A stretch of DNA of 64,000 nucleotides from Desulfobotulus pelophilus (GCF_026155325.1 NZ_JAPFPW010000002.1:248001-312000), one strand, 5' to 3'. Numbered from the stretch's first letter, positions 1-64,000 are shown. The notes: generated by a model not told the origin, from the sequence alone. Made by a program: numbers and translations.

Positions 1-575
1 TCACAGGCCAGACGGAGGGCCACAAGGGAGGAGGCGCAGGCCGCATCCAAAGTAAAGACAGGCCCGCCAAGATGCAAAGCCCGGGCCGTAATCAGGGCAG
101 GACTGCCCGTGACTCCGAAGCAGGGGTTTGTGCCATTGTCCGTAAAGTATGATTTTCCCTTAAAGGATGTGCGGGCAAGCCGGGTGATGCTGTCCGTGGG
201 AAGCCCGAGAAGACCCGTAATCAGCCCCGTTCGTTTCTTAAGGCTTTCCCTTGCCTGGCAGCTATGGAGAAGGCCTGCTGTATTGTGGACAAGAAGTCTT
301 GGGAGGGGATCTGTGAACCATTCCTTTCTCATGCTGCTTTCAGGAAAAGGAGACAGGGTTTCGGGAAGGGGAGCCAGTGCCGCCATGGTGCTGATGGTCC
401 TGTCCGGAAGATGGCTTTCCGAAAGAAAGCGGGCCTGATCCGGCCAGCGTTCTTCGGGGATTTTTCGGATGGCCACATGACCTTTAAGAATATGACGGCC
501 GAAGGTGGCAATATCCGGTGAGTCGGGAAAGGTACCGCTCTGGGCGATGATGGCAATTGGCATAAAGGATGTCAT
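1..575 (-). CDS. Beta-ketoacyl synthase N-terminus, partial (PKS or PUFA-synthase type)
   Basis: The minus-strand frame runs off the left edge, so only about 191 N-terminal residues are visible, starting at the ATG at 573-575. The N-terminus MPIAIIAQSGTFPDSPD followed by IPEERW is a degenerate version of the opening of multidomain ketosynthases (usual form: IAIIGM..FPGA, then a P.DRW box). The nucleophile motif DAACASS is intact, with Cys at about residue 180. Enzymes of this family carry out decarboxylative Claisen condensation of acyl-thioesters in polyketide or polyunsaturated fatty-acid assembly. The segment between the P.DRW-like box and the active site is shorter than in most PKS ketosynthases and more like PfaA/PfaB-type or other unusual lines. 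A simple FabF cannot be excluded, although FabF normally lacks the P.DRW box. The GGAAG before the start is a weak ribosome site; an in-frame ATG at 563 is an alternative. Confidence 0.8.
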   Translation of the reverse strand, partial: MTSFMPIAIIAQSGTFPDSPDIATFGRHILKGHVAIRKIPEERWPDQARFLSESHLPDRTISTMAALAPLPETLSPFPESSMRKEWFTDPLPRLLVHNTAGLLHSCQARESLKKRTGLITGLLGLPTDSITRLARTSFKGKSYFTDNGTNPCFGVTGSPALITARALHLGGPVFTLDAACASSLVALRLAC

Positions 576-859
576 GGCTTCCGGGCTTTTTTGTTTGTAT
601 GATTGGGAGCTAGTGCTGAAACTTGAAAAAAACCCTGCCATACTGCCATGTTTTGCTCTCTGAAGGCAAGGCGGGCTTTGTCTCTTCCTCTTCATTTCTG
701 TATGAATCCATCAGGAAAGCAGTGAAAGAGTCTTTCTTTCCGATGAGCAATCACTTATACTCCATATCATACGATACAAAACAGATGCCGCACCCTATAC
801 CCGTCCCGATTCCCATGCAGGAAAAACGATGTTTTCATTTTATTTTTATGGGGTATTCC

Positions 860-3800
860 ATGCGTTTTGTTTTATTCAGAAATCATGTTGCCCGTGGTCT
901 TACCCAGCGGATAGTGGTGATCACGGCCGGTTGTTTTTTTATAGCCATGGTCATTCTCACCCTTCTTATCTCACGGCTGCTGTTTGTTGAGTCCCAGAGA
1001 AGTATTGTGGGACACCAGCAGGAACTTGTGGATATGCTGGTGAAACGCATGGAAAACGAGCTGGAGGCCCGGAGTCAGACCCTTCAGGGTTTTTCCCGTT
1101 TTATCCATGATGGTGAAAAGCTTGTTTCTGTTGCCGATATTGAAAAGCTCCTTTCCACAAGGGTTCGTCTGCTGGAATACTTTAACGGTGGTATCCTCGT
1201 AGCCGATGAAAGGGCTGTTGCCATCGCGGAAACCATTTTTGTACCGGGCCGTATTGGCACCGCCTACCCGGACAGACCCCACGTAATCCAAGCGCATAAG
1301 ACAAAAAAACCTGTTTTTACAAGGCCTTATATTGGAAGGGCCACGGGAGTCCCCCTCAGCACCATTACCGTTCCCGTACTTTCCGATTCAGGTCGTGTCA
1401 TCGGTTTTTTGTTCGGGAACACCCTGCTGGCAGAGGATAATCTTTTTAAGGAAATCAGCGAGGAAACCCTCGGGCATCAGGGTACGGTTTTTGTGCTGGA
1501 TCCTTTGCTCGGCATGGTGGTGACAGCCTCGGATTATAGTCTGGCCATGCAGATTCTGCCTGAAAAGGATTTTCCCACGGTGGTGGATGCTGTGCTGTCT
1601 GGCAGCCCTTCGGGAAAGGCCAGGGATTTTCGTGGAGAGGAAGTGGTATATGGCTCCGCCACCCTGGAAAAAATGGGCTGGAAGGTGATTCATACCCTGC
1701 CCGCTGCCATGGTCTCTGGCGCAGGGAAGCCTGTGATCATCAAAATGTCTTTTTTCATTGTCGGCCTGATGGTGGCTACTTCCCTTGTCACTGTGTTTTT
1801 GTTGCGCAGGGAGCTTTTCCCCCTGCAGGAGGTGGCGGAAACCATTAATGCCATGGCCACGGGAAAGATTCCTGCCCAGCCCCTTTCTCCTGTACGGATC
1901 AATGAGATTGAAAAAATTTGTCTTGCGTTCAACCGCCTGCATGCGATGCGGGAGGAGCAGGAAACAGTACTTCGGGAAGAAAGGGACTTTTTGAAAAGTC
2001 AGTTTCTTCAGTCTTCCGATGGTATTGTTCTTCTGGACAGGGAGAATCTCACCATCATGGAAGCCAATCCGAGGCTTTCGGAAATTCTTGGTTTCAGTAC
2101 CCAGCACCTTGAAGGCCAGTCCCTGCTGTATCTTCTGAATACGGACGGCGAGGAACTGAAAAAGCGTTTTACCACCATTACGGAAAGTCCGGATAACGAG
2201 GTCAGGGAGTATGCCTTGCTCCATGCCGAAGGCTACACCATCCATGCCATGATCAGTGCTACACTGGTACACAAGGGGGCTGACACCTGCATCATGGCCA
2301 ATGTCCGGGATACGACGGAACTGAAGCAGACGATCCGGATTAAAAATGAGTTTGTTTCCACTGTCAGCCACGAGCTGAGGACTCCCCTTACGGCCATCAG
2401 CGGTGCTCTCGGCCTGATCATGGGCGGGGCCCTTGGGGAAGTGCCCGAAAAGGCCAGGGGGATGCTGACCATTGCCAGCAACAACTGTCGACGCCTTTCC
2501 ATGCTGATCAATGATCTTCTGGATATGGAAAAACTCAGTGCGGATAAAATGCGTTTTGACTTTCAGGTTCAGGATATTTCACCTCTGGTGCAGAGAGTTG
2601 TACAGGAAAATCAGGTGTATGCGGAAAAATACAAGGTCCGCTATGTCTTGGAAGACCCCCTGCCTTTTGCCAGAGTGAATGTGGATGCTCAGCGTTTCAT
2701 ACAGATTCTGGCCAACCTTTTATCCAATGCGGCCAAGTTTTCTCCCGAAGGCGGTTCGGTTCATTTGCGTATGTACTGTCCCGATGACACAAGAGTACGC
2801 ATAGGTGTGCAGGATCAGGGGCCGGGAATACCGGATAATTTCAGATCCCGTATATTTGAAAAATTCAGCCAGTCCGACGCCACGGATAATCGCAGCAAGG
2901 ACGGCACAGGCCTTGGCCTTGCCATTACCAAAGCTCTTGTGGAAAAAATGGGTGGCTGCATTGATTTTGTGTCTGAGGAGGGCAGGGGAACCTTTTTTTA
3001 TTTTGATCTGCCCCTTGCCCATGGCAAAAGTGCTCCCATGGATTGTGTGCTGGAAGCATTTCCTGATTCTTCGCCCTCTGAGGGTCTTCCTGCTGTTTCA
3101 GACGGGGGGGTGGGAGAGATCCGTTTTTCTTTTTCCCTGCCGATTCTTGTGGTGGAAGATGACCCGGATACGGCACTGATGCTGCAGGCCCTGTTGACCC
3201 ACGGTGGCTATGGAGCCGATGTGGCTGAGAGTGTTGCCGAGGCTCTGGAAAGGATCCGCAGCAGAAAGTATGCGGCCATCTGTCTGGATCTCATGCTGCC
3301 CGATGGTAACGGGGTGGATCTTATCAAAAATATCCGTTCCCGTCCGGAGACAAAGGATTTGCCCATCATTGTGGTTTCCGCTTCTGTTGAGGAAGGACGC
3401 CTTGCGGTGAAGGGCGCTTTTAACGCCATTGACTGGCTGGAAAAACCCATAGAGCCCCGTCATCTGCTGGATACCGTCCGAAAAGTGGTCAAAAAATCAA
3501 CCGGAGAAAAACCTTCCATACTTCATGTGGAGGACGATGAGGATCTTGGGAAGATTCTGGCTGCCATTGGTGAGGATGTGGCCCGTTTTGATCTGGCCCC
3601 GAACCTGAAGGATGCCTTTCATAAAATCAAAAACTTTTCCTATGATCTGATTATTCTGGATATTCAGCTTCCCGATGGTTCCGGATGGGAGCTTCTGCCT
3701 CTCATCCATGCTATGGAGCCGTCGCCGCCCGTTCTGGTACTTTCCTCATCAGAGCTGAGCCATGCGGATATGGGCAGGGTTCATGGTGCCCTGACCAAGG

Positions 3801-3877
3801 GAAAGGTTGCGAATGACCGTATTCTTGAAGCTCTCAAGTCTATTCTGGCTCCGGGGGAGGAGATCCATGAAAAGTAA
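860..3877 (+). CDS. Hybrid sensor histidine kinase: Cache-HAMP-PAS-HisKA-HATPase-REC-REC
   Basis: Inner-membrane sensor kinase of about 1005 residues. TM1 (about 18-41) and TM2 (about 295-315) bracket a periplasmic Cache-like sensor. They are followed by HAMP, PAS (about 375-490), HisKA with phospho-acceptor His near 503 in VSHELRTPLTAISG, and HATPase_c with N-box NLLSNAAKFSP and G-box DQGPGIPD. Two receiver domains follow with aspartates in LDLMLPDG (about 810) and LDIQLPDG (about 933). The frame is open back to a TTG at 623, but the extra N-terminus looks non-coding and a short tail before TM1 is normal; I chose the ATG at 860 (GGGG just upstream), with 848 as an alternative. The stop overlaps the next kinase gene by 11 bases. 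Its HisKA core is closely similar to that of the next gene, which suggests tandem duplication. The ligand is unknown. Confidence 0.9.
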   Translation: MRFVLFRNHVARGLTQRIVVITAGCFFIAMVILTLLISRLLFVESQRSIVGHQQELVDMLVKRMENELEARSQTLQGFSRFIHDGEKLVSVADIEKLLSTRVRLLEYFNGGILVADERAVAIAETIFVPGRIGTAYPDRPHVIQAHKTKKPVFTRPYIGRATGVPLSTITVPVLSDSGRVIGFLFGNTLLAEDNLFKEISEETLGHQGTVFVLDPLLGMVVTASDYSLAMQILPEKDFPTVVDAVLSGSPSGKARDFRGEEVVYGSATLEKMGWKVIHTLPAAMVSGAGKPVIIKMSFFIVGLMVATSLVTVFLLRRELFPLQEVAETINAMATGKIPAQPLSPVRINEIEKICLAFNRLHAMREEQETVLREERDFLKSQFLQSSDGIVLLDRENLTIMEANPRLSEILGFSTQHLEGQSLLYLLNTDGEELKKRFTTITESPDNEVREYALLHAEGYTIHAMISATLVHKGADTCIMANVRDTTELKQTIRIKNEFVSTVSHELRTPLTAISGALGLIMGGALGEVPEKARGMLTIASNNCRRLSMLINDLLDMEKLSADKMRFDFQVQDISPLVQRVVQENQVYAEKYKVRYVLEDPLPFARVNVDAQRFIQILANLLSNAAKFSPEGGSVHLRMYCPDDTRVRIGVQDQGPGIPDNFRSRIFEKFSQSDATDNRSKDGTGLGLAITKALVEKMGGCIDFVSEEGRGTFFYFDLPLAHGKSAPMDCVLEAFPDSSPSEGLPAVSDGGVGEIRFSFSLPILVVEDDPDTALMLQALLTHGGYGADVAESVAEALERIRSRKYAAICLDLMLPDGNGVDLIKNIRSRPETKDLPIIVVSASVEEGRLAVKGAFNAIDWLEKPIEPRHLLDTVRKVVKKSTGEKPSILHVEDDEDLGKILAAIGEDVARFDLAPNLKDAFHKIKNFSYDLIILDIQLPDGSGWELLPLIHAMEPSPPVLVLSSSELSHADMGRVHGALTKGKVANDRILEALKSILAPGEEIHEK

Positions 3878-6248
3878 GGGATTTTCCCTGCGTACAACTT
3901 TTCTGGTTCCCATCCTTGGCCTTACTTTTCTTGCCGTGGCAGGTGCCTGGCCCCTTTATCATCTTACGGCATCCAGAATTATCCATGGAGCCGTGGACAG
4001 CCTGCAGGAAGAAATTGCTGCAAGAATTGCCGACCATCTGGAACACCTTCTGGACCATCCCCAGAGAATTAATGCAACCAATGCCAGACTGATGACAACC
4101 GGCCTCCTGAACCAGAAGGATCAGGAAGAACTGGAACGTCATTTTTTGGGGCAGATCCGTGAAAATCCCGAGGTCAGCAGTATTTATTTCGGCAATACCA
4201 GAGGGGGGCTTGCCACCTCCGGCAGAGAGCATACAGGTGATGCTACCTATTTTATCTCGACGGATCATTTTGAGACAGGGTTTTTCAGGAAGTTTGCCGT
4301 TACAGAAGAGGACGGACGGGGCGAGTTGCTCCAGTATTTTCCCGGATTCGACAGCCGGGTGCGGCCCTGGTTCACAAAGGCTCTGAAAGAGGGAAGGCCT
4401 GTATGGAGTGATATCTATTTTCTTTTTAGTACGGATGAAATGGCCATTTCCGCCAGCAGGCCCCTGTGGGATGGAGGGGGAGAATTGGCTGGAGTGGTGG
4501 CGGTGGATCTTTTTCTTTTTCATATCCATGAATTTCTTCAAAGTATGAAAATAGCCAAAAACGGTCATGCCTTTATCATGGAAAAAACGGGCCATATGGT
4601 GGCCAGTTCCCACCATGAAAAGGATTGTATGCTGGATGAAAGCAGGAAGCCGGTAAGGGTTTCTGCCTTTCAAAGCTCCTGTGCCATCACCCGCAGTGTG
4701 GCAGAAACTTTTCTCTCAGAAAAGGAAGAGGGGCTGGTGGGCTATGATCGGAACAAAGCGGCCGTAAGGGTGGGAAGTGATACATATCTTGTTTCCCTGA
4801 CCCCGCTTCAGGATGAATGGGGCATAGACTGGCTGATTTTTGTGGTGATTCCGGAAAAGGATTTCATGGGAGAGATACGGGAGGCCAGACAGAAAACCCT
4901 TCTTTTGCTCAGTGTGGTTCTTTTGGCTGGTTTTGTGCTGGCCCTTACCATCATAGAAAGAGTTGCCGGTCCAATATTACAGCTTAATACAGCAGCCCGG
5001 CGTCTTGGGAAAGGTCAGGCCCCTGAGCCCATTGTTGTTGGCAGGGTACCTGTTGAGATTCAGGAACTGTTGCGGAGTTTTTTGCATATGGATGAAGCCC
5101 TGCGCCGTCATATGCAGGCTCTTTCCCATGAGATTCAGGAACGAAAAGATGCGGAAGCAAGTCTGAAAGAAAAGTCCCGTCATCTCCAGGCCATTTTAGA
5201 CAATGCCATGGACGGTATCATCACCATAGATTCCTTCGGAACGGTGGATTCAGTCAATAAGGCGGCCAGACGGATATTCGGGTATGAAAGCTCTGAAGTG
5301 GTGGGTTGCAATATCCGCATGCTCATGCCGGAACCCTACCACAGTGAACATGACAGCTATCTTGCCCGTTACAGGGAAACGGGTATTCCACGGGTGATCG
5401 ATATTGGCAGGGAAGTATCCGGAAGGCGGAAAAGCGGTGATGTCTTTCCTCTGGAATTGTCTGTTACCCGGCTGGAAAGGGAGAGTCATACCCTTTTTAT
5501 CGGCATTGTACGGGATATCACAGAGAGAAAACGTGTGGAAAATATGAAAGATGCCTTTGTGTCTACGGTCAGCCATGAGCTGCGTACACCCCTGACCGCC
5601 ATACGGGGAGGGCTGGGGCTTCTCGCAGGGGGGGCTCTGGGACCTGTGCCGGAAAAAATGCAGAATCTGTTACAAATAGCCTGTAAAAATACGGAACGAT
5701 TAACCCTGATCATCAACGATCTGCTGGACATGGAAAAGCTCATTGCCGGAGAAATGCATTTTGACAGGAAGGTTCAAGCTGTTTTTCACCTTGTTGCCCG
5801 TTCCATGGAAGAAAATCAGCCCTATGCCGATCAGTATGGGGTGCGCCTTGTGCTGGAGAGGGAGACAGAGGATAATCTGTATGTCTGGACCGATGCCCTT
5901 CGTTTTCAGCAGGTAATGAGCAATCTGCTTTCCAACGCAGTCAAATTTTCACCGCCTCAGGGCTGTGTACGGGTTAGGCTTTCCGTGGAGGGGGAGCGGG
6001 TCCGGGTTTCTGTGGAAGATGAGGGGCTTGGTATCCCGGAAGCTTTCAAAGATAAGATTTTTGAAAAATTCTCTCAGGCCGATGGAACGGATCAGAGGCA
6101 GAAAGGGGGAACGGGGCTTGGCCTTGCCATTAGCCGTGAAATTATGGCACATATGGGAGGGGAAATCGGTTTTTTGTCTGAAGAGGGAAAGGGAGCTACC
6201 TTTTTTTGTTACCTGCCGGTGGCAAATAAATCAGGGGAGGATCTGTGA
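3867..6248 (+). CDS. Sensor histidine kinase: dCache-HAMP-PAS-HisKA-HATPase
   Basis: Membrane histidine kinase of 793 residues. TM1 is at about 8-31. The large periplasmic domain contains SRVRPWFTKA (near 165), typical of double-Cache sensors that bind small organic ligands. TM2 (about 345-365), HAMP and a short coiled coil lead to a FixL-like PAS (about 443-555, MLMPEPYHSEH). The HisKA H-box VSTVSHELRTPLTAIRGG has His near 570, and the ATPase boxes NLLSNAVKFSP, DEGLGIPE and GTGLGLAIS are intact. The start at 3867 has a strong GGAGG and lies inside the end of the upstream kinase gene. The stop overlaps the GTG of the next gene (GTGA). It lacks a receiver of its own, so the adjacent CheY-like protein is its likely partner (inference). 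Confidence 0.92.
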   Translation: MKSKGFSLRTTFLVPILGLTFLAVAGAWPLYHLTASRIIHGAVDSLQEEIAARIADHLEHLLDHPQRINATNARLMTTGLLNQKDQEELERHFLGQIRENPEVSSIYFGNTRGGLATSGREHTGDATYFISTDHFETGFFRKFAVTEEDGRGELLQYFPGFDSRVRPWFTKALKEGRPVWSDIYFLFSTDEMAISASRPLWDGGGELAGVVAVDLFLFHIHEFLQSMKIAKNGHAFIMEKTGHMVASSHHEKDCMLDESRKPVRVSAFQSSCAITRSVAETFLSEKEEGLVGYDRNKAAVRVGSDTYLVSLTPLQDEWGIDWLIFVVIPEKDFMGEIREARQKTLLLLSVVLLAGFVLALTIIERVAGPILQLNTAARRLGKGQAPEPIVVGRVPVEIQELLRSFLHMDEALRRHMQALSHEIQERKDAEASLKEKSRHLQAILDNAMDGIITIDSFGTVDSVNKAARRIFGYESSEVVGCNIRMLMPEPYHSEHDSYLARYRETGIPRVIDIGREVSGRRKSGDVFPLELSVTRLERESHTLFIGIVRDITERKRVENMKDAFVSTVSHELRTPLTAIRGGLGLLAGGALGPVPEKMQNLLQIACKNTERLTLIINDLLDMEKLIAGEMHFDRKVQAVFHLVARSMEENQPYADQYGVRLVLERETEDNLYVWTDALRFQQVMSNLLSNAVKFSPPQGCVRVRLSVEGERVRVSVEDEGLGIPEAFKDKIFEKFSQADGTDQRQKGGTGLGLAISREIMAHMGGEIGFLSEEGKGATFFCYLPVANKSGEDL

Positions 6249-6628
6249 GCACATTGCATCGCATTGCCTATGTGGAAGATGAAAAGGATATTCAGGAGGT
6301 TGCCAAAATGGCCCTGGAGCTGGTGGGCGGGTTTTCCGTGGCCGTTTTTTCCTCGGGTCAGGAGGCTTTAGAAAAGATGGCTGCCTTTGCACCTCAGCTG
6401 ATTCTTCTGGATGTGATGATGCCTGGTCTGGACGGGCCAACGACCCTTGCCATGCTGAGGGAACAGGAAGGCCTTACGGATGTTCCTGCCATTTTCATGA
6501 CCGCCAAGGTACAGACCCATGAAGTGGCCCGGTATGAAGCCCTTGGTGCTGTGGATGTCATTGCCAAGCCCTTTGACCCCATGACCCTTGCAGGGCAGTT
6601 AAAAGAAATCTGGGATAATCTGCCATGA
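6245..6628 (+). CDS. Single-domain response regulator (CheY-like)
   Basis: 127-residue stand-alone receiver domain. The acidic pair is in YVEDEKD near the N-terminus, the phospho-acceptor Asp is near 55 in LLDVMMPG, the switch Thr is in FMTAK and the conserved Lys is in IAKPFDP. There is no output domain, so it probably works as a shuttle in a phosphorelay or by protein-protein contact. The GTG start overlaps the upstream kinase stop, and its own stop overlaps the ATG of the Hpt-GGDEF gene (ATGA). This gives a natural relay order: kinase, REC, Hpt. Confidence 0.92.
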   Translation: MSTLHRIAYVEDEKDIQEVAKMALELVGGFSVAVFSSGQEALEKMAAFAPQLILLDVMMPGLDGPTTLAMLREQEGLTDVPAIFMTAKVQTHEVARYEALGAVDVIAKPFDPMTLAGQLKEIWDNLP

Positions 6629-8307
6629 CAGGTAAAGAGGATGAAAAGCGGTTTGAAAGCCAGATGGAAACCTTGCGGGAGGGATACCGGGAAAGGCTGC
6701 GGCGGCAGCTGGATGATATGATTCGGGTGGCTGAAAATCTGGAGGAAAGTCTGGATCCTCTTCCAACACTGGAAACCCTGCACCATGAGTTGCATAAAAT
6801 TGCGGGCGGAGCCGGTGTTTTCGGTATGCCGGAGCTCGGAAAGAAGGCCAGAACCCTTGAGCTTCAGATGAAGGGTATCCGGGATCGTGCGGTTTCTGGA
6901 AAAGGTCTGCCCTTTTCCGAAATCATGGCAGCCATACGCGGACTGTCCGTACCGGATACCCTGTCTGAGAAAGAAGATCCCCTCTCTTCTGCCCAGTGGG
7001 AGAAGCCGTCAGGGGTGAGGTCTGATGATCTTGCAGGATCGGAACCCCAGTTGCTTATCATTGATTCCCATGAAAAAAGGGGCCGGGAACTTGTTTTTTC
7101 CCTTCGCTACTTCGGATATGCACCGAGGCATTGCCATGGGCTTTCTGACGCGTCTTCCCTTTTTCCCCATAAAGCACCGGATGCCATCCTGCTTTCCCTT
7201 TCGGCCAGCGAGAATTCTTACTCCAGCAGGTCGCTGGCCGAAGATATCAGAGAGTTTTTTCCGGAGGTTCCTCCCCTTCTTGTGCTGTCGGATAATCTGG
7301 ACTTTTCCACCCGTCTTGCCGTGTCCAGAGCCGGAGGGCAGGGGTTTTTTACCCGGCCCCTCGATGTACCCAAGGTAGTGGACCGGCTGGAGCATCTGAT
7401 CGGCAGAAGGGAAAGGGCACCCTATCGTGTGCTGATTGTAGATGATGAGCCCATGGTGGCCGAGCATTTCTGCCTTGTGCTCCGGGCGGCAGGCATGGAG
7501 GTTCAGAGGGAAGAGGATCCGGCAAGGGTACTGGATATGCTTTCCACCTTCCGGCCGGAGGTTCTTTTGATGGATGTGCATATGGCGGGTTGTTCCGGAA
7601 CGGAACTGGCCGGGATTATTCGCATGGAGGAGGAGTGGGTGGGAATACCCATCCTTTATCTTTCCGCAGAAAGCAAGATGGAGGAGCAGATTCGGGCCCT
7701 GAACAGCGGTGGAGATGATTTTTTAACCAAGCCGGTAGACGATGCCTTTCTTGTGGCATCGGTTTCTGCCCATGTGTCCCGTGCCCGCCGTCTTGCGGAA
7801 CTCATGGCCAGAGACAGTCTTACGGGTCTTTTAAAGCATATCCGTATCAAGGAAGCCCTGGAAGTGGAAATGAGCCGTTGTAACCGGGATGGATCTACTC
7901 TGTGTGTGGTTATGCTGGATCTGGATCATTTTAAACGAGTGAATGACACCTGGGGCCACAGTACGGGAGACAGGGTGATCAAGGCTTTGGCCCACCTCCT
8001 TACCCGCAGGCTGAGGCGCAGTGACAGCATCGGCCGTTATGGCGGTGAAGAATTCATGGCCGTGCTTCCCGGATGCAGCCCTGAAAAGGCCCAGGTACTG
8101 ATGGAAGAAATACGCAGAAACTTAAAGACCATCGAGTTTCACGCAAAGGGAGAAACGTTCAGGGTTACCTGCAGCGTTGGCATAGCCTGTTCTTCTCTGG
8201 GCAGCTCACCCGAAGAAATTCTGCAGGCGGCGGATCAGGCTCTTTACAGAGCCAAGGAAGAAGGCCGCGACAGAATATGTATGGATGGATGGAGTGAAGT
8301 TCCATGA
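6625..8307 (+). CDS. Hpt-REC-REC-GGDEF diguanylate cyclase
   Basis: 560-residue cytoplasmic protein. The N-terminal Hpt-like domain has the putative phospho-His at 57 in LHKIAGGAGVFG. The first receiver (about 140-250) is degenerate: the acceptor Asp position reads LLSLSAS. The second receiver (about 269-385) has VDDEP, an acceptor Asp near 316 (LMDVHM) and TKPVDD. The C-terminal GGDEF domain has the intact active-site loop GGEEF (473-477) preceded five residues earlier by RRSD, the RxxD product-inhibition site. Known family chemistry is synthesis of cyclic di-GMP from two GTP. As last gene of the overlapping cluster it is the probable output of the two upstream kinases (inference). No EAL domain or transmembrane segment is present. 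Confidence 0.93.
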   Translation: MTGKEDEKRFESQMETLREGYRERLRRQLDDMIRVAENLEESLDPLPTLETLHHELHKIAGGAGVFGMPELGKKARTLELQMKGIRDRAVSGKGLPFSEIMAAIRGLSVPDTLSEKEDPLSSAQWEKPSGVRSDDLAGSEPQLLIIDSHEKRGRELVFSLRYFGYAPRHCHGLSDASSLFPHKAPDAILLSLSASENSYSSRSLAEDIREFFPEVPPLLVLSDNLDFSTRLAVSRAGGQGFFTRPLDVPKVVDRLEHLIGRRERAPYRVLIVDDEPMVAEHFCLVLRAAGMEVQREEDPARVLDMLSTFRPEVLLMDVHMAGCSGTELAGIIRMEEEWVGIPILYLSAESKMEEQIRALNSGGDDFLTKPVDDAFLVASVSAHVSRARRLAELMARDSLTGLLKHIRIKEALEVEMSRCNRDGSTLCVVMLDLDHFKRVNDTWGHSTGDRVIKALAHLLTRRLRRSDSIGRYGGEEFMAVLPGCSPEKAQVLMEEIRRNLKTIEFHAKGETFRVTCSVGIACSSLGSSPEEILQAADQALYRAKEEGRDRICMDGWSEVP

Positions 8308-8516
8308 AAATAAGGACTTCTCTCAAATAGAAAATCTTTTTGTCCGTTGCTCTAAGACTGTCGTTCCCGCGGAGGCGGCAACCCAGTGCCTTGCTTCTGG
8401 GTGCCCGCTTTGGCAGGCATGGCGGAAGCGTTGTTCTCAGGCCGCCAGCCGTTCCCTGCACACCGGGTTTTTGCATGGGATTATCTTTGAAGCGAGCCTG
8501 AGCAGGTTCTGACAGT
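8308..8516. other. Intergenic gap between convergent genes
   Basis: Separates the diguanylate cyclase gene from a minus-strand unknown gene. It holds a repeat-like palindrome at 8360-8425 (separate entry). No gene is supported. Confidence 0.6.
8360..8425. repeat. REP-like palindromic intergenic element
   Basis: Imperfect inverted repeat: the left arm contains CGTTCCCGCGGAGGCGG, the right arm GCCCGCTTTGGCAGGCATGG, with ACCCAG and CTGGGT facing each other near the centre. It resembles the widespread intergenic palindromes of the 'attcccgc...gcgggcat' kind. Only one copy lies in this window, so repetition is inferred from recall of such elements. Confidence 0.5.
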
Positions 8517-9113
8517 CTAAGGGAAAAGGGCCTCCAGTTCCCTCGCCACATCATCCATTTCATCCTCTTCAAAGGTTTTGTCCAGAGCCTCAAAGCCTTT
8601 TCTGGCCCTTTCCTGAGAAATGCGTTTTTGCAGACGGTTCACCCTTTCTGTCTGGTAATCCAGCAGGGCTTTTTTGGCCAGGATGGCCGAGCCAAAGGCC
8701 CGTGCCGGCCTTGCCTGCCTCATGAATCCGGCATCCCTTGCCTCTTCCTGAATGATGCGATCCATGCGAAGGTGGTTGCGGACAAAAAGGGAAAGGTTGT
8801 CATCCTTGCTGAATTGCCGGATCAGCTCCTGCTCCACAGGGTCCTTCACATCTCTGAAGTTTTGATAAATCACTACGTCTACAATTTCCTGAATGCGTTT
8901 TTCCATTTCTCCTGTGAGATCACTTCTCAGGGGATCAAGGGTTTCCAGCCCTCCGTCCCTATAGGCAAAAACATAAAGATACTGGGGATTTTTCTCCTCA
9001 TAATACCATGAAGGAGCACCGTCAATCTGGATACGGTTTCCCGTTGCCAGGGCCTGCTCAAATAAGAAACCTGCAAATACGGAAACAAGTTTGATGGCAA
9101 GGGCTTCAAGCAT
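8517..9113 (-). CDS. Uncharacterised protein, charged helical C-terminus
   Basis: 198 residues with a good ribosome site (GGAAAGGAAACGCC) before the ATG. I do not recognise the family. The N-terminus (MLEALAIKLVSVFAGFLFEQ) is amphipathic or weakly hydrophobic rather than a clear signal peptide, and has no lipobox. A middle region with GAPSWYYEEKNPQYLYVFA loosely recalls the layout of LPP20-type proteins (Trp-rich start, then an alpha/beta domain). The second half is rich in Arg, Glu and Lys, probably helical or coiled coil, and ends in an acidic tail (FEEDEMDDVARELEALFP). It stands alone between a signalling operon and a long non-coding stretch, so context gives no function. Confidence 0.75.
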   Translation of the reverse strand: MLEALAIKLVSVFAGFLFEQALATGNRIQIDGAPSWYYEEKNPQYLYVFAYRDGGLETLDPLRSDLTGEMEKRIQEIVDVVIYQNFRDVKDPVEQELIRQFSKDDNLSLFVRNHLRMDRIIQEEARDAGFMRQARPARAFGSAILAKKALLDYQTERVNRLQKRISQERARKGFEALDKTFEEDEMDDVARELEALFP

Positions 9114-9596
9114 GGCGTTTCCTTTCCGAAAAAGGGGACAGGAAGAGAGTGGCAGAAATTTCCGGCACGCTGATTTTGCTGATGAGACGAGAAGTATGCT
9201 CTCTTTCTATCACAGGGGAAGGGAATAGAAAAGTGTCACTTGGGGAGGGCCGTTTCAGCTGGCGTTCTGAGAAGGCAAGAGCCCGCCAGACCGGGTGTAT
9301 CCGATTGGTTGCCATAGCACGAAGGGAGTTTCGGTAAACGATACGGTATTCTATGACAGGTAGCCACTGTATCGCTGCCGTTTTGGTTCCGAGTCCATTC
9401 CTTTGGTATCAAGCGTACCTGTCTGGTTGGTATGGGGGCCGTCCCGCTTATCTGCTTTCCGGCTTCAGGTTGCCATACTGGAAATGCCGGTATGGTTCGC
9501 GGAAACATAAAAAAAGGTTTTTTGCCAGCACTCAGCGCTGGCAAAAAACCATGGTAACGGGAAAAGGGAGGTGGCCGAAGCTGCAGCCGGTGCCTG
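9114..9596. other. Non-coding stretch with a terminator at its right end
   Basis: 480 bases without a convincing gene; frames on both strands lack ribosome sites and family resemblance. Two copies of GGTTGCCATA (9307-9316 and 9469-9478) and several related GGTAxGG words occur. The right end carries the terminator of the UPF0210 gene. The promoter of the minus-strand gene ending at 8517 must also lie here. Confidence 0.55.
9509..9550 (-). terminator. Intrinsic terminator of the UPF0210 gene
   Basis: Perfect 14-base inverted repeat (GGTTTTTTGCCAGC / GCTGGCAAAAAACC) with a 7-base loop at 9516-9550. Read on the minus strand, the hairpin is followed by a run of seven T (9515-9509), a classical rho-independent terminator 47 bases past the UPF0210 stop. 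It may also stop plus-strand transcripts, though it lacks a T tract in that direction. Confidence 0.9.
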
Positions 9597-10970
9597 TCAG
9601 TTTTTCAGGGAGTGGATAGGGGCGGGTATGCGTCCGCCCTTGGTAACAAAACTGCCCTTTGCCGTGGCATTGTGTACATGGATAATGTTGGCAAAACCGA
9701 GAAGTCCGCCGAAGTGGGCCATATCTCCGGCTTTTTTACCGGGTACGGGGATAAGCCGGCAGGCTGTGGTTTTGGCGTTGATCATGCCGATGGCCATTTC
9801 ATCCGCTATAATTCCTGCAAGGGTTTCCACGCTGGTATCGCCGGGTATGGCCACCATGTCAAGGCCCACGGAGCATACGGAGGTCATGGCTTCCAGTTTT
9901 TCTATGGTAAGGAATCCTTTGCTGACGGCTTCGGCAATGTTGAGGTCTTCGCTCACGGGGATGAAGGCTCCGGAAAGTCCGCCAACGTGTGAGCTGGCAA
10001 AGGCACCGCCCTTTTTGACCGCATCATTGAGCATGGCAAGGGCTGCCGTGGAGCCGGGTGAGCCGATGCTGATGAGGCCAAGGCTCTGGAATATTTCTCC
10101 CACACTGTCTCCAGCCGTTGGGGTGGGTGCCAGTGAAAGATCCACCACACCAAAGGGGATTCCCAGTTCGCTGGCCACTTCCCTTCCGATGAGCTCTCCG
10201 ATGCGGGTCACTTTGGCTGCGGTGCGCTTGATGCATTCGGCTATGTCGCCAAGATCCATGTTGGGATCTGCTTCCAGTGCACGGTCAATGGCTTTTTTGA
10301 CCACCCCGGGACCGGATACACCCACATTGATGACGGCGTCTGCTTCTCCTATGCCCAGATAGGCACCCGCCATAAAGGGAATGTCCTGGGGGATATTGGC
10401 AAAGACGCAGAGTTTGGCACAGGCAAGGCCGTCTTTATCCGCGGTGCGTGCGGCGGCGTCTTTGATGGCGTGACTCATACGCAGGACGGCATCCATGTTG
10501 ATACCTTCCCGTGTGCTGGCCACATTGACGGAAGCGCAGACCCTTTCGGTTTCCGCAAGGGCCTGGGGCAGGGCGGCAATGAGGGCGTCATCTCCTCTGG
10601 CAATACCCTTTTCCACAAGGGCCGTAAAGCCGCCTACAAAATCTACGTTTACCCTGCGGGCAACGCGGTCCAGGGTATGGGCTACGGCTACCATGCCTTT
10701 GGGGCCGAAAGGGGCGGCTATGGTGGCAATGGGACTGACGCTGATGCGCTTGTTGACCACCTGAATGCCGTATTTTTCTCCGATACGGTTGCACAGTGGT
10801 ACAAGATTGGCGGCAAGATTACCGATCTTTTTTTCTATATTGGCACAGAGTCTGTCAATATCATCGCTGACACAGTCAAAAAGGTTCACCCCAAGGGTGA
10901 CGGTACGGACATCGAGATGCTCGTTGTTGAGCATGCCGAGTATGGTAAGGATTTCCCTGTCGTGAATCAT
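9597..10970 (-). CDS. UPF0210 (PFL/DUF711) family protein
   Basis: 457 residues, the normal full length for this family. The N-terminus (MIHDREILTILGMLNNEHLD) and the glycine-rich segments VGVSGPGVVKKAID and LAPTPTAGDSVGEIFQ are typical. The fold is related to glycyl-radical enzymes such as pyruvate formate-lyase, but the biochemical function is unknown and no radical-glycine motif RVxGY is visible at the C-terminus. The family is commonly encoded beside an ACT-domain protein, as here (next gene upstream in transcription, 11153-11704), which suggests amino-acid-linked regulation. A strong terminator follows at 9516-9550. The 182-base gap to the ACT gene contains a hairpin, so co-transcription is uncertain. 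Confidence 0.93.
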   Translation of the reverse strand: MIHDREILTILGMLNNEHLDVRTVTLGVNLFDCVSDDIDRLCANIEKKIGNLAANLVPLCNRIGEKYGIQVVNKRISVSPIATIAAPFGPKGMVAVAHTLDRVARRVNVDFVGGFTALVEKGIARGDDALIAALPQALAETERVCASVNVASTREGINMDAVLRMSHAIKDAAARTADKDGLACAKLCVFANIPQDIPFMAGAYLGIGEADAVINVGVSGPGVVKKAIDRALEADPNMDLGDIAECIKRTAAKVTRIGELIGREVASELGIPFGVVDLSLAPTPTAGDSVGEIFQSLGLISIGSPGSTAALAMLNDAVKKGGAFASSHVGGLSGAFIPVSEDLNIAEAVSKGFLTIEKLEAMTSVCSVGLDMVAIPGDTSVETLAGIIADEMAIGMINAKTTACRLIPVPGKKAGDMAHFGGLLGFANIIHVHNATAKGSFVTKGGRIPAPIHSLKN

Positions 10971-11080
10971 GGGCTGGCTCCGATTAAGTGTTTTTCTGAT
11001 AAGCGTTCAGCATATTCTGCCCTTTCGCTCTGGGAGGGGGGCATGCACAGCGGCAATGGTAATGCTTGTTTTTATTTTTC

Positions 11081-11100
11081 CCCTCTCCTCCGGGAGAGGG
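11081..11100. repeat. Short GC-rich stem-loop between ACT and UPF0210 genes
   Basis: CCCTCTCC / GGAGAGGG with a 4-base loop, followed on the plus strand by ACCAGGGGGAGGGAGGG. There is no T tract in the minus-strand (gene) direction, so this is not a good terminator. The 'ccctctcc..gggaga(g)ggg' form matches a common intergenic palindrome class and may be a repeat or a processing or attenuation site. Confidence 0.5.
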
Positions 11101-11152
11101 ACCAGGGGGAGGGAGGGACTGGTTCCCGGGTACAGTCAGTACCGGGGACAGC

Positions 11153-11704
11153 CTACATTCGGGTGATGGATTCAAAAATATTGCGATGCTGGATATTGAT
11201 CACAAGGCTGAGTTCCGCGGCCCTTGTTCTGAGGTCTTCGGAAAGGGTTGCTGTATCGGTGGATACCGGTACATCCACCTCGTAAATCATGAGGTTACGG
11301 GCAGGGTCATCGCCGCCCTCAAAGATGGCCCGAAGGTTGGTGACATTTACTTTGTGCCTGGCCAGAATGGCTGTGATTTCCGCTACAAGGCCCTTTCTGT
11401 CCGGACCGAAGCAGGTGATGACAAAGGGTTCCGAAGGGATGACGCCTGTTGTGTCCGGTTCACCTATCGGTTTGACCAGCACATCCATTCCATGGGGAGA
11501 AAGGGTTTTGCGGAGTCTTGCCTGCAGTTCCTCGACGGAAAGTTCCTGGGTGAGGGTGGCGATAAAAAGGCCTGCAAACTGGGTTTCCAGCAGGGTCTGG
11601 CTGACCTGATCCAGATTGCCGCCTTCCTGAAAGATAGCCTCGGATACGGAGGCAAGGATACCGGGTCTGTCGTTGGCCAGAACCGTGACAATAACTTTTT
11701 TCAT
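11153..11704 (-). CDS. Tandem ACT-domain protein (GcvR-like / UPF0237 group)
   Basis: 183 residues with two ACT domains: the first opens with VIVTVLANDRPGILASVSEA, the second with FVITCFGPDRKGLVAEITA (near residue 95). ACT domains bind amino acids and regulate enzymes or regulators. This two-domain architecture is that of the glycine-cleavage repressor GcvR and relatives. There is no DNA-binding domain, so any regulatory action would be by protein contact. The downstream UPF0210 gene is its usual genomic partner. The start MKKVIVTVLAND is preceded by a weak AAGGAAAAGC-type site. Confidence 0.9.
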   Translation of the reverse strand: MKKVIVTVLANDRPGILASVSEAIFQEGGNLDQVSQTLLETQFAGLFIATLTQELSVEELQARLRKTLSPHGMDVLVKPIGEPDTTGVIPSEPFVITCFGPDRKGLVAEITAILARHKVNVTNLRAIFEGGDDPARNLMIYEVDVPVSTDTATLSEDLRTRAAELSLVINIQHRNIFESITRM

Positions 11705-11823
11705 AAATCCTGCTTTTCCTTTATGGTAAAACCGTCGTACCGTGTGAAAATTGTCTGCGGGGATTCTATTATTTTTTGAATCCCTTACAATAAACAGTAC
11801 TTTTTCCCATGAAAGGCAGGTTT

Positions 11824-12081
11824 ATGGAAGTTTTTTTTTACAAGTTACCCCTCTGTCCCCGTTGTATGGCAGCGGAAAGACATGTCCGGCGTCTGCTGGC
11901 AGGTGGCGGGTATGAGCTTCACACCATCGATATGCTGAAAAACCGGCAGAAGGTAAAGAAAGATGGCATCTCCATGGCTCCGGCCATACGGATCAGGAAC
12001 CGTGTACTTTCCGGTCTGTGGCTCAGTGAGGTGAAAATCAAACGGTTTCTGGAAGAAACTCCGGAGATGGATAAGCACTGA
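11824..12081 (+). CDS. Small thioredoxin-fold protein with CPRC motif
   Basis: 85 residues starting MEVFFYKLPLCPRCMAAERH. A beta strand followed by CPRC is the glutaredoxin/thioredoxin-like redox site, here in a minimal domain. APAIRI gives the Ala-Pro in the position of the cis-proline. I chose the ATG at 11824, behind AAAGGCAGG; an in-frame ATG at 11809 exists but leaves the ribosome site inside the gene. A disulfide or metal role is likely, the partner unknown. The next small gene begins 19 bases downstream, probably in the same transcript. Confidence 0.75.
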   Translation: MEVFFYKLPLCPRCMAAERHVRRLLAGGGYELHTIDMLKNRQKVKKDGISMAPAIRIRNRVLSGLWLSEVKIKRFLEETPEMDKH

Positions 12082-12100
12082 ATGGCTGGTGGAGGTGGGC

Positions 12101-12316
12101 ATGATCCCCGACAGGAATGAGAGGTGGAAGGCTGCTTTTGTGGATATGGTGAAAAAAATGTCATCTGTTCGCCGTATTGTCACTTCATCCGAAGAAAAGA
12201 AGGCCGAAAACAGAGGGTGGGAGGAGACAGAGGATGAATACCGGAAGCGTCAGGCAGAATGGCTTGAAAAGATGGGGGAGAAGAAGAAAAAAAAGGCAGG
12301 GCAGCCCCGGTTCTGA
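12101..12316 (+). CDS. Small highly charged protein, unknown
   Basis: 71 residues beginning MIPDRNERWKAAFVDMVKKM, rich in Lys, Glu and Arg and ending in a Lys tract (EKKKKKAGQPRF). The start is set by GGAGGTGGGC directly before the ATG at 12101. Nineteen bases separate it from the thioredoxin-like gene. No domain is recognised. It is likely soluble and helical and might be a nucleic-acid or anionic-partner binder (weak inference from composition). Confidence 0.6.
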   Translation: MIPDRNERWKAAFVDMVKKMSSVRRIVTSSEEKKAENRGWEETEDEYRKRQAEWLEKMGEKKKKKAGQPRF

Positions 12317-12405
12317 TTCGCGTGTATGCCGTCCTGCCCTGCCTCTACAGGAATCGCTGCCTGGTAACTTTGTGGCAGGGAACCTGCGGAGGCCTGCCGG
12401 TGCAA

Positions 12406-12465
12406 CCCTTTCCCAGCCTTTCCGGCCGGGAACCTGAGAGGCTCAGATCCCCGAAAGGGAAAGGG
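12406..12465. terminator. Long structured hairpin between convergent genes
   Basis: Outer arms CCCTTTCCC (12406-12414) and GGGAAAGGG (12457-12465) enclose a second stem with CTGAG (12434-12438) and CTCAG (12442-12446), extended by GGGA/TCCC. It lies between the plus-strand small gene (ends 12316) and the minus-strand chemoreceptor gene (ends 12481). There is no T tract on either side, so termination would be rho-assisted or the element is another structured RNA or repeat. Confidence 0.45.
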
Positions 12466-12480
12466 CTGCTGAAGTGGCAC

Positions 12481-14133
12481 TCAGATTTTGAAAATACCCA
12501 CGGAATCCTGCAGTTTTTCCGATAAGCCCCGCAGGGATCCAGCGCTGGCGTCTACTTCAGCGCTGCCTTGCGACACCGCGCTGATCCGTTCGGTAATCAT
12601 GGCTATCTCCTGGGCGATTTCGTTGGCCACTGTGGAGCTCTGACCCACATTCCGGGTGACTTCATGCAGGCCGCCTGCTGCCTGGGCCACGTTGTCGGCA
12701 ATCTCCCGGGTCACAAGCGTCTGCTGATCCACCGCCGCGGCTACTCCGTCGATCATTTCATTCACATTGGTGATTTCATTGGTGATTTCTTTGATCTCTC
12801 CGACGGTTTCAGCGGTGATCTGCTGGATTGACTGGACATTGGTCTTGATTTCTTCGGTGGCACGGGCCGTTTGCTGGGCGAGCTCTTTGATCTCGTTGGC
12901 AACGACCGCAAACCCCCGGCCGGCATCGCCGGCTCTGGCCGCCTCGATGGTTGCGTTCAGGGCCAGGAGGTTTGTTTGCCCTGAAATGACGTTGATGGTC
13001 TCGATGATCTTTCCGATTTCCATGGCGGCGTGACTCAGGTTGGTGATGTTGTCCGAAGCCCGCCGGGTTCGTACAACGGTCTGGGCACTGGTCTCTCGGG
13101 TCTTGCCAGTGCTGGCTGCGATCTCACCCATGGTGGTGTTCATTTCCTCTGCCGCCGATGCAATCATGGCAATGTTGGCCGAGGATTGTTCCGCAGCGGC
13201 AGCCACGGAAGAGATATTGGCACCCATTTCTTCGGCAGCAGCGGCCATGGCGTGGAATTTGTCCCGCATGTCCGCTGCCCCTTCAAAAATCCGACGTGAA
13301 ACCACGGTCAGTTCGCTGGAGGAAGAGGCCAGTGCTCCGACGCCACCGACCACGCTGCCCAGAGTGCTTCGGAGCGTATCCAGCATGCGGCGGGTGGCCC
13401 TGAGCATCTTTCCGGTCTCGTCTCTGGCACCGTCGGTCACCTGACAGGTCAGATCGTTGTCAGCCATGGTTTCCACCACAGTCATCACCTGATGAATGGA
13501 GCGTGTTACGCTGCGTCCGACCCTGAAGACCATGAGCAGAGCCACGGCGGTGGAGATCAGGGCGATTACGGAAATGATCCGGAACATCCGGCTGATGGTT
13601 GATTCCATTTGCTCCGTTGCATTGGCCAGCTTTTCATCCTTCAGGGTAATCAGTTCGGCCATGTAATCCCTGGACTCATAGGCTAGGGGTGTGGCCACCT
13701 TCTGGTATTCCGGAAGAAGCGTGGCCCGCGTTTCCGGCGGAACCCCCTTGAGCTCCGTGCAGAATTGCAGTCCATAGTTCACAAAAGCCATGGTGCTGCG
13801 TTCCGCGTTTTCCAGAATGGTCATCTCATCCCTGTCCGAGATGCGTGGTCTGAGGGCGGCATAGCTTGCCGAGATGTTTTTGATGACCCGCTCAAGGCTC
13901 TGGAGGTCCCTGTCGATGTTGCTGCCGAGCATCATATTGCGCGTCAGGCGGCTTACGTAGTTCAAATCACTGTTGATTTCCAGAACATTGATTTTTCCCC
14001 CTACGTCCCGAAGAACCACATTGGTATACAGTGATCGGATGGAAAGAACTTCATTGAGGCTGACACCGGTGAGGCAGCCTATGGCCAGCAGAAACACGGC
14101 TCCGATTACACACATTTTTAATTTAATGGACAT
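12481..14133 (-). CDS. Methyl-accepting chemotaxis protein
   Basis: 550-residue transmembrane chemoreceptor. TM1 (about 6-28) and TM2 (about 185-205) flank a roughly 155-residue periplasmic domain predicted as a helical bundle (4HB_MCP-like). HAMP follows, and then the long cytoplasmic coiled coil with the conserved hairpin [19 protein letters not shown] that contacts CheA and CheW. No CheR-docking pentapeptide is present at the C-terminus (ends VGIFKI). I chose ATG 14133 (MSIKLKM) because AGGAG stands just before it; an in-frame ATG at 14148 precedes the ribosome site. No other chemotaxis gene is nearby, so it is an orphan receptor. Confidence 0.93.
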
Positions 14134-14823
14134 CAGTACTCCTGTCATAGCTTCTGTACGCTGTCATTGCCCGGTTTGAGCGGGACAGGACAGGGGTGAA
14201 CGGTGATCGGGGCGGTTGACACCCTTTCGGGTCAATGGACGGGAAGGGAGGAGATGGATCCGAAAAAGGAAAAGGGTGCTGCCCCATTTTCTATAACTTT
14301 TTCATATGTTTTTATGGTTTTTTGTTCAGTTTTTGTTTTTTTAATTTCCCAGTCAAAATCCTTTCATTCTTCCATTCGGTTCACTGATGCATCCAGGATG
14401 CTACCCTTCGGTGGCCAATATCTTTCCTTTGGCCTTGTGTCAAGACAGATGTCACCGTCGGCCGGATTGTTTCAGTCAGTCTGGAAAGTTTTCATTATGT
14501 TTCGTTTTTATGGAAGCAAAGGGGTCGCAAAGAGGGAAGGGGATGGATTCATATTTTCTGATATCAGGTCAGAAAACATCCGTGGCGGGTTGTCTGGGGG
14601 CGGGGCAGAATTGGTGAGCTTCAGCGGGATATTTTCCATGGGCTTTGGCAGGCAATGGGTGCGATGTTTTTTTTGTTGATTTTTGGAATTGAATGTCAGA
14701 TGTTTTCGGAAACAGACAGGGAAAACGGCGTTTTGTGAACGGGTGACGCAAGCGTGTTTTTTTCTATGAAGAAAGTATCTTATTCAGTGGATGCTCAAAT
14801 GCCATTAGGGCTGGGGAGCAACG
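14134..14823. other. Long AT-richer intergenic region between divergent genes
   Basis: 690 bases between the chemoreceptor (minus) and AraC-type regulator (plus). It must hold both promoters. A 158-codon frame (14203-14679) has no ribosome site, irregular composition and no family resemblance, so I do not call it. An inverted repeat lies at 14554-14576 (separate entry), and TGTTTTCGGAAACA near 14709 forms a small dyad. Confidence 0.55.
14554..14576. promoter_or_regulatory. Inverted repeat, candidate operator
   Basis: TTTTCTGA and TCAGAAAA are perfect 8-base arms around a 7-base loop; the left arm overlaps a second palindrome, CTGATATCAG. It lies about 250 bases upstream of the AraC-type regulator. 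It could be an operator or a hairpin; no regulator assignment is possible. Confidence 0.35.
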
Positions 14824-15687
14824 GTGGGCGTGTTAAAAGTTCGCTACTTCAAACATGAGGATGTGGATGGACTGGAAATTTTAAATTGCCATGAGTCCAG
14901 TTTCCGATTCCCTTGCCATTTGCATGAAAATTACTGTGTCTGGCTCAACCTCTCATGTGGTGAAAAGATCATTCAAAAAGGAGAAACAAGACTTCTTGAA
15001 CCTGGATTTTTGGGTGTCATTCATCCCGGCGACATTCACTCCAACGAACCTTGTGAGTCCGGTAGCAGAAGCTTAAAAACATTTTATCTGTCCCCTGCTA
15101 AGCTGAAAAGTACCTGCCGTGAAAATCTGGATTGTAAAGAAACATCCGTGGAATTGAGAACGAATTTTTACAAATCCAGCAACACCATCCGTCTTCTTTT
15201 ATCTCTGGAGTCTTCCTTGCTTACGGATTGTTCCGGCAGCCTGGAACGGCAGACAGCTTTTTTAGCCGTGGTGGCAAGTCTTGTTCGGTTTTGTGGTGGC
15301 CTCACTCCAGGTCCCGCACAGGCTCGCTACGAAGAAAAAAGGAGACTTACAAAAGCCATTGATTTTTTTTATGACCGAATGGGAGACAATTTTTCTCTTG
15401 ATGAAATCGCATCCTGTCTGGATTGCAGCCCCTATTATTTCATCCGTTTCTTTAAAAAAGCAACGGGGCTTACTCCACACGCCTACCTCATTCAATTGCG
15501 CCTTGAAAAGGCAAGGGCGCTGCTTTCCCAGGGACGAGCCATAGCGGATGCGGCCTTGCAGTCGGGATTTAACGATCAGAGTCACTTGTATAAGTACTTC
15601 CAAAAGAGGTATGGAGTAAGCCCAAAGGCCTACCAAAAGCAGACGCGGATGGTCTCCGGTCATCGGAGCAGGGCCGGGGATTCATGA
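14824..15687 (+). CDS. AraC-family transcriptional regulator
   Basis: 287 residues: an N-terminal cupin-like sensing domain (about 1-170, with His-rich NCHESSFRFPCHLHENYC) and a C-terminal double helix-turn-helix (about 175-280). Recognition features include FSLDEIASCLDCSPYYFIRFFKKATGLTP and GFNDQSHLYKYFQKRYGVSP (split over adjacent helices). Start GTG 14824 has GGGGAG before it; a second in-frame GTG lies at 14830. The 3' end overlaps the convergent EamA transporter gene by six bases. AraC regulators with this cupin are often paired with DMT exporters, so it probably controls that transporter in response to a small metabolite (inference). Confidence 0.9.
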   Translation: MGVLKVRYFKHEDVDGLEILNCHESSFRFPCHLHENYCVWLNLSCGEKIIQKGETRLLEPGFLGVIHPGDIHSNEPCESGSRSLKTFYLSPAKLKSTCRENLDCKETSVELRTNFYKSSNTIRLLLSLESSLLTDCSGSLERQTAFLAVVASLVRFCGGLTPGPAQARYEEKRRLTKAIDFFYDRMGDNFSLDEIASCLDCSPYYFIRFFKKATGLTPHAYLIQLRLEKARALLSQGRAIADAALQSGFNDQSHLYKYFQKRYGVSPKAYQKQTRMVSGHRSRAGDS

Positions 15688-16617
15688 TCGGGATGCGGCT
15701 GTCTGCTTCCCTGCTGCGCTTTCTTTGTGTACGCACAAAGAGACTACTGCCAGAATCATCAGAGCGGCTCCAAAGTAACCGGATGATTTTATATTTTCAT
15801 CCAGCAGAAGCCATGCAAGGACACTTGCCGTCAGGGGCTCAACCATGGTCAGTATGGACGCCGTGGAGGCAGTAACGGTTTTCATGCCAAGAAAGAAGAG
15901 GGTATAGCCCAAGGCTGAAGGAATGAGCCCGATATATAATAGGAGACGGATGCTTTCCGCAGAGGGGGCGCAGACCACAAGAGATGATAATGAGGCAAAA
16001 GGAAGGAGCCCGGTGGCTCCGACACCAAAGGCAATGACAGTGGTTTGCAGTGGGTGATAGTCCTTGCTGAGTGATCTGCCTAGAAGGGTTACCGATGCAT
16101 ATCCGAGTGCGGAGCCAAACGCAAGCGTCATGCCCAAAGGGGTATTTCTGTTGATAGACAAGCTAACATCAGGAATGCCGACGATGAAGATAGTACCTGC
16201 CAGTGCTAAAAAAAGCGCCAAGCATAGATTGGTACTCAATGGTTCCTTCATGAAGAAAACGGAAGCAAGGGCGACAATGACAGGAGCTGAGCAAAGAGTG
16301 ATCACGGTTGCGATTGACACTCCTACATATGCTATGGCAGCGAAATACAACACCTGATAGGCGGCAAGCAAGATGCCCAGCAAAGAGATCTTGGCGCGAT
16401 CCCGGAAGCATATCTGTTTGCGGGTATTCTTCACACATACCACAGAAAACAGATAGACAAATGGGAATGCCAATGCAAGTCGGAAAAAACCGATTGTGAG
16501 CGCATCAATATCAGATATCTGGTATATGGACTGGGTTGCAATTCCCACGGTGCCCCAGAGAATACCGGATACGAGAACAAGAAGAATACCCCTGCTGATT
16601 AATGGTTGTTTTATCAT
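15682..16617 (-). CDS. EamA/DMT-superfamily transporter
   Basis: 311 residues with ten predicted transmembrane helices in two repeated EamA halves. The first half contains LVSGILWGTVGIA, the second FGSALGYASVTLLGRSLSK and the typical end-of-repeat segment MVEPLTASVLAWLLLDE. Members of this family export or import small metabolites such as amino acids. It is convergent with and overlaps the AraC-type regulator gene. The short positively charged C-terminal tail is cytoplasmic. Start ATG 16617. Confidence 0.92.
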   Translation of the reverse strand: MIKQPLISRGILLVLVSGILWGTVGIATQSIYQISDIDALTIGFFRLALAFPFVYLFSVVCVKNTRKQICFRDRAKISLLGILLAAYQVLYFAAIAYVGVSIATVITLCSAPVIVALASVFFMKEPLSTNLCLALFLALAGTIFIVGIPDVSLSINRNTPLGMTLAFGSALGYASVTLLGRSLSKDYHPLQTTVIAFGVGATGLLPFASLSSLVVCAPSAESIRLLLYIGLIPSALGYTLFFLGMKTVTASTASILTMVEPLTASVLAWLLLDENIKSSGYFGAALMILAVVSLCVHKESAAGKQTAASRS

Positions 16618-16830
16618 GTCCGCAAAACCTTTTCAAGTATGGCATAAAAAGCAGATTGCATTGTTATGGCCCTTGCCAGGAGTCGCGACACTTGAGTGCA
16701 TGTCCGTTACTGTCGTTGGCAAGCTTGCTATGGCGGCCGGTCTGGATCCCCTGATGGCAGAAGATGCATTGCAAATTGCGATGTCTGAGTATTTTGATGG
16801 TGTAGTGGAAAAAAGGGGTTGTTTTTTTGC
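16616..16830 (+). pseudogene. Remnant resembling an RsbW-type anti-sigma-factor ATPase N-terminus
   Basis: The translated segment ATLECMSVTVVGKLAMAAGL followed by DPLMAEDALQIAMSE matches the first helix and strand pattern of HATPase_c_2 anti-sigma factors (consensus: VR..V..LA...GL....AED..LAVSEA.TNAI.H). It then diverges (YFDGVVEKRG) where the N-box should be. The rest of the domain is absent. The fragment starts at the end of the EamA gene, and its ATG overlaps that gene's start codon on the other strand, so there is no room for a normal promoter. I read this as a degraded gene end left by a rearrangement. Confidence 0.4.
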
Positions 16831-17238
16831 GCCCCGAATCTGTCTTTTGCTAAAACTCCATGCCGTTTCAGCATACAAGTTTTCTTCTTTAATCCTTGTT
16901 ACCATACGGGTATCTCCATCGGTCAGTCTGCAGGATACTGTCAAAAAGTTAAAAAGATTTATTGTAAAAAATTGGCTTCCCCCCATAAGAATTGAAAGCA
17001 GCAGCAAGTCCGTTTCAATCCATTATTGAGGAGACTGTTGGGTTGCCATTGGTTTTTGCTATAAAAATGAAGCCGTACCGGCCCGGTAGGTGGGATGGAT
17101 GGGCGTGCTGATGAGGGAGCGTCTGTTCTTTCATCGGAAAAGTTTTGCTGCACGGACTTATGTCAATGGTCCAAATTTTTGATCCGCTTTTGGCCAATAA
17201 AAATGACCCGTTTTGATAAATTAAATTTTTATTTTTTC
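16831..17238. other. Decayed intergenic DNA, possible insertion-sequence end
   Basis: No intact gene. Near 17175-17225 two related words, TTTGATCCGCTTTTGG and AATGACCCGTTTTGAT, occur close together and recall the repeated transposase-binding units at the ends of IS21-like elements. I could not identify a transposase frame beside them. The region is AT-rich toward 17220-17240 and may supply a promoter for the downstream gene. Confidence 0.35.
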
Positions 17239-17400
17239 TTGAGTCGACAACTCAAATTTCGGACTTGAGTTGTTCTGTACCCGCAGCAAAGATACCCATG
17301 TGGTGCGGGATCTTGAGGTGAATGCCGTCAATGTGTACTGCCATATCGTGGCCAGATGAAGTTAAAGGAGTTAAAGGGGACAGCCCCCTTTGGTTTTTTT
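17239..17400 (+). promoter_or_regulatory. Candidate leader with alternative hairpins and terminator
   Basis: Three related arms occur in order: TTGAGT (17239-17244), CAACTCAA (17248-17255), TTGAGTTG (17265-17272). The middle arm can pair with either neighbour, giving mutually exclusive hairpins. About 100 bases later AAAGGGG-ACAG-CCCCTTT (17373-17391) is followed by GG and seven T, the form of an intrinsic terminator. This sits just before or inside the start of the Lnt-like gene, so transcription attenuation is possible. Confidence 0.35.
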
Positions 17401-18998
17401 GGCTTTTACTTTCGGGGGCTGCTCTGGTGCTTGGCCTCTTTTCTCCACTGGAAAAGGCTCCCTGGCTGGCCTGTGTTCTGCTTGCGCCCCTTATCCATAT
17501 GCTGAACCATAACGGGAAAACGGGAATCTTCAAGGGGCTGATGGCGGGCTGGATCTTTGGAGCGCTGAGCTGGGCTTCCGGCACCTTCTGGCTTCTGAAT
17601 GCCATGGAAAGCCTGATGGATCTGGCTTTCTGGCAGTCTTCGCTTTCGCTGGCAGGGATATGGTTGTATCAGGGAAGTCCTTTTGCCCTGTTCGGGGCGG
17701 TCTGCGGCTGGATGAACGGCAAGGGGACTCCGGCAGGCCCACTGTTCTGCGCCAGTCTTCTGACTCTTTTGATTTATCTGCGTCCCGTTCTTTTTCCGGT
17801 TTCATGGACGGTGGCCGCAGCCTTCTGGCCGGGATTTATCCAGATTGCGGATCTTGGCGGAGAGCTTTTTGTCTGCTTCTGTCTGATCTGGGCCAATGGG
17901 CTGGTTGCCGACGTATTTTCCGGGATAAGGCAGCGCAAGGTCAAAGACTTTGCGCGGAGTTTTATTTCCCTTTCCATTTTATTGGCTCTGGTTCTGGGAT
18001 ACGGGGTTTGCCGCATAGCCATGCTGAACGGAGACGAGCGGGAAACCGTGGGGCGGATCATCCGTGTGGCTTCGGTGCAGCCCAATGTTCCCGTTCGCTG
18101 GGATCGTAAGACTATTGTGAATTTTAAAACCGATGAGGCCATCTGCCTTGATGCTCTGATCCGAAACCCGGATCTTGTCCGGGATGCGGATCTCCTTCTT
18201 TTTCCAGAGCTCCCGCGCATGGACTGCCGTTCGGAAGAATTTGAAAAGAGCGGACTCAGGGCTGAGCTAGAATATCTTCGTGTTCCGGCTCTGATGCATG
18301 GCAAAGAAGAGATCCCGGCAACAGAGGCTCCCGTGATCCACAGGCTGGAGACGGAGGATCGCAGCATTGTGGAAGAAAAACTGGAAGCCCGGTACAGTGC
18401 TGTTTTTGCATTGGATCCTGGTAAGGAATGCACTCCGGTCTACAGGAAAAGGATTCCGGTTCCTTTTTCAGAAACAAGCTTCTATTCGTATTTTTTTCCG
18501 GAAAGGATCCAAAAGCCAGGCTTAAAGCTCTGGTTATCCAGAGGCAGTAACCCCGGCCTGATCCATGTGGGAGATTTTTTGGTTCAGCCCCTGATCTGCT
18601 TTGAAAGCGGCTTCCCAGAGCTTGTTCGGGAAGGCGTGGGGCTGGGGGGCGATCTTGTGGTGGAGCTTTCCAATGACGGCTGGTTTTTCAGCTCCAGAGC
18701 GGAAATGAAGCATCTGGGTATGGCGGTTTTCCGGGCTGTGGAGTTTCGGCGACCCCTCGTTCGAAGCAGCAACTCGGGCGGCGGCGCTCATGTCCGGGCC
18801 ACGGGCGAGATTGCAGGGGCTACCCTGACACCCCATGGCAGGGCCCTTGTCACACAGGCAACACTTTTCTGTCCTGATGTTTCGACGGTTTTTGCACGCA
18901 GGGGGTATGTCTGGCTGTGGGGTGCGGTTCTGATCGTGTGCTGGAATATGCGTAGTGCACAGAGGCGGGGCAGAAAGGCTGTATCCTGCCGGGTTTGA
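17322..18998 (+). CDS. lnt: Apolipoprotein N-acyltransferase-like protein (Lnt family)
   Basis: 558 residues: about six transmembrane helices (about 24-230), then a periplasmic nitrilase-superfamily domain, then a C-terminal helix (YVWLWGAVLIVCW). The catalytic triad positions are recognisable: Glu in LLFPELPR, Lys in YRKRIPVPFSE, Cys in PLICFESGFPE. Lnt transfers the third acyl chain onto the N-terminal Cys of lipoproteins in the inner membrane. Length and order fit Lnt, but SSNSGGGAHV and other loops differ, so a paralogue with another acyl acceptor is possible. The start is uncertain: the ATG at 17322 has no good ribosome site and a terminator-like hairpin falls within the first codons. 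Confidence 0.75.
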   Translation: MPSMCTAISWPDEVKGVKGDSPLWFFWLLLSGAALVLGLFSPLEKAPWLACVLLAPLIHMLNHNGKTGIFKGLMAGWIFGALSWASGTFWLLNAMESLMDLAFWQSSLSLAGIWLYQGSPFALFGAVCGWMNGKGTPAGPLFCASLLTLLIYLRPVLFPVSWTVAAAFWPGFIQIADLGGELFVCFCLIWANGLVADVFSGIRQRKVKDFARSFISLSILLALVLGYGVCRIAMLNGDERETVGRIIRVASVQPNVPVRWDRKTIVNFKTDEAICLDALIRNPDLVRDADLLLFPELPRMDCRSEEFEKSGLRAELEYLRVPALMHGKEEIPATEAPVIHRLETEDRSIVEEKLEARYSAVFALDPGKECTPVYRKRIPVPFSETSFYSYFFPERIQKPGLKLWLSRGSNPGLIHVGDFLVQPLICFESGFPELVREGVGLGGDLVVELSNDGWFFSSRAEMKHLGMAVFRAVEFRRPLVRSSNSGGGAHVRATGEIAGATLTPHGRALVTQATLFCPDVSTVFARRGYVWLWGAVLIVCWNMRSAQRRGRKAVSCRV

Positions 18999-19078
18999 TG
19001 AATGGCATGGCATTTGCTTTGCAAAATAATGTCTGAGATTCAGTCCATACCAAAATTTTTTAAAAAGGAGAATTCCAC

Positions 19079-19441
19079 ATGTTCCGGTCAGCCTGTACCC
19101 TTTTGATCTGTATCGTCACTCTGGTGCTTCCCCCATTCGCTCTGGCTACAACAGGGCAGGCCAACGAGTCAAACTGTAAAGCCGTGGGCTCTGTCGTTGT
19201 GAAATGCTATGACTGCCAGACTGGCTCTGAGCGCTATCTTGGCAATGTGGCCGTCCTGACAGGCTATGAAGAGGCTCAGGGGAAAAAATTCTGCGTGGTC
19301 TCTGATGAGGCGGTACAGGCCTGCAGGCGAGCATTCGGGGTTTCAGAGTATCATATAGGATACTACACCAGATTCAAGATCGGGGTCGAAACAAAGGAAG
19401 AAACCTACAGGACATCCTGCGTGGAAACCGTGGGAAAATAA
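19079..19441 (+). CDS. Small secreted cysteine-containing protein, unknown
   Basis: 120 residues with a clear Sec signal peptide (MFRSACTLLICIVTLVLPPF, cleavage probably after ALA, near residue 23). The mature part has several Cys (NCKAVGSVVVKCYDCQTG, then KKFCVV, QACRRAF, TSCVE), which suggests disulfides in the periplasm. AAGGAG stands 9 bases before the ATG. It is followed after 17 bases by the PNPOx-like gene. No family recognised. Confidence 0.75.
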   Translation: MFRSACTLLICIVTLVLPPFALATTGQANESNCKAVGSVVVKCYDCQTGSERYLGNVAVLTGYEEAQGKKFCVVSDEAVQACRRAFGVSEYHIGYYTRFKIGVETKEETYRTSCVETVGK

Positions 19442-19458
19442 GAACAGAAGGAAGCATC

Positions 19459-19920
19459 ATGCGCAGAATGCGAAGATCGGACAGACAGATGCAGGAGACA
19501 GATGCCCTTTGTCTCCTGCATACGGCAGAATACGGGGTTTTGTCCATGGCAGGCTCCAAAGGAGATCCCTATGGGGTTCCCCTGAACTTCTGTGTGATCG
19601 GGAATGGGATCTATTTTCATTGCGCTCCGGAAGGGCATAAAATCGATCATCTCACCTTGGTTCCCAAGGTGTCCCTCTGCGTGGTAGGCCGTACGGAAGT
19701 GCTGCCGTCAAAATTCAGCACACGGTACGAAAGCGTCATTGTTTTCGGTGGGATTACGGAAGTCTTTGAAGGAGAAAAACGGCTGGCCCTTGAGGGGCTT
19801 GTTCGCAAATATGCGGCAGATTACCTTGAAGATGGTCTGATATATGTCGCGACCAGCCACGCGAAGACCCGCGTATTCAGGATTTCCATGGATACTGTGA
19901 CAGGGAAAGCCCGGGATTGA
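19459..19920 (+). CDS. Pyridoxamine 5'-phosphate oxidase-like flavoprotein (NimA-like)
   Basis: 153 residues with the split-barrel FMN-binding pattern of the PNPOx-like/nitroimidazole-resistance group. MRRSDRQMQETDALCLLHTA is the usual opening, GVPLNFCVIGNGIYFHCAPEG forms the barrel core (split over two strands), and GHKIDHLTLVPKVSLCVVG is the second conserved stretch. Family members reduce small electrophiles or flavin-linked substrates; the substrate is unknown here. AGAAGGAAG precedes the ATG. It is probably co-transcribed with the small secreted protein upstream. Confidence 0.85.
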   Translation: MRRMRRSDRQMQETDALCLLHTAEYGVLSMAGSKGDPYGVPLNFCVIGNGIYFHCAPEGHKIDHLTLVPKVSLCVVGRTEVLPSKFSTRYESVIVFGGITEVFEGEKRLALEGLVRKYAADYLEDGLIYVATSHAKTRVFRISMDTVTGKARD

Positions 19921-20097
19921 CCAGGTGCCAGCCAGGTTGGCAGTGGCAAGTATGTTGGCGCAAATGGGTGCTTCCAGATGACGGGATTTGTTTTTCTGAG
20001 GGTTCTGAATCAACGTTTTTATGGTGTGGTATGAAGTGAGGTAAGTTGAAATTATCGGACACCAAAGTTACTATTCAATTAAAAGGGAGGTGTCTGA

Positions 20098-20403
20098 ATG
20101 GCAAGAAATGCAACGAACGGTCGTTATTCGAAAGAATTCGGTAATGAAGCCGTGAAAATGGTCATCGAAGGTGGTCTGTCAGTATATGAAGCATCACGGC
20201 AATTTTCCCTGCCTGGGTCGACCCTTCAGAATTGGGTAAGAGCAGGCAAGGCCGGAGGACTTTTCGATATTGGTGGCCAGTAGCGGCCTCTCACACAGGT
20301 TGAAGAGGAACTTGACCGTGTTACGAGAGGGCTTGCTCAAGTCAAACAGGAGCGCGATATCTTACAAAAAGCCACCGCGTACTTTGCTCGGGAGTCGCTG
20401 CCC
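20098..20403 (+). pseudogene. IS3 transposase orfA with in-frame stop
   Basis: Starts MARNATNGRYSKEFGNEAVK with a helix-turn-helix typical of IS3 orfA (GSTLQNWVRAGKAG). A TAG at 20281-20283 ends translation at 61 residues. The same frame continues past it as RPLTQVEEELDRVTRGLAQ and VKQERDILQKATAYFARESL, the leucine-zipper end of the normal roughly 100-residue protein. The frame therefore has one nonsense mutation. AAAAGGGAGG precedes the start. Confidence 0.8.
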
Positions 20404-20449
20404 GGTACACGGCAATCAGACAATTTTGACCGCAGTATTCAGCTCCTCA

Positions 20450-20827
20450 GCTATGCCGGGTTCTGGAGGTTCCAGCCGGCGGCTATATGGCTGGCTGAAA
20501 CGACCGGATTCTCCACGAAATAAAGAGGAAAAACGGCTCGCCCCCGACATCATAGCGGTTCATCAAAGAACAGAAGAAACCTGCGGCCCGGAATGTCTGC
20601 AGAAAGATCGTGCCGATCACAATGTTCATATTGGAGTTCACCGGATCAAACGGATTCGCAGGAAGCTGGGGCTCCGCTGCAAACAGATTAAAAAATTCAA
20701 GGCAACCACGAACTCAAACCACAAGCTGCCGGTTGCCGCAAACCTTCTGGAACAGAATTTTGTAACGGAGACTCCGAATCAGGTCTGGGTAACGGATATC
20801 CCGTACATCCCTTTCCAGTTCCCGTGA
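20450..20827 (+). pseudogene. IS3 transposase orfB, 3'-truncated
   Basis: The frame contains LYGWLKRPDSPRNKEEKRL, the HTH_21-like region RRKLGLRCKQIKKFKATTNS, and the start of the rve catalytic core TPNQVWVTDIPYIP. A normal orfB would continue for about 150 more residues with two further catalytic acidic residues; here it becomes FQFP and stops at 20827. The N-terminal start of orfB is not clear. Confidence 0.75.
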
Positions 20828-21089
20828 GAAAACTTCTTCCAGCAATTATGGCTCCTTCACACCCGAAAAGCGATTCCGTTTTTACAGGACACCCTGCCAC
20901 CTCGTGGCAAGTTTTTTTGCTCCTGTTCAGACTGTCCATTTCCCGGGCTGAGGATGGCAGATACGGGGCATACGCCATGGAATTTGGGCAACATCGTTGC
21001 CCATTTGCCGGAGCGTTCGGCCAGAACAGAATCCATTATCGCATATCTGTCAACTTTCGCTATTAAAATCCTTTTATTTCAAGGCATTC

Positions 21090-21317
21090 ACTTTGCAGAT
21101 CAGGGCGTATCCGGGTCGGACCCGGCATAGTCGCCTTCACCCTGCCGGAGCTTTTCATACAGGGCATCAAGGCATCGGAGATGTATTTGAGGAAGATCAG
21201 CCCCAGCACAATGTGCTTGTATTCTGCCACATCAATATTTTTATGCAGCTTGTCCGCCGCTTTCCACATCTGTTTTTTTATGGGTTCTTCCTGTTTGGGG
21301 GCTGCTTTTCTGGCTAT
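21090..21317 (-). pseudogene. hsdM: Remnant of type I restriction-modification HsdM N-terminus
   Basis: Minus-strand translation gives [40 protein letters not shown] and FLKYISDA, the conserved N-terminus of type I DNA methyltransferase subunit M. The codon where the start should stand (21315-21317) reads ATA, although AAGGA remains upstream. A one-base loss near 21170 shifts the frame; the sequence resumes as [20 protein letters not shown] and meets a stop. All catalytic motifs (FxGxG, NPPF) are missing. It is decayed beyond function and has no hsdR or hsdS near it. Confidence 0.8.
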
Positions 21318-21808
21318 GGTGATCCTTAATAAAAAGTGCAAACGGTGTGTCAGACGGAGACGAGCGGTAAGATGCAATCAGGAGGGCAGGGGCCTTGTGA
21401 ATCGTAGAAAAGCGGTCTGCTGTTCTTTATGGGAATGCCATGCCCGCCATGGGCCACCCGCCGTTTTGTCATTCAGGGTTTCTGGCAAAGCGCAATCCAT
21501 CACGTTGACTTGCCTGCTTCTCTGCTTTTTATCATATTCAGTATAGAGAAAAATTAAATGCAGAAAAGCTCCTGATGAAAATAGTGCAAACTATATACAG
21601 TGATTTTTGGGCAAGTCAAACAGACCTCAGGGGTGAATGGCGAATCTCACATGAGAGTAAACGGGCTGCTGATATTGAATACCATCTGTCCGAAACCCTG
21701 ATGCACTTCGGTTTTTCAAAAAAGGTTACCTGCAGAAGAGACTGGTTCCGGAAAAATGTTGTATTCTTCTCAAAAATACAGGGCTGTAAAGAGCGAGGAG
21801 TCGTTGCC
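21318..21808. other. Non-coding stretch upstream of the GNAT gene
   Basis: No gene supported. It includes the old ribosome site of the hsdM remnant and an open frame (21575-21808) that continues into the acetyltransferase gene but lacks a ribosome site and family resemblance. The promoter of the acetyltransferase/aminotransferase pair probably lies here. Confidence 0.5.
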
Positions 21809-22588
21809 ATGGAAACAGAGATCCGCATACTGTCTGAACCGGAGGAGCTGGAAGCATGCATTGAGTTGCAGAAAACTATCTGGGGGCTTGAAGATCAGGG
21901 AGTGACTTCTCCGATCAGTCTGAAGGCCTGGACCATGGAGGATGTGCGTACGGGATTGGTTATGGGTGCTTTTGTCAAAAAACGCATGGTGGGTATGGCT
22001 ATTGCCATGGCTACCATGGAACCGGGCCTGGCCTATGGACATATGCTGGGGGTACGGGAGGAATTCCGTGACCGAAGCGTGGGAGGGCTGCTCCATGGAG
22101 CTCTGGTTCAGGAGCTTCTTTCCCGGAATATCCGGGAGATGGCCTGGACCTATGATCCCATGGAAAGCCGTAATGCCTACCTCTATCTGACGCTGCACGG
22201 TGGAAGGGGGGTGCGTTATATGGAAGACTGCTACCATGTTCCCTGCTCCATGCATGCGGGTATGCCCATGGACAGGCTTCTGGTGCGCTGTCTGCTTGGG
22301 GGGCAGCCGGAGAAGAGGGAACGTATGAGTGCAGCCTGGGCTCTGGCCCGTTATCCTCTGGCAAGTCCGGAACATATGCCCCATGACGATGCGGTGCTTC
22401 TTGCAATACCGGGAGATCTCAAGGCCATGAAAAGGAGTGAGATGGAAAGGCTGCTGCATTGGCAGCAGGATACCCGCCGGGTTTTTACGGAATATCTGAA
22501 CCGGCGCTCCTACCATGCCACAAAGTTTGTTTCGGAAATGAGCGATACAGGCCGCAGAAGTTTTTATCTTCTTTCCCGCAGCATGTGA
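21809..22588 (+). CDS. GNAT-family acetyltransferase (COG3375-like)
   Basis: 259 residues beginning METEIRILSEPEELEACIEL. The GNAT core shows IWGLEDQGVTSPISLKAW, the acceptor strands VGMAIAMATMEPGLAYGHML and an acetyl-CoA loop region VREEFRDRSVGGLLHGALV (Q/RxxGxG/A-like). The pattern is that of the poorly characterised COG3375 acetyltransferases. AGGAG stands before the ATG at 21809; an upstream extension to 21575 is open but unsupported. It is followed after 107 bases by a HisC-like aminotransferase. The substrate is unknown. Confidence 0.8.
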   Translation: METEIRILSEPEELEACIELQKTIWGLEDQGVTSPISLKAWTMEDVRTGLVMGAFVKKRMVGMAIAMATMEPGLAYGHMLGVREEFRDRSVGGLLHGALVQELLSRNIREMAWTYDPMESRNAYLYLTLHGGRGVRYMEDCYHVPCSMHAGMPMDRLLVRCLLGGQPEKRERMSAAWALARYPLASPEHMPHDDAVLLAIPGDLKAMKRSEMERLLHWQQDTRRVFTEYLNRRSYHATKFVSEMSDTGRRSFYLLSRSM

Positions 22589-22695
22589 GTGGCCACTCCA
22601 TTTCTGTCCGGAGAATCCGGGAAGAACTCAGGTTTTCTTCCGCCCGTTTTGAAGGTAAAAAAGTTTGCCCGGACATTTTATAAAAGGAAGTATCC

Positions 22696-23898
22696 ATGAA
22701 CAAAGAGGCCCGCCTTTCCCGTCTCACACGCATGGCCCTTGGCAGAGAATCCAGCGACTATCTGAGCAGGGACGTAGATGAGCTTACGATGGTGGAGGAG
22801 TTGAAAAATAAATACGGTCTTGAGAATGTGTATCGTTTTGACGTTGGAAAAAATATCGATGGCTTTTCTCCGCTGATTCAGGATGTGCTGGAAACCCCAG
22901 AGCTTCTTGGACTTATCACGGGCAGCCTGACCGAATACCCTGAGAACAGTTATCAGCGCCTCAGAAGACAGCTTTCGCTTCACCACGACATTCCCCCGGA
23001 ATGGTTTGTCTTCGGAGCCGGTCTGGAGTCTGTTATCGATCACATTGCCCGGGCTGTGCTGGATCCGGGAGACCACGTGCTCATACCCGTTCCCAATTTT
23101 GATGTTTTTCAAAGTGTTTCCTTCAGAATGGGGGCTTCCCTTACTTTCATGGAAATGCCGGGCCTGTGCTGGGATGGAAATATCCTTGAAAGTCTTTGCC
23201 GGAAGATGAAGGAAAAGACATACCGGCTTGTATGGCTCAGTAATCCCGTTAATCCCACAGGGCAGTTCATTCCGCAGGATGATATTCACAGGCTTCTTTC
23301 CCATGCCTCGGAAACGAGAACTCTTGTGGTGGTGGACGAAGCCTATGGAGAATATACGGACAGACCCCATGCCGTACGGAGTGCCAGCAGTCTTCTTAAA
23401 TCATACCCGAATCTGATGGTTCTCCGTACCTTTTCAAAGGTTCACTGCCTGCCCAGTGCAAGGGTAGGGTATATGGCTGCTTCTTCCGAAAGACTCAGGC
23501 AGGCCACCAATACCTACCGCCCCATGTTTCCTTTTTCCTGGTTTTCTCTTTATATGGCTCAGCTTGCGGTTCTGGATGGGGACTATGTCAACGAGATCCG
23601 CCGCCGTAATCAGGAGCGTAAGAAATGTTTTTTTAACCGCATCAGACAGCAGGATTCAGGACTTGAGACTTTCATGTTTCTTGAGTCTGATACCAATACG
23701 CTCATGTTTCGTCACAGAGATCTTGGAGCGGATGCCCTCCATGGCCTTCTGGCAGAGCGGGGTTTTCTGACGGCTAACCTGAATCGTCTTACAGGTATTC
23801 AGAATCAGGGTTTTCTTCGTATGACCCTGCATGGGGATGCGGTGAATGAAAAATTTCTTGATGCCTGCCGGTGGTGCGGGAGACATCTCTTCAGGTGA
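22696..23898 (+). CDS. Class I/II PLP-dependent aminotransferase (HisC-like)
   Basis: 400 residues. Features include NPVNPTGQF (substrate/PLP loop), VVVDEAYGEYTD (Asp for the PLP ring nitrogen), and RTFSKVHCLPSARVGYM with Lys near 248 as the Schiff-base residue. It most resembles histidinol-phosphate aminotransferases and threonine-phosphate decarboxylases, but no histidine or cobalamin gene is near. The N-terminal extension of about 35 residues (MNKEARLSRLTRMALGRESS) is unlike canonical HisC. GGAAG precedes the ATG. Pairing with the GNAT gene suggests a two-step conversion: amination or decarboxylation and N-acetylation (inference). Confidence 0.9.
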   Translation: MNKEARLSRLTRMALGRESSDYLSRDVDELTMVEELKNKYGLENVYRFDVGKNIDGFSPLIQDVLETPELLGLITGSLTEYPENSYQRLRRQLSLHHDIPPEWFVFGAGLESVIDHIARAVLDPGDHVLIPVPNFDVFQSVSFRMGASLTFMEMPGLCWDGNILESLCRKMKEKTYRLVWLSNPVNPTGQFIPQDDIHRLLSHASETRTLVVVDEAYGEYTDRPHAVRSASSLLKSYPNLMVLRTFSKVHCLPSARVGYMAASSERLRQATNTYRPMFPFSWFSLYMAQLAVLDGDYVNEIRRRNQERKKCFFNRIRQQDSGLETFMFLESDTNTLMFRHRDLGADALHGLLAERGFLTANLNRLTGIQNQGFLRMTLHGDAVNEKFLDACRWCGRHLFR

Positions 23899-23907
23899 GT
23901 TCATAAA

Positions 23908-23938
23908 ACAGGCATGTCTTATGAGGCCTTATGCCTGT
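23908..23938. terminator. Bidirectional hairpin between convergent genes
   Basis: ACAGGCAT / ATGCCTGT arms of eight bases enclose a 15-base loop. On the minus strand it is followed by TTTT. It lies after the aminotransferase stop (23898) and about 140 bases past the end of the GldG-like gene, so it can serve both. Confidence 0.55.
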
Positions 23939-24076
23939 GGGACAGGGGAGAAAAGCAGAGTCTGTTTCTCCCCATTACTCCCACCCCTCTCTCTCTTCCA
24001 AGCATTGGTGAATAAGGATGCCCTCAGGGTCAGAGGGAAACGGCAGAATTCTCGCTGACAGGGGATGCAGAGAATC

Positions 24077-26002
24077 CTACTCCATCACTTGCCTGCTTCT
24101 ACGCCGTCTTTGAATGCCCAGTACAATGCCTGCCCCGGCTACAAGAAGGGGAATGGCCAGCATATTGATGATGGTCAGCCGGGTTCCCAGAGCATCGATG
24201 TCCGAGCGGAGGTTGCGGCGGACTTCCTTCAGCTCCTGATTGATGCGGATTTTTTCTTCATTGAACCTGCGGAGTTCCGCTTCCTGCTCTTCACTGAGAA
24301 CAAGGGCATCTTCGCCCTGTTTCTGGTTTTCCAGCATCTGGATGCGCAGGGAGGCTTCTTCTGCCCTTTGCAGCAGGGCCTGTTCCCTTGCCAGCCAGCG
24401 GGTTTCGGCCTGACGCTCCAGATCCTTTACCCTGTGGAAGGGGCGATCTGTGATATCCCTTGTGCGTACATGGATGAGGTCCGGGCTGCCGCTGAGCATT
24501 TCCACGCTGTTGAGAACAAAATTCAGGTTGTCGTTGAAAATCCTTGCCATTTCAAAGCCCAGAAAGTTCTGGCGGTTCATGTAGTAGGCATCAAAGAGAA
24601 GATCGGCATCCGCTATGTAGATAAGGGTGGCGGGTTTCAGCTCCCTTGTCTCCGCAGCTGCCTTGCGGTCGGCAAGGCCGTCTTCTTTCTCCCTGTCATC
24701 TGCTTTTTCTGCCGTGCCCTCTCCGATGCTTTCGGCCTGAATCCCTTTTTCTTCAGGGGGACCATCGGGAAAGGTCACGGGGAACTGGCCCGTAAAGATC
24801 ATGGCCAGAGGATAGGATTTGCCTTCTGCCGCAAAGGATCGGCGGATACTTTCTACGCCCATGCGAACAGCCACAGGATCAAAGAGGGCGGCGTTTTCCG
24901 AAGATGAAACCAGAACTTCTGCCGTGAGCGGGCTGTTTTCTCCAAGGCTCACCGTACCTGCCATGGGCAGGAGCAGGGAATTCAGAGAGGCCGTAAGGAG
25001 ATGGGTGCTGTTCATGGCAGAGGCATCGAGACTCAGCCATGAAGGGTTATGTTCCACCTGATTATTCTGGCCCATGAGCCTGGTTGCCGCGTGAAAATCC
25101 ACCACAACCCGGTCGTCTTTTTCCAGTCCCCATGCTTCAAAGAGCGGCGCAAGGGGAGATTCCGTTGGGCCGTAGCCGTACATGGGGTCACTTACGGCCG
25201 CAGGATCGTTGAAAACCATGAGGTTGCCGCCGCTGCTCACATAGCTGTCAATGGCATGGAGCATGGAGGGAGAAAGATGATCCGGCTGGAAAAGGATAAG
25301 AAGATCCAGTTTTTCGGGCAGGTGTTCATCGTCTCCGTTCAGGGTATGCAGACGGACGGTTTTTTCCATTTCTTTGAGAAAAAACCATCTGTTGCTGCCG
25401 CCCATTCCGGGCATGCCGTGGTTTCCGTAAATATTCAAGCCGGAAAGAATACCCACCTGTGGTTTTTCAGCCCGGCTGATCTGGGTAAGGGTGCGGGTAA
25501 TATCATATTCAAGGCTGGTTTCTCTGGCAGGATCCATAAAGGCTATGGTCTGTTCCCGGTTTCCGGATATGGCCACCAGACCCAGATAGAGGTTCTCACC
25601 GCCGGGTGTTGGCAGAGGTTCGATGCCGTAGGTTCTGGCCCAGTCTTCTTCCTCTGAATCGGGCTTCGGATGGATGATTTCCAGCTGGATTTTTCCTCCG
25701 GAGCTTTCTTCGTATTCCTTGAGAAGATCACCGGCTCTGCGACCAAAGGCCCTGAAATGGACAGGCATTTGAAGGGGATCATTGCTGAAGTAGTAGCGGA
25801 TGCTGACCGGTTCTTCCATTTTGGCAAGGATGGTTCTGGTGCCCGGAGAAAGGGAATGAATTTTGTCTGAGGTGGCATCCCAGCGAATACGGACGCCTGA
25901 GAAAAGAATATTCAGGAGAAGAAGAGCGATAAAAAGGATGCCCAGCATGGCAAGGCTTTTGGGAAGGGTTGTACCGGCATGTTTCGTTGTGTGGTCTGTC
26001 AT
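24077..26002 (-). CDS. GldG-like ABC-2 auxiliary protein
   Basis: 641 residues: an N-terminal transmembrane helix (AMLGILFIALLLLNILF), a large periplasmic region of the ABC_transp_aux type (GldG/IFT52-like, with DYDITRTLTQ-type segment YDITRTLTQISRAEKPQVGI), a coiled-coil near the C-terminus (about 555-600, alternating Glu/Arg/Leu) and a final helix (LLVAGAGIVLGIQRRRRSR). Known family context: third component of ABC exporters with a GldF-like permease and a GldA-like ATPase, exactly the two genes upstream here. Function is established for gliding motility only in Bacteroidota; in proteobacteria it is unknown. I chose the ATG at 26002 (GGAG just before) over 26014. Confidence 0.9.
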   Translation of the reverse strand: MTDHTTKHAGTTLPKSLAMLGILFIALLLLNILFSGVRIRWDATSDKIHSLSPGTRTILAKMEEPVSIRYYFSNDPLQMPVHFRAFGRRAGDLLKEYEESSGGKIQLEIIHPKPDSEEEDWARTYGIEPLPTPGGENLYLGLVAISGNREQTIAFMDPARETSLEYDITRTLTQISRAEKPQVGILSGLNIYGNHGMPGMGGSNRWFFLKEMEKTVRLHTLNGDDEHLPEKLDLLILFQPDHLSPSMLHAIDSYVSSGGNLMVFNDPAAVSDPMYGYGPTESPLAPLFEAWGLEKDDRVVVDFHAATRLMGQNNQVEHNPSWLSLDASAMNSTHLLTASLNSLLLPMAGTVSLGENSPLTAEVLVSSSENAALFDPVAVRMGVESIRRSFAAEGKSYPLAMIFTGQFPVTFPDGPPEEKGIQAESIGEGTAEKADDREKEDGLADRKAAAETRELKPATLIYIADADLLFDAYYMNRQNFLGFEMARIFNDNLNFVLNSVEMLSGSPDLIHVRTRDITDRPFHRVKDLERQAETRWLAREQALLQRAEEASLRIQMLENQKQGEDALVLSEEQEAELRRFNEEKIRINQELKEVRRNLRSDIDALGTRLTIINMLAIPLLVAGAGIVLGIQRRRRSRQVME

Positions 26003-26067
26003 TGCATACTCCATGGAAATCCATAGGGAATGGATAGTCGCGTTTCAGTTGTCAGGATGAAGGATAC

Positions 26068-26814
26068 TCAGGAGCGGCGGTTCACGAGGAGAATGCCGTT
26101 GGCCGTAAGCATGAAAACAATGACGGATAGATAATAGACAAGATCCCTGAGATCAAAAATGCCCATGGCAAAGGTGTTGAAATGGGTCAAAAAACTTAAA
26201 CCTGCAATGAAGGAGGCAAGGCTTTGGGGGGCACTGGCCCCCAGCATATCCATGACCGGTGGATAGCCGGCAAGAACGAAGAGCAGGCAGAAAATAAGGG
26301 TCAGCACAAAGCTGATCACCTGACTGCGGGTGAGGGCGGATGTGAAAATGCCCACGCTGAGAAAGGCTCCGGCCATGAAGAAGCTGCCGAGATAGGCACA
26401 GAAGATGGCAGAGAGATCCGGACTGCCGAGATAGAGCACCGTGAGCACCACAGGAAAGGTGAGAAAAAGGGCCAGTGCGATGAAGGCCCATGCGGCCAGA
26501 AATTTTCCCAGAATGATGGCCGTCAGGGAAAGGGGCAGGGTAAGGAGCAGCTCCAGGGTGCCCTGCCTTTGTTCATCGCTCCAGAGTCTCATGGAGACAG
26601 CGGGAATGAGAAAAAGAAAAATCCAGGGCTGCCAGTCGAAAAAGGGTCTGAGATCTGCCTGGCCGGATTCAAAGAGTCGGCTTACCTGAAAGGTAAAAAA
26701 GGCCTGCAGTATGAGAAAAATAACAAGAAACACATAGGCTACGGGCGTGATGAAATAACTCATGAGTTCCCGTTTGAACACGGCGCGTATGGAGTGAAAG
26801 GAAGAGGGCGTCAT
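26068..26814 (-). CDS. ABC-2 transporter permease (GldF-like)
   Basis: 248 residues with six predicted membrane helices. It opens with AVFKRELMSYFITPVAYVFL, the typical ABC-2/GldF N-terminus, and continues with DEQRQGTLELLLTLPLS, the conserved cytoplasmic loop of this permease family. AGGGAG lies before the ATG at 26814. It sits between the ATPase (138 bases upstream) and the auxiliary protein (65 bases downstream), all in one direction. Confidence 0.92.
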   Translation of the reverse strand: MTPSSFHSIRAVFKRELMSYFITPVAYVFLVIFLILQAFFTFQVSRLFESGQADLRPFFDWQPWIFLFLIPAVSMRLWSDEQRQGTLELLLTLPLSLTAIILGKFLAAWAFIALALFLTFPVVLTVLYLGSPDLSAIFCAYLGSFFMAGAFLSVGIFTSALTRSQVISFVLTLIFCLLFVLAGYPPVMDMLGASAPQSLASFIAGLSFLTHFNTFAMGIFDLRDLVYYLSVIVFMLTANGILLVNRRS

Positions 26815-26952
26815 GGAATGCTCCCTGTATGACAGTATGGAGTGTTGTCAGGTTGTTTCCGGAAAGGGATGAATCCGGAAATGATTTCTTTCCACCGGTC
26901 TTCTCCGGGAAGGGGAAGTGGGTAAGGCACCGGTATGGCATTATCGTTTATT

Positions 26953-27897
26953 TCAGGCTGCATTTTGCTGGGTGGTCAGCATTCGGAATATCGTGTCCAG
27001 CCTGCCCTGTGAAATGAAAATTTCGGTGAGGCAAGCTCCGGACTGGCGGCATATTCCCTCGATCTGTGAAGAAAAGTCCGGCTGATACTGCCGGGGCCGG
27101 ATGTGGAGCCGGGCAAACGCTGTATCCGTGGGTAGTGTTTCTTGTTTCACTTCACCAAGGGCACGAAGTTTTTCGAGAAGTGCGGCAGTCGGAGGGCTGC
27201 TGAGAGTGAGCGTGCAGGCACCGTAATCCGGGTCCTGACGGCGAAGGTTCTCCGGGCTGTCATCAGCCACAATACGACCTTCCGCAATGATGAGGGCTCT
27301 GGGGCAGAGGGCTTCCACCTCATCGAGAATATGGGTGGAAATGAGAATGGCCTTGGCCTCTCCCATGGCCTGTATCATCTGCCTCACTTCATGTTTCTGA
27401 TTGGGGTCCAGCCCGTCTGTGGGTTCATCCAGAATCAGGTAGGCGGGATCATGGAGGATGCTCTGGGCAAAACTGACACGCTGGCGGTATCCCTTGGAAA
27501 GGGTATGGGCGGGTTGGTTCGCCACGCTTGTCAGAAAACATCTGTCCATGGCCGTATCGGCAGCTCTGCCTCGGTTCTTTCCGGAAAAACCCCTGACTTC
27601 CGAACAGAAAAGTAAAAATTCCCGTACGGTCATTTCCGGATATACAGGGGCTGTTTCCGACAGGTAGCCCAGTCTGGCCCTGGCCTCTATGGGGTGATGG
27701 AGAATGTCACAACCATCAATGACAGCCGTACCGGAACTGGGTGGCAGATAGCCTGTGATCATGCGCATGGTGGTGGATTTTCCGGCCCCATTGGGGCCCA
27801 GAAAACCCAGTATCTCTCCCTTCTCAACGGTAAAGGAGATGGCATCCACGGCTTTTTTGCCGTTGAAGTCCTTGCTGAGGCTTTTGACTTCGATCAT
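26953..27897 (-). CDS. ABC transporter ATP-binding protein (GldA-like)
   Basis: 314 residues. Walker A GPNGAGKST, signature LSKGYRQRV, Walker B LILDEPTDGLDP and the H-loop STHIL are all present. The C-terminal about 95 residues form the extension usual for ABC-2 ATPases. Start ATG 27897 (MIEVKSLSKDF) has AGGAGA upstream; the open frame extends to 27948 without support. It should energise the GldF/GldG-like membrane partners encoded downstream. The substrate is unknown. Confidence 0.94.
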   Translation of the reverse strand: MIEVKSLSKDFNGKKAVDAISFTVEKGEILGFLGPNGAGKSTTMRMITGYLPPSSGTAVIDGCDILHHPIEARARLGYLSETAPVYPEMTVREFLLFCSEVRGFSGKNRGRAADTAMDRCFLTSVANQPAHTLSKGYRQRVSFAQSILHDPAYLILDEPTDGLDPNQKHEVRQMIQAMGEAKAILISTHILDEVEALCPRALIIAEGRIVADDSPENLRRQDPDYGACTLTLSSPPTAALLEKLRALGEVKQETLPTDTAFARLHIRPRQYQPDFSSQIEGICRQSGACLTEIFISQGRLDTIFRMLTTQQNAA

Positions 27898-28469
27898 GAA
27901 ACATGTCTCCTGAAAATGGCGGTTGGAGTTTGATGGAGGCCCTGTCATGGCTTTTTGTGAGGGCCGTTCTGTGCCGCGATTCGGTACAGGTCATGGGAAA
28001 ACCGGATAGGTCATGAGGAATTGTAAAAAAATGTAAATTTTGCATGGTAGCATTTCTGTATGATCCGGAAAAAACTAAGGCCGCAAGCCTTTTTTGTCAA
28101 ATGGCTTGTAACCCATAGGTCGGCCTGACTTGCGCAAGGCCATGGCTTCTGTTAGGAAGACAGGGCTGGAAAAACAAACCCTGTTTTTCGGCTTACCTGT
28201 CACAGTGAAGGACTTCCTTTGCAGCCCACTGTCTGTCATCCGGTCCTTCCGGAAGCTTTCTGGTTTTCACCGGAAGCTCTTATTGCCGCCGGAATAAAGT
28301 ACCCGTGATCTGTTATATCAGGCTGAACATCAGGTCCTTTGGGCCTGTGGAGTGTATAAGCTGGGAACAATGGAAAAAGATCTTTCATGAACGGGGCGGT
28401 ATTTTGTCCCCAAACAAACCTAAGCCCCTTATGTCGCTGTTTTTTCGGCAAGATTAAGGAAAGGGCCTG
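27898..28469. other. Intergenic region between divergent ABC and cytochrome-maturation genes
   Basis: 570 bases without a gene on either strand. It contains an ACAGGG..CCCTGT hairpin followed by T (28160-28188) and a repeated CCGGAAGCT word (near 28248 and 28269). Promoters for the ABC operon (minus) and resB (plus) are expected here. Confidence 0.55.
28160..28188 (+). terminator. Terminator-like hairpin, orphan
   Basis: ACAGGG (28160-28165) and CCCTGT (28179-28184) followed by TTTT. No plus-strand gene ends upstream for several kilobases, so it may end a small untranslated RNA, act in the resB leader, or be chance. Confidence 0.4.
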
Positions 28470-29846
28470 ATGGAAAAGAACAGAGCAACAGAGGAACAAG
28501 GTGTCATCCGGCAGGTATGGATGATGTTTGCATCCATAAAACTCTCCATCATTGTGCTGCTGCTGCTGGCGGCAACCTCGGTGGTGGGAACCCTCATTCC
28601 CCAGAGACCCGGTGCCCGGCCCGAGGCCGGAGAAGGGCTGTGGGCACAGATATCCTCCTTTCTGTATTTACATGACATGTACAATTCATGGTGGTTTCAG
28701 CTGCTTCTTCTGCTGCTGGCCGTCAATCTCATTGTCTGCAGCCTTGAGCGTCTGCCCGCCGTATGGCGCTGGGTACGGAAAACGGCCCGTCCTCCCCGTG
28801 CGGAAAGGGTTCGGAAGCTGGATAATGCCGCTGTTTTTATCCGGAAGGAAGATCTGGATACAGCCGAAAAAAAGGCACTTGATTCCCTGCGGGGCTGGGC
28901 CATTCGTACCGGTGTGGAGAGGGAAGGGGACAGTCGGCTGGTGCATGCGGAGTTCGGACGCTGGACCCGTCTTGGGGTATATGTGGTGCATCTGAGTGTA
29001 CTGCTTCTTCTTGCCGGTGGCCTTGTGGGCTCCCTGTTCGGGTTCTCCGGTTTTGTGAATATCCCTGAGGGTGAAACGGCCCATGAAATCAGGCTGAGGG
29101 GTGGTGGGGGAACCATGGATCCGGGTTTTTCCATCCGTTGTGATTCTTTTTATGTGGGTTTTTACCCCGATGGAACGCCCCGAAAATACCGTTCCACCCT
29201 CACCCTGCTGGACAGGGGCGGAAAGGAAATTCTCACGGAAGATATCCGGGTGAACCATCCCCTGACCTATCAGGGTGTTCGTATGTATCAGTCCAGTTAT
29301 GGTACGGCTGCGGCCCGTTCCGTTTCCCTGAAGCTGATCCCCGAACAGGGAGAACCCATCCTGTTGACGGGCGAGGTGAGGGAGCCTTTTTCCGTTCCCT
29401 TTACGGACGGTCATATCGTTCTCATGAATTTTATGGACAATTTCCAGTTGCGGGGGCACAGGCTGGGGCCGACCTTCCTGGGCTTCTATGAGTCCGCCGA
29501 AGGCAAACGAGAAACTCTGGTGCTGCCCCGGAGGCATCCGGGTTTTGACCGCATGCGCATGGGAGAACGGGGTTTCGCCATAGAGATAAATGATTATGAG
29601 CCCCTTTATTTTACAGGCCTTCAGGTAAGCAAAGATCCCGGTGTGGGGCTGGTGTATCTGGGTTTCACCCTCATGCTGCTGGGATGCTGGGTTGCCTTTT
29701 TTCTCTCGCACAGAAGACTTTTTGTCCTTCTGGAAAAGGGGGAAGACGGTGGTGTGCAGTATACGGTGGCGGGTACTGCCAACCGTGGTCAGCATGCCCT
29801 GAATCATCGGGTTGTGCGGATTGCAGAAAACCTGAAAAAGGCCTGA
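28470..29846 (+). CDS. resB: Cytochrome c biogenesis protein ResB (Ccs1)
   Basis: 458 residues. The N-terminal ASIKLSIIVLLLLAATSVVG followed by TLIPQ is the hallmark of ResB. Further helices lie near 72-92 and 170-190, a large periplasmic domain follows, and the last helix is near residue 400 (VGLVYLGFTLMLLGCWVAFF). ResB with CcsA forms the system II haem lyase that carries haem across the membrane and attaches it to CxxCH of apocytochromes. AAGGAAAGGG precedes the start. The partner gene ccsA follows after 59 bases. Confidence 0.95.
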   Translation: MEKNRATEEQGVIRQVWMMFASIKLSIIVLLLLAATSVVGTLIPQRPGARPEAGEGLWAQISSFLYLHDMYNSWWFQLLLLLLAVNLIVCSLERLPAVWRWVRKTARPPRAERVRKLDNAAVFIRKEDLDTAEKKALDSLRGWAIRTGVEREGDSRLVHAEFGRWTRLGVYVVHLSVLLLLAGGLVGSLFGFSGFVNIPEGETAHEIRLRGGGGTMDPGFSIRCDSFYVGFYPDGTPRKYRSTLTLLDRGGKEILTEDIRVNHPLTYQGVRMYQSSYGTAAARSVSLKLIPEQGEPILLTGEVREPFSVPFTDGHIVLMNFMDNFQLRGHRLGPTFLGFYESAEGKRETLVLPRRHPGFDRMRMGERGFAIEINDYEPLYFTGLQVSKDPGVGLVYLGFTLMLLGCWVAFFLSHRRLFVLLEKGEDGGVQYTVAGTANRGQHALNHRVVRIAENLKKA

Positions 29847-29850
29847 CTCA

Positions 29851-29894
29851 TTCGAATTCTGTGAATTCAAATTTCATTTTCATACTAAAAGTAT
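29851..29894. promoter_or_regulatory. Two small palindromes between resB and ccsA
   Basis: TTCGAATTC-TGT-GAATTCAAA (29851-29871; one mismatch pair) and ATACT-AAA-AGTAT (29882-29894) sit directly before the ribosome site of ccsA. They may be hairpins that balance expression of the two genes, or operators. Confidence 0.35.
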
Positions 29895-29905
29895 AAGGAA
29901 GAGCG

Positions 29906-30742
29906 ATGAACAGTTCTCTTATTCTTTCCATTGTTACCTTTGTATATGGTGCCGCCGCCCTTTTGTACCTTTCGGCCTGGGTCTTTCAAAAACCCGCCTG
30001 GGGTAAGGGCGCTACGGTTCTTCTCTGGACAGGGCTGCTTGGCAATACGGTTGGCTTTTGTCTGCGCTGGGCGGAAAGTTATCAGATGGGTATCGGACGT
30101 ATTCCCTTGTCCAACCTGTATGAATCCCTTGTTTTCTTTTCCCTGAGCATGGCAGCCCTCTATCTGTTTGTGGAATGGAAAACGGGCCGCAGGGAAGTGG
30201 GGGCTTTTTTTGGTCCACTTATTTTTCTTGCCATCGCCTATGCTTCCCTGTCTCCCCATATCAATGATCAGATCCGGCCGCTGGTGCCTGCTTTGAAGAG
30301 CAACTGGCTGACAGTCCATGTCATTACCTGTTTTCTTGGCTATGCGGGGTTTGCTCTGGCCTTTGCCACCAGTATCATGTTCCTCATTCATCCGGGGGAG
30401 GGCAGTGACAGGGGCTGGAGAAGCCGTCTTCCGGCCCCGGACATACTGGATGACCTTACCTATCGTATGGTGGTGTTTGGTTTTCTTTTTCTTTCTCTGG
30501 GAATTATTACCGGTTCGGTGTGGGCTAACTCCGCCTGGGGCAGTTACTGGTCATGGGACCCCAAGGAAACCTGGTCTCTGATCACCTGGATTATTTATGC
30601 CGTTTTGCTCCATGCCCGGCTTATGCGCTCCTGGACGGGCAAAAAAATTGCTTGGGTGTCCATTCTGGGTTTTGCTGCGGTGATGTTTACCTACTTTGGC
30701 GTTAACTTCCTTCCCGGACTGCACAGTTACGGCAGTTTCTGA
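29906..30742 (+). CDS. ccsA: Cytochrome c biogenesis protein CcsA (ResC)
   Basis: 278 residues, eight predicted helices. The WWD haem-handling motif is seen in [18 protein letters not shown]. Conserved periplasmic histidines are in SPHIND and VHVITCFLG-type segments and in [10 protein letters not shown]. It works with ResB as the system II haem delivery and ligation complex. ATAAGGAAGAGCG precedes the start. It is followed after 11 bases by murA, a common operon partner only by position. Confidence 0.95.
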
Positions 30743-30753
30743 TAAGGGATTCC

Positions 30754-32007
30754 ATGGATACCATAGAAATCAAAGGTGGTGTGCGCCTGAACGGGGAAGT
30801 GCCCATCAGCGGTGCCAAGAATGCAGCCCTTCCCATTCTGGCTTCGGCCCTTCTGGTGGAAGGAAGCTGTGGATTTTCCCGTGTTCCCAATCTGAGAGAT
30901 ATTGATTCTATTCTTCTTCTTCTGGAAGATCTGGGCTGTACCGTGACAAGGGATGAGGATCGGGTCCGCGTGGATGCGGCGGGTCTCAACCGTACGGAGG
31001 CCGCCTATGATCTGGTAAGAAAGATGCGGGCTTCCATTTTGGTACTGGGTCCCCTTGTGGCCAGACTGGGTAAGGCCAGGGTTTCTCTGCCCGGTGGCTG
31101 TGCCATTGGTGCACGGCCCGTGGATCTGCATCTCAAAGGGCTTGAGGCCATGGGAGCCCGTATCCGTCTGGAACATGGATACGTGGAAGCGGAAGCGTCG
31201 CGTCTGAAGGGAGCGGATATCTGTTTTGATGTGCCTACGGTGGGGGGCACGGAGAATCTGATGATGGCCGCTGCCCTTGCCGAAGGCGAAACCATTCTCA
31301 GAAATGCGGCAAGGGAGCCGGAAATTGTTGCCCTGGCCGATGTGCTCAATGCCATGGGTGCCTCGGTGGAAGGGGCGGGGACATCGAAGATAGCCATTCA
31401 GGGGGTTTCTTCCCTCCAACCCGTAAGTACAGAAATTATTCCGGATCGCATAGAAGCAGGGACCTTTCTGGTGGCAGGGGCACTGACCGGAGGAGATGTG
31501 ACAGCCTGTGGTTGCAATCCGGATCACCTGAGGGCTGTCATAGACAAGCTTCGGGCCACCGGTGCACATGTGGAAACTGGGCCGGACTGGGCCCGGGTGA
31601 GGGGGCAGTTTCCAATCAAAAGTGTGGATATAACTACCCAGCCCTATCCGGGGTTTCCCACGGACATGCAGGCGCAGTTCATGGTACTGCTCAGCATGGC
31701 AGAGGGAACCAGTGTGATTTCGGAAAATATTTTTGAAAACCGCTTTATCCATGTTAGCGAACTGCAGCGTATGGGCGCCGCCATCAGTCTGCATGCGGGG
31801 AATACGGCCAAGATACGGGGCGTAAAGGAGCTTTCCGGCGCACCGGTCATGGCTTCGGATTTACGGGCCAGTGCCTCTCTTATTCTGGCAGGTCTTGTGG
31901 CCACCAATACAACGGTGGTGCACAGGGTTTATCATCTGGACAGGGGCTATGAGGCCATGGAAGAGAAGTTTACACGGCTGGGAGCCCGTATCCGCCGTAT
32001 CCGGTAA
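30754..32007 (+). CDS. murA: UDP-N-acetylglucosamine 1-carboxyvinyltransferase
   Basis: 417 residues, the normal length. The active-site Cys is at 116 in [32 protein letters not shown] is the canonical N-terminus, and the Asp/Arg-rich PDRIEAGTF and TDMQAQFM segments are present. The enzyme adds the enolpyruvyl group of PEP to UDP-GlcNAc, first committed step of peptidoglycan synthesis, in the cytoplasm. It has Cys rather than the Asp substitution that gives fosfomycin resistance, so sensitivity is expected from sequence. AAGGGATTCC precedes the ATG. Confidence 0.97.
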
Positions 32008-32069
32008 TATTACTGGGAAAGCAGAATGTCCGAAAAGACCCGTAAAAGGATACAACAGGAGATCAGAGC

Positions 32070-32513
32070 ATGGCCTACTGGAGCTGGGTTCCAGGTCTGG
32101 AAATTCATATCCCGGAAATAGATGCACAGCACCGGCAGATTGTTGACTACATCAATATTCTTGCCACGGCAGTGGAAGAGGGGAACACCGCGAAGACCTC
32201 GGTGGTGCTGGAAAAGCTGATCCAATACACGGTCACCCATTTCCGTTTTGAGGAAAAGCTCATGAAGGAGGCTGGTTATGAGCTCTTTCGGGAACATTGT
32301 CTTCTTCATGAAAGCTTCAAGGAACAGGTTTTGCGCTACCAGAAGCGTCTTGATGAGGGAGAAGATGTTGCCCATGATCTGCTTACCATGCTCAGTCGCT
32401 GGCTAGTGGCACATATTAAAAACGAAGACAAGGCTTTTGCACCCATCGTCATCCCCCATCTGGATAAAGGCTGGGTGAAAAGAAAGCTGGCGCAGTTTTT
32501 CCCCGGCAGGTGA
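32070..32513 (+). CDS. Bacteriohemerythrin
   Basis: 147-residue four-helix bundle with di-iron ligands in their usual places: His in EIDAQHRQ, His and Glu in THFRFEEKLM, His residues in REHCLLHESF, His and Asp in HIKNEDKAF. Such proteins bind O2 reversibly and may protect or sense in oxygen-poor bacteria. AGGAG stands 12 bases before the ATG. It lies 62 bases after murA, with no obvious functional link. Confidence 0.93.
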   Translation: MAYWSWVPGLEIHIPEIDAQHRQIVDYINILATAVEEGNTAKTSVVLEKLIQYTVTHFRFEEKLMKEAGYELFREHCLLHESFKEQVLRYQKRLDEGEDVAHDLLTMLSRWLVAHIKNEDKAFAPIVIPHLDKGWVKRKLAQFFPGR

Positions 32514-32583
32514 TGTCATCATGCCGGATATTCAGCTGCCTGAGCCATAGGCTCTTTCGGACCGGCAGACCCGTAACCATGGG

Positions 32584-35052
32584 TTGAAACCTGTGCGTTT
32601 TTCATCCATATCATTCTGGAAAAGACCGGCCATTCCTCTGCTGCTGGCCTTTGCAGCGGGCATTTTCTGGGCGAGATTTTGGCCCCTGCCAGCTTTTGGT
32701 GTACAGATAGCTTCCCTGACGGGTCTTACACTTTTGGCTCTGTCTTTTCGAAGCCCCCGCTCCCTCTTTTTTTCCTGCCTTCTCCCCCTTCTATGCCTGC
32801 TTGCCGTGGGACACCTGACCGGTCTTCAGGTACACGGACCGGATAGGCAAGCAGGCCGCCTTGTTTCTTTTGTTCAAAACGACACCGTTGAGGTAACGGG
32901 TCGTATCCATGGTCTGCCCAAGCCCCGCTACGGAAGGACGCAGTCCCACCTGACGCAGGTGGAAGTCCGTAGGTATTCCGGCGAGATGATGTCCGTTGAG
33001 GGAAGGCTGGTGTTCACTTTGGTGGGTGAAGGGGAGGTTCCCCTGCCGGGAAGCCTTGTTCGTTTTACAGGTAAAGTCAGACCCTTTGATAATTTTGAGA
33101 ATCCGGGTGGGTTCGATTACCGGAGATTTCAGCATGGTCGGGGCATCATGGGGCGGGTCTGGTGCCGATACAGGGATCTGGAGGTGCTGGATGCGGAGCC
33201 CGCAGGGCTTGTCCCAAAGGTGGATCGATTCCGTTTTTTTCTTGGAGAAAAGATCCGGTCGGCTGTGCAGGACAGGGATGCAGGGGCGGTTCTTTCCGCC
33301 ATGCTCATTGGTGACAGGAGTCATGTGACCCCTGCCCTGCGGGAAGCGTATACAAAAAGCGGTATTGCCCATCTCATGGCCATATCCGGTCTTCATGTGG
33401 GGCTTCTTGCCGGTGGTATCTTCTGGCTTACCGAACGTTTTTTACGGTGGTTTCGTTTTTTTACGGAACGGGGTCTGACCCGAAGGGTGGCCGCTTTTCC
33501 TGCCCTTGTTACGGCCCTTTCTTATGCCATGATATCCGGTGGGGCTCCTTCGGCCTTACGGGCTGTGGTCATGGTAGCCTGCGGACTCTGGGTTCTGGTG
33601 ATGCGTCGCCGTACGGATGTATGGAGCCTCCTGATACTGGCGGCGGCCCTTCTTCTGGCAACGGAGCCTGAACGTCTTGTAAATGTGGGCTATCTTCTCA
33701 GTATCACTGCCGTAGCCGGTCTGATTCTGGGCTTTCAGCGTTATCCCCAGTCCTTTTCCGGTGTGAGGGATGTTCATGCCAGTGCCTTGCTGTGGCTGAA
33801 AGGGCTTTTCAAAACCTCTCTTTTTGCAGCCCTGTTTACAGCTCCCATCTGCCTTTACGTGTTCCGGGAGGTTTCCCTGATTGGTATGGCCGTCAATCTT
33901 GTGATGGTACCGCTCATGGGGATGCTGACCCTGCCCCTTGCCATGGCAGGTCTTTTTTTATCCCTCTTTTTCCGCACAGGTGAGAGGTTCCTGCAACTGG
34001 CAGGTGTACTGACCTCATGGGGAAATGGACTGGCTGAATGTGCGTCCAGTTTGCCCTTTGCCGTACTGCGGCCCGGTGCTCTTACACTGCTGGAAGTGAC
34101 TATTCTGTATGGGTTTCTCCTTCTCTGGCTGGGTTTTGATAAGAAAAAAGGATGGCAGAGGCCACGGGTGGCCCTGGCTCTTTTTCTGGTACTGCTTCTG
34201 GCAGGTGATACCCTGCGATGGACCCTTGCCCGTATGGGGCCGGACAGCCCTGTTGTTACCATACTGGATGTGGGGCAGGGTTCGGCTGCAGGCATTCGGC
34301 TGCCCGGCGGAGGGGTTATGCTGGTGGATGGTGGCGGGTTCCCATGGCCGGACTCCATGGATACAGGCCGAAGTATTCTTTCTCCATGGCTGGATTTTCA
34401 GAAGATTCGAACCATTGATGTGCTGGTGGCATCCCATCCCCATGCGGATCATGTGAGGGGTTTTTTTTATCTGGCGGAGCGGTACCGGGTAAAAGAACTC
34501 TGGATAGCCGAGGCGGCCCTGCAGGAAACCATGGGGCAGGAACTTGTGTCGGCCTTCAGAGAACGGGGCACCCGTATCCGGCACCCTTCCATGGAAAAGG
34601 ATCCTCTGGAGCTGAAAGGGGCGGTTTTTGAATTTTTTGGTCCCGGCTCCATGCGGTTTTCCAGTGTTAATGATGACTCCCTGGTTTTCCGCATGCAAAC
34701 GCCCCATGGCAGCATGCTGTTTACGGGAGATGCGGAAAGAAGGGCGGAAAGCTATTATGCGAAAACCCATGGAAATGCCCTGGCGTCGGATGTACTCCTT
34801 GTAGGGCATCATGGAAGCCGGACATCCACACAGGCCTCTTTTCTGCACGCGGTGAATCCTTCCCTTGCCCTGATTTCCTGCGGTGTCAGAAACCGTTACC
34901 GTTATCCTTCGGTGGAGGTTCTCCGTAGGCTGGAAGCTTCCGGTGTGCGGGTTTTCCGAACGGATACGGGGGGAGCCGTCACCCTTGTTTTCAAGGAAGA
35001 GACCATTAAGGCAGGGCATACCCCCATCGGTATCTGGGACAGGCTTTGGTAA
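32584..35052 (+). CDS. comEC: ComEC/Rec2 DNA-uptake channel protein
   Basis: 822 residues in the full three-part layout: N-terminal helices and OB-like DUF4131 domain (about 30-190), the Competence membrane domain starting near 245 (AVLSAMLIGDR, then HLMAISGLHVGLLAGG), and a C-terminal metallo-beta-lactamase domain from about 555 (ILDVGQGSA, SHPHADHVRG, VGHHGSRTST). ComEC passes single-stranded DNA over the inner membrane; the hydrolase domain probably degrades the other strand. The start is uncertain: TTG 32584 gives the best-aligned N-terminus, GTG 32593 is close. A terminator follows at 35247. Confidence 0.95.
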   Translation: MKPVRFSSISFWKRPAIPLLLAFAAGIFWARFWPLPAFGVQIASLTGLTLLALSFRSPRSLFFSCLLPLLCLLAVGHLTGLQVHGPDRQAGRLVSFVQNDTVEVTGRIHGLPKPRYGRTQSHLTQVEVRRYSGEMMSVEGRLVFTLVGEGEVPLPGSLVRFTGKVRPFDNFENPGGFDYRRFQHGRGIMGRVWCRYRDLEVLDAEPAGLVPKVDRFRFFLGEKIRSAVQDRDAGAVLSAMLIGDRSHVTPALREAYTKSGIAHLMAISGLHVGLLAGGIFWLTERFLRWFRFFTERGLTRRVAAFPALVTALSYAMISGGAPSALRAVVMVACGLWVLVMRRRTDVWSLLILAAALLLATEPERLVNVGYLLSITAVAGLILGFQRYPQSFSGVRDVHASALLWLKGLFKTSLFAALFTAPICLYVFREVSLIGMAVNLVMVPLMGMLTLPLAMAGLFLSLFFRTGERFLQLAGVLTSWGNGLAECASSLPFAVLRPGALTLLEVTILYGFLLLWLGFDKKKGWQRPRVALALFLVLLLAGDTLRWTLARMGPDSPVVTILDVGQGSAAGIRLPGGGVMLVDGGGFPWPDSMDTGRSILSPWLDFQKIRTIDVLVASHPHADHVRGFFYLAERYRVKELWIAEAALQETMGQELVSAFRERGTRIRHPSMEKDPLELKGAVFEFFGPGSMRFSSVNDDSLVFRMQTPHGSMLFTGDAERRAESYYAKTHGNALASDVLLVGHHGSRTSTQASFLHAVNPSLALISCGVRNRYRYPSVEVLRRLEASGVRVFRTDTGGAVTLVFKEETIKAGHTPIGIWDRLW

Positions 35053-35246
35053 TGAAGATCTCTGTGTGGTGTTGTTGTTGGATGGTTTTTAAGCTGTGTT
35101 AGAATTTTATCTGCCCTGATGGAGCCAGCAGGCCGGGTTTTGTCTCCGTGGCCCCTTGTTTCTGGCTGGTTCCCTTTCCATTGTACCCGCTGTACTCCCC
35201 TGACGAAAAAACAGATTTAACCATCCCTTAACCTCTCCTGCCTCAT

Positions 35247-35281
35247 ATCCGGATCATCCGACTGTGATCAGCCGGATTTTT
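35247..35281 (+). terminator. Intrinsic terminator after comEC
   Basis: ATCCGG (35247-35252) and CCGGAT (35272-35277) with an inner GATCA/TGATC stem, followed by TTTT. It is 195 bases past the comEC stop and just upstream of the efflux operon. Confidence 0.8.
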
Positions 35282-35286
35282 CAGGT

Positions 35287-35310
35287 GCTGTCCGGACAGC
35301 ATTTTATGAT
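35287..35310 (+). promoter_or_regulatory. 14-base perfect palindrome and -10-like box before efflux operon
   Basis: GCTGTCCGGACAGC (35287-35300) is a perfect dyad, followed after four bases by TATGAT (35305-35310), a good -10 candidate 20 bases before the coding start. No consensus -35 is seen at 17 bases. The site is a plausible operator for the OmpR-type regulator encoded at the end of the operon (inference). Confidence 0.45.
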
Positions 35311-35330
35311 GACTGGCTGAGGGAGAAAGA

Positions 35331-36692
35331 ATGCAAGTGTTTCGTACCATCGTTGTTTTGTCTGGTTTGATCTGTCCGTTGATCATTGGGTGCAGCCTTA
35401 TGAAAAGTTCGGGAAGTTCAATTCCCATGGCAGATAATGCCCTGTCCGGACTTTTTGACTGGTCATCTCTTGATGGCGAGATTCGGACTTCCATTCTGGG
35501 TGATCTGATCCGATCGGATTCTCTGAAAGAGCTTGTGGCAGAGGCACTGGATGCGAATCCAGGACTGCAGCAGACCCTGTTTACCCTGCAGATTTCTATG
35601 GCGGAATACAGGCAGGCTTCCGGGGAGCGTATGCCCGAGGTGAGTGCTGCCTATGGTGTGCAAAGGGAAAAGGATGATGGAACATCCTACACGGGTTCCC
35701 TGACCATCAGCTGGGAGGCGGATCTTTGGCAAAGGTTGGCGGACAGCCGTCTGGCTGTGGAAAAAGATGCTGCTCAACAGGCCGCTTTATATCAGGCCGC
35801 GCGGGACACCCTTGGGGCGGAGGTGATGAAGACCTGGCTGGCTTTGGCCGGGGCTTTTGATGGGATCATCATAGAAGAAAAACGTATATCCACTCTGGAA
35901 AAAAGAAAGATGATCACGGAACAGCGTTACAGGAGCGGCATTGCCACGGCTGAAGATCTGGATCGACTACGGAGCTCCCTTGCATCCGCCAATGCCGATC
36001 TGGAGGCATCCATGGAAAAAATGGCAGGGCATGCCCGAACGCTCACGATTCTTCTGGGCCGTGACCGTGACGAGCCCTTTGATTTTTCAGAAAAGGAAGT
36101 AGTTGTTCTGGTACCGGTGGCCGATGTGCCTGAACTGAGTGTGGGGCGCAGGCCGGATCTGAAAGCGGCCTATCTGGCCATTGAGGCCGATGCCCTTCGC
36201 ACTCGGGTTGCCTATAAGGACCTTCTCCCGGGTATCCGCCTGCAGGCTGTTCTGGAGGATGCGGCCTCTTCTCCCGGCTCTGCCTTGATGAGAGATCCGG
36301 TATGGTCTCTGCTAGCACAGCTTACGGCCCCCATTTTTCAGGGGGGGAGACTGAGGGCAGCCGTTGAAATTGCGGAGCTGACAGAGGCGAGAAGTTATGA
36401 GGCCTATCGCGAAACCCTGCTCACAGCCATTTATGAGGTGTGGGAAGCGGCAGGAGTGGAGCGTTCCCTTACCCGGCAGCTTGTGCATATGGAAAGCGCA
36501 CTGGCAGCCCTGCGTAACCGGTTGCACCATCGGGAAAAAGAGTATTCTTCAGGTTTGAGCGACAGGTTGACGCTGCTGGAAATGCAGCAGGAAGTGGATG
36601 AACTGACTATGGAAATGAATCGTCTTGTCTATGAACGTCTGGTGAACCGCATTGGTCTTGGGCTGGCACTTGGCCTGGGGGTGGATCGATGA
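35331..36692 (+). CDS. Outer-membrane efflux factor, TolC/NodT-like lipoprotein
   Basis: 453 residues with a lipoprotein signal peptide ending LIIGC (lipobox Cys at about 21). Two outer-membrane efflux repeats follow, with long coiled-coil helices and paired motifs SVGRRPDLKAAYLAIEADAL and the IFQGGRLRAAVEIAE turn typical of NodT-type factors. It forms the trimeric outer-membrane duct of an RND pump. GAGGGAGAAAG precedes the ATG. The gene overlaps the adaptor gene by four bases (ATGA). Confidence 0.92.
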   Translation: MQVFRTIVVLSGLICPLIIGCSLMKSSGSSIPMADNALSGLFDWSSLDGEIRTSILGDLIRSDSLKELVAEALDANPGLQQTLFTLQISMAEYRQASGERMPEVSAAYGVQREKDDGTSYTGSLTISWEADLWQRLADSRLAVEKDAAQQAALYQAARDTLGAEVMKTWLALAGAFDGIIIEEKRISTLEKRKMITEQRYRSGIATAEDLDRLRSSLASANADLEASMEKMAGHARTLTILLGRDRDEPFDFSEKEVVVLVPVADVPELSVGRRPDLKAAYLAIEADALRTRVAYKDLLPGIRLQAVLEDAASSPGSALMRDPVWSLLAQLTAPIFQGGRLRAAVEIAELTEARSYEAYRETLLTAIYEVWEAAGVERSLTRQLVHMESALAALRNRLHHREKEYSSGLSDRLTLLEMQQEVDELTMEMNRLVYERLVNRIGLGLALGLGVDR

Positions 36693-37861
36693 AGCAGGCT
36701 CCGTTACAGTGGATGGTTACGGTGGCAGCCATTTTGGTTTTTATTGCTGTTGCCTGGATGATTGTGAACAGCATGCGGGAAGGGGCCAGGGTGCCGGTGG
36801 TCATTGAGAGTCATCCTGTGCAATACCCCGATGTGAGTGTTGTGCGGGCAAAGGCAGGGACCCATGGGGCTGTGGTAAGGGCTTATGGAGCTGTATCTCC
36901 CCGGTTTTCTTTGGATCTCACAGCAGAGATCAGTGGTCTTGTGGAGAGCCTTGGTGAAGATTGTGAGCCGGGCAAGAGGGTGGCAAAAGGGACGCTCCTT
37001 GTTTCGGTGGAGGACAGTGAGTATCGCTCGGCTGTAGCTCTGGCTCAGAAAGAGCTGGCGGACAGCCGGATTGCATTGCTGGAGGAAGAAGGCAGAAGCA
37101 GGCAGGCAGAAGCAGAATGGTCTTCTTCCGATCTGCAGGGAGCTCCGGATTCTGAGCTGGTGCTGCGGGCCCCTCAGCTGGCAGCGGCTCTGGCCGCCGT
37201 TGCCAGTGCGGAGGCAGCACTGGCTAAAGCCGGGAGGGAACTGGAGCGGACCGAAATCAGGGCTCCCTTTGATGCCATTGTGGTGGAGCGATCCATTGCC
37301 CCGGGAAGTTATCTGCAGTCGGGTAGCCAGATTGCTGTTCTTTACAGTACGGATCGGGCTGATATCCGGATCCATCTGGCTTCAGAAGAGTGGGCCATGC
37401 TGCCGGAAAGCCGTGTTGTGAACAGTGGTCTATGGCCGGTTCAGGTGTGGCATGCTCAGAGTGGTGAGGCTTGGGACGGGAGAATTCTCAGGCTGGAGCA
37501 GCATGCCAATAGCCATACACGGCAACGGGCTCTGATTGTGGCTGTGGATGCACCTCTGGACAGGGAACCACCACTTCTGGCGGGAAGTTTTGTCAACATG
37601 GTGATACCGGGTGTTGAACTGGGTAATCTCTGGTGTCTGCCACCCTCATCCCTGAGCCAGAATGGTGAAATCTGGTATGTGACAGAAGACCAGTTGTTGC
37701 GGTCTTTTGATTCAAACATCATATTCAGTGATGATAAGGGAATCTATATTGCCGCACCGGAAAGTCTGGCCGGGGAGGAACAGCAGATTCTGGTCCGTCC
37801 CCTGAGCAGCTATGTGCAGGGGATGAAGGTGAATCCGGTGGAGGTAAAAGGACATGAATAA
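36689..37861 (+). CDS. RND efflux periplasmic adaptor (membrane fusion protein)
   Basis: 390 residues with an N-terminal membrane anchor (MVTVAAILVFIAVAWMIVNS). The lipoyl halves are GLVESLGEDCEPGKRVAKGT and RTEIRAPFDAIVVERSIAPG, separated by a helical hairpin (about 115-185); a beta-barrel domain follows. It bridges pump and outer-membrane factor. The gene overlaps the upstream gene by four and the pump gene by eight bases, so translation is coupled. Confidence 0.92.
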   Translation: MKQAPLQWMVTVAAILVFIAVAWMIVNSMREGARVPVVIESHPVQYPDVSVVRAKAGTHGAVVRAYGAVSPRFSLDLTAEISGLVESLGEDCEPGKRVAKGTLLVSVEDSEYRSAVALAQKELADSRIALLEEEGRSRQAEAEWSSSDLQGAPDSELVLRAPQLAAALAAVASAEAALAKAGRELERTEIRAPFDAIVVERSIAPGSYLQSGSQIAVLYSTDRADIRIHLASEEWAMLPESRVVNSGLWPVQVWHAQSGEAWDGRILRLEQHANSHTRQRALIVAVDAPLDREPPLLAGSFVNMVIPGVELGNLWCLPPSSLSQNGEIWYVTEDQLLRSFDSNIIFSDDKGIYIAAPESLAGEEQQILVRPLSSYVQGMKVNPVEVKGHE

Positions 37862-40800
37862 GAATCTGCGCGGTGTGATCCCCTGGTTCACCACCAACCC
37901 TGTGGCAGCGAATCTTCTTCTTCTGCTTGTGATTGTCCTTGGGCTTTTTGAGCTTACCGGCCTGCGGAAAGAAGCTTTTCCCAGTCTGGAACCTAATAGT
38001 CTGACCATTTCTGTGACCTATGACAGCGGCTCTGCCAGCCAGTCCGAAGAAGGTCTGGCGATTAAGATAGAGGACCAGCTTGAAGGTGTTTCCGGTATTA
38101 AAAGAGTTACCAGTATGTCCACGCGCAGTGGTTCCACCATCACCATTGAAAAACGTGACGGTTATGATCTGGATGTACTGCTCAGGGATGTGAAAACGAA
38201 AGTGGATGCCATTTCCAATTTCCCGGCGGATGCGGAAAGACCGGTCATCGAAAAAGCGGAGCGGGAAGAACATGCGCTCTGGATCCAGCTGTATGGAGAT
38301 ACAGACCGGAGAACCCTGCAGTATCTTGCAGACAGCCTGAAAACGGAGCTGCTTTCCCGTAGCGAGGTTAATCGGGTACGAATTTATGGGTGGCTGGATC
38401 CCATGATGTCCATAGAAATAGATGAAGGTCAGCTGCAGGCTTACGGTTTGTCTTTATCTGATGTTGAGAGACGTGTTCGTGAGTACTCCACAGACATTCC
38501 CAGTCCAACCATGCGCAGCAGCATGATGTATTTTCAGTTGAAAGCCTCGGAACAGGCCTATACCAGGGAGGCCTTTGCCGCCATACCTCTGGTACGTGAC
38601 AGCGGAGGAGCACAGGTTCTTCTTGGAGATGTGGCACGGGTTCGGGATACCTTTACCGATGATACAGCCGTTCTTTCGCGTTACAACGGTTGTAACAGTA
38701 TGGCCCTGCAGGTGATTACCACAGGGGGAGATGATATTTCCGATTCCGTGGCCGGTGCAGTTGAGGTGGTGGCAGGCTGGACGGGTAACGGCAAGCTTCC
38801 TGGGGGAGTGAATCTGACCACATGGTATGATCGCAGCAATATGATCGAAGACCGTTTGCAGCTTTTGGGAACGAATGCCCTTACTGGTTTTGCCATGGTG
38901 TTTGTGCTGCTGGCACTTTTTCTCAATCTTTCTGTGGCTTTTTGGGTAGCAGCAGGGCTTCCCTTTATTTTTGTCGGGGCCTTCTATTTTATGGGAGATG
39001 CCTTTGCAGGTCTTTCCATCAATGAAATTACCACCTTTGGTTTTATTATGGCCTTGGGTATCGTTGTGGATGATGCGGTGGTGGTGGGAGAGAGTGTGTA
39101 TACGGAGCGCTCCGTTCGGGGAGACAGGGTGGAAAATACCATCCGGGGCACCCTTCGGGTAACCATGCCAACAATTTTTGGTTATTTGACAACGGTTGCA
39201 GCCTTTTACGCCATTTCTCAGATAAGCGGGCATCTCGGGCAGATATACGCACAGTTCGCAACGGTTGTTGTGATCTGCCTTTCCCTTTCCTTAATTGAAT
39301 CGAAGCTGATTCTGCCAGCTCATCTGGCCCATTTGAATACCCGCCCTTATCGCAGCAGAAATCGGGTTATACGAGCCTGGCAGCGTGTGCAGTCAATAGC
39401 AGACAGGGCTCTGAATGGATTTACCATTCACGGCTATGGTTTTGTGGTCGAAAAGGCACTTCATTACCGCTATGCTGTTCTGATTCTTTTTATGGCTGTT
39501 TTTATGGTGATTATCACCATGCCCCTGACGGGTGCTGTGCGGATGAGTTTTTTTCCTGATATGGCCGGTGATATTGTGCGCGCAGAGCTTACCATGGAAA
39601 AAGACAGCAGCTACGGCCAGACCCATGCGGCACTTCTGCTCCTTGAACAGAGTGCCATACAGACCGACCTTGATCTGCGTAAGGGGGCAGGCAGCCCCGC
39701 AGGTATTGCCAGCCTTCAGGTTATATCGGAGGCGGATCAGTCCGGTTCCATAAAGGTGGAGCTTCTAAGCAATACCTCCTATGATATCAGTTCTTTTACC
39801 TTGCGATGGCGTGAGCTGGCAGGCATGCCGGAAGGAGCACACTCCCTGAGTATTCAGAACAAGCCTGCCATGGTGGATGCCCTGCGTATTGAACTGCGGG
39901 CTGATGATGATGAAATTCTGGTTGCCGCTGGCAGGGAAGTCAGAAAGAGGCTCCGGGCCATACCTGCTGTCAGTGGAATGGATGATAATCTTGAACCGGG
40001 TCAACCCCAGCTTCATCTGCAGTTGACACGGGAGGGTCGTGCCATGGGTTTTACCATGGAGATGCTGGCAGAGCAGGTGCTGCAGTCCTTTCAAGGGCAG
40101 GTGGTGCAGCGTTTTCAGAGAAAGAATGATGAGATGGAAGTTCGGGTACGGTATCCGGACTCGTCACGTGAGCATATGGGGGATGTCCTGCAGGCCCGTC
40201 TGCGCACGGAAGATGGCCGTATCGTACCCTTGTCTGCCGTTGCCACAGTGCGCTACGGGTACACCCGTGACACAATCACCCGTATCAACGGTAAAAGGGC
40301 GGTTTATGTTTCGGCGGATGTGGACAAAAATATTCTGTCGGCAACGGAGTTGGTTGTTCAGCTTCAGGAGTTCATGCCGGAACTGAAGCGGCAGTATCCC
40401 GGCCTGGACATCCATTTTGCCGGAGAAGCGGAGCAGCAGTCAGAAACCCAGACTTCCATGATACGGATGTTTCTTCTGGCCATGCTCATGATTTATTTTT
40501 TGCTGGCAATTCCCCTGAAATCCTACGTGCAGCCATTGCTGATCATGACAGCCATTCCTTTCGGTATTATCGGTGCGATGCTGGGCCATTGGCTGAATGA
40601 TCTTTCTCTGGGTATTCTTTCCCTGAATGGTATCATTGCTCTGGCGGGAGTGATTGTGAACAACAGTCTGCTGCTGGTCGTGACCTTTAATTCGGCTGAA
40701 AGAAAGAGAAAGAATATAAAACAATCGATCAGTGAGGCCTGCAGCAGTCGGCTGCGTGCGGTACTCCTTACCTCGCTCACCACCTGTGCCGGCCTGTTTC

Positions 40801-41000
40801 CCCTTTTGAAGGAGACCTCCCTGCAGGCTCAGTTTCTGATTCCTGCGGCGGTTTCTCTGGCCTATGGCATCATGTTCGGTACGATTGTGACTCTGGTTCT
40901 GATCCCCGTGCTTCTTATGATTCACGATGATGTCTGTATGCGAATGAAAAGGATGCGGTATTTTCTTCGGTTTTCCCGGGAAAGACAAAGTCTATGCTGA
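37854..41000 (+). CDS. RND-family efflux pump permease
   Basis: 1048 residues with the AcrB-like layout: TM1, large periplasmic loop, six helices, second loop, five helices. The proton-relay aspartates of TM4 are in GIVVDDAVVVGE. PNSLTISVTYDSGSASQSEE-like early region and the conserved IPFGIIGAMLGH and SLNGIIALAGVIVNNSLLLV in the last third are typical of the heavy-metal/hydrophobe RND families. It lacks the HME signature, so drugs or hydrophobic compounds are more likely substrates (inference). The end overlaps the response regulator gene by seven bases. Confidence 0.94.
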   Translation: MNKNLRGVIPWFTTNPVAANLLLLLVIVLGLFELTGLRKEAFPSLEPNSLTISVTYDSGSASQSEEGLAIKIEDQLEGVSGIKRVTSMSTRSGSTITIEKRDGYDLDVLLRDVKTKVDAISNFPADAERPVIEKAEREEHALWIQLYGDTDRRTLQYLADSLKTELLSRSEVNRVRIYGWLDPMMSIEIDEGQLQAYGLSLSDVERRVREYSTDIPSPTMRSSMMYFQLKASEQAYTREAFAAIPLVRDSGGAQVLLGDVARVRDTFTDDTAVLSRYNGCNSMALQVITTGGDDISDSVAGAVEVVAGWTGNGKLPGGVNLTTWYDRSNMIEDRLQLLGTNALTGFAMVFVLLALFLNLSVAFWVAAGLPFIFVGAFYFMGDAFAGLSINEITTFGFIMALGIVVDDAVVVGESVYTERSVRGDRVENTIRGTLRVTMPTIFGYLTTVAAFYAISQISGHLGQIYAQFATVVVICLSLSLIESKLILPAHLAHLNTRPYRSRNRVIRAWQRVQSIADRALNGFTIHGYGFVVEKALHYRYAVLILFMAVFMVIITMPLTGAVRMSFFPDMAGDIVRAELTMEKDSSYGQTHAALLLLEQSAIQTDLDLRKGAGSPAGIASLQVISEADQSGSIKVELLSNTSYDISSFTLRWRELAGMPEGAHSLSIQNKPAMVDALRIELRADDDEILVAAGREVRKRLRAIPAVSGMDDNLEPGQPQLHLQLTREGRAMGFTMEMLAEQVLQSFQGQVVQRFQRKNDEMEVRVRYPDSSREHMGDVLQARLRTEDGRIVPLSAVATVRYGYTRDTITRINGKRAVYVSADVDKNILSATELVVQLQEFMPELKRQYPGLDIHFAGEAEQQSETQTSMIRMFLLAMLMIYFLLAIPLKSYVQPLLIMTAIPFGIIGAMLGHWLNDLSLGILSLNGIIALAGVIVNNSLLLVVTFNSAERKRKNIKQSISEACSSRLRAVLLTSLTTCAGLFPLLKETSLQAQFLIPAAVSLAYGIMFGTIVTLVLIPVLLMIHDDVCMRMKRMRYFLRFSRERQSLC

Positions 41001-41671
41001 GTGTGCTTCTTGTTGAAGATGATCTGGATCTTGCCGAAACCCTGATTGATTACCTTGCCCTTGAATCCGTCCTTTGTGACCATGCCGGTAACGGTATGGC
41101 AGGGATGCAGCTCATTCGGAATAACTGTTACGATGTGATTCTGCTGGATATCAACCTGCCTCGTATGGACGGACTTCATGTCTGTGAAACTGTCCGGAGG
41201 GAAGGGAAAGAAACCCCTGTACTGATGCTGACGGCACGGGGGCAGCTGGAGGATAAGCTGGAAGGATTTGGTGCGGGTGCGGATGACTATCTGGTCAAGC
41301 CCTTTGAACTGAAGGAACTGGTGGTGAGAATCCATGCACTGGCAGGAAGGCGCAGCGGTCAGACCCGGTTGCTGCGATGCGGAGATCTGGAAATGAATAT
41401 GATGGCAAGAAGGGTTACGCGGGCCGGAAAAGAAATCCGGCTGTCTCCCACAGGGTGGAAGATTCTGGAAGCCCTGATGCGCTCAACACCGGAAACAGTT
41501 TCACGGCAGAAGCTGACGGAGGCCGTATGGGGAGAAGACCCGCCGGACAGTGACAGTCTGAAAGTGCATCTTTTCCATCTGCGAAAAGCACTGGATGCAC
41601 CCTTTGAGCAATCCATGATTCAGACTGTCCCCGGTCATGGTTTTGCAATCAGGGAAAAAGGCAGCCCATGA
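40994..41671 (+). CDS. OmpR-family response regulator of the efflux operon
   Basis: 225 residues: receiver (about 1-118) with acceptor Asp52 in LLDINLPR and Lys in VKPFE, and a winged-helix DNA-binding domain (about 130-222; SPTGWKILEALMRS, SDSLKVHLFHLRKALD). It starts inside the pump gene and overlaps the kinase gene by four bases, so it is the last-but-one gene of a five-gene unit. It is presumably activated by that kinase and controls the operon promoter, where a 14-base palindrome lies. Confidence 0.94.
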   Translation: MLSVLLVEDDLDLAETLIDYLALESVLCDHAGNGMAGMQLIRNNCYDVILLDINLPRMDGLHVCETVRREGKETPVLMLTARGQLEDKLEGFGAGADDYLVKPFELKELVVRIHALAGRRSGQTRLLRCGDLEMNMMARRVTRAGKEIRLSPTGWKILEALMRSTPETVSRQKLTEAVWGEDPPDSDSLKVHLFHLRKALDAPFEQSMIQTVPGHGFAIREKGSP

Positions 41672-43005
41672 AATATCAGATAAGTCTGAAATGGTTTGTT
41701 ACCCTTTCCTTTCTCACCATTGCCCTGATTCTTGTGAGCGGGTATTCGCTGCTCAGTATGCATTTTTTTGTGCGCGGAATGGATAACATCATAGCAGGAA
41801 ATATGGCAGAAGTGGTGGCAACCTATGTTCAGATCACGCCTGCTGAAAACCGTCGGCAGCCGCATCGCTTCAGCGGATACTGGATTGCGGCGGAATGGGG
41901 AGGGCTGCCGGAGAATATTCGTCATTCTTTGACCAAACCGGAGCAAACCGGATTGATGGTGAAGAAAAGGGTGGCATCGCGGTGGTGGGAGCCTCCGGAT
42001 AAAATGCATTTTCTGATGGCTGTGGATCATGACGGAACGTCTTACTTTGTTGTCCATACGGCAACAAGGGAGACCGTTTCCGCCCTTGTTGGAAATAAAA
42101 GTAAAAAGAGTCTGCATCTGCTTGCCGGTATCAGTATGTGCAGCCTTGCAGCCATTGTTTCCATTATCTGGGTGATGCTCAGGCAGGTGGAACGGCGGGT
42201 GGGGGATCTCGGGCGATGGGCACGGGAGCTGGATGAAAAGAAGCTGCTGGAAGCACCACCGGATTTTGCCTATGCCGAGCTCAATACCCTGGCCGCTTTG
42301 ATCCGTACAAGCCTTTGTTCCGTGCAGGAAAGCCTGGAAAGAGAGTATCGTTTTCTTCGCTACAGCAGCCATGAGCTCCGTACTCCCATCAGCGTGATTC
42401 GGAGTAATGTGGAGCTGCTATACAAGCGCATGGAACGGGGGATGGATACATCAGATTCCCGTCAGAGGCAGTGCCTTAATCGTATTGACCGGGCCAGCCT
42501 GACCATGAAGAATCTTACGGAAACCCTGCTCTGGCTCAGCTGGGAGCCGGAACGGGAACTGCCTGTAAAAAAGGTGGATCTTGAAATGGTGATTCGTTCC
42601 GTGCTTACGGAAATTCTTTATCTCCTGAATGGTAAAAAGGTAGATCTGGTGATAAAAACAGAGCCCTGCCGTATAATGCTTGCGGAAATTCCGGCCCGTA
42701 TTGTATTGGCAAATCTTATTCGGAACGCCTTTCAGCATACCTGGGAAGGGGATATTCGGATCCGCCAGAAAGGGGCCATGGTGTGGATAAGCAATTGTTG
42801 CACCCCAGAGCATGGAGAAAGCAGAGACAGCGGATTCGGTTTTGGGTTGCAGCTGACAGAAAATTTAAGCCAGCGGCTCGGATGGTCGTACACCAGTAAG
42901 GTATCCGATGGCAGGCACTCCGTCTGCCTTTCTATGGATGGAGACAGACTCCACAGACCTTGCAGGGATTTTCCAGAAAAGAAGGAACATGCTTTTTACC
43001 CGTGA
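41668..43005 (+). CDS. Sensor histidine kinase of the efflux operon
   Basis: 445 residues: TM1 near 10-32, a periplasmic sensor of about 110 residues, TM2 near 150-172, a short linker, HisKA with His235 in RYSSHELRTPISVIRSN, and a small ATPase domain with N-box LANLIRNAFQHT. The glycine boxes are reduced (DSGFGFGLQLTENL), which is common in PmrB/QseC-like sensors. Its 3' end overlaps the next gene by 17 bases. Confidence 0.92.
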   Translation: MKYQISLKWFVTLSFLTIALILVSGYSLLSMHFFVRGMDNIIAGNMAEVVATYVQITPAENRRQPHRFSGYWIAAEWGGLPENIRHSLTKPEQTGLMVKKRVASRWWEPPDKMHFLMAVDHDGTSYFVVHTATRETVSALVGNKSKKSLHLLAGISMCSLAAIVSIIWVMLRQVERRVGDLGRWARELDEKKLLEAPPDFAYAELNTLAALIRTSLCSVQESLEREYRFLRYSSHELRTPISVIRSNVELLYKRMERGMDTSDSRQRQCLNRIDRASLTMKNLTETLLWLSWEPERELPVKKVDLEMVIRSVLTEILYLLNGKKVDLVIKTEPCRIMLAEIPARIVLANLIRNAFQHTWEGDIRIRQKGAMVWISNCCTPEHGESRDSGFGFGLQLTENLSQRLGWSYTSKVSDGRHSVCLSMDGDRLHRPCRDFPEKKEHAFYP

Positions 43006-43774
43006 GATACTGCAAGCTATTTATGATCGTTATACGCACAGAGCCTTTGTGCATCCCGATCCTCTGGAAACACTCTATGCCTTTGACAGCCCGCTGGATA
43101 TGGAGGTGGCCGGTCTGGTAGCCGCCGTTCTTGCCTATGGCCGGGTGGAGCAGATTCTCAAATCTCTGGAAGGTTTTTTTGCCCTTTCAGGCCCCAGCCC
43201 TGCGGTCTGGTTACTGGATATGGACAGGTACGGTCTGGAGCAGGCTTTTATGAATTTCAGGCATCGTTTTGCCCATGGCCCTCAGATGACGGGATTTCTC
43301 TGCGGGGTTCAGACGGTATTGCGTCAGCATGGCAGCCTGAGAGCTGTCTTTGCCCTTGGAGACCGGGGAGGGGATATTGAAGAAGGGCTGCAGGGGTTTG
43401 TGGATGAAATCCTTCGCCATGCCCCCATGGATCCGGGTCATCTGCTCCCAAGGCCATCAAGGGGGAGTGCCTGCAAAAGGCTTCACCTTTTTCTGCGCTG
43501 GATGGTGAGAAAGGATGCTGTTGATACGGGACTCTGGGAAGACGTGGGGGCTCACAGACTGCTTGTGCCTCTGGATGTACATATGCACCGAATGGCCCTG
43601 CTTGCAGAAATGACGGACCGGAAATCAGGGGATATAAAAACCGCAAGGGAAATTACCCGGGGCTTTGCCCGTTTTACGCCTGAAGATCCGGTCCGCTATG
43701 ATTTTGCTCTGACCCGTGCGGGCATCCTGGAGAAGAAGGAGCCTGCCGCATTTCTCGCCGGGTTTATACCATGA
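42989..43774 (+). CDS. TIGR02757 (DUF2400) family protein
   Basis: 261 residues from MLFTREILQAIYDRY. Conserved family segments include DPLETLYAFDSPLDMEVAGL, VAAVLAYGRVEQI, RLHLFLRWMVRKDAVDTGLW and LLVPLDVHMHRMA. The pattern resembles HhH-type DNA glycosylases (LDVH.H in place of the catalytic loop), and the family is largely uncharacterised. I chose ATG 42989 (GAAGGA before it) rather than an upstream in-frame start, which lies inside the kinase gene. The C-terminus overlaps the convergent small gene by 11 bases. Confidence 0.9.
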   Translation: MLFTREILQAIYDRYTHRAFVHPDPLETLYAFDSPLDMEVAGLVAAVLAYGRVEQILKSLEGFFALSGPSPAVWLLDMDRYGLEQAFMNFRHRFAHGPQMTGFLCGVQTVLRQHGSLRAVFALGDRGGDIEEGLQGFVDEILRHAPMDPGHLLPRPSRGSACKRLHLFLRWMVRKDAVDTGLWEDVGAHRLLVPLDVHMHRMALLAEMTDRKSGDIKTAREITRGFARFTPEDPVRYDFALTRAGILEKKEPAAFLAGFIP

Positions 43775-44132
43775 TATCCACCTGCTGGCCCTGTTGGATG
43801 GAATGGCTGGCAGCCTGTGTGAATTCACGGATTACACTTTCCGGCTGCTGGTAGAGATTCTGCGCTCTTTCCGCAGGAGATGCCGTTGTCTGGGCTTCCT
43901 GCGCAGGTGCTGCAGCAGAAGGCGGAGTGGTGGATGATGTAACCGTTCCTTCGGGGCCGTATCCGGAGGTCATCATGGCCCGTGCTGTTTCAGAAGGTGT
44001 GAAAATAGCCGCATCCTGTACCGCCTGCTGCGGTATGAGTTCTTCTCCCTGATTATGGGGAGGGCGGGCCATTACCTGCTGTACGGGAGATACGTTGTAT
44101 GGGTTGATGTTGCCGGAAATGGGCTGAATCAT
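43764..44132 (-). CDS. Small Gln/Pro/Ala-rich protein, unknown
   Basis: 122 residues with a strong AAGGAGG ribosome site. The composition is biased to Gln, Ala, Pro, Thr and Ser, with few aromatic residues except near the N-terminus (MIQPISGNINPYNVSPVQQV) and a C-terminal stretch QNLYQQPESVIREF. It is probably unstructured; there is no signal peptide or membrane helix. It overlaps the TIGR02757 gene end by 11 bases. It is divergent from the peptidase/ATP-grasp operon 354 bases away, which raises the possibility that it is a substrate or regulator, without direct evidence. Confidence 0.65.
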   Translation of the reverse strand: MIQPISGNINPYNVSPVQQVMARPPHNQGEELIPQQAVQDAAIFTPSETARAMMTSGYGPEGTVTSSTTPPSAAAPAQEAQTTASPAERAQNLYQQPESVIREFTQAASHSIQQGQQVDIMV

Positions 44133-44486
44133 TGGGAACCTCCTTGGGTGCTCCGGGGTGGGGAATAAACCACCATGCAGCTGAACTGTGTTTATAATAA
44201 AACATAAAGTGCTGGATGGGAAGGGTAAATAAAATAAAAAGGCGGCCTGTTTTTAAGACTGTTTTTTTGAAAGACTTTGGCGTAAGAGATAGCAGGCCAT
44301 CGGTCTGGTCGGCTGAATCTCTTTTTCCGGAGCAGCCGGAGTCACTGCCATGGTCCCTGCCGGTGATTTTTCCCTTATGATAGTTTTTTCTTTTTTGCTC
44401 TGCATGTTGTGCGTTCTGATCCTCTGGATGAGGAGTGCTTTTTGTTGTAAATTCTCTGTATTTGATTTCTCTGCAATGGAGGACGT
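44133..44486. other. Divergent region before the peptidase/ligase operon
   Basis: 354 bases containing a possible 50-codon minus-strand gene (44253-44405) and the promoters of both flanking genes. The plus-strand operon is preceded by an AT-rich stretch (44445-44470) and GGAGG. Confidence 0.5.
44253..44405 (-). CDS. Possible 50-residue basic peptide
   Basis: Starts MQSKKEKTIIREKSPAGTMA and ends LLRQSLSKKQS; rich in Lys, Gln, Pro, with one Cys. AGAGGATC lies 13 bases before the ATG, farther than usual. No family recognised. Its position directly beside two peptide-bond-forming ligase genes makes it worth noting as a possible substrate, but it may be non-coding. Confidence 0.3.
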   Translation of the reverse strand: MQSKKEKTIIREKSPAGTMAVTPAAPEKEIQPTRPMACYLLRQSLSKKQS

Positions 44487-45239
44487 ATGACGTCCAGACT
44501 TCCCTTGGCCATTCTGGCTCAGCCCGATGATGAAAGCTGTGGTCCTACCTGCCTCCATGCCATTTACAGCTACTGGGAAAAGGAGTCTCTTTCTCTGGAT
44601 GAAGTGCTGGGGGAAGTGCTGCGTGTGGAAACCGGAGGAACCCTTGCCGTACATCTGGGCTCTCATGCCCTGAGACGAGGCTATCGGAGCATTCTTTATA
44701 CCAATGATCTGCAGATGTTTGATCCAACCTGGTTTCCGGTACCTGTGGGAAAACACAGGGATGTGGACCCGGTTTTTCTGACGGGTAAACTTCTCCGGCA
44801 GGTGGCCAATCGGAGAAGCCAGAAATTCCGGAGTGCAACGGAAGGTTATACCCGTTTTCTGGCATCCGGCGGGAAGATCCGTTTCCGGGATTTTACCCCC
44901 GATCTGATTCGAAAATATCTGGACAGAGGAATTCCTATTCTGACGGGGCTTTCAGCAACCTATCTGTACAACACCATGCGGGAGATACCGGAGTCCAATC
45001 AATCCGATGACCTCAAAGGACGTCCCTGCGGTCACTTTGTTGTGCTCAGAGGGTATGACCGAATTCGCAGAAAAGTTCTGATTGCCGACCCTTACGCCAG
45101 AAATCCCCGTTACAATGAACCGTACTATGCTGTGAACATGCGCCGCCTGATCCATGCGGTGCTTCTGGGTGTGCTCACATTTGACGCCAACCTTCTTGTC
45201 CTGATTCCGGAAAAAGAATCGGAGGTTTTGATTTCATGA
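44487..45239 (+). CDS. C39-like cysteine peptidase-fold protein
   Basis: 250 residues. The papain-like fold is shown by Gln11-to-Cys QPDDESCGPTCLHAIYSYW (Cys near 18), His in GHFVVLRGYD and Asp in LIADPYARN. C39 peptidases usually cleave double-glycine leaders at ABC exporters, but this protein has no ABC domain and is soluble, so it may act as a stand-alone peptidase, amidase or transferase. GGAGG precedes the ATG. It overlaps the ATP-grasp gene by four bases (ATGA). Confidence 0.9.
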   Translation: MTSRLPLAILAQPDDESCGPTCLHAIYSYWEKESLSLDEVLGEVLRVETGGTLAVHLGSHALRRGYRSILYTNDLQMFDPTWFPVPVGKHRDVDPVFLTGKLLRQVANRRSQKFRSATEGYTRFLASGGKIRFRDFTPDLIRKYLDRGIPILTGLSATYLYNTMREIPESNQSDDLKGRPCGHFVVLRGYDRIRRKVLIADPYARNPRYNEPYYAVNMRRLIHAVLLGVLTFDANLLVLIPEKESEVLIS

Positions 45240-46699
45240 ATGATATTATTGTGGTGGATATGCCCGCGCGTTGGCCTGTCTCCATATCCGGAGCTGAAGT
45301 GGTCGGTTCCCGGGATTACCTGATGGATGCCCGTTTTCTCACCATGAAGCGGGCCAGGGTGTTCAACCTCTGCCGTTCATACCGTTACCAGTCCACAGGT
45401 TACTATGTCTCCCTGCTGGCAGCAGCAAGGGGGCACAAGGCTTTTCCCACCATTGCCACGGTGCAGGATATTAAATCCATGCCCGTGGTGCGTCTTGTTA
45501 CGGAAGATCTGGACCGGATGATTCAGAAAAGTCTGGGCCACCTTCATGCGGAAGATTTTGAGCTGAGTATTTATTTCGGCTGCAATCTTGCCAAGCGCTA
45601 TGACAGAATCGCCATGGAAATTTTCAACCTTTTTCAATGCCCTCTGCTGCGGGTTCATTTTGTGAAAAAGGATGAAAAGTGGCAGCTGCGCACCATACGG
45701 ATGATTGGTGTCAGTGAGATTCCCGATGACCATTTTCCGGAGCTGGTGCGTTTTGCCGAAGCCTATCTTTCCGCTCCTAATTCCAGGCCGAAGAGGCCGG
45801 AGAAAAGGGGCTATGACCTGGCCATCCTCACGGATCCGGACGAAAAGATGCCGCCTTCCAGTCCGGCGACCCTGAAGCGGTTTATCCGGGCGGGGCAGCG
45901 GGCGGGTCTGAATGTCAGCCTGATTACACGCAATGATTATCACCGTATCGGTTTTTTTGATGCCTTGTTTATTCGGGAAACTACTTCCGTGAACCATCAC
46001 ACCTTCCGCTTTGCCCAGCGGGCGGAGGCGGAAGGTCTTGTGGTGATTGATGACCCCCTTTCCATTATTAAATGTACGAATAAGGTGTATTTGGCCGAGC
46101 TTTTGACCCATCATGGTATTGCCACGCCGGAAACCCGGATTCTTTCCCGGCAGTCCCTTGCAGAGGCGTCCCAAACGGGGCTTTGGCCACGTATTCTGAA
46201 ACAGCCGGACAGTGCTTTTTCCCAGGGTGTGGTGAAGGTGGAGGACAGGGATGCTTTTCTGAGGGAAGCGGAACGCTTTCTGGATCGTTCAGATCTGATT
46301 ATTTCTCAAGCGTTTACTCCCACAGAGTATGACTGGCGCATTGGTGTGTTGGGAGGGCAGCCCCTTTTTGCCTGTAAATATTTCATGGCCCGTAGCCATT
46401 GGCAGATCGTAAACTGGGCAAAAAGCGGAGACAGCCGCTTGGGAGATGCGGATACGCTGGCCCTGGGAGCTGTGCCTGACGTGGTTCTGAAAACTGCCAT
46501 TAAAGCGGCAAGACTGGTGGGCAGCGGTCTGTATGGTATTGACCTGAAACTCATCGGTAGAAAAGCCTACGTTATAGAGATTAATGATAATCCCAATATT
46601 GATGCGGGTGTTGAGGATGCTGTTTTAAAGGATGGTCTGTATGACCGGATCATGATGCATTTTTATGATGAGATCATGCGCAGAAAGGGCGGTAAATGA
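45236..46699 (+). CDS. RimK-like ATP-grasp ligase with RLAN N-terminal domain
   Basis: 487 residues. The N-terminal part (about 1-190, with YYVSLLAAARGHKAFPTI) matches the RimK-like ATP-grasp N-terminal (RLAN) domain. The ATP-grasp core follows, with substrate/ATP residues in KQPDSAFSQGVVKVED, GVLGGQPLFACKYFMA and the metal-binding VIEINDNPNIDAGVED. RimK-type enzymes join a carboxylate to an amine via acyl-phosphate, often adding Glu or other residues to a peptide. It overlaps both neighbours by four bases, so the three products are made together. Confidence 0.93.
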   Translation: MNDIIVVDMPARWPVSISGAEVVGSRDYLMDARFLTMKRARVFNLCRSYRYQSTGYYVSLLAAARGHKAFPTIATVQDIKSMPVVRLVTEDLDRMIQKSLGHLHAEDFELSIYFGCNLAKRYDRIAMEIFNLFQCPLLRVHFVKKDEKWQLRTIRMIGVSEIPDDHFPELVRFAEAYLSAPNSRPKRPEKRGYDLAILTDPDEKMPPSSPATLKRFIRAGQRAGLNVSLITRNDYHRIGFFDALFIRETTSVNHHTFRFAQRAEAEGLVVIDDPLSIIKCTNKVYLAELLTHHGIATPETRILSRQSLAEASQTGLWPRILKQPDSAFSQGVVKVEDRDAFLREAERFLDRSDLIISQAFTPTEYDWRIGVLGGQPLFACKYFMARSHWQIVNWAKSGDSRLGDADTLALGAVPDVVLKTAIKAARLVGSGLYGIDLKLIGRKAYVIEINDNPNIDAGVEDAVLKDGLYDRIMMHFYDEIMRRKGGK

Positions 46700-47928
46700 A
46701 GGCCTTGCATCTTTTTGAGGGGTACGGGATTGAAATTGAGCTGATGATTGTGGATGCTGCCACACTCACGGTGCGTGCTTTGGCAGAAACCCTGCTCCGG
46801 GAGGGAAACGGACCGGTAAGCAATGAGCGTTCCCTTGGTAGAGTGCGGATATCCAATGAGCTGGCTGCCCATGTGATAGAATTCAAAACTCCCGGCCCGG
46901 CTGCAGGGTTTACGGGTTTAACGGAAGATTTCAGGTCGGCCGTTGATGAGGTGAATCGCCTTTTGAAAGTCCATGGAGCAAGGCTTCTCGGTACGGGGAT
47001 GCATCCTTTCATGAACCCTTTTGAAGAGGCTGTCCTCTGGCCCCATGGACAAAAGGAGATTTACAATGCCTACCACCGTATTTTTGATTGCAGGGGACAC
47101 GGGTGGGTGAATCTGCAGAGTGTGCATCTGAACCTGCCCTTTTGCGGCGCGGATGAGTTTGGTCGTCTTCACGCCGCCATTCGATGCGTGCTGCCCCTGT
47201 TGCCCGGACTCTGTGCCAGTACGCCCATGGCCGATGGGCAGCTGACTCCCTATTGCGATACCCGCCTGGCTGTGTACAGAAAAAATCAGCAGAGAATCCC
47301 TGAAATAGCGGGCAGTATTATTCCTGAGGCGGTTTTTGACCCCCGGAGCTATGAAAGGGAGATTCTTCTACCCATGTACCATGCCATTGCTCCCATGGAT
47401 CCTGATGAGGTGCTCCGGGGAGAATGGCTGAATTCCAGAGGTGCCATCGCCCGTTTTGAGCGAAATGCCATTGAAATCCGTCTTGTGGATACCCAGGAGA
47501 ATGTGGAGGCGGATGTGGCTGTGATGGGTCTGGTCGCCGCAGTGGTACGGGGATTTGTTGAGGAAAGGCTGGCACCTCTGAATATTCAGAAGCAGGCCGG
47601 GACCCGGATGCTTGCCGATTGTCTGAATCAGGCCATCGTTGATGGGGAAAGTGCCCTGGTATCCGATCCCGGGCTCATTGCCCTGTATGGTCTGGACCGC
47701 CCGAAGAGGGCCGGTGATATCTGGAAAGCCTGGTATGACAGACTGCTGCCTCACTGTCCCGAGTTATTGCCTGTGGCTTCTTTTCTTGAAAAAAGGCTGG
47801 AGCAAGGAACGCTTTCCAGTCGTATCCGCCAGTCCCTGGGAGAGCATCCTTCGCCGGAAAGGGTGAGGGCCGTTTATGGCAAGCTTGCGGACTGCCTTGC
47901 TACAGGTCGTTTGTTTTGCGGCTTCTGA
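46696..47928 (+). CDS. GCS2-family carboxylate-amine ligase (YbdK-like)
   Basis: 410 residues. GYGIEIELMIVD is the metal/ATP-binding N-terminal motif of glutamate-cysteine ligase 2 relatives. Supporting features are HVIEFKTPGPAAGF, the HLNLPF strand, and SRGAIARFERNAIEIRLVDT near 270. Family chemistry: ATP-dependent amide bond from a carboxylate (often Glu) and an amine. In operon with an ATP-grasp ligase, it gives a second amide-forming activity of different fold. The start overlaps the ATP-grasp stop (ATGA). Confidence 0.92.
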   Translation: MKALHLFEGYGIEIELMIVDAATLTVRALAETLLREGNGPVSNERSLGRVRISNELAAHVIEFKTPGPAAGFTGLTEDFRSAVDEVNRLLKVHGARLLGTGMHPFMNPFEEAVLWPHGQKEIYNAYHRIFDCRGHGWVNLQSVHLNLPFCGADEFGRLHAAIRCVLPLLPGLCASTPMADGQLTPYCDTRLAVYRKNQQRIPEIAGSIIPEAVFDPRSYEREILLPMYHAIAPMDPDEVLRGEWLNSRGAIARFERNAIEIRLVDTQENVEADVAVMGLVAAVVRGFVEERLAPLNIQKQAGTRMLADCLNQAIVDGESALVSDPGLIALYGLDRPKRAGDIWKAWYDRLLPHCPELLPVASFLEKRLEQGTLSSRIRQSLGEHPSPERVRAVYGKLADCLATGRLFCGF

Positions 47929-48185
47929 GGGCTTGAGATAAGGAATAGGGAGAAACCTGTCTTTTGATGGTTGGCATGAAGCAGCCGTTTCCGTACATGT
48001 TCTGATGCCGATGGCGAGAGGAATGGAGTTCTGCAAATTCTTGAGTCTTCAGGTATGACTGGGAAAAGAGGTCGCTTATGTTTTTTTTTTCAGGCATAAT
48101 ATCAATTGTTGTGAATATGGTGAAAGCTGAGTCTACATAATCAGAAACTAAAGGGGGCGGTTTCTGTTTTTTTTAGGGGAGTGGG
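47929..48185. other. Short intergenic region with terminator
   Basis: No gene seen. It contains TTGTGA-like and TACATAAT boxes (around 48108-48141) and a strong terminator hairpin (48142-48174) just before the response regulator gene. Confidence 0.5.
48142..48174 (+). terminator. Intrinsic terminator directly upstream of response regulator gene
   Basis: CAGAAAC (48142-48148) and GTTTCTG (48160-48166) with an 11-base loop, followed by eight T. It ends 11 bases before the ATG at 48186. It may terminate the ligase operon 214 bases upstream, or act as an attenuator for the response regulator gene. Confidence 0.85.
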
Positions 48186-48569
48186 ATGCGAAAAATCAGG
48201 TGCATTGTGGTTGAAGATGAAGCGCATATTCGTGTTTTTATGCGTACCGTGTTGCAGAGGGCAGGTCTTGATGTGGTCGGAGAGGCCTCCAACGGGGAGG
48301 AAGGCCTCTTTCTCCTTGAAAAAGAATTGCCGGATCTGGTTTTGATGGACATCAATATGCCCATAAGGACAGGGGATGATGTCATAGAGGAAATGAAACG
48401 AAAATCTCCTGGGATAAAAATTATTATGCTGACTTCCGTGGCCGATGCGGAGACCATCAAACGGTGCATAGAAGCCGGAGCCGATGATTATATCAGAAAA
48501 GACACACCATATCAGGAGATGGTGGAACTTATTCAATCCATCGTCATTGGCATGGAGGCTGGAAAATGA
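48186..48569 (+). CDS. Single-domain response regulator
   Basis: 127-residue receiver with acidic pocket VVEDEAH, acceptor Asp in LVLMDINMPI (near 56), switch Ser/Thr in IIMLTSVADAET and a Lys in YIRKDTPYQ where a Pro usually follows. There is no output domain. AGGGGAGTGGG precedes the ATG. The stop overlaps the start of a 44-codon gene (ATGA). Confidence 0.92.
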   Translation: MRKIRCIVVEDEAHIRVFMRTVLQRAGLDVVGEASNGEEGLFLLEKELPDLVLMDINMPIRTGDDVIEEMKRKSPGIKIIMLTSVADAETIKRCIEAGADDYIRKDTPYQEMVELIQSIVIGMEAGK

Positions 48570-48700
48570 GGGAAAAATACCGTCTTTCCGAGCTGCTCGA
48601 TGAGATCCGTAAGGATGAAGAGATAAAAAAGCAGGATATGAAACGAAAACTGTCTCAGGAGCAGATCAGAAAAATGTTAAAGGAGCTAAAGCAAAAGTAA
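48566..48700 (+). CDS. 44-residue coupled small protein
   Basis: Starts with ATG overlapping the response regulator stop and reads MREKYRLSELLDEIRKDEEI, then KKQDMKRKLSQEQIRKMLKE, ending LKQK. It is highly charged and almost surely helical or coiled coil. The four-base overlap and clean frame make it likely to be translated with the response regulator, possibly as a partner that binds it (inference). Confidence 0.6.
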   Translation: MREKYRLSELLDEIRKDEEIKKQDMKRKLSQEQIRKMLKELKQK

Positions 48701-49195
48701 GGATACTCTTTTTTATTTTTAACGATGTTGTAATAAATTCAGTGCTGTAGTTTTGTGGCGTATGGTTAGCTTGTGCAGGTTGCCCTTGCAATAAAATAGA
48801 CAGGCATTGGTTGCGGAACAGAACAATCGTTTTGTATATGGAACCACCAAGGTTTGCGCAGGAAGCCATGGCCGCGGTCTGAAGTCTCCACAAAAAGAGC
48901 AGATATGTATCCGATGTAAAAAGAAGCACCATCCTGCCTGTACAGATGACTTTTCCCACTAGCGAACAGACTGTTAATATCGAGAAACTGATTTGCCATG
49001 GTAGGCACAAAGAAATTATATGCATGCACACGCATGGGTTTTTAGTGTGCTTTCGAATGATCCGGGCTGCCATGGCCGCCCGGATCGATGGGGCTGATTT
49101 TGCTATCGTTGACCTCGAAGAGCAGATAAAAAATTTGGTATGCCCCGTTAATACCGCACTGCAGAAAACCCTTAGCCCATAAAGGACATGTTGCC
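48701..49195. other. Intergenic stretch with a 28-base palindrome
   Basis: 495 bases with no supported gene. A frame of 41 codons (49057-49182) shows reasonable codon use but no ribosome site; I do not call it. A long palindrome stands at 49059-49086. The promoter of the GspE/PilB-like gene should be here. Confidence 0.5.
49059..49086. promoter_or_regulatory. 28-base palindrome upstream of GspE/PilB gene
   Basis: GATCCGGGC-T-GCCATGGC-C-GCCCGGATC: 28 bases with only one mismatched pair (T/C, symmetric positions). It lies 110 bases before the ATG at 49196. It has the size and symmetry of a strong operator or a stable hairpin; no T tract follows, so it is not a terminator. Confidence 0.5.
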
Positions 49196-50899
49196 ATGCA
49201 CAATCCATTATTTGTCAGGAAAATTGCTGAGCTTGGCTTCCTAACCGAAGAGGATGCGAAGAATCTTCGGATAAAATTTCAGGGGAATGATCTGGATATC
49301 CTGAGTTTTCTGCACAAAGGTGGAGTGGCTTCCAAGGGGTTTTTAGGAAAGCTGTGGGGCGATGCCATTGGCTATGCCTATGTGGATCTGGTCAAAAGTA
49401 TTTTTCAGCCCGATGCAATAGCCATGATCAAGCGGGATTTGGCCATGCAGAAGCAGGTTGTTCCTCTGTATCATCTGGGAAATGCCCTGACAGTGGCAAC
49501 GGCCGATCCTCAGAATATTGCGGTTCTGGATATGGTTGCAAAGGTGGCGGGGGTTCCCGTAAGCCCTGTTTTTGCCTTTCTTGAAGATATTGAGGACGCT
49601 ATTCAGGTTCAGTATCAGTCCAAAGAAAGTGTGGAAGAGTTCATCAATAAGCTTTCTGAGAACTCGTTATTTAAAGGTACCAGTAAAATTACGGACGAAC
49701 AGCTGAAAAAAATTGCTGGCGATAAAGCCGTGGTGGATTTTACCAACGGGGTAATTCTTTTGGGGCTGAAGGAAAGGGCAACAGATATTCACATTGACCC
49801 CGGTGATGAGTTTGTTCGGATACGCTTCCGTGTAGACGGTATGCTTCAGACTCGTTTGAAAATGGATCTTTCCCTGTTGCCCCCTGTTGTTTCAAGGCTG
49901 AAGGTGATGGCAGGCCTGGATATCACGGAAAAAAGACGGCCTCAGGATGGTCGCATTTCCATGAAGCTGAAAAATCGTTCCATTGACATACGCTTTGCCT
50001 CTGCTCCTTCCATTGCCGGTGAAAAAATTGTCATGAGGCTGCTCGGTCAGCTGGCCGTTCAGGATATTCCCAGTGTGGAAGATCTGGATTTTTCTCACAG
50101 AACTTTTCGTCATATAGAGGCAGTGGTCAGTTCGCCCAACGGAGTCTTTCTTGTTACAGGTCCTACGGGTTCTGGTAAGACAACAACCCTTTTTTCCGTT
50201 CTTAAGCGTCTCAATACCGATGAAATTAATATTCTCACGGTAGAGGATCCCGTGGAATACCGCCTGGAAGGTGTCAATCAGGTTCAGGCCAATACAGCCG
50301 TAGGTTTGGATTTTGCCACTGTGCTGCGTTCGTTTTTGCGTCAAGATCCCGATGTGATGCTGGTCGGTGAGATCAGAGATCTGGAAACAGCCAGAATTGC
50401 ATGTCAGGCAGCCCTCACAGGTCATATGGTACTTTCAACTCTGCATACGAATACAGCTTTACAGGCGAGTACGCGGCTGATGGATATCGGCGTGCCTTCC
50501 TATATTGTATCCCCGGCCCTTCTGGGTGTTATGTCCCAGCGTCTTGTCCGTCGCATTTGCGACCACTGTAAGGAATCCAGGCTGTTATCCGATGAGGAGG
50601 CAGATCTGTATTTTATAAAAGAGTCCGGAAAAAAAGTGCGGTTTTACAGGGGAAAAGGTTGTGTAAGATGTAATTTTACGGGTTATCTTGGCAGGTTGGC
50701 TTTGCATGAAGTTTTTCTCATAACCAATGAAATAAGGGATCTTGTTGCAAGGAATGCCTCCCTTGTGGAGATTGAGGCGATTGCAAGAGAGCAGGGATTT
50801 AAAAGTCTTTACCATGATGGCTTGAAAAAAGTGCTGCGGGGTATGACTACCATGGAAGAAGTGAATCGGGTCATCGATAAGGCCGTGATTCTGGACTGA
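49196..50899 (+). CDS. Orphan GspE/PilB-type ATPase
   Basis: 567 residues: N-terminal MshEN-like domain (about 30-150), then the hexameric secretion ATPase core with Walker A GPTGSGKTTT, Asp box ILTVEDPVEY, Walker B DVMLVGEIRDLETA, His box LSTLHTNTA, and a four-Cys zinc site (ICDHC, CVRC). Members power type II secretion or type IV pilus assembly. No gspF, pilC or pilin gene lies in this window, so its partners are elsewhere. Start ATG 49196 has AAAGGACATG before it. Confidence 0.92.
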   Translation: MHNPLFVRKIAELGFLTEEDAKNLRIKFQGNDLDILSFLHKGGVASKGFLGKLWGDAIGYAYVDLVKSIFQPDAIAMIKRDLAMQKQVVPLYHLGNALTVATADPQNIAVLDMVAKVAGVPVSPVFAFLEDIEDAIQVQYQSKESVEEFINKLSENSLFKGTSKITDEQLKKIAGDKAVVDFTNGVILLGLKERATDIHIDPGDEFVRIRFRVDGMLQTRLKMDLSLLPPVVSRLKVMAGLDITEKRRPQDGRISMKLKNRSIDIRFASAPSIAGEKIVMRLLGQLAVQDIPSVEDLDFSHRTFRHIEAVVSSPNGVFLVTGPTGSGKTTTLFSVLKRLNTDEINILTVEDPVEYRLEGVNQVQANTAVGLDFATVLRSFLRQDPDVMLVGEIRDLETARIACQAALTGHMVLSTLHTNTALQASTRLMDIGVPSYIVSPALLGVMSQRLVRRICDHCKESRLLSDEEADLYFIKESGKKVRFYRGKGCVRCNFTGYLGRLALHEVFLITNEIRDLVARNASLVEIEAIAREQGFKSLYHDGLKKVLRGMTTMEEVNRVIDKAVILD

Positions 50900-50922
50900 A
50901 CACAGGGCAGGAGTACCTATTT

Positions 50923-51819
50923 TTGGAATGGCATTTTGTTGTTGATAATACCTTTCTTGCAAAAACCATTACCAGTTTTGTGGTGGTAGGGGCGATTCTT
51001 CTTCTGCGTCATGGGGCGGTGCGCAGTATCCTTGGTCATGAAAATCTGGACAGCACCGTACGAAGACGCTGGGTGGTTACGGTACGGAATGCGGCAATTT
51101 TTTTTGTTATTTTTCTGATCGTGGTGATATGGATCGAGCAGCTGCAGGCTATTGGTGCGGGTCTTGTGCTGGTGGCGGCGGCTGTGGTTGTGGCAACAAA
51201 GGAGTTTCTTCTTAATATTATAGGGTATTTTTATAGAAGTGCCTGTCATGCTTTTACCATCGGAGACCGCATTGAAGTTAATGGTATCCATGGCGATGTG
51301 CTGGATCAGAATCTGATGGGAATTCGTCTTATGGAAGTGGGGTCAGGTATCCGGACCCATCAGTATACGGGGGTCAGTGTTTTTATCCCTAACGCGATTT
51401 TTCTCTCTGCAGCCGTCCGGAATGAAACCCATGCGGGTGAGGAATACGTCTTTCATATCATTACCATAACCGTAAAGGCGGGTGAAGACTGGCCCCATGC
51501 GGAGGCTTTGCTTCTGGAAGCTGCCAACGCAGTCTGTACGCCCTATCTGGAGAAGGCAAGGGCACGCATGCACACCATATCAAGGCGGCATGCTCTGGAT
51601 GCTCCCGCTGTGGAACCCCGGATTAATCTGCAGATGCCGGACCATGAAAAAATTGCCTTTCAGCTCAGGGTACCCGTACCTGCCCGGAGAAGGGGCCGCA
51701 TTGAAGCGGATATTTTGAGGCTTTATCTCACGGCTCAGTTCGGGGGATCGGGTGAGGAAGAAATATCCCATGGACTCTCCGGTCTGGTGCCAGCACCTTT
51801 CGGAAAAAGGGAAGACTGA
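50923..51819 (+). CDS. MscS-type mechanosensitive channel
   Basis: 298 residues: three membrane helices (about 10-30, 48-66, 70-90), the third with alternating small residues (AIGAGLVLVAAAVVVATKEF) forming the pore, then the beta domain beginning FTIGDRIEVNGIHGDVLDQN and a C-terminal alpha/beta vestibule. It releases solutes under hypo-osmotic stress. The start is a TTG at 50923 behind AGGAG; no ATG is in frame nearby. It is 23 bases after the GspE gene, probably co-transcribed only by proximity. Confidence 0.9.
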   Translation: MEWHFVVDNTFLAKTITSFVVVGAILLLRHGAVRSILGHENLDSTVRRRWVVTVRNAAIFFVIFLIVVIWIEQLQAIGAGLVLVAAAVVVATKEFLLNIIGYFYRSACHAFTIGDRIEVNGIHGDVLDQNLMGIRLMEVGSGIRTHQYTGVSVFIPNAIFLSAAVRNETHAGEEYVFHIITITVKAGEDWPHAEALLLEAANAVCTPYLEKARARMHTISRRHALDAPAVEPRINLQMPDHEKIAFQLRVPVPARRRGRIEADILRLYLTAQFGGSGEEEISHGLSGLVPAPFGKRED

Positions 51820-51825
51820 AAACCA

Positions 51826-52785
51826 TTATCTAAGTACGGTATGAATGAGCCAGCCTGTGTAGGAAATGTAGACCAGTACAAGCAGGATTCCTTCCAAACG
51901 TGAGATATTGCCGGGTTTGCGGAATCCGTACCCCAGAATGAACAGGGAAAATGTAAGAGCGGTCATAAGGGAGAGGTCACGTGTGAGGAGCATAGGATCG
52001 GCCGCCACCGGTCGGATGATACCGGCAATGCCCACCACAATCAGCGTATTGAAAAGGTTGGAGCCCAGAATATTACCCAGAGCGATGGCATCCTCACCTT
52101 TGCGCGCAGCCGCAAGGCTTGAGGCAAGTTCAGGCAGTGAGGTTCCAAGGGCGACAATGGTAAGCCCTATCATCAGATCCGAAATACCCATGACTTCGGC
52201 AATGGAGACAGCACCCCAGACCAGCATGCGGGAGCTTGCAATGAGAAGGGTGAGGCCCAGTACAAGGCGGAAGGTGAGACCTGCGGTAGAATTCTGCTGC
52301 TTTGAAAGATCCCTTAGTTCAGAACTTTTTTCCTGCTGATTCCCGGAAATACTCAGGTACATGAGAAGGACAAAAGTGACCAGCAGGACAGCCGCATTGG
52401 ATCGGGAGACAACAAGGTCCATGAGCTGAACTACGGCCAAAAGCGTCACAAGCATGAGAACCGGCAGAGCTCTGCGCAGCACATCCGCAGTTACGGGTAT
52501 GGGGCGGATGATGGCCGTAAGGCCCAGAATAAGGGCGATGTTGGCTATGTTGGATCCATAGGCATTGCCCAGTGCAAGGCCTCCCTGTCCGTCCATGGAA
52601 GCCATAGCTGAAACCAGCATTTCCGGTGCGGAAGTGCCGAAGCCCACAATGACCATGCCGATAAGAAGGGGCGACATGCCCAGTTTGCGAGCCAGTGCTG
52701 CAGCGCCATCCACAAAAAGGTCCGCACTCATGACCAGTATGATAAGACCGGCACCCAAGGCAGCCCATGCCCACAACATGCTCAT
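51826..52785 (-). CDS. CaCA-family Ca2+(or Na+)/H+ exchanger
   Basis: 319 residues, ten predicted helices in two inverted halves. The alpha-repeat signatures are present in both: VGFGTSAPEMLVSAMAS and VALGTSLPELASSLAAAR, each with the ion-binding Glu. Known members exchange Ca2+ for Na+ or H+ at the inner membrane. I chose ATG 52785 (AAAAGGA before it) over a longer frame to 52866. The gene is convergent with MscS, seven bases apart. Confidence 0.92.
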   Translation of the reverse strand: MSMLWAWAALGAGLIILVMSADLFVDGAAALARKLGMSPLLIGMVIVGFGTSAPEMLVSAMASMDGQGGLALGNAYGSNIANIALILGLTAIIRPIPVTADVLRRALPVLMLVTLLAVVQLMDLVVSRSNAAVLLVTFVLLMYLSISGNQQEKSSELRDLSKQQNSTAGLTFRLVLGLTLLIASSRMLVWGAVSIAEVMGISDLMIGLTIVALGTSLPELASSLAAARKGEDAIALGNILGSNLFNTLIVVGIAGIIRPVAADPMLLTRDLSLMTALTFSLFILGYGFRKPGNISRLEGILLVLVYISYTGWLIHTVLR

Positions 52786-53011
52786 TTTGTAATCCTTTTC
52801 TGATATGAAAAGAATCTGATGGAAGAAGTTTTGCCATGAAGCAGCCGGTTGGCTTAAAAAAAGCATGGTAAAAGTATGCTATTTCTTTGACTTTTGCCAG
52901 AAGATTCAGGAAACCATGAAGGCTTGTGGTTGGATCATTTCCCTTTTCCGGGTGGTATGAGGTGAAGGGCGATTATCCGGGTATGGTGTCAGTCATGGGT
53001 ATGGGAAAAAA

Positions 53012-54622
53012 ATGAAATCTTTTGTCTGTCATAATGTGCTTTGTCCGGCGGATGCGGATATCCGATGGCGTTTTCTGGGGAATAACCTTGTGCAGCCCTT
53101 TTCCTGCAGGGGGAGGACTTTTCTTGAGCTTGCACCGGAAGGTTTGACTCTGCTTGCAAGGGAGGCCTTCAGGGATGTCTCCTTTTTTCTGCGAACCGGC
53201 CACCTGGAACAGCTGGCTGTCATTCTTCAAGATCCCGAAGCTTCGGCCAATGACAGATTTGTGGCCATGGAGCTTCTGAAAAATGCGGCCATCAGCGCGG
53301 GCGGGGTTTTTCCCATGTGCCAGGATACGGGAACGGCACTTGTTATGGCTAAAAAGGGTGAACAGGTGCTGACCGGTGCTGACGATGCTTGGTGGATTTC
53401 AAAAGGTATCGGAGAGGCATACACAGAAGAGAACCTCCGGTACTCCCAGATGGCTCCCCTGTCCATGTATGAGGAGGTGAATACGCAGAATAATCTGCCT
53501 GCACAGATTGATATGGATGCGGTTCCGGGGGAAGCCTATGATTTTCTTTTTGTGGCCAAGGGTGGAGGATCAGCCAATAAGACCTTTCTCTACAATAAAA
53601 CGGCCCAGACCCTCTCACCTGAGGAGCTCTTGCCTTTTCTTGGTAAGAGCCTGAAGGAGATCGGTACCTCCGCATGCCCGCCTTACCATCTGGCTGTGGT
53701 GGTGGGGGGGATGAGTGCGGAATATACCTTGAAAACCCTGAAGCTGGCCTCAACGGGGTACCTGGATTCCCTGCCGGATAAAGGTACCTCTCAGGGGCAG
53801 GGATTCAGGGACAGAAGCCTTGAGGCGGAGGTTCTTGCCATGAGCCGAAGGCTGGGGCTTGGTGCCCAGTTTGGTGGAAAATACTTCTGTCATGATGTAC
53901 GGGTGATCCGCCTTCCACGTCATGGGGCTTCCTGTTTTATCGGAGTCGGTGTGAGTTGTTCGGCCCATCGGAATATTCTGGGCAGAATCTGCCTTGACGG
54001 ACTTTTTCTGGAAGAGCTGGACAGGGACCCAGCCCGGTTTTTTCCTGATCCTGCATTTGATCCTGGAGATGCCGTTTCCATTAACCTGAATCAGCCCATG
54101 GATGCCATCCGGGCCGCCCTTACAAAACTGAAGGTTGCGACCCGGGTTATGTTGAACGGTCCAATGGTCGTGGCAAGGGATCTTGCCCATGTAAGATTGA
54201 AGGCCATGCTGGACAGGGGTGAAGAGCTGCCCGCGTATTTCAGGGATCACATGGTGTACTATGCAGGCCCCGCTAAAACACCCGCCGGTCACGCTTCGGG
54301 TTCTTTCGGACCAACCACCGCAGGGCGCATGGATCCTTATGTCCCCTGTTTTCAGGAAAAAGGTGCCTCTCTTGTCATGCTGGCCAAAGGGAACCGTTCT
54401 TTCGGAGTACGGGAGTCCTGCAGAAAGCATGGTGGTTTTTATCTGGGTTCCATCGGTGGTCCTGCGGCCTGTCTGGGAAAAGACTGCATTACAAAGGTGG
54501 AGATGATAGATTGCAAGGATCTGGGTATGGAAGCGGTGTACCGTATTGAGGTGAAAAATTTTCCTGCTTTTGTGATTGTGGATGACAAGGGCAATGATTT
54601 TTATGCGTCTTTTTTGAGATAA
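53012..54622 (+). CDS. Class I fumarate hydratase (iron-sulfur, FumA type)
   Basis: 536 residues. Three Cys of the 4Fe-4S cluster are in [19 protein letters not shown] and GVSCSAHRN. The single-chain FumA-like arrangement (alpha and beta parts fused) is complete and of normal length; [11 protein letters not shown] is the C-terminal catalytic stretch. It hydrates fumarate to malate; the oxygen-labile cluster fits an anaerobic lifestyle. A weak GGGAAAAAA precedes the ATG. Tartrate or mesaconate activity of close relatives cannot be excluded. Confidence 0.94.
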
Positions 54623-54895
54623 CCGTAAAGAATGGGCAGAGGGTTCCCTCCGCCAGCCTGGGGATAGATCCGCTTGTCTGGGAGGGATAAAACAGGATTG
54701 CGGAAAACGCTGTCCCATGGGGTTCTGGCGGAACTGATAAAAAAACAGGATGATTGCTTCTTTTATCCGTGCTTGTCTGAATCAGGACAAGGTCACATTA
54801 TGCAGCTGTTTCAGGCCCCCTGTCTCTGAATGATTATGGCCGGGGTAGCCGCTGAATCAACAGGACCGGGAATCAAAATAATAAGGATAGGATAT
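54623..54895. other. Intergenic region before the TerB-DnaJ gene
   Basis: No gene seen. CTTGTC-TGAATCAG-GACAAG (near 54773-54793) is a small hairpin without T tract. Confidence 0.4.
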
Positions 54896-55675
54896 ATGGG
54901 CTGGATTGGAAAGCTTGTGGGAGGTACCCTTGGTTTTGCCATTGGTGGACCTTTGGGGGCCATTCTGGGAGCGGCTTTTGGCCATGGGTTTGATAAAAAA
55001 GATGATCTGTACCTCTCTGGAAAGGGAGGGCGGCCAGGCTACGGGAGCCGTCGCATTGAAGCGGGAGATGATGCCCGTCACATGACTTTTTTTGTGGCAG
55101 CTTTTTCCATGCTGGCCAAACTGACCAAAGCTGATGGCAGAATTTCTGATGTGGAGATTCGTACCATAGAAGAGATAATGGAAAAGGATCTGCGGCTTAA
55201 TGTGGATTCCCGGAAAATTGCCATACAGATTTTCCGTACGGCGGTGCAGTCACCGGACAGCTTTGAATCCTTTGCAGGTCAGTTTGCTGAGGCTTTTCGC
55301 CATCAGCGTCAGATTCTTGAGCTGATGGCGGATATCCTGATGCGGGTGGCTGTGAGTGACGGAAAGCTGACCTCTGAGGAGGAGCGGCTGATTCGCCGTG
55401 CGGTGCAGATTTTCGGCCTTTCCGCCTCCTTTTATGAGCAGCTCCGCTCGCGTTATATGAAAAAAGGCACAGGATCCTATGATGTGCTGGGGCTGGATCC
55501 TTCCGCTACGGATGAAGAGGTGAAAAAACAATATCGCAGACTTGTCCGGGAATATCATCCGGATACCATTGCTTCTAAAGGACTGCCCGAGGAGTTTACG
55601 GAACTGGCGGAAGAAAAGTTCCGGACCATACAGGAAGCTTACGAGAGTATCAAAAAAGCAAGGGGAATACCCTGA
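54896..55675 (+). CDS. TerB-DnaJ co-chaperone (DjlA-like)
   Basis: 259 residues: a glycine-rich N-terminal membrane-contact segment (MGWIGKLVGGTLGFAIGGPL), a TerB domain with DGKLTSEEERLI (about 60-180), and a C-terminal J domain with HPD in REYHPDTIASKG (near 220). DjlA-type proteins stimulate DnaK at the inner membrane. ATAAGGATAGG precedes ATG 54896, so I did not use the longer frame from 54830. Confidence 0.9.
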   Translation: MGWIGKLVGGTLGFAIGGPLGAILGAAFGHGFDKKDDLYLSGKGGRPGYGSRRIEAGDDARHMTFFVAAFSMLAKLTKADGRISDVEIRTIEEIMEKDLRLNVDSRKIAIQIFRTAVQSPDSFESFAGQFAEAFRHQRQILELMADILMRVAVSDGKLTSEEERLIRRAVQIFGLSASFYEQLRSRYMKKGTGSYDVLGLDPSATDEEVKKQYRRLVREYHPDTIASKGLPEEFTELAEEKFRTIQEAYESIKKARGIP

Positions 55676-56003
55676 CCATACGGGACAGGAATTTCCTGTG
55701 TGAAGCGGAGGGATATGGATAGACAAAAGGGAATTCCGGGGGGACCGGTTGCCGTATGTTATAAAAACACAGGTATCCCGGAAGGTGTTCTGACCGGCAG
55801 ATATGGGTTTTTGCGCTGGAGGCACTGGGCATCCGGGAGATAGCTTCATGGGTGGCGGTTATCATGGTTGCAGAACTGGGTATGGATGAGAACTGGCAGA
55901 CGATCCATCTTGTATTTTTTTTGAAAGAAGTTCGTAATGTCCTTGTCAGGGAGGTTCCGTTGGCAATGGCGGAAAGTCCGGGTCACCCGGGAGAGGATGT
56001 GGA
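55676..56003. other. Intergenic region with a possible 47-codon frame
   Basis: The frame from ATG 55864 (MVAELGMDENWQTIHLVFFL) ends at 56007, overlapping the GTG start of the next gene, which could mean coupling. The ribosome site (GGGTGGCGG) is poor and no family is recognised. CCGGGT-C-ACCCGG (55978-55990) is a short dyad just before the next gene. Confidence 0.35.
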
Positions 56004-56465
56004 GTGATCCATATATATGTTGATGCGGATGCATGCCCTGTGAAAGAAGAGATTTATAAGGTTGCCCGTCGGCTGAGGCTTCAGGTTACCCTTGTGGCCA
56101 ATGCCTTCATGCGGATGCCCCACGAACAGTGGCTGCATCTGCAGGTGGTGGGGAGCGGATCGGATGCGGCAGACAAATGGATTGTTGACAATGTTCAGGC
56201 CCATGACCTTGTTGTGACGGCCGATATCCTGCTGGCAGATCTGTGTATTCGCAAAGAGGCTTTTGTTCTGTCCCCCGTGGGGAAGCCTTTTACAGAGGAG
56301 AATATCGGCTCTGCAGTTGCCATGCGAAATCTTCTTTCCGATCTCAGGGGCAACGGTGAGATAGCCGGTGGTCCTCCTCCTATGGTCCAGAGGGATCGCT
56401 CCCGTTTCCTGCAGCAGATGGATCAGATGGTTCAGGTTGCCATGCGCAGAAAGTCGGCCCAGTGA
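56004..56465 (+). CDS. UPF0178/YaiI (DUF188) family protein
   Basis: 153 residues. MIHIYVDADACPVKEEIYKV is the conserved N-terminus with two Asp of a PIN-like fold. Further motifs are DLVVTADILLADLCI and FTEENIGSAVAMRNLLSDLR. Function is unknown; the fold suggests nuclease. Start GTG 56004 follows GGGAGAGGATGTGGA. The gene ends 59 bases before the convergent fusion gene. Confidence 0.92.
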   Translation: MIHIYVDADACPVKEEIYKVARRLRLQVTLVANAFMRMPHEQWLHLQVVGSGSDAADKWIVDNVQAHDLVVTADILLADLCIRKEAFVLSPVGKPFTEENIGSAVAMRNLLSDLRGNGEIAGGPPPMVQRDRSRFLQQMDQMVQVAMRRKSAQ

Positions 56466-56523
56466 GCGGAAGGATGTCGTGCCAGCTCAGTACATTGAGT
56501 CCCTATGGGTAAGATTGCCGGAT

Positions 56524-58200
56524 TCAGAAGTTCTGGTGCAGGGAGGCAATGCGTTCCATGGCGGCATGCGCAGCTTTTTGTATGGGAAGAAGTGTTTTGT
56601 CGTGGAAGGCTTTCTGCTCCATCAGCGTCTGTAGGGCCGGGAGTATGAAGGTTTTGAAAAAAGGTTTCTTTTTTTCTTTCCACAAAAATGAAAAGGCGCC
56701 GAGCATCTGAAGGTTGCGACAGATGGCTGCATACCCGTATCCTTTTCGGAAGAATTCAGGACATACCCCTTCGGCTGCCATCAGGCTTACGGCCTTATCC
56801 AGCAGGTGGTGGCGCATGATTGGTGAAAGCCCTGCATAAGGGTCCAGCAGAAGAGCGGCAAGATCATACTGTAAGGGTCCCTGCATGGCCCCCTGAAAAT
56901 CAATGAGGCGGATATCCTCTCCACGGATCATGATATTGCGACTTTGCAGGTCCCTGTGTATGAGGCCGTTGCAGGAGAAGGCAAGGGTCTGGTCTGCCAG
57001 ATGGGAAAAGGCCTCATCCAGTCCATGGGGAAGGGGCTGGAGTCCTAGAAGGTCTTCGAGAAAGGCTGCTTGAAAGTATGCACACTCCCTCTTGAGGATG
57101 AGTGTTTTGTCATAGGCAGGAAAGGTGAAGCCCATTTCTGGAATAAAGCCTGTGAGGGCTTTTTTCATAGCAGGAAAAAGGCAAAGTATTTTTTCATAAA
57201 AGGGAAGGGCCGCATCCGTTCCGGAAGAAAGGATCCGGTCATGCAGCCGTTCATCCCCCAGATCTTCCGTTACGATAAGGCCGGCGAAAAGATCCCACCC
57301 CAGCATCTGTGGCACGGGGATGCCGGAGGCTTTGAGGTGGCGGCCCATGGCTGCAAAGGCCTGGGCTTCAGAGGGTCGGCTGAGTCCCTGGATGCCGTGG
57401 TCGGCAATGATAACGCTTTCATTGTCAGGCCAGCAGGCCCGAATCCACCGGCGGTCGGATCCGTCACCGGACAGGGACGTTTGTGAGGAGGGCGGAGTCT
57501 GTTTCAGGCGGCGGAAAAGTTGCTGCAAAGCAGCTTCCGTGAAACGGTCGGGAGAACCCAGATCCGACCAGCGGGTTGATGGGGGGAGGGTGAAGGCGTG
57601 GGGCGCTTTTCCTGCCCGGATCATCATTCTGTAAGCCTCAATGGAAGAGAAGGTCCGGTCTTTGGTAAAAAAAACAAGTGCTTCGGGAGACAGTAGCTGG
57701 ATCCCGGTAAACGCCATTCGCTGGCAATTTTCTGGAACGGGGTCATCCCGGAAGCCTGTAACCCTTTCCGTGCATACGGCCACATGGGCCATATCGGCCG
57801 ATGGCATGAGAGCAAGACTTGCCAGAGCTTGGTTTTGCTCATGAAAATTCAGAAAAGGGGCCAGCTCAAAGTCCGTATCGATATCTGCATTCATTACGAG
57901 CATGGTCTGCTCAGTGAAAAAATTCCTCATATTGGCAATGGAACCTCCCGTATCGAGAAGCACTCTTTCTCTGCGAAAAAAAACGGGGATGGGCCAGGGT
58001 GTCCGGATCAGATGACTTTCCAGCAGAGGGGCGAGGTGGTGGGTATTGATGAGGATGCTTTGTATACCCTGTTCCGCCAGATGATGGATAAGCCGGTCGA
58101 TGATGGGGATGCCGCCGGAAGGAAAGAGGGGTTTGGGAAGGATCTCCGTATGGGGTCTGAGCCGGGTTCCACGGCCTGCAGCAAGAAGAATGGCGCGCAT
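56524..58200 (-). CDS. Fused nucleotidyltransferase (MurU-like) and APH-type kinase (AmgK-like)
   Basis: 558 residues in two parts. N-terminal about 1-230: MRAILLAAGRGTRLRPHTEI, then ILPKPLFP, the NTP-transferase signature of sugar-1-phosphate nucleotidyltransferases, and LVMNADIDTD for the metal Asp. C-terminal about 235-540: aminoglycoside phosphotransferase fold with catalytic HRDLQSRN and DFQ of the metal loop (IDFQGAMQGPLQYDL). In Pseudomonas, AmgK phosphorylates MurNAc or GlcNAc at the anomeric position and MurU makes UDP-MurNAc; here both seem to be in one chain in the order transferase-kinase. The substrate assignment is by similarity of the AmgK-type DFQ...YDL context and is not proven. 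Confidence 0.88.
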   Translation of the reverse strand: MRAILLAAGRGTRLRPHTEILPKPLFPSGGIPIIDRLIHHLAEQGIQSILINTHHLAPLLESHLIRTPWPIPVFFRRERVLLDTGGSIANMRNFFTEQTMLVMNADIDTDFELAPFLNFHEQNQALASLALMPSADMAHVAVCTERVTGFRDDPVPENCQRMAFTGIQLLSPEALVFFTKDRTFSSIEAYRMMIRAGKAPHAFTLPPSTRWSDLGSPDRFTEAALQQLFRRLKQTPPSSQTSLSGDGSDRRWIRACWPDNESVIIADHGIQGLSRPSEAQAFAAMGRHLKASGIPVPQMLGWDLFAGLIVTEDLGDERLHDRILSSGTDAALPFYEKILCLFPAMKKALTGFIPEMGFTFPAYDKTLILKRECAYFQAAFLEDLLGLQPLPHGLDEAFSHLADQTLAFSCNGLIHRDLQSRNIMIRGEDIRLIDFQGAMQGPLQYDLAALLLDPYAGLSPIMRHHLLDKAVSLMAAEGVCPEFFRKGYGYAAICRNLQMLGAFSFLWKEKKKPFFKTFILPALQTLMEQKAFHDKTLLPIQKAAHAAMERIASLHQNF

Positions 58201-58262
58201 GAGATCGTTTTTCCGATGACAGTCTGAGGTCAGTCCGCTGGTTGTGGGGCCTGCATGTTGCC

Positions 58263-58283
58263 GCCGGTTCGGGTTGAACCGGC
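58263..58283 (-). repeat. Stem-loop between plsB and the fusion gene
   Basis: GCCGGTTC / GAACCGGC with a 5-base loop, 13 bases past the plsB stop. There is no T tract on the minus strand, so it is a weak terminator at best and the downstream fusion gene may be co-transcribed with plsB. Confidence 0.55.
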
Positions 58284-58295
58284 GCTTGGCAGTTA

Positions 58296-60932
58296 TCAGG
58301 TTACAATGAGATTAATGTAGTGCTGTATGCGGTCTGCGTGGCGTGCAATGGATTCTTTATCCTCGGAGCCGCTGAGTCCGCAGCGCAGGAAAAAGGCAAG
58401 GCCGTTTTTATAGTTGACGCCGGAAAGGGCTTCTATGCGGTTGACTTCCCCCCTCTTGCTCATACGCTGCCCCATGGACTGGATTTTTTTCAGTCTGTTT
58501 TTGGGTTCCACAGAGTCTCCGGGATAGCGCATGAAGAAATTGAGAACCACCCAGTAGGATTCCAGATAGGTAAGCAGAAAGGCTGCAAAGAGTTTCAGTT
58601 TTCGCAGTCCGGAAGCTGTTACATTGTAGGTGTCCGGCAGGGTGGGGTGGGGGACCAGAATGGCATCATCAATAAATGCTTTCAGGTTTTTACGTACAAG
58701 CACTTCTGCGCTGCGGTCCGGATCCTGAAAAAATTCATCACTGAAGAACTCTGTCAGTTCCGCATAGGTAAGGTGCAGATCCGAGGATGTGAACTGCAGG
58801 GCATCCTTTTCCAGTATGGCCAGTGCTGTGTAGGCGGCTGGAATAAAAAAGGAAATAACATTGTTTTTGTAGTAGTCCAGTATGGGGCGCTTGCTTTCGT
58901 TCAGAACAATACGCAGATCTTCGTTGTTCTCGGGATTGCCAGAGTCCACAAAGCCGCGCTGAATGAAGGCCTCCGTTACCTGTCTCAGGGCATAGTCCGG
59001 ATTGACCTGCAGGGTGTCAGCCATGCGGGTATTCATATGGTAGAGATAGGAAAGGTAGGCCTCCATAACTTCCTGAAGGCGGGAGTACGGAATGGTGGGC
59101 TGAAACAGGTTGAGAAGGCCTCCGGCCACAATCCCGTAGGGTGTGGCCACGCTTACCTGATTGATGGCATGGATGCACCGGTAGGCAAGGTCTGTGCAAA
59201 TTGCCTGATGGGTTTCTTTGTCCAGGTTTGCTGCATGCAGATTTCTGGATGAAAAATACTGGTTTAAGGAAATGGGGCTGTCAAAGTTGACGTAGACTTT
59301 TCCGTAGCGGACCTTCAGGGATTTTCGTGCTTTGACCAGTTCTCCCATGCTTTCCGGCTTTTTCTCTCCCCCTCCCAGCTCATGAAGATAGGATTTTTCT
59401 TCAAGGACACGGTCATACCCTATGGATATGGGAACGATGGAGAGCTCCGGTGACACAGCTTGACCATAGGCATTCAGTGTCTGGGAGAGAAGGCCCATTT
59501 TGGGAGACAAAAGCTTGCCCGTCCGGCTGCGGCCGCCTTCAATGAAAAATTCAAGATTGAAACCCTCGGAGAGCAGTTTTTCCACATAGGAAGAAAATAT
59601 ACGGGAATAAAGCCGGTCGCCTTTGAACGTACGCCGGAGAAAAAAAGCCCCGCCTCCTCGGAAAATAGGACCCAGAGGCCAGAAACTTAAGTTTTTGCCT
59701 GCGGCAATATGGGGGCAGGGCATTTTGTTATGATGGAAGAGATAGGAAAGGATAAGGTAGTCCAGGTGACTTTTATGGCAGGGTACCAGGATCAGGGGAC
59801 CTTTTTTTGCTGCTTTTCTGACTTTGGCCAGTCCTTCCTGGTCAACGGATATGCCTTCAAATATGTTTTTGAGCATCCAGGTCAGGACGATATCATAGGT
59901 TTTGATCCAGCCCATGGAATAGTTGGCGGCAATTTCGTCTAGGTAATCCTTGGCTTTTTTTCTTACGCTCTGCAGGCTTTTGCCTGTCTCATTGACCTCT
60001 TCTTCCAGAATCTGCTGTACTTTTTTGCTGGTCAGAATGGATTCTATGAGTTCTGCTCTTTTTTTAAGAACAGGCCCGGTAATGCTCTGGCGGTGCAGGG
60101 TGAATATTTCGTGAAGCCTGCGCCGGAGAAGCAGGGCCTGGTTTTCAGAGGAAAGGCCCTGAACCTCTGGTTCAAGAAGGAATTCCCTCAGGCAGACAGG
60201 ATCGGAAAAATCGACAAAAACCTTGCTGTTGTTTTTGCGGATAAGAGTGATGAGGCGCCGTATTTTACCGGGTTCTTCCGCAGAACCGAACAGAATGTCG
60301 AGAATGGAGGGTGTGTCCCTGTGGGGGTTAATGCCGAAGAACAGTGTCTGAGGAAGAATGTAGATGGGTTCTTTGCCGCTTTTCTGCATATCAAGGAGGT
60401 GAGCAATGGAGTCCGTTCGGGATTTCAGGAAACGGCGTTCAAATCCCTTTTTACTGGAGAGGTAGAGAAAGCCCGTATGTCCTTGCCTGAGGCGGTTGCG
60501 GTAAAAGCCCTTTTCATAGGGGTCTGCCATTCGAAAATGTCTCAGGAAATAAAGGGTCTGCGCTGTCAGTATGCGCAGCGTCCTGAAAAATGGCTGAAAA
60601 AAGAATACCCTGTAATCGAGGCCAATGCGGGGCGCAGGCATTCCCAGTTTTGCATAGCGAAACCATGAGAACAGAAATTCCAGCGAGCTGCGTCTGGGGG
60701 TCGCATAAATCAGGATGGCATCATCAGGAAGCCTGTCCGTGGTTTCCTTGAGCTCAGGGCCGGTGGTGATATTGCGAAAGAAAAAGCGGAAGACGAGAGT
60801 CGACAACCATCCGGTTTTTGGGGACAGGGCTGCGGCATAGGGCTCATTGTCGTTGTCCATCTGGCGGTAAGCCCATATGCGGAAGGAAAAGGCAGGTTTT
60901 GTTTTCTTTTCTGGATCAGGAGTTTCAGGCAT
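58296..60932 (-). CDS. plsB: Glycerol-3-phosphate acyltransferase PlsB
   Basis: 878 residues, in the PlsB size range. The acyltransferase boxes are in order: I VPCHKSHLDYL (HxxxxD), II GAFFLRRTF, III FFIEGGRSRTGK, IV VPISIGYDRV. It acylates glycerol-3-phosphate at sn-1 with acyl-CoA or acyl-ACP, first step of phospholipid synthesis, at the inner membrane. The N-terminal and C-terminal helical parts are complete. The start MPETPDPEKKTKPAFSF has only weak ribosome-site support. Confidence 0.95.
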   Translation of the reverse strand: MPETPDPEKKTKPAFSFRIWAYRQMDNDNEPYAAALSPKTGWLSTLVFRFFFRNITTGPELKETTDRLPDDAILIYATPRRSSLEFLFSWFRYAKLGMPAPRIGLDYRVFFFQPFFRTLRILTAQTLYFLRHFRMADPYEKGFYRNRLRQGHTGFLYLSSKKGFERRFLKSRTDSIAHLLDMQKSGKEPIYILPQTLFFGINPHRDTPSILDILFGSAEEPGKIRRLITLIRKNNSKVFVDFSDPVCLREFLLEPEVQGLSSENQALLLRRRLHEIFTLHRQSITGPVLKKRAELIESILTSKKVQQILEEEVNETGKSLQSVRKKAKDYLDEIAANYSMGWIKTYDIVLTWMLKNIFEGISVDQEGLAKVRKAAKKGPLILVPCHKSHLDYLILSYLFHHNKMPCPHIAAGKNLSFWPLGPIFRGGGAFFLRRTFKGDRLYSRIFSSYVEKLLSEGFNLEFFIEGGRSRTGKLLSPKMGLLSQTLNAYGQAVSPELSIVPISIGYDRVLEEKSYLHELGGGEKKPESMGELVKARKSLKVRYGKVYVNFDSPISLNQYFSSRNLHAANLDKETHQAICTDLAYRCIHAINQVSVATPYGIVAGGLLNLFQPTIPYSRLQEVMEAYLSYLYHMNTRMADTLQVNPDYALRQVTEAFIQRGFVDSGNPENNEDLRIVLNESKRPILDYYKNNVISFFIPAAYTALAILEKDALQFTSSDLHLTYAELTEFFSDEFFQDPDRSAEVLVRKNLKAFIDDAILVPHPTLPDTYNVTASGLRKLKLFAAFLLTYLESYWVVLNFFMRYPGDSVEPKNRLKKIQSMGQRMSKRGEVNRIEALSGVNYKNGLAFFLRCGLSGSEDKESIARHADRIQHYINLIVT

Positions 60933-61524
60933 TATAAATCCTTGTTTTCTGCCGGATATGTTGGGTTCACGTCAGGGTAAAAGATACATGGATAATGATA
61001 TTGTATCCACTTTAATCCATTAGCAGAGAAAGACCTCAGTGGCAACGGGTAAAGGCCTGAAAGATGGACGGACACCCTCTGATACAGCAGGGATGCGGTT
61101 GGGAGGGATGGCAGGTAATGCACGGTTTGATACCATGGCAGTTCCGGTTGGGCGTAAGGCGTTTTATGGCTGGTATGGAAAGTAAGGAACGGTTTCATTT
61201 TTGTGCTTTTCTTTTCGGTCAAAGTACCGTTCGGGTATATTTTTTCTTGCGGGATAAAGTGGCTTGTGGCAAGGTCATAAAGACACGCAGAATTTATTTT
61301 CAGGCTTGTCTTGCCCTCTGGGCTATGATATTTTCCCCGAAAATTATCAGGATTCAGTAAAATGCGGGTGTTTTTCGGAAAAGCAACCCAAAGAGGGCGA
61401 TGACACAGGTAAACCTTGAATACCGGAAATACAATGTTTTTGACTGGATGGAACATTGAAGAAGGATCAGGCTACATTGTGGATCGCCAGGAATGATACT
61501 TATTTTAAAGGAGGCTTGTTTCCA
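60933..61524. other. Non-coding stretch between plsB and the small membrane protein
   Basis: About 590 bases between divergent genes without a convincing coding frame on either strand. Promoters of both should be here. An open frame from 61456 runs into the small gene but its extra part has no ribosome site. Confidence 0.55.
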
Positions 61525-61779
61525 ATGAAAACGTTAGTGGGTGGTGCAGTTGCCGCTGTTCTGGGTGTGATTGGTCTTGCGGTGTGGTTTGGTGCCTTTC
61601 TTCAGCTGATTGCGGGTGCCCTTCCGATCATGCTTCTGATTGGTGGCGGCCTTGCCCTTTACCTTGGGTTCGATGAACTGAAGGACAGCTGGAAAAATGA
61701 AGAAGGTGTGGAAGTAAAAAGCGATAAAGACCGTATTGAAGAGCTGGAAAAAGAGCTGGAAGCCCTTAAAAAAGCCTGA
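61525..61779 (+). CDS. Small membrane protein with coiled-coil tail
   Basis: 84 residues: two closely spaced hydrophobic segments (about 5-27, GAVAAVLGVIGLAVWFGAFL, and 30-48, LPIMLLIGGGLALYLGF) and a charged coiled-coil C-terminus (DKDRIEELEKELEALKKA). AAAGGAGG lies nine bases before ATG 61525, which sets the start. Function unknown; a terminator follows at 61804. Confidence 0.75.
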   Translation: MKTLVGGAVAAVLGVIGLAVWFGAFLQLIAGALPIMLLIGGGLALYLGFDELKDSWKNEEGVEVKSDKDRIEELEKELEALKKA

Positions 61780-61803
61780 TTCCATATCCCTACAGCTGAA
61801 TGT

Positions 61804-61843
61804 AAAGGGGGCTGCGCTTTATGAAGCGTTCAGTCCCTTTTTT
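61804..61843 (+). terminator. Intrinsic terminator after the small membrane protein
   Basis: AAAGGG..CTG.GCTT / AAGC..CAG..CCCTTT with a TATG loop, running into TTTTTT. It is 25 bases past the stop of the small gene, and the next gene starts 53 bases later. Confidence 0.8.
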
Positions 61844-61895
61844 CATGTCGTCAGGCTGACACACGCCTTTGCCCCTTTGCAGACAGGAGAGCGCC

Positions 61896-63020
61896 ATGTC
61901 CCGTCCTCTTGAAGTACTTGTGGTGGATGACAGTGCCCTGATCCGGAAGCTTATCCGGGAAGAGTTGCAGTTTGCCGGATACAGGGTGAGTGAGGCGTGT
62001 AATGGTTTTGAAGCCCTTGCCCGTGCCGCGGAGCCACCCCCGCCGGATCTGATTACCCTTGATATTGATATGCCCGGTTTTGGTGGTTTTGAAACCTTCC
62101 GTAAACTCCAGGAAGAACATTACCGCCGCTTTTTTACCCATGTGGAAGATTCCCGCATACCTATTATTTTTGTTACGGCCAATGACACCCTGGATGTTCG
62201 TCAGAAAGGGTTTTCTCTGGGAGCCGCCGATTTTATCACCAAGCCTTTTCGGAAGGGCGAGCTGAAAGCGGCTGTTGAATCCATACTGAAGCCTCCCCAG
62301 CCCATGGCCGGTCTCAGGGCATTGGTTGTGGATGACAGCGATACAGCCAGGGCCATCGTGGCGGAAAATCTGCGACGTGAGGGTCTGCAGGTTTCGGAAG
62401 CAGAAGACGGGCAGGCTGCCTGCGATATTCTGACGGATCTCAACTGGACCATGGATATTGTGGTCACCGACCTTGTCATGCCGAGGATGGACGGTATAGC
62501 CCTGTGCCGTGAGGCCCGCCGACAGAAGAATCTGGAGGATACTCCTTTTATTTTTCTGACGGCCCTTGCGGATCAGAAAGAGCTTTTGAAGATTTTTGCA
62601 GCGGGTGGTACGGATTATCTTGTTAAGCCTTTTTTCAAGGAAGAATTCCTTGCCCGGGTCAATGTGCATTTGGAGCGGACTCTTCTTACGCGCAAGCTGC
62701 GTAAAACCATTGCCGATCTTGAAGTGAACCAGGTGGCAAAGGAGCGACAGCAAAAGCTGGAAGGAGCTCTGGGCATGGCCGCTACGATCTGCCATGAGCT
62801 GAATCAGCCTCTTCAGAAAATCAGCGGTTATGCCGAACTTCTGAAGTCACAGGCCGTAGTACGCAGCAGGGAGGATCTGTATGCGGATCATGTTCTGCAG
62901 GCTGTACAGGATATGGGAGCACTGACGCGCAGGCTGATGACACTGACACAGTACCGGACCCGTGCCTATCCTGGGGGGGAAAGTCTTCTCCATCTGGACT
63001 CAGAGGGTCCTTCGGGTTGA
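61896..63020 (+). CDS. REC-REC-HisKA protein without ATPase domain
   Basis: 374 residues. First receiver (about 1-130) with VVDDSAL and acceptor Asp in LITLDIDMPGFGG; second receiver (about 140-260) with VVDDSDT and Asp in IVVTDLVMPRMDG; both have the Lys-Pro (TKPF, VKPF). Then comes a HisKA-like helical hairpin with MAATICHELNQPLQKISGYA (His near 302). The frame ends about 70 residues later with no HATPase_c domain, so it cannot autophosphorylate. It could receive phosphate on His or Asp as a relay or act as a decoy. AGGAGA precedes ATG 61896. Confidence 0.9.
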   Translation: MSRPLEVLVVDDSALIRKLIREELQFAGYRVSEACNGFEALARAAEPPPPDLITLDIDMPGFGGFETFRKLQEEHYRRFFTHVEDSRIPIIFVTANDTLDVRQKGFSLGAADFITKPFRKGELKAAVESILKPPQPMAGLRALVVDDSDTARAIVAENLRREGLQVSEAEDGQAACDILTDLNWTMDIVVTDLVMPRMDGIALCREARRQKNLEDTPFIFLTALADQKELLKIFAAGGTDYLVKPFFKEEFLARVNVHLERTLLTRKLRKTIADLEVNQVAKERQQKLEGALGMAATICHELNQPLQKISGYAELLKSQAVVRSREDLYADHVLQAVQDMGALTRRLMTLTQYRTRAYPGGESLLHLDSEGPSG

Positions 63021-63094
63021 TAATTATCTGTTGTTGCGGTCTCCGTGGTGTTGTGTATGGGTTCTCATGAAGGATCTTTAGGTGGAGAGGCTGC

Positions 63095-63691
63095 GTGTAC
63101 CATATAGCAATTCGTCGGCGTATTTCCCGGAGCACTTTTTTTTACTACATGGATGTGGACGGCGGCAGAGACCATTGGGTGGGCAGGGCTCAGATGGTGT
63201 GCAAGCCGCTGGAGGCCTATCGGTCGGCTAAGTTTTTTCCCACGGATGACATCTATGATACCTGCATTGCCTGCGGCGTGAAGCCAGGGCAGTGGATCGG
63301 TCATCTGCGTATATTTTATCCCAACGGGGACACGGCCCCTTTGTATCGTATGCGCATGGGTGTAGGGGGAGAGGTTTTCTGTGCCATCTGTTCGGATCTC
63401 ATGGCCGCAGGGGGCAGGCTTCTTTACGCTCTGCCCACAACGGAAAGCATGCGTGATTTTCTGCAGAAGAAGGGGCTGATTCCTTCTGCGAGGTTTCCCG
63501 GTCATTATTTTTATCCTCTGGATGGAGTGAGGCCTGACGGACGGATCCGCCCGGGAAAAGTGATTCTGTGTGCGGATTGTGCCGGTCACCTTGACGGTGG
63601 CGGGCATGGTAGTGCTGAAGAGGCCGTCTGCGTAGAAGGCCGGATGGAGGGTATGCCGGTGTTGCGGGATATTTCCGGGCAGGAGCCTTAG
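63095..63691 (+). CDS. Uncharacterised protein with three Cys pairs
   Basis: 198 residues, family not recognised. CIACG (near 63), CAICSD (near 101) and CADCAGH (near 168) look like zinc-binding knuckles. The rest is a soluble alpha/beta protein (FYYMDVDGGRDHWVGRAQMV). The GTG start has GGTGGAGAGG before it. It is isolated between a signalling gene and a metal-binding protein. Confidence 0.75.
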   Translation: MYHIAIRRRISRSTFFYYMDVDGGRDHWVGRAQMVCKPLEAYRSAKFFPTDDIYDTCIACGVKPGQWIGHLRIFYPNGDTAPLYRMRMGVGGEVFCAICSDLMAAGGRLLYALPTTESMRDFLQKKGLIPSARFPGHYFYPLDGVRPDGRIRPGKVILCADCAGHLDGGGHGSAEEAVCVEGRMEGMPVLRDISGQEP

Positions 63692-63900
63692 ATCCGGAAG
63701 AGCGAACCATGTCTATAGGATGCTTTTTTCTTGCGTTCCGTATGTTTTGTGCCTAGTTTTCTCGGCAAGCAAAAGTTTTTTTGTTGTCTTTTTTTGTGCA
63801 GCCTGCGACGGCAGAAAATACAGCGGCTCTTCATTGGTAGAGCAAAGTGAAGCATTGAGGTCTTTAGGGGCCGAATGCAGAAAAGGCAGGAGGTTTTCTG

Positions 63901-64000
63901 ATGAGGAAAATACGGTTGCCCGTCATGGGCATGCATTGTGTGAACTGCGCCAATGGTGTGGAAAAAGCGGTTGTTGCCCTGGACGGCGTCCAGACGGCCC
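63901..64000 (+). CDS. Heavy-metal-associated domain protein, 5' part (CopA/CopZ-like)
   Basis: The first 33 codons are visible: MRKIRLPVMGMHCVNCANGV followed by EKAVVALDGVQTA. MHCVNCA is the MxCxxC copper-binding motif of HMA domains, and the spacing to EKAV..L.GV is canonical. The gene leaves the right edge, so it may be a copper P-type ATPase (CopA) or a single-domain chaperone. AGGAGG precedes the ATG. Confidence 0.85.
   Translation, partial: MRKIRLPVMGMHCVNCANGVEKAVVALDGVQTA

What the first reader, a model, noticed from the sequence alone, without database searches (positions are those of the whole stretch)
44487..47928. Coupled C39-like peptidase, RimK-like ATP-grasp and GCS2 ligase operon
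Three genes overlap by four bases each (ATGA at 45236 and 46696), so they are made together. Two encode amide-bond-forming enzymes of unrelated folds and the third a papain-fold protein with intact Cys, His and Asp. I recall that comparative surveys of amidoligases noted such combinations, but I know of no settled product. A pathway that builds or edits a short peptide or peptide tag is a reasonable reading. This is my best candidate for an undescribed system.
Basis: partly seen in the sequence, partly recalled or inferred. Interest (0 to 1): 0.72.

Follow-up and report, generated by a model that had tools for sequence, protein, structure and literature searches.

The report
Peptide-ligase operon with interchangeable N-capping enzyme
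A three-gene operon in a Desulfobotulus bacterium encodes two enzymes that should join amino acids and one papain-like enzyme; the same set recurs in several distant phyla, and an acetyltransferase takes the place of one ligase in related loci, which suggests the system makes a short peptide with a capped front end whose identity nobody has yet determined.

Summary
In detail: three genes at the stated coordinates, joined by ATGA overlaps. They encode a papain-fold C39-like protein with an intact Gln/Cys/His/Asp set, a RimK-like ATP-grasp ligase with an N-terminal RLAN domain (PF14401), and a GCS2-family carboxylate-amine ligase. The set is not chance. In 297 genomes of the phylum the operon-type GCS2 occurs only in RLAN genomes (11 of 14, against 0 of 283), and the same gene order recurs in Spirochaetota, Pseudomonadota (incl. 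Legionella), Ignavibacteriota and Bdellovibrionota. New here: RLAN loci come in two mutually exclusive forms. One is C39–RLAN–GCS2, usually followed by an N-formylglutamate-amidohydrolase homologue (20 of 29). The other is a GNAT acetyltransferase (often with a C39-like extension) beside or fused to RLAN (71 loci). None of 114 loci has both, and the state switched at least three times on the RLAN tree. Sister Desulfobotulus species lost C39 and GCS2 but keep RLAN under purifying selection. Best reading: RLAN is the core peptide ligase; GCS2 and GNAT are alternative amine-capping enzymes; C39 trims or transfers. The product is unknown. The family is a recognised but uncharacterised kind of amidoligase system; the 2009 survey could not be read.

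The parts
44487..45239 (+). C39-like papain-fold cysteine peptidase/transferase, 250 aa, no ABC-transporter domains; active site Gln12, Cys18 (44538-44540), His183 (45033-45035), Asp201 (45087-45089)
   Evidence: Pfam PF13529/PF03412; invariant residues; AF2 model pLDDT 81, VIA Z about 16 to C39 leader peptidases, to phytochelatin synthase Alr0975 and to PeiR
45236..46699 (+). RLAN plus RimK-like ATP-grasp ligase, 487 aa; the constant core of the system
   Evidence: PF14401 1.5e-48, PF08443; AF2 model pLDDT 83.5, residues 193-481 VIA Z about 25 to ArgX/LysX/RimK; dN/dS about 0.06 where it stands alone
45311..45733 (+). RLAN domain (residues 26-166), role unknown
   Evidence: PF14401 match range
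45812..46681 (+). ATP-grasp catalytic part (residues 193-482); K322, E448, N450 and neighbours invariant
46696..47928 (+). GCS2-family carboxylate-amine ligase, 410 aa
   Evidence: PF04107 5.3e-27; E13/E15, H103-P104, H144 and IEIR 259-262 invariant in the operon family; nearest solved structure E. coli YbdK 1r8g
45236..45239 (+). ATGA stop/start overlap C39-RLAN
46696..46699 (+). ATGA stop/start overlap RLAN-GCS2

Best explanation
The operon makes a short, non-ribosomal, N-capped peptide. Inferred steps: (1) GCS2 forms an amide on the amino group of an amino acid or short peptide, by family precedent a gamma-glutamyl-type bond; in related loci a RimI-like GNAT does the equivalent capping with an acyl-CoA. 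(2) The RLAN/RimK-like ATP-grasp enzyme phosphorylates the free carboxylate of the capped unit and joins the amine of a further amino acid, as RimK, LysX and ArgX do; it is the core enzyme. (3) The C39-like papain-fold enzyme cleaves or transfers through an acyl-enzyme, trimming or rearranging the product. (4) In most relatives, though not in this genome, an N-formylglutamate-amidohydrolase homologue removes or recycles an N-acyl amino acid. Shown: families, intact catalytic residues, operon structure, co-inheritance, GCS2/GNAT replacement, independence of RLAN. Inferred: every reaction, the order of steps, and that the substrate is a small molecule.
For: Operon and families. Strict co-occurrence in the phylum sample. 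114 RLAN loci: 29 with GCS2, 71 with GNAT, 14 with neither, 0 with both. At least 3 switches on the RLAN tree, including GNAT fused directly to RLAN inside the GCS2-type clade. GNAT closest to RimI, an N-terminal amine acetyltransferase. FGase homologue downstream of GCS2 in 20 of 29, in 0 of 71 GNAT loci. C39 and the GNAT-fused DUF3335 align over the Cys and His/Asp motifs, hhalign E 9e-12. ATP-grasp part matches RimK/LysX/ArgX. RLAN alone is still selected, dN/dS about 0.06. No small ORF was found conserved across the GCS2-type loci.
Against: No substrate or product is known for any RLAN enzyme. ArgX, LysX and RimK, the nearest structures, act on protein C-termini, so a protein substrate fits as well. 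The GCS2 member falls far below the cut-offs of the characterised carboxylate-amine ligase models (59 against 176 bits), so gamma-glutamyl specificity is unproven. The main GCS2/GNAT split is one deep split plus a few switches, so exclusivity is not 114 independent observations. One switch (L043/L045) rests on a weakly matching GNAT neighbour. The small-ORF search was coarse.
Confidence: 0.5

Rival explanations
1. Protein modification: the RLAN enzyme adds amino acids to the C-terminus or a side chain of a protein, as RimK does to RpsF and LysX/ArgX to LysW; GCS2/GNAT modifies the added residues and the C39 enzyme removes the tag.
For: The nearest structures, ArgX, LysX and RimK, modify proteins. 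A ligase-protease pair resembles RimK/RimB (PMC12239564). RimI-like GNATs act on protein N-termini. RLAN kept alone suggests a self-sufficient modification.
Against: No conserved neighbouring substrate gene, though the target could be a housekeeping protein elsewhere. FGase homologues and GCS2 enzymes belong to families known from small molecules.
Confidence: 0.25
2. A glutathione/phytochelatin-like system: GCS2 makes a gamma-glutamyl dipeptide, the ATP-grasp enzyme adds a third residue, and the papain-fold enzyme acts like phytochelatin synthase; the GNAT form would make an N-acetyl counterpart, as mycothiol carries N-acetyl-cysteine.
For: Same three folds as GCL, glutathione synthetase and phytochelatin synthase. 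C39 model VIA Z 15.8 (159 aligned, 2.8 A) to Alr0975 with bound glutathione, tied with C39 leader peptidases.
Against: No match to a phytochelatin synthase Pfam model at E up to 1; GshA/GshB-type models far below cut-off. The fold tie shows only papain-clan membership; nothing points to cysteine as substrate.
Confidence: 0.12
3. A degradative or salvage operon: C39 and FGase break down imported or wall-derived gamma-glutamyl/N-acyl peptides, and the ligases re-attach residues for recycling.
For: FGase family is hydrolytic; the model resembles PeiR, an endoisopeptidase of pseudomurein.
Against: Two ATP-consuming ligases and an acetyltransferase alternative point to synthesis; no transporter or wall enzyme is conserved beside the genes.
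Confidence: 0.08

Closest known systems
RLAN/GNAT-DUF3335 amidoligase loci (PF14401, PF11814), cited to Iyer et al. 2009
   Same: Homologous RLAN/RimK-like ligase; papain-fold C39-like partner; predicted peptide synthesis or modification
   Different: GCS2, usually with an FGase homologue, replaces GNAT; the C39 protein is separate and only distantly related to DUF3335
NAGGN osmolyte pathway (asnO-ngg; PA3459-PA3461)
   Same: Logic: an acyl cap plus an ATP-dependent ligase make a capped dipeptide, with a peptidase gene beside (PMC8070244)
   Different: No match of the window ligase to TIGR03103 at E up to 1; no AsnO and no M42 peptidase in the operon; GCS2 instead of GNAT
RimK/RimB and LysX/ArgX
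   Same: ATP-grasp fold and carboxylate-amine ligation chemistry
   Different: Extra RLAN domain; about 20% identity; below the RimK-family cut-off; C39-like instead of retropepsin partner
Glutathione plus phytochelatin synthesis (GCL, glutathione synthetase, PCS)
   Same: GCS2-type GCL, ATP-grasp and papain-fold enzymes
   Different: None of the three window proteins meets those families' models
C39 leader peptidases of bacteriocin ABC transporters
   Same: Fold and active-site motif
   Different: Stand-alone 250-aa protein with about 110 residues more than the peptidase domain, no transporter and no precursor peptide found

Membership tests
RLAN-type RimK-like ligase (PF14401) | RLAN domain over the curated cut-off, followed by an ATP-grasp domain | tested here: met
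   164.7 bits against 25; RimK 24 against 21
GCS2 carboxylate-amine ligase superfamily (PF04107) | Pfam match over cut-off with the GxExE start and conserved His/Arg motifs | tested here: met
   95.4 bits against 21; invariant columns
YbdK-type carboxylate-amine ligase (TIGR02050) | score over the curated cut-off | tested here: not met
   59.2 bits against 176.4
RimK ribosomal S6 glutamate ligase | TIGR00768 / PRK10446 over cut-off | tested here: not met
   47.7 against 143.4; 19.2 against 331
Glutathione synthesis (GshA cyanobacterial type, GshB) | equivalog models over cut-off | tested here: not met
   27.5 against 249; 14.7 against 272
Phytochelatin synthase | match to a phytochelatin synthase Pfam model | tested here: not met
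   not among Pfam matches at E up to 1; fold similar only
C39 bacteriocin-processing peptidase | C39 domain over cut-off | tested here: met
   24.5 against 22
C39 bacteriocin-processing peptidase | fused to ABC transporter, double-glycine precursor beside it | tested here: not met
   single 250-aa domain; no transporter and no conserved small ORF
NAGGN system | Ngg (TIGR03103) GNAT/ATP-grasp protein | tested here: not met
   no TIGR03103 match of the window ligase at E up to 1
DUF3335 papain-like family (PF11814) | Pfam match over cut-off | tested here: not met
   no match for the window protein at E up to 1; distant profile relation, hhalign E 9e-12
Any of the above | enzymatic activity on the defining substrate | not testable with these tools
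   needs biochemistry

The most novel reading that the evidence does not exclude
A widespread, unreported class of capped short peptides in bacteria, in which the same core ligase works with interchangeable caps (gamma-glutamyl-type from GCS2, acyl from GNAT), with a papain-fold enzyme building or rearranging the chain.
Probability: 0.3. Interest if true: 0.75.

Novelty: new member of a known kind. Interest (0 to 1): 0.48.

Why it matters
RLAN ligases occur in 18% of sampled Pseudomonadota, 15% of Spirochaetota and 5% of the window's phylum, yet no reaction is assigned in any paper I could search. The GCS2/GNAT replacement gives a first concrete prediction, that the substrate has an amine that must be capped. 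The Desulfobotulus species pair, with and without C39 and GCS2, is a natural comparison for finding the product.

Tried and rejected
Full text of Iyer et al. 2009: not held. Defence system: no PADLOC match. RiPP-like precursor beside the operon: no small ORF conserved across GCS2-type loci in a BLAST of ORFs of 20-100 aa; the clusters seen come mostly from close relatives of the GNAT type or look like overlapping-frame noise. Other conserved neighbours: only FGase passed; the remaining clusters are at scattered positions and strands. Solved homologues: none for C39 by single sequence; profiles reach C39 peptidases and YbdK. RLAN domain fold: the structure search was filled by ATP-grasp hits (residues 191-484), so the RLAN fold is untested, not shown to be new. 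Sister species as an annotation gap: rejected, as tblastn found no C39 or GCS2 in the loci, a genome-wide GCS2 search found only a weak other family member, and the aligned DNA lacks both genes.

Full report
OBSERVATION. Pfam gives C39-like peptidase, RLAN plus RimK ATP-grasp, and GCS2, all over the curated cut-offs. The closest named relative is Desulfobotulus alkaliphilus (84% identity in the ligase), and the genome search places two genomes with such copies in the window's own genus, so the window is from a Desulfobotulus species. All three active sites look intact: Q12/C18/H183/D201 in the C39-like protein, the ATP-grasp lysines and the E-x-N metal site in the ligase, and GxExE, HP and the IEIR motif in GCS2.

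DISTRIBUTION. RLAN occurs in 14 of 297 genomes of the window's phylum, 62 of 349 of the phylum of a Legionella-bearing genome (Pseudomonadota) and 23 of 149 of the phylum of a Spirochaetia genome. In the same 297 genomes the operon-type GCS2 is found in 11, all of them RLAN genomes, with a gap from over 500 bits to under 40 bits for anything else. The operon-type C39 is found in 11, of which 10 carry RLAN. The three RLAN genomes without GCS2 (G022, G178, G206) are exactly those with a GNAT. The C39-RLAN-GCS2 order is also seen in Melioribacteraceae, Leptospiraceae, Rhodospirillaceae, Legionella and Oligoflexales contigs. Gaps between the genes are 30 bases or less in 26 of 27 (C39-RLAN) and 24 of 29 (RLAN-GCS2) loci.

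TWO EXCLUSIVE FORMS. I pulled 114 RLAN loci and annotated them with profiles built here. 29 have GCS2 (27 of them also C39), 71 have a GNAT, 14 have neither, and none has both. In 46 of the 71 the GNAT carries a C-terminal extension of over 150 residues; the three such proteins scanned match DUF3335, a papain-like family. In 22 it stands without that extension, and in 3 it is fused to RLAN. A published classification of papain-like proteins notes that DUF3335 is often fused to GNAT domains, citing Iyer et al. 2009 (PMC10318531). A careful tree of 68 sequences divides the two forms with 100/100 support, but needs at least three changes of state: the GNAT-RLAN fusions and the L043/L045 pair lie among GCS2-type sequences. 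The fusion case is the firmer one; the GNAT beside L043/L045 matches only weakly and could be a chance neighbour. After thinning to 76 loci (27 GCS2, 41 GNAT) the naive probability of no overlap is 8e-14, but the loci are related, so the number of switches is the fairer measure.

FOURTH GENE. The only other conserved neighbour is an FGase-family protein (N-formylglutamate amidohydrolase), downstream of GCS2 in 20 of 29 GCS2-type loci and in none of the GNAT loci. The window genome has no FGase at all. A relative without it in the operon (G011) carries an operon-type copy elsewhere (L154), and a spirochaete with only C39-RLAN together (G348) has the operon-type GCS2 elsewhere (L151, E 9e-157).

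CORE ENZYME. In two sister Desulfobotulus species RLAN sits in the same place, beside the DUF2400 gene on one side and the response-regulator and type II/IV secretion ATPase genes on the other, but C39 and GCS2 are gone and no operon-type GCS2 exists elsewhere in those genomes. Outside the genus all three window genes have their best match in the same locus (L022), so loss in the sisters is likelier than gain in the window lineage. Between the two sisters the lone RLAN gene has dN 0.024 and dS 0.39. The ligase is thus under selection without its partners, which look like tailoring enzymes.

STRUCTURES. The C39 model (pLDDT 81) matches C39 leader peptidases (PCAT1, ComA), phytochelatin synthase Alr0975 and pseudomurein endoisopeptidase PeiR at tied Z of about 16. 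This confirms the papain clan but does not choose between hydrolysis and transfer. The ligase model (pLDDT 83.5) matches ArgX, LysX and RimK at Z about 25 over residues 193-481. These enzymes join an amino acid to the carboxylate of a peptide or protein. The RLAN part was not tested by the search.

MECHANISM. GCS2 and GNAT share little except that both acylate an amine, one with ATP and a carboxylate, the other with acyl-CoA (family knowledge). Their replacement beside the same ligase therefore suggests the ligase works on, or delivers, a molecule whose amino group is capped. With a ligase that extends at the carboxylate, the simplest product is a short N-capped peptide, by the logic of glutathione or of NAGGN, where Ngg acetylates glutamine and joins a second one (PMC8070244). 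The papain-fold enzyme would trim or transpeptidate, and FGase would remove an N-acyl amino acid. The main rival is modification of a protein, since the nearest ligases act on proteins. None of these reactions is shown.

NOVELTY. RLAN and DUF3335 are curated families, and the 2009 survey is cited for linked ligases of the ATP-grasp, COOH-NH2-ligase and GNAT kinds (PMC4431377). I could not read it. My memory that Pfam's RLAN entry mentions papain-like and GNAT partners is a lead only. Open-text searches found no experimental work on RLAN. I therefore file this as a new member of a known, uncharacterised kind. The strict GCS2/GNAT exclusivity, the FGase partner and the species pair are the added information.

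Noticed in passing
L163:3-3901 (G190:C85): The only operon-type C39 found without RLAN in the phylum sample lies upstream of a TetR-like gene, an AdoMet-decarboxylase homologue, a GNAT of the Acetyltransf_6 kind and a different ATP-grasp ligase; C39 may have been recruited to another ligase pair.
   Followed up: partly
L037:8001-9461, L020:7759-9297: Desulfobotulus sister species keep RLAN alone at the syntenic place with dN/dS about 0.06 after losing C39 and GCS2.
   Followed up: yes
L155:1594-3102 (window genome, contig 1): A second, very different GCS2-like protein (502 aa) overlapping a membrane-protein gene; a weak GCS2 match is also present in both sister species.
   Followed up: partly
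L066/L071, L070/L073, L072/L069 (G423, G419, G507): Three genomes carry two RLAN copies, one beside a long GNAT with C-terminal extension and one beside a short GNAT alone.
   Followed up: no
L036:7181-8691, L134:5080-6613: RLAN genes split into two frames; may be assembly errors or real breaks.
   Followed up: no
window 43764-44132 (-): 122-aa Pro/Gln-rich protein without a family match, conserved in the genus beside the operon; not among the neighbours conserved at other RLAN loci.
   Followed up: no
L133:7453-8433, L131:4102-5088: In one group of spirochaetes RLAN is followed by a polysaccharide-deacetylase-like gene instead of GCS2 or GNAT.
   Followed up: partly
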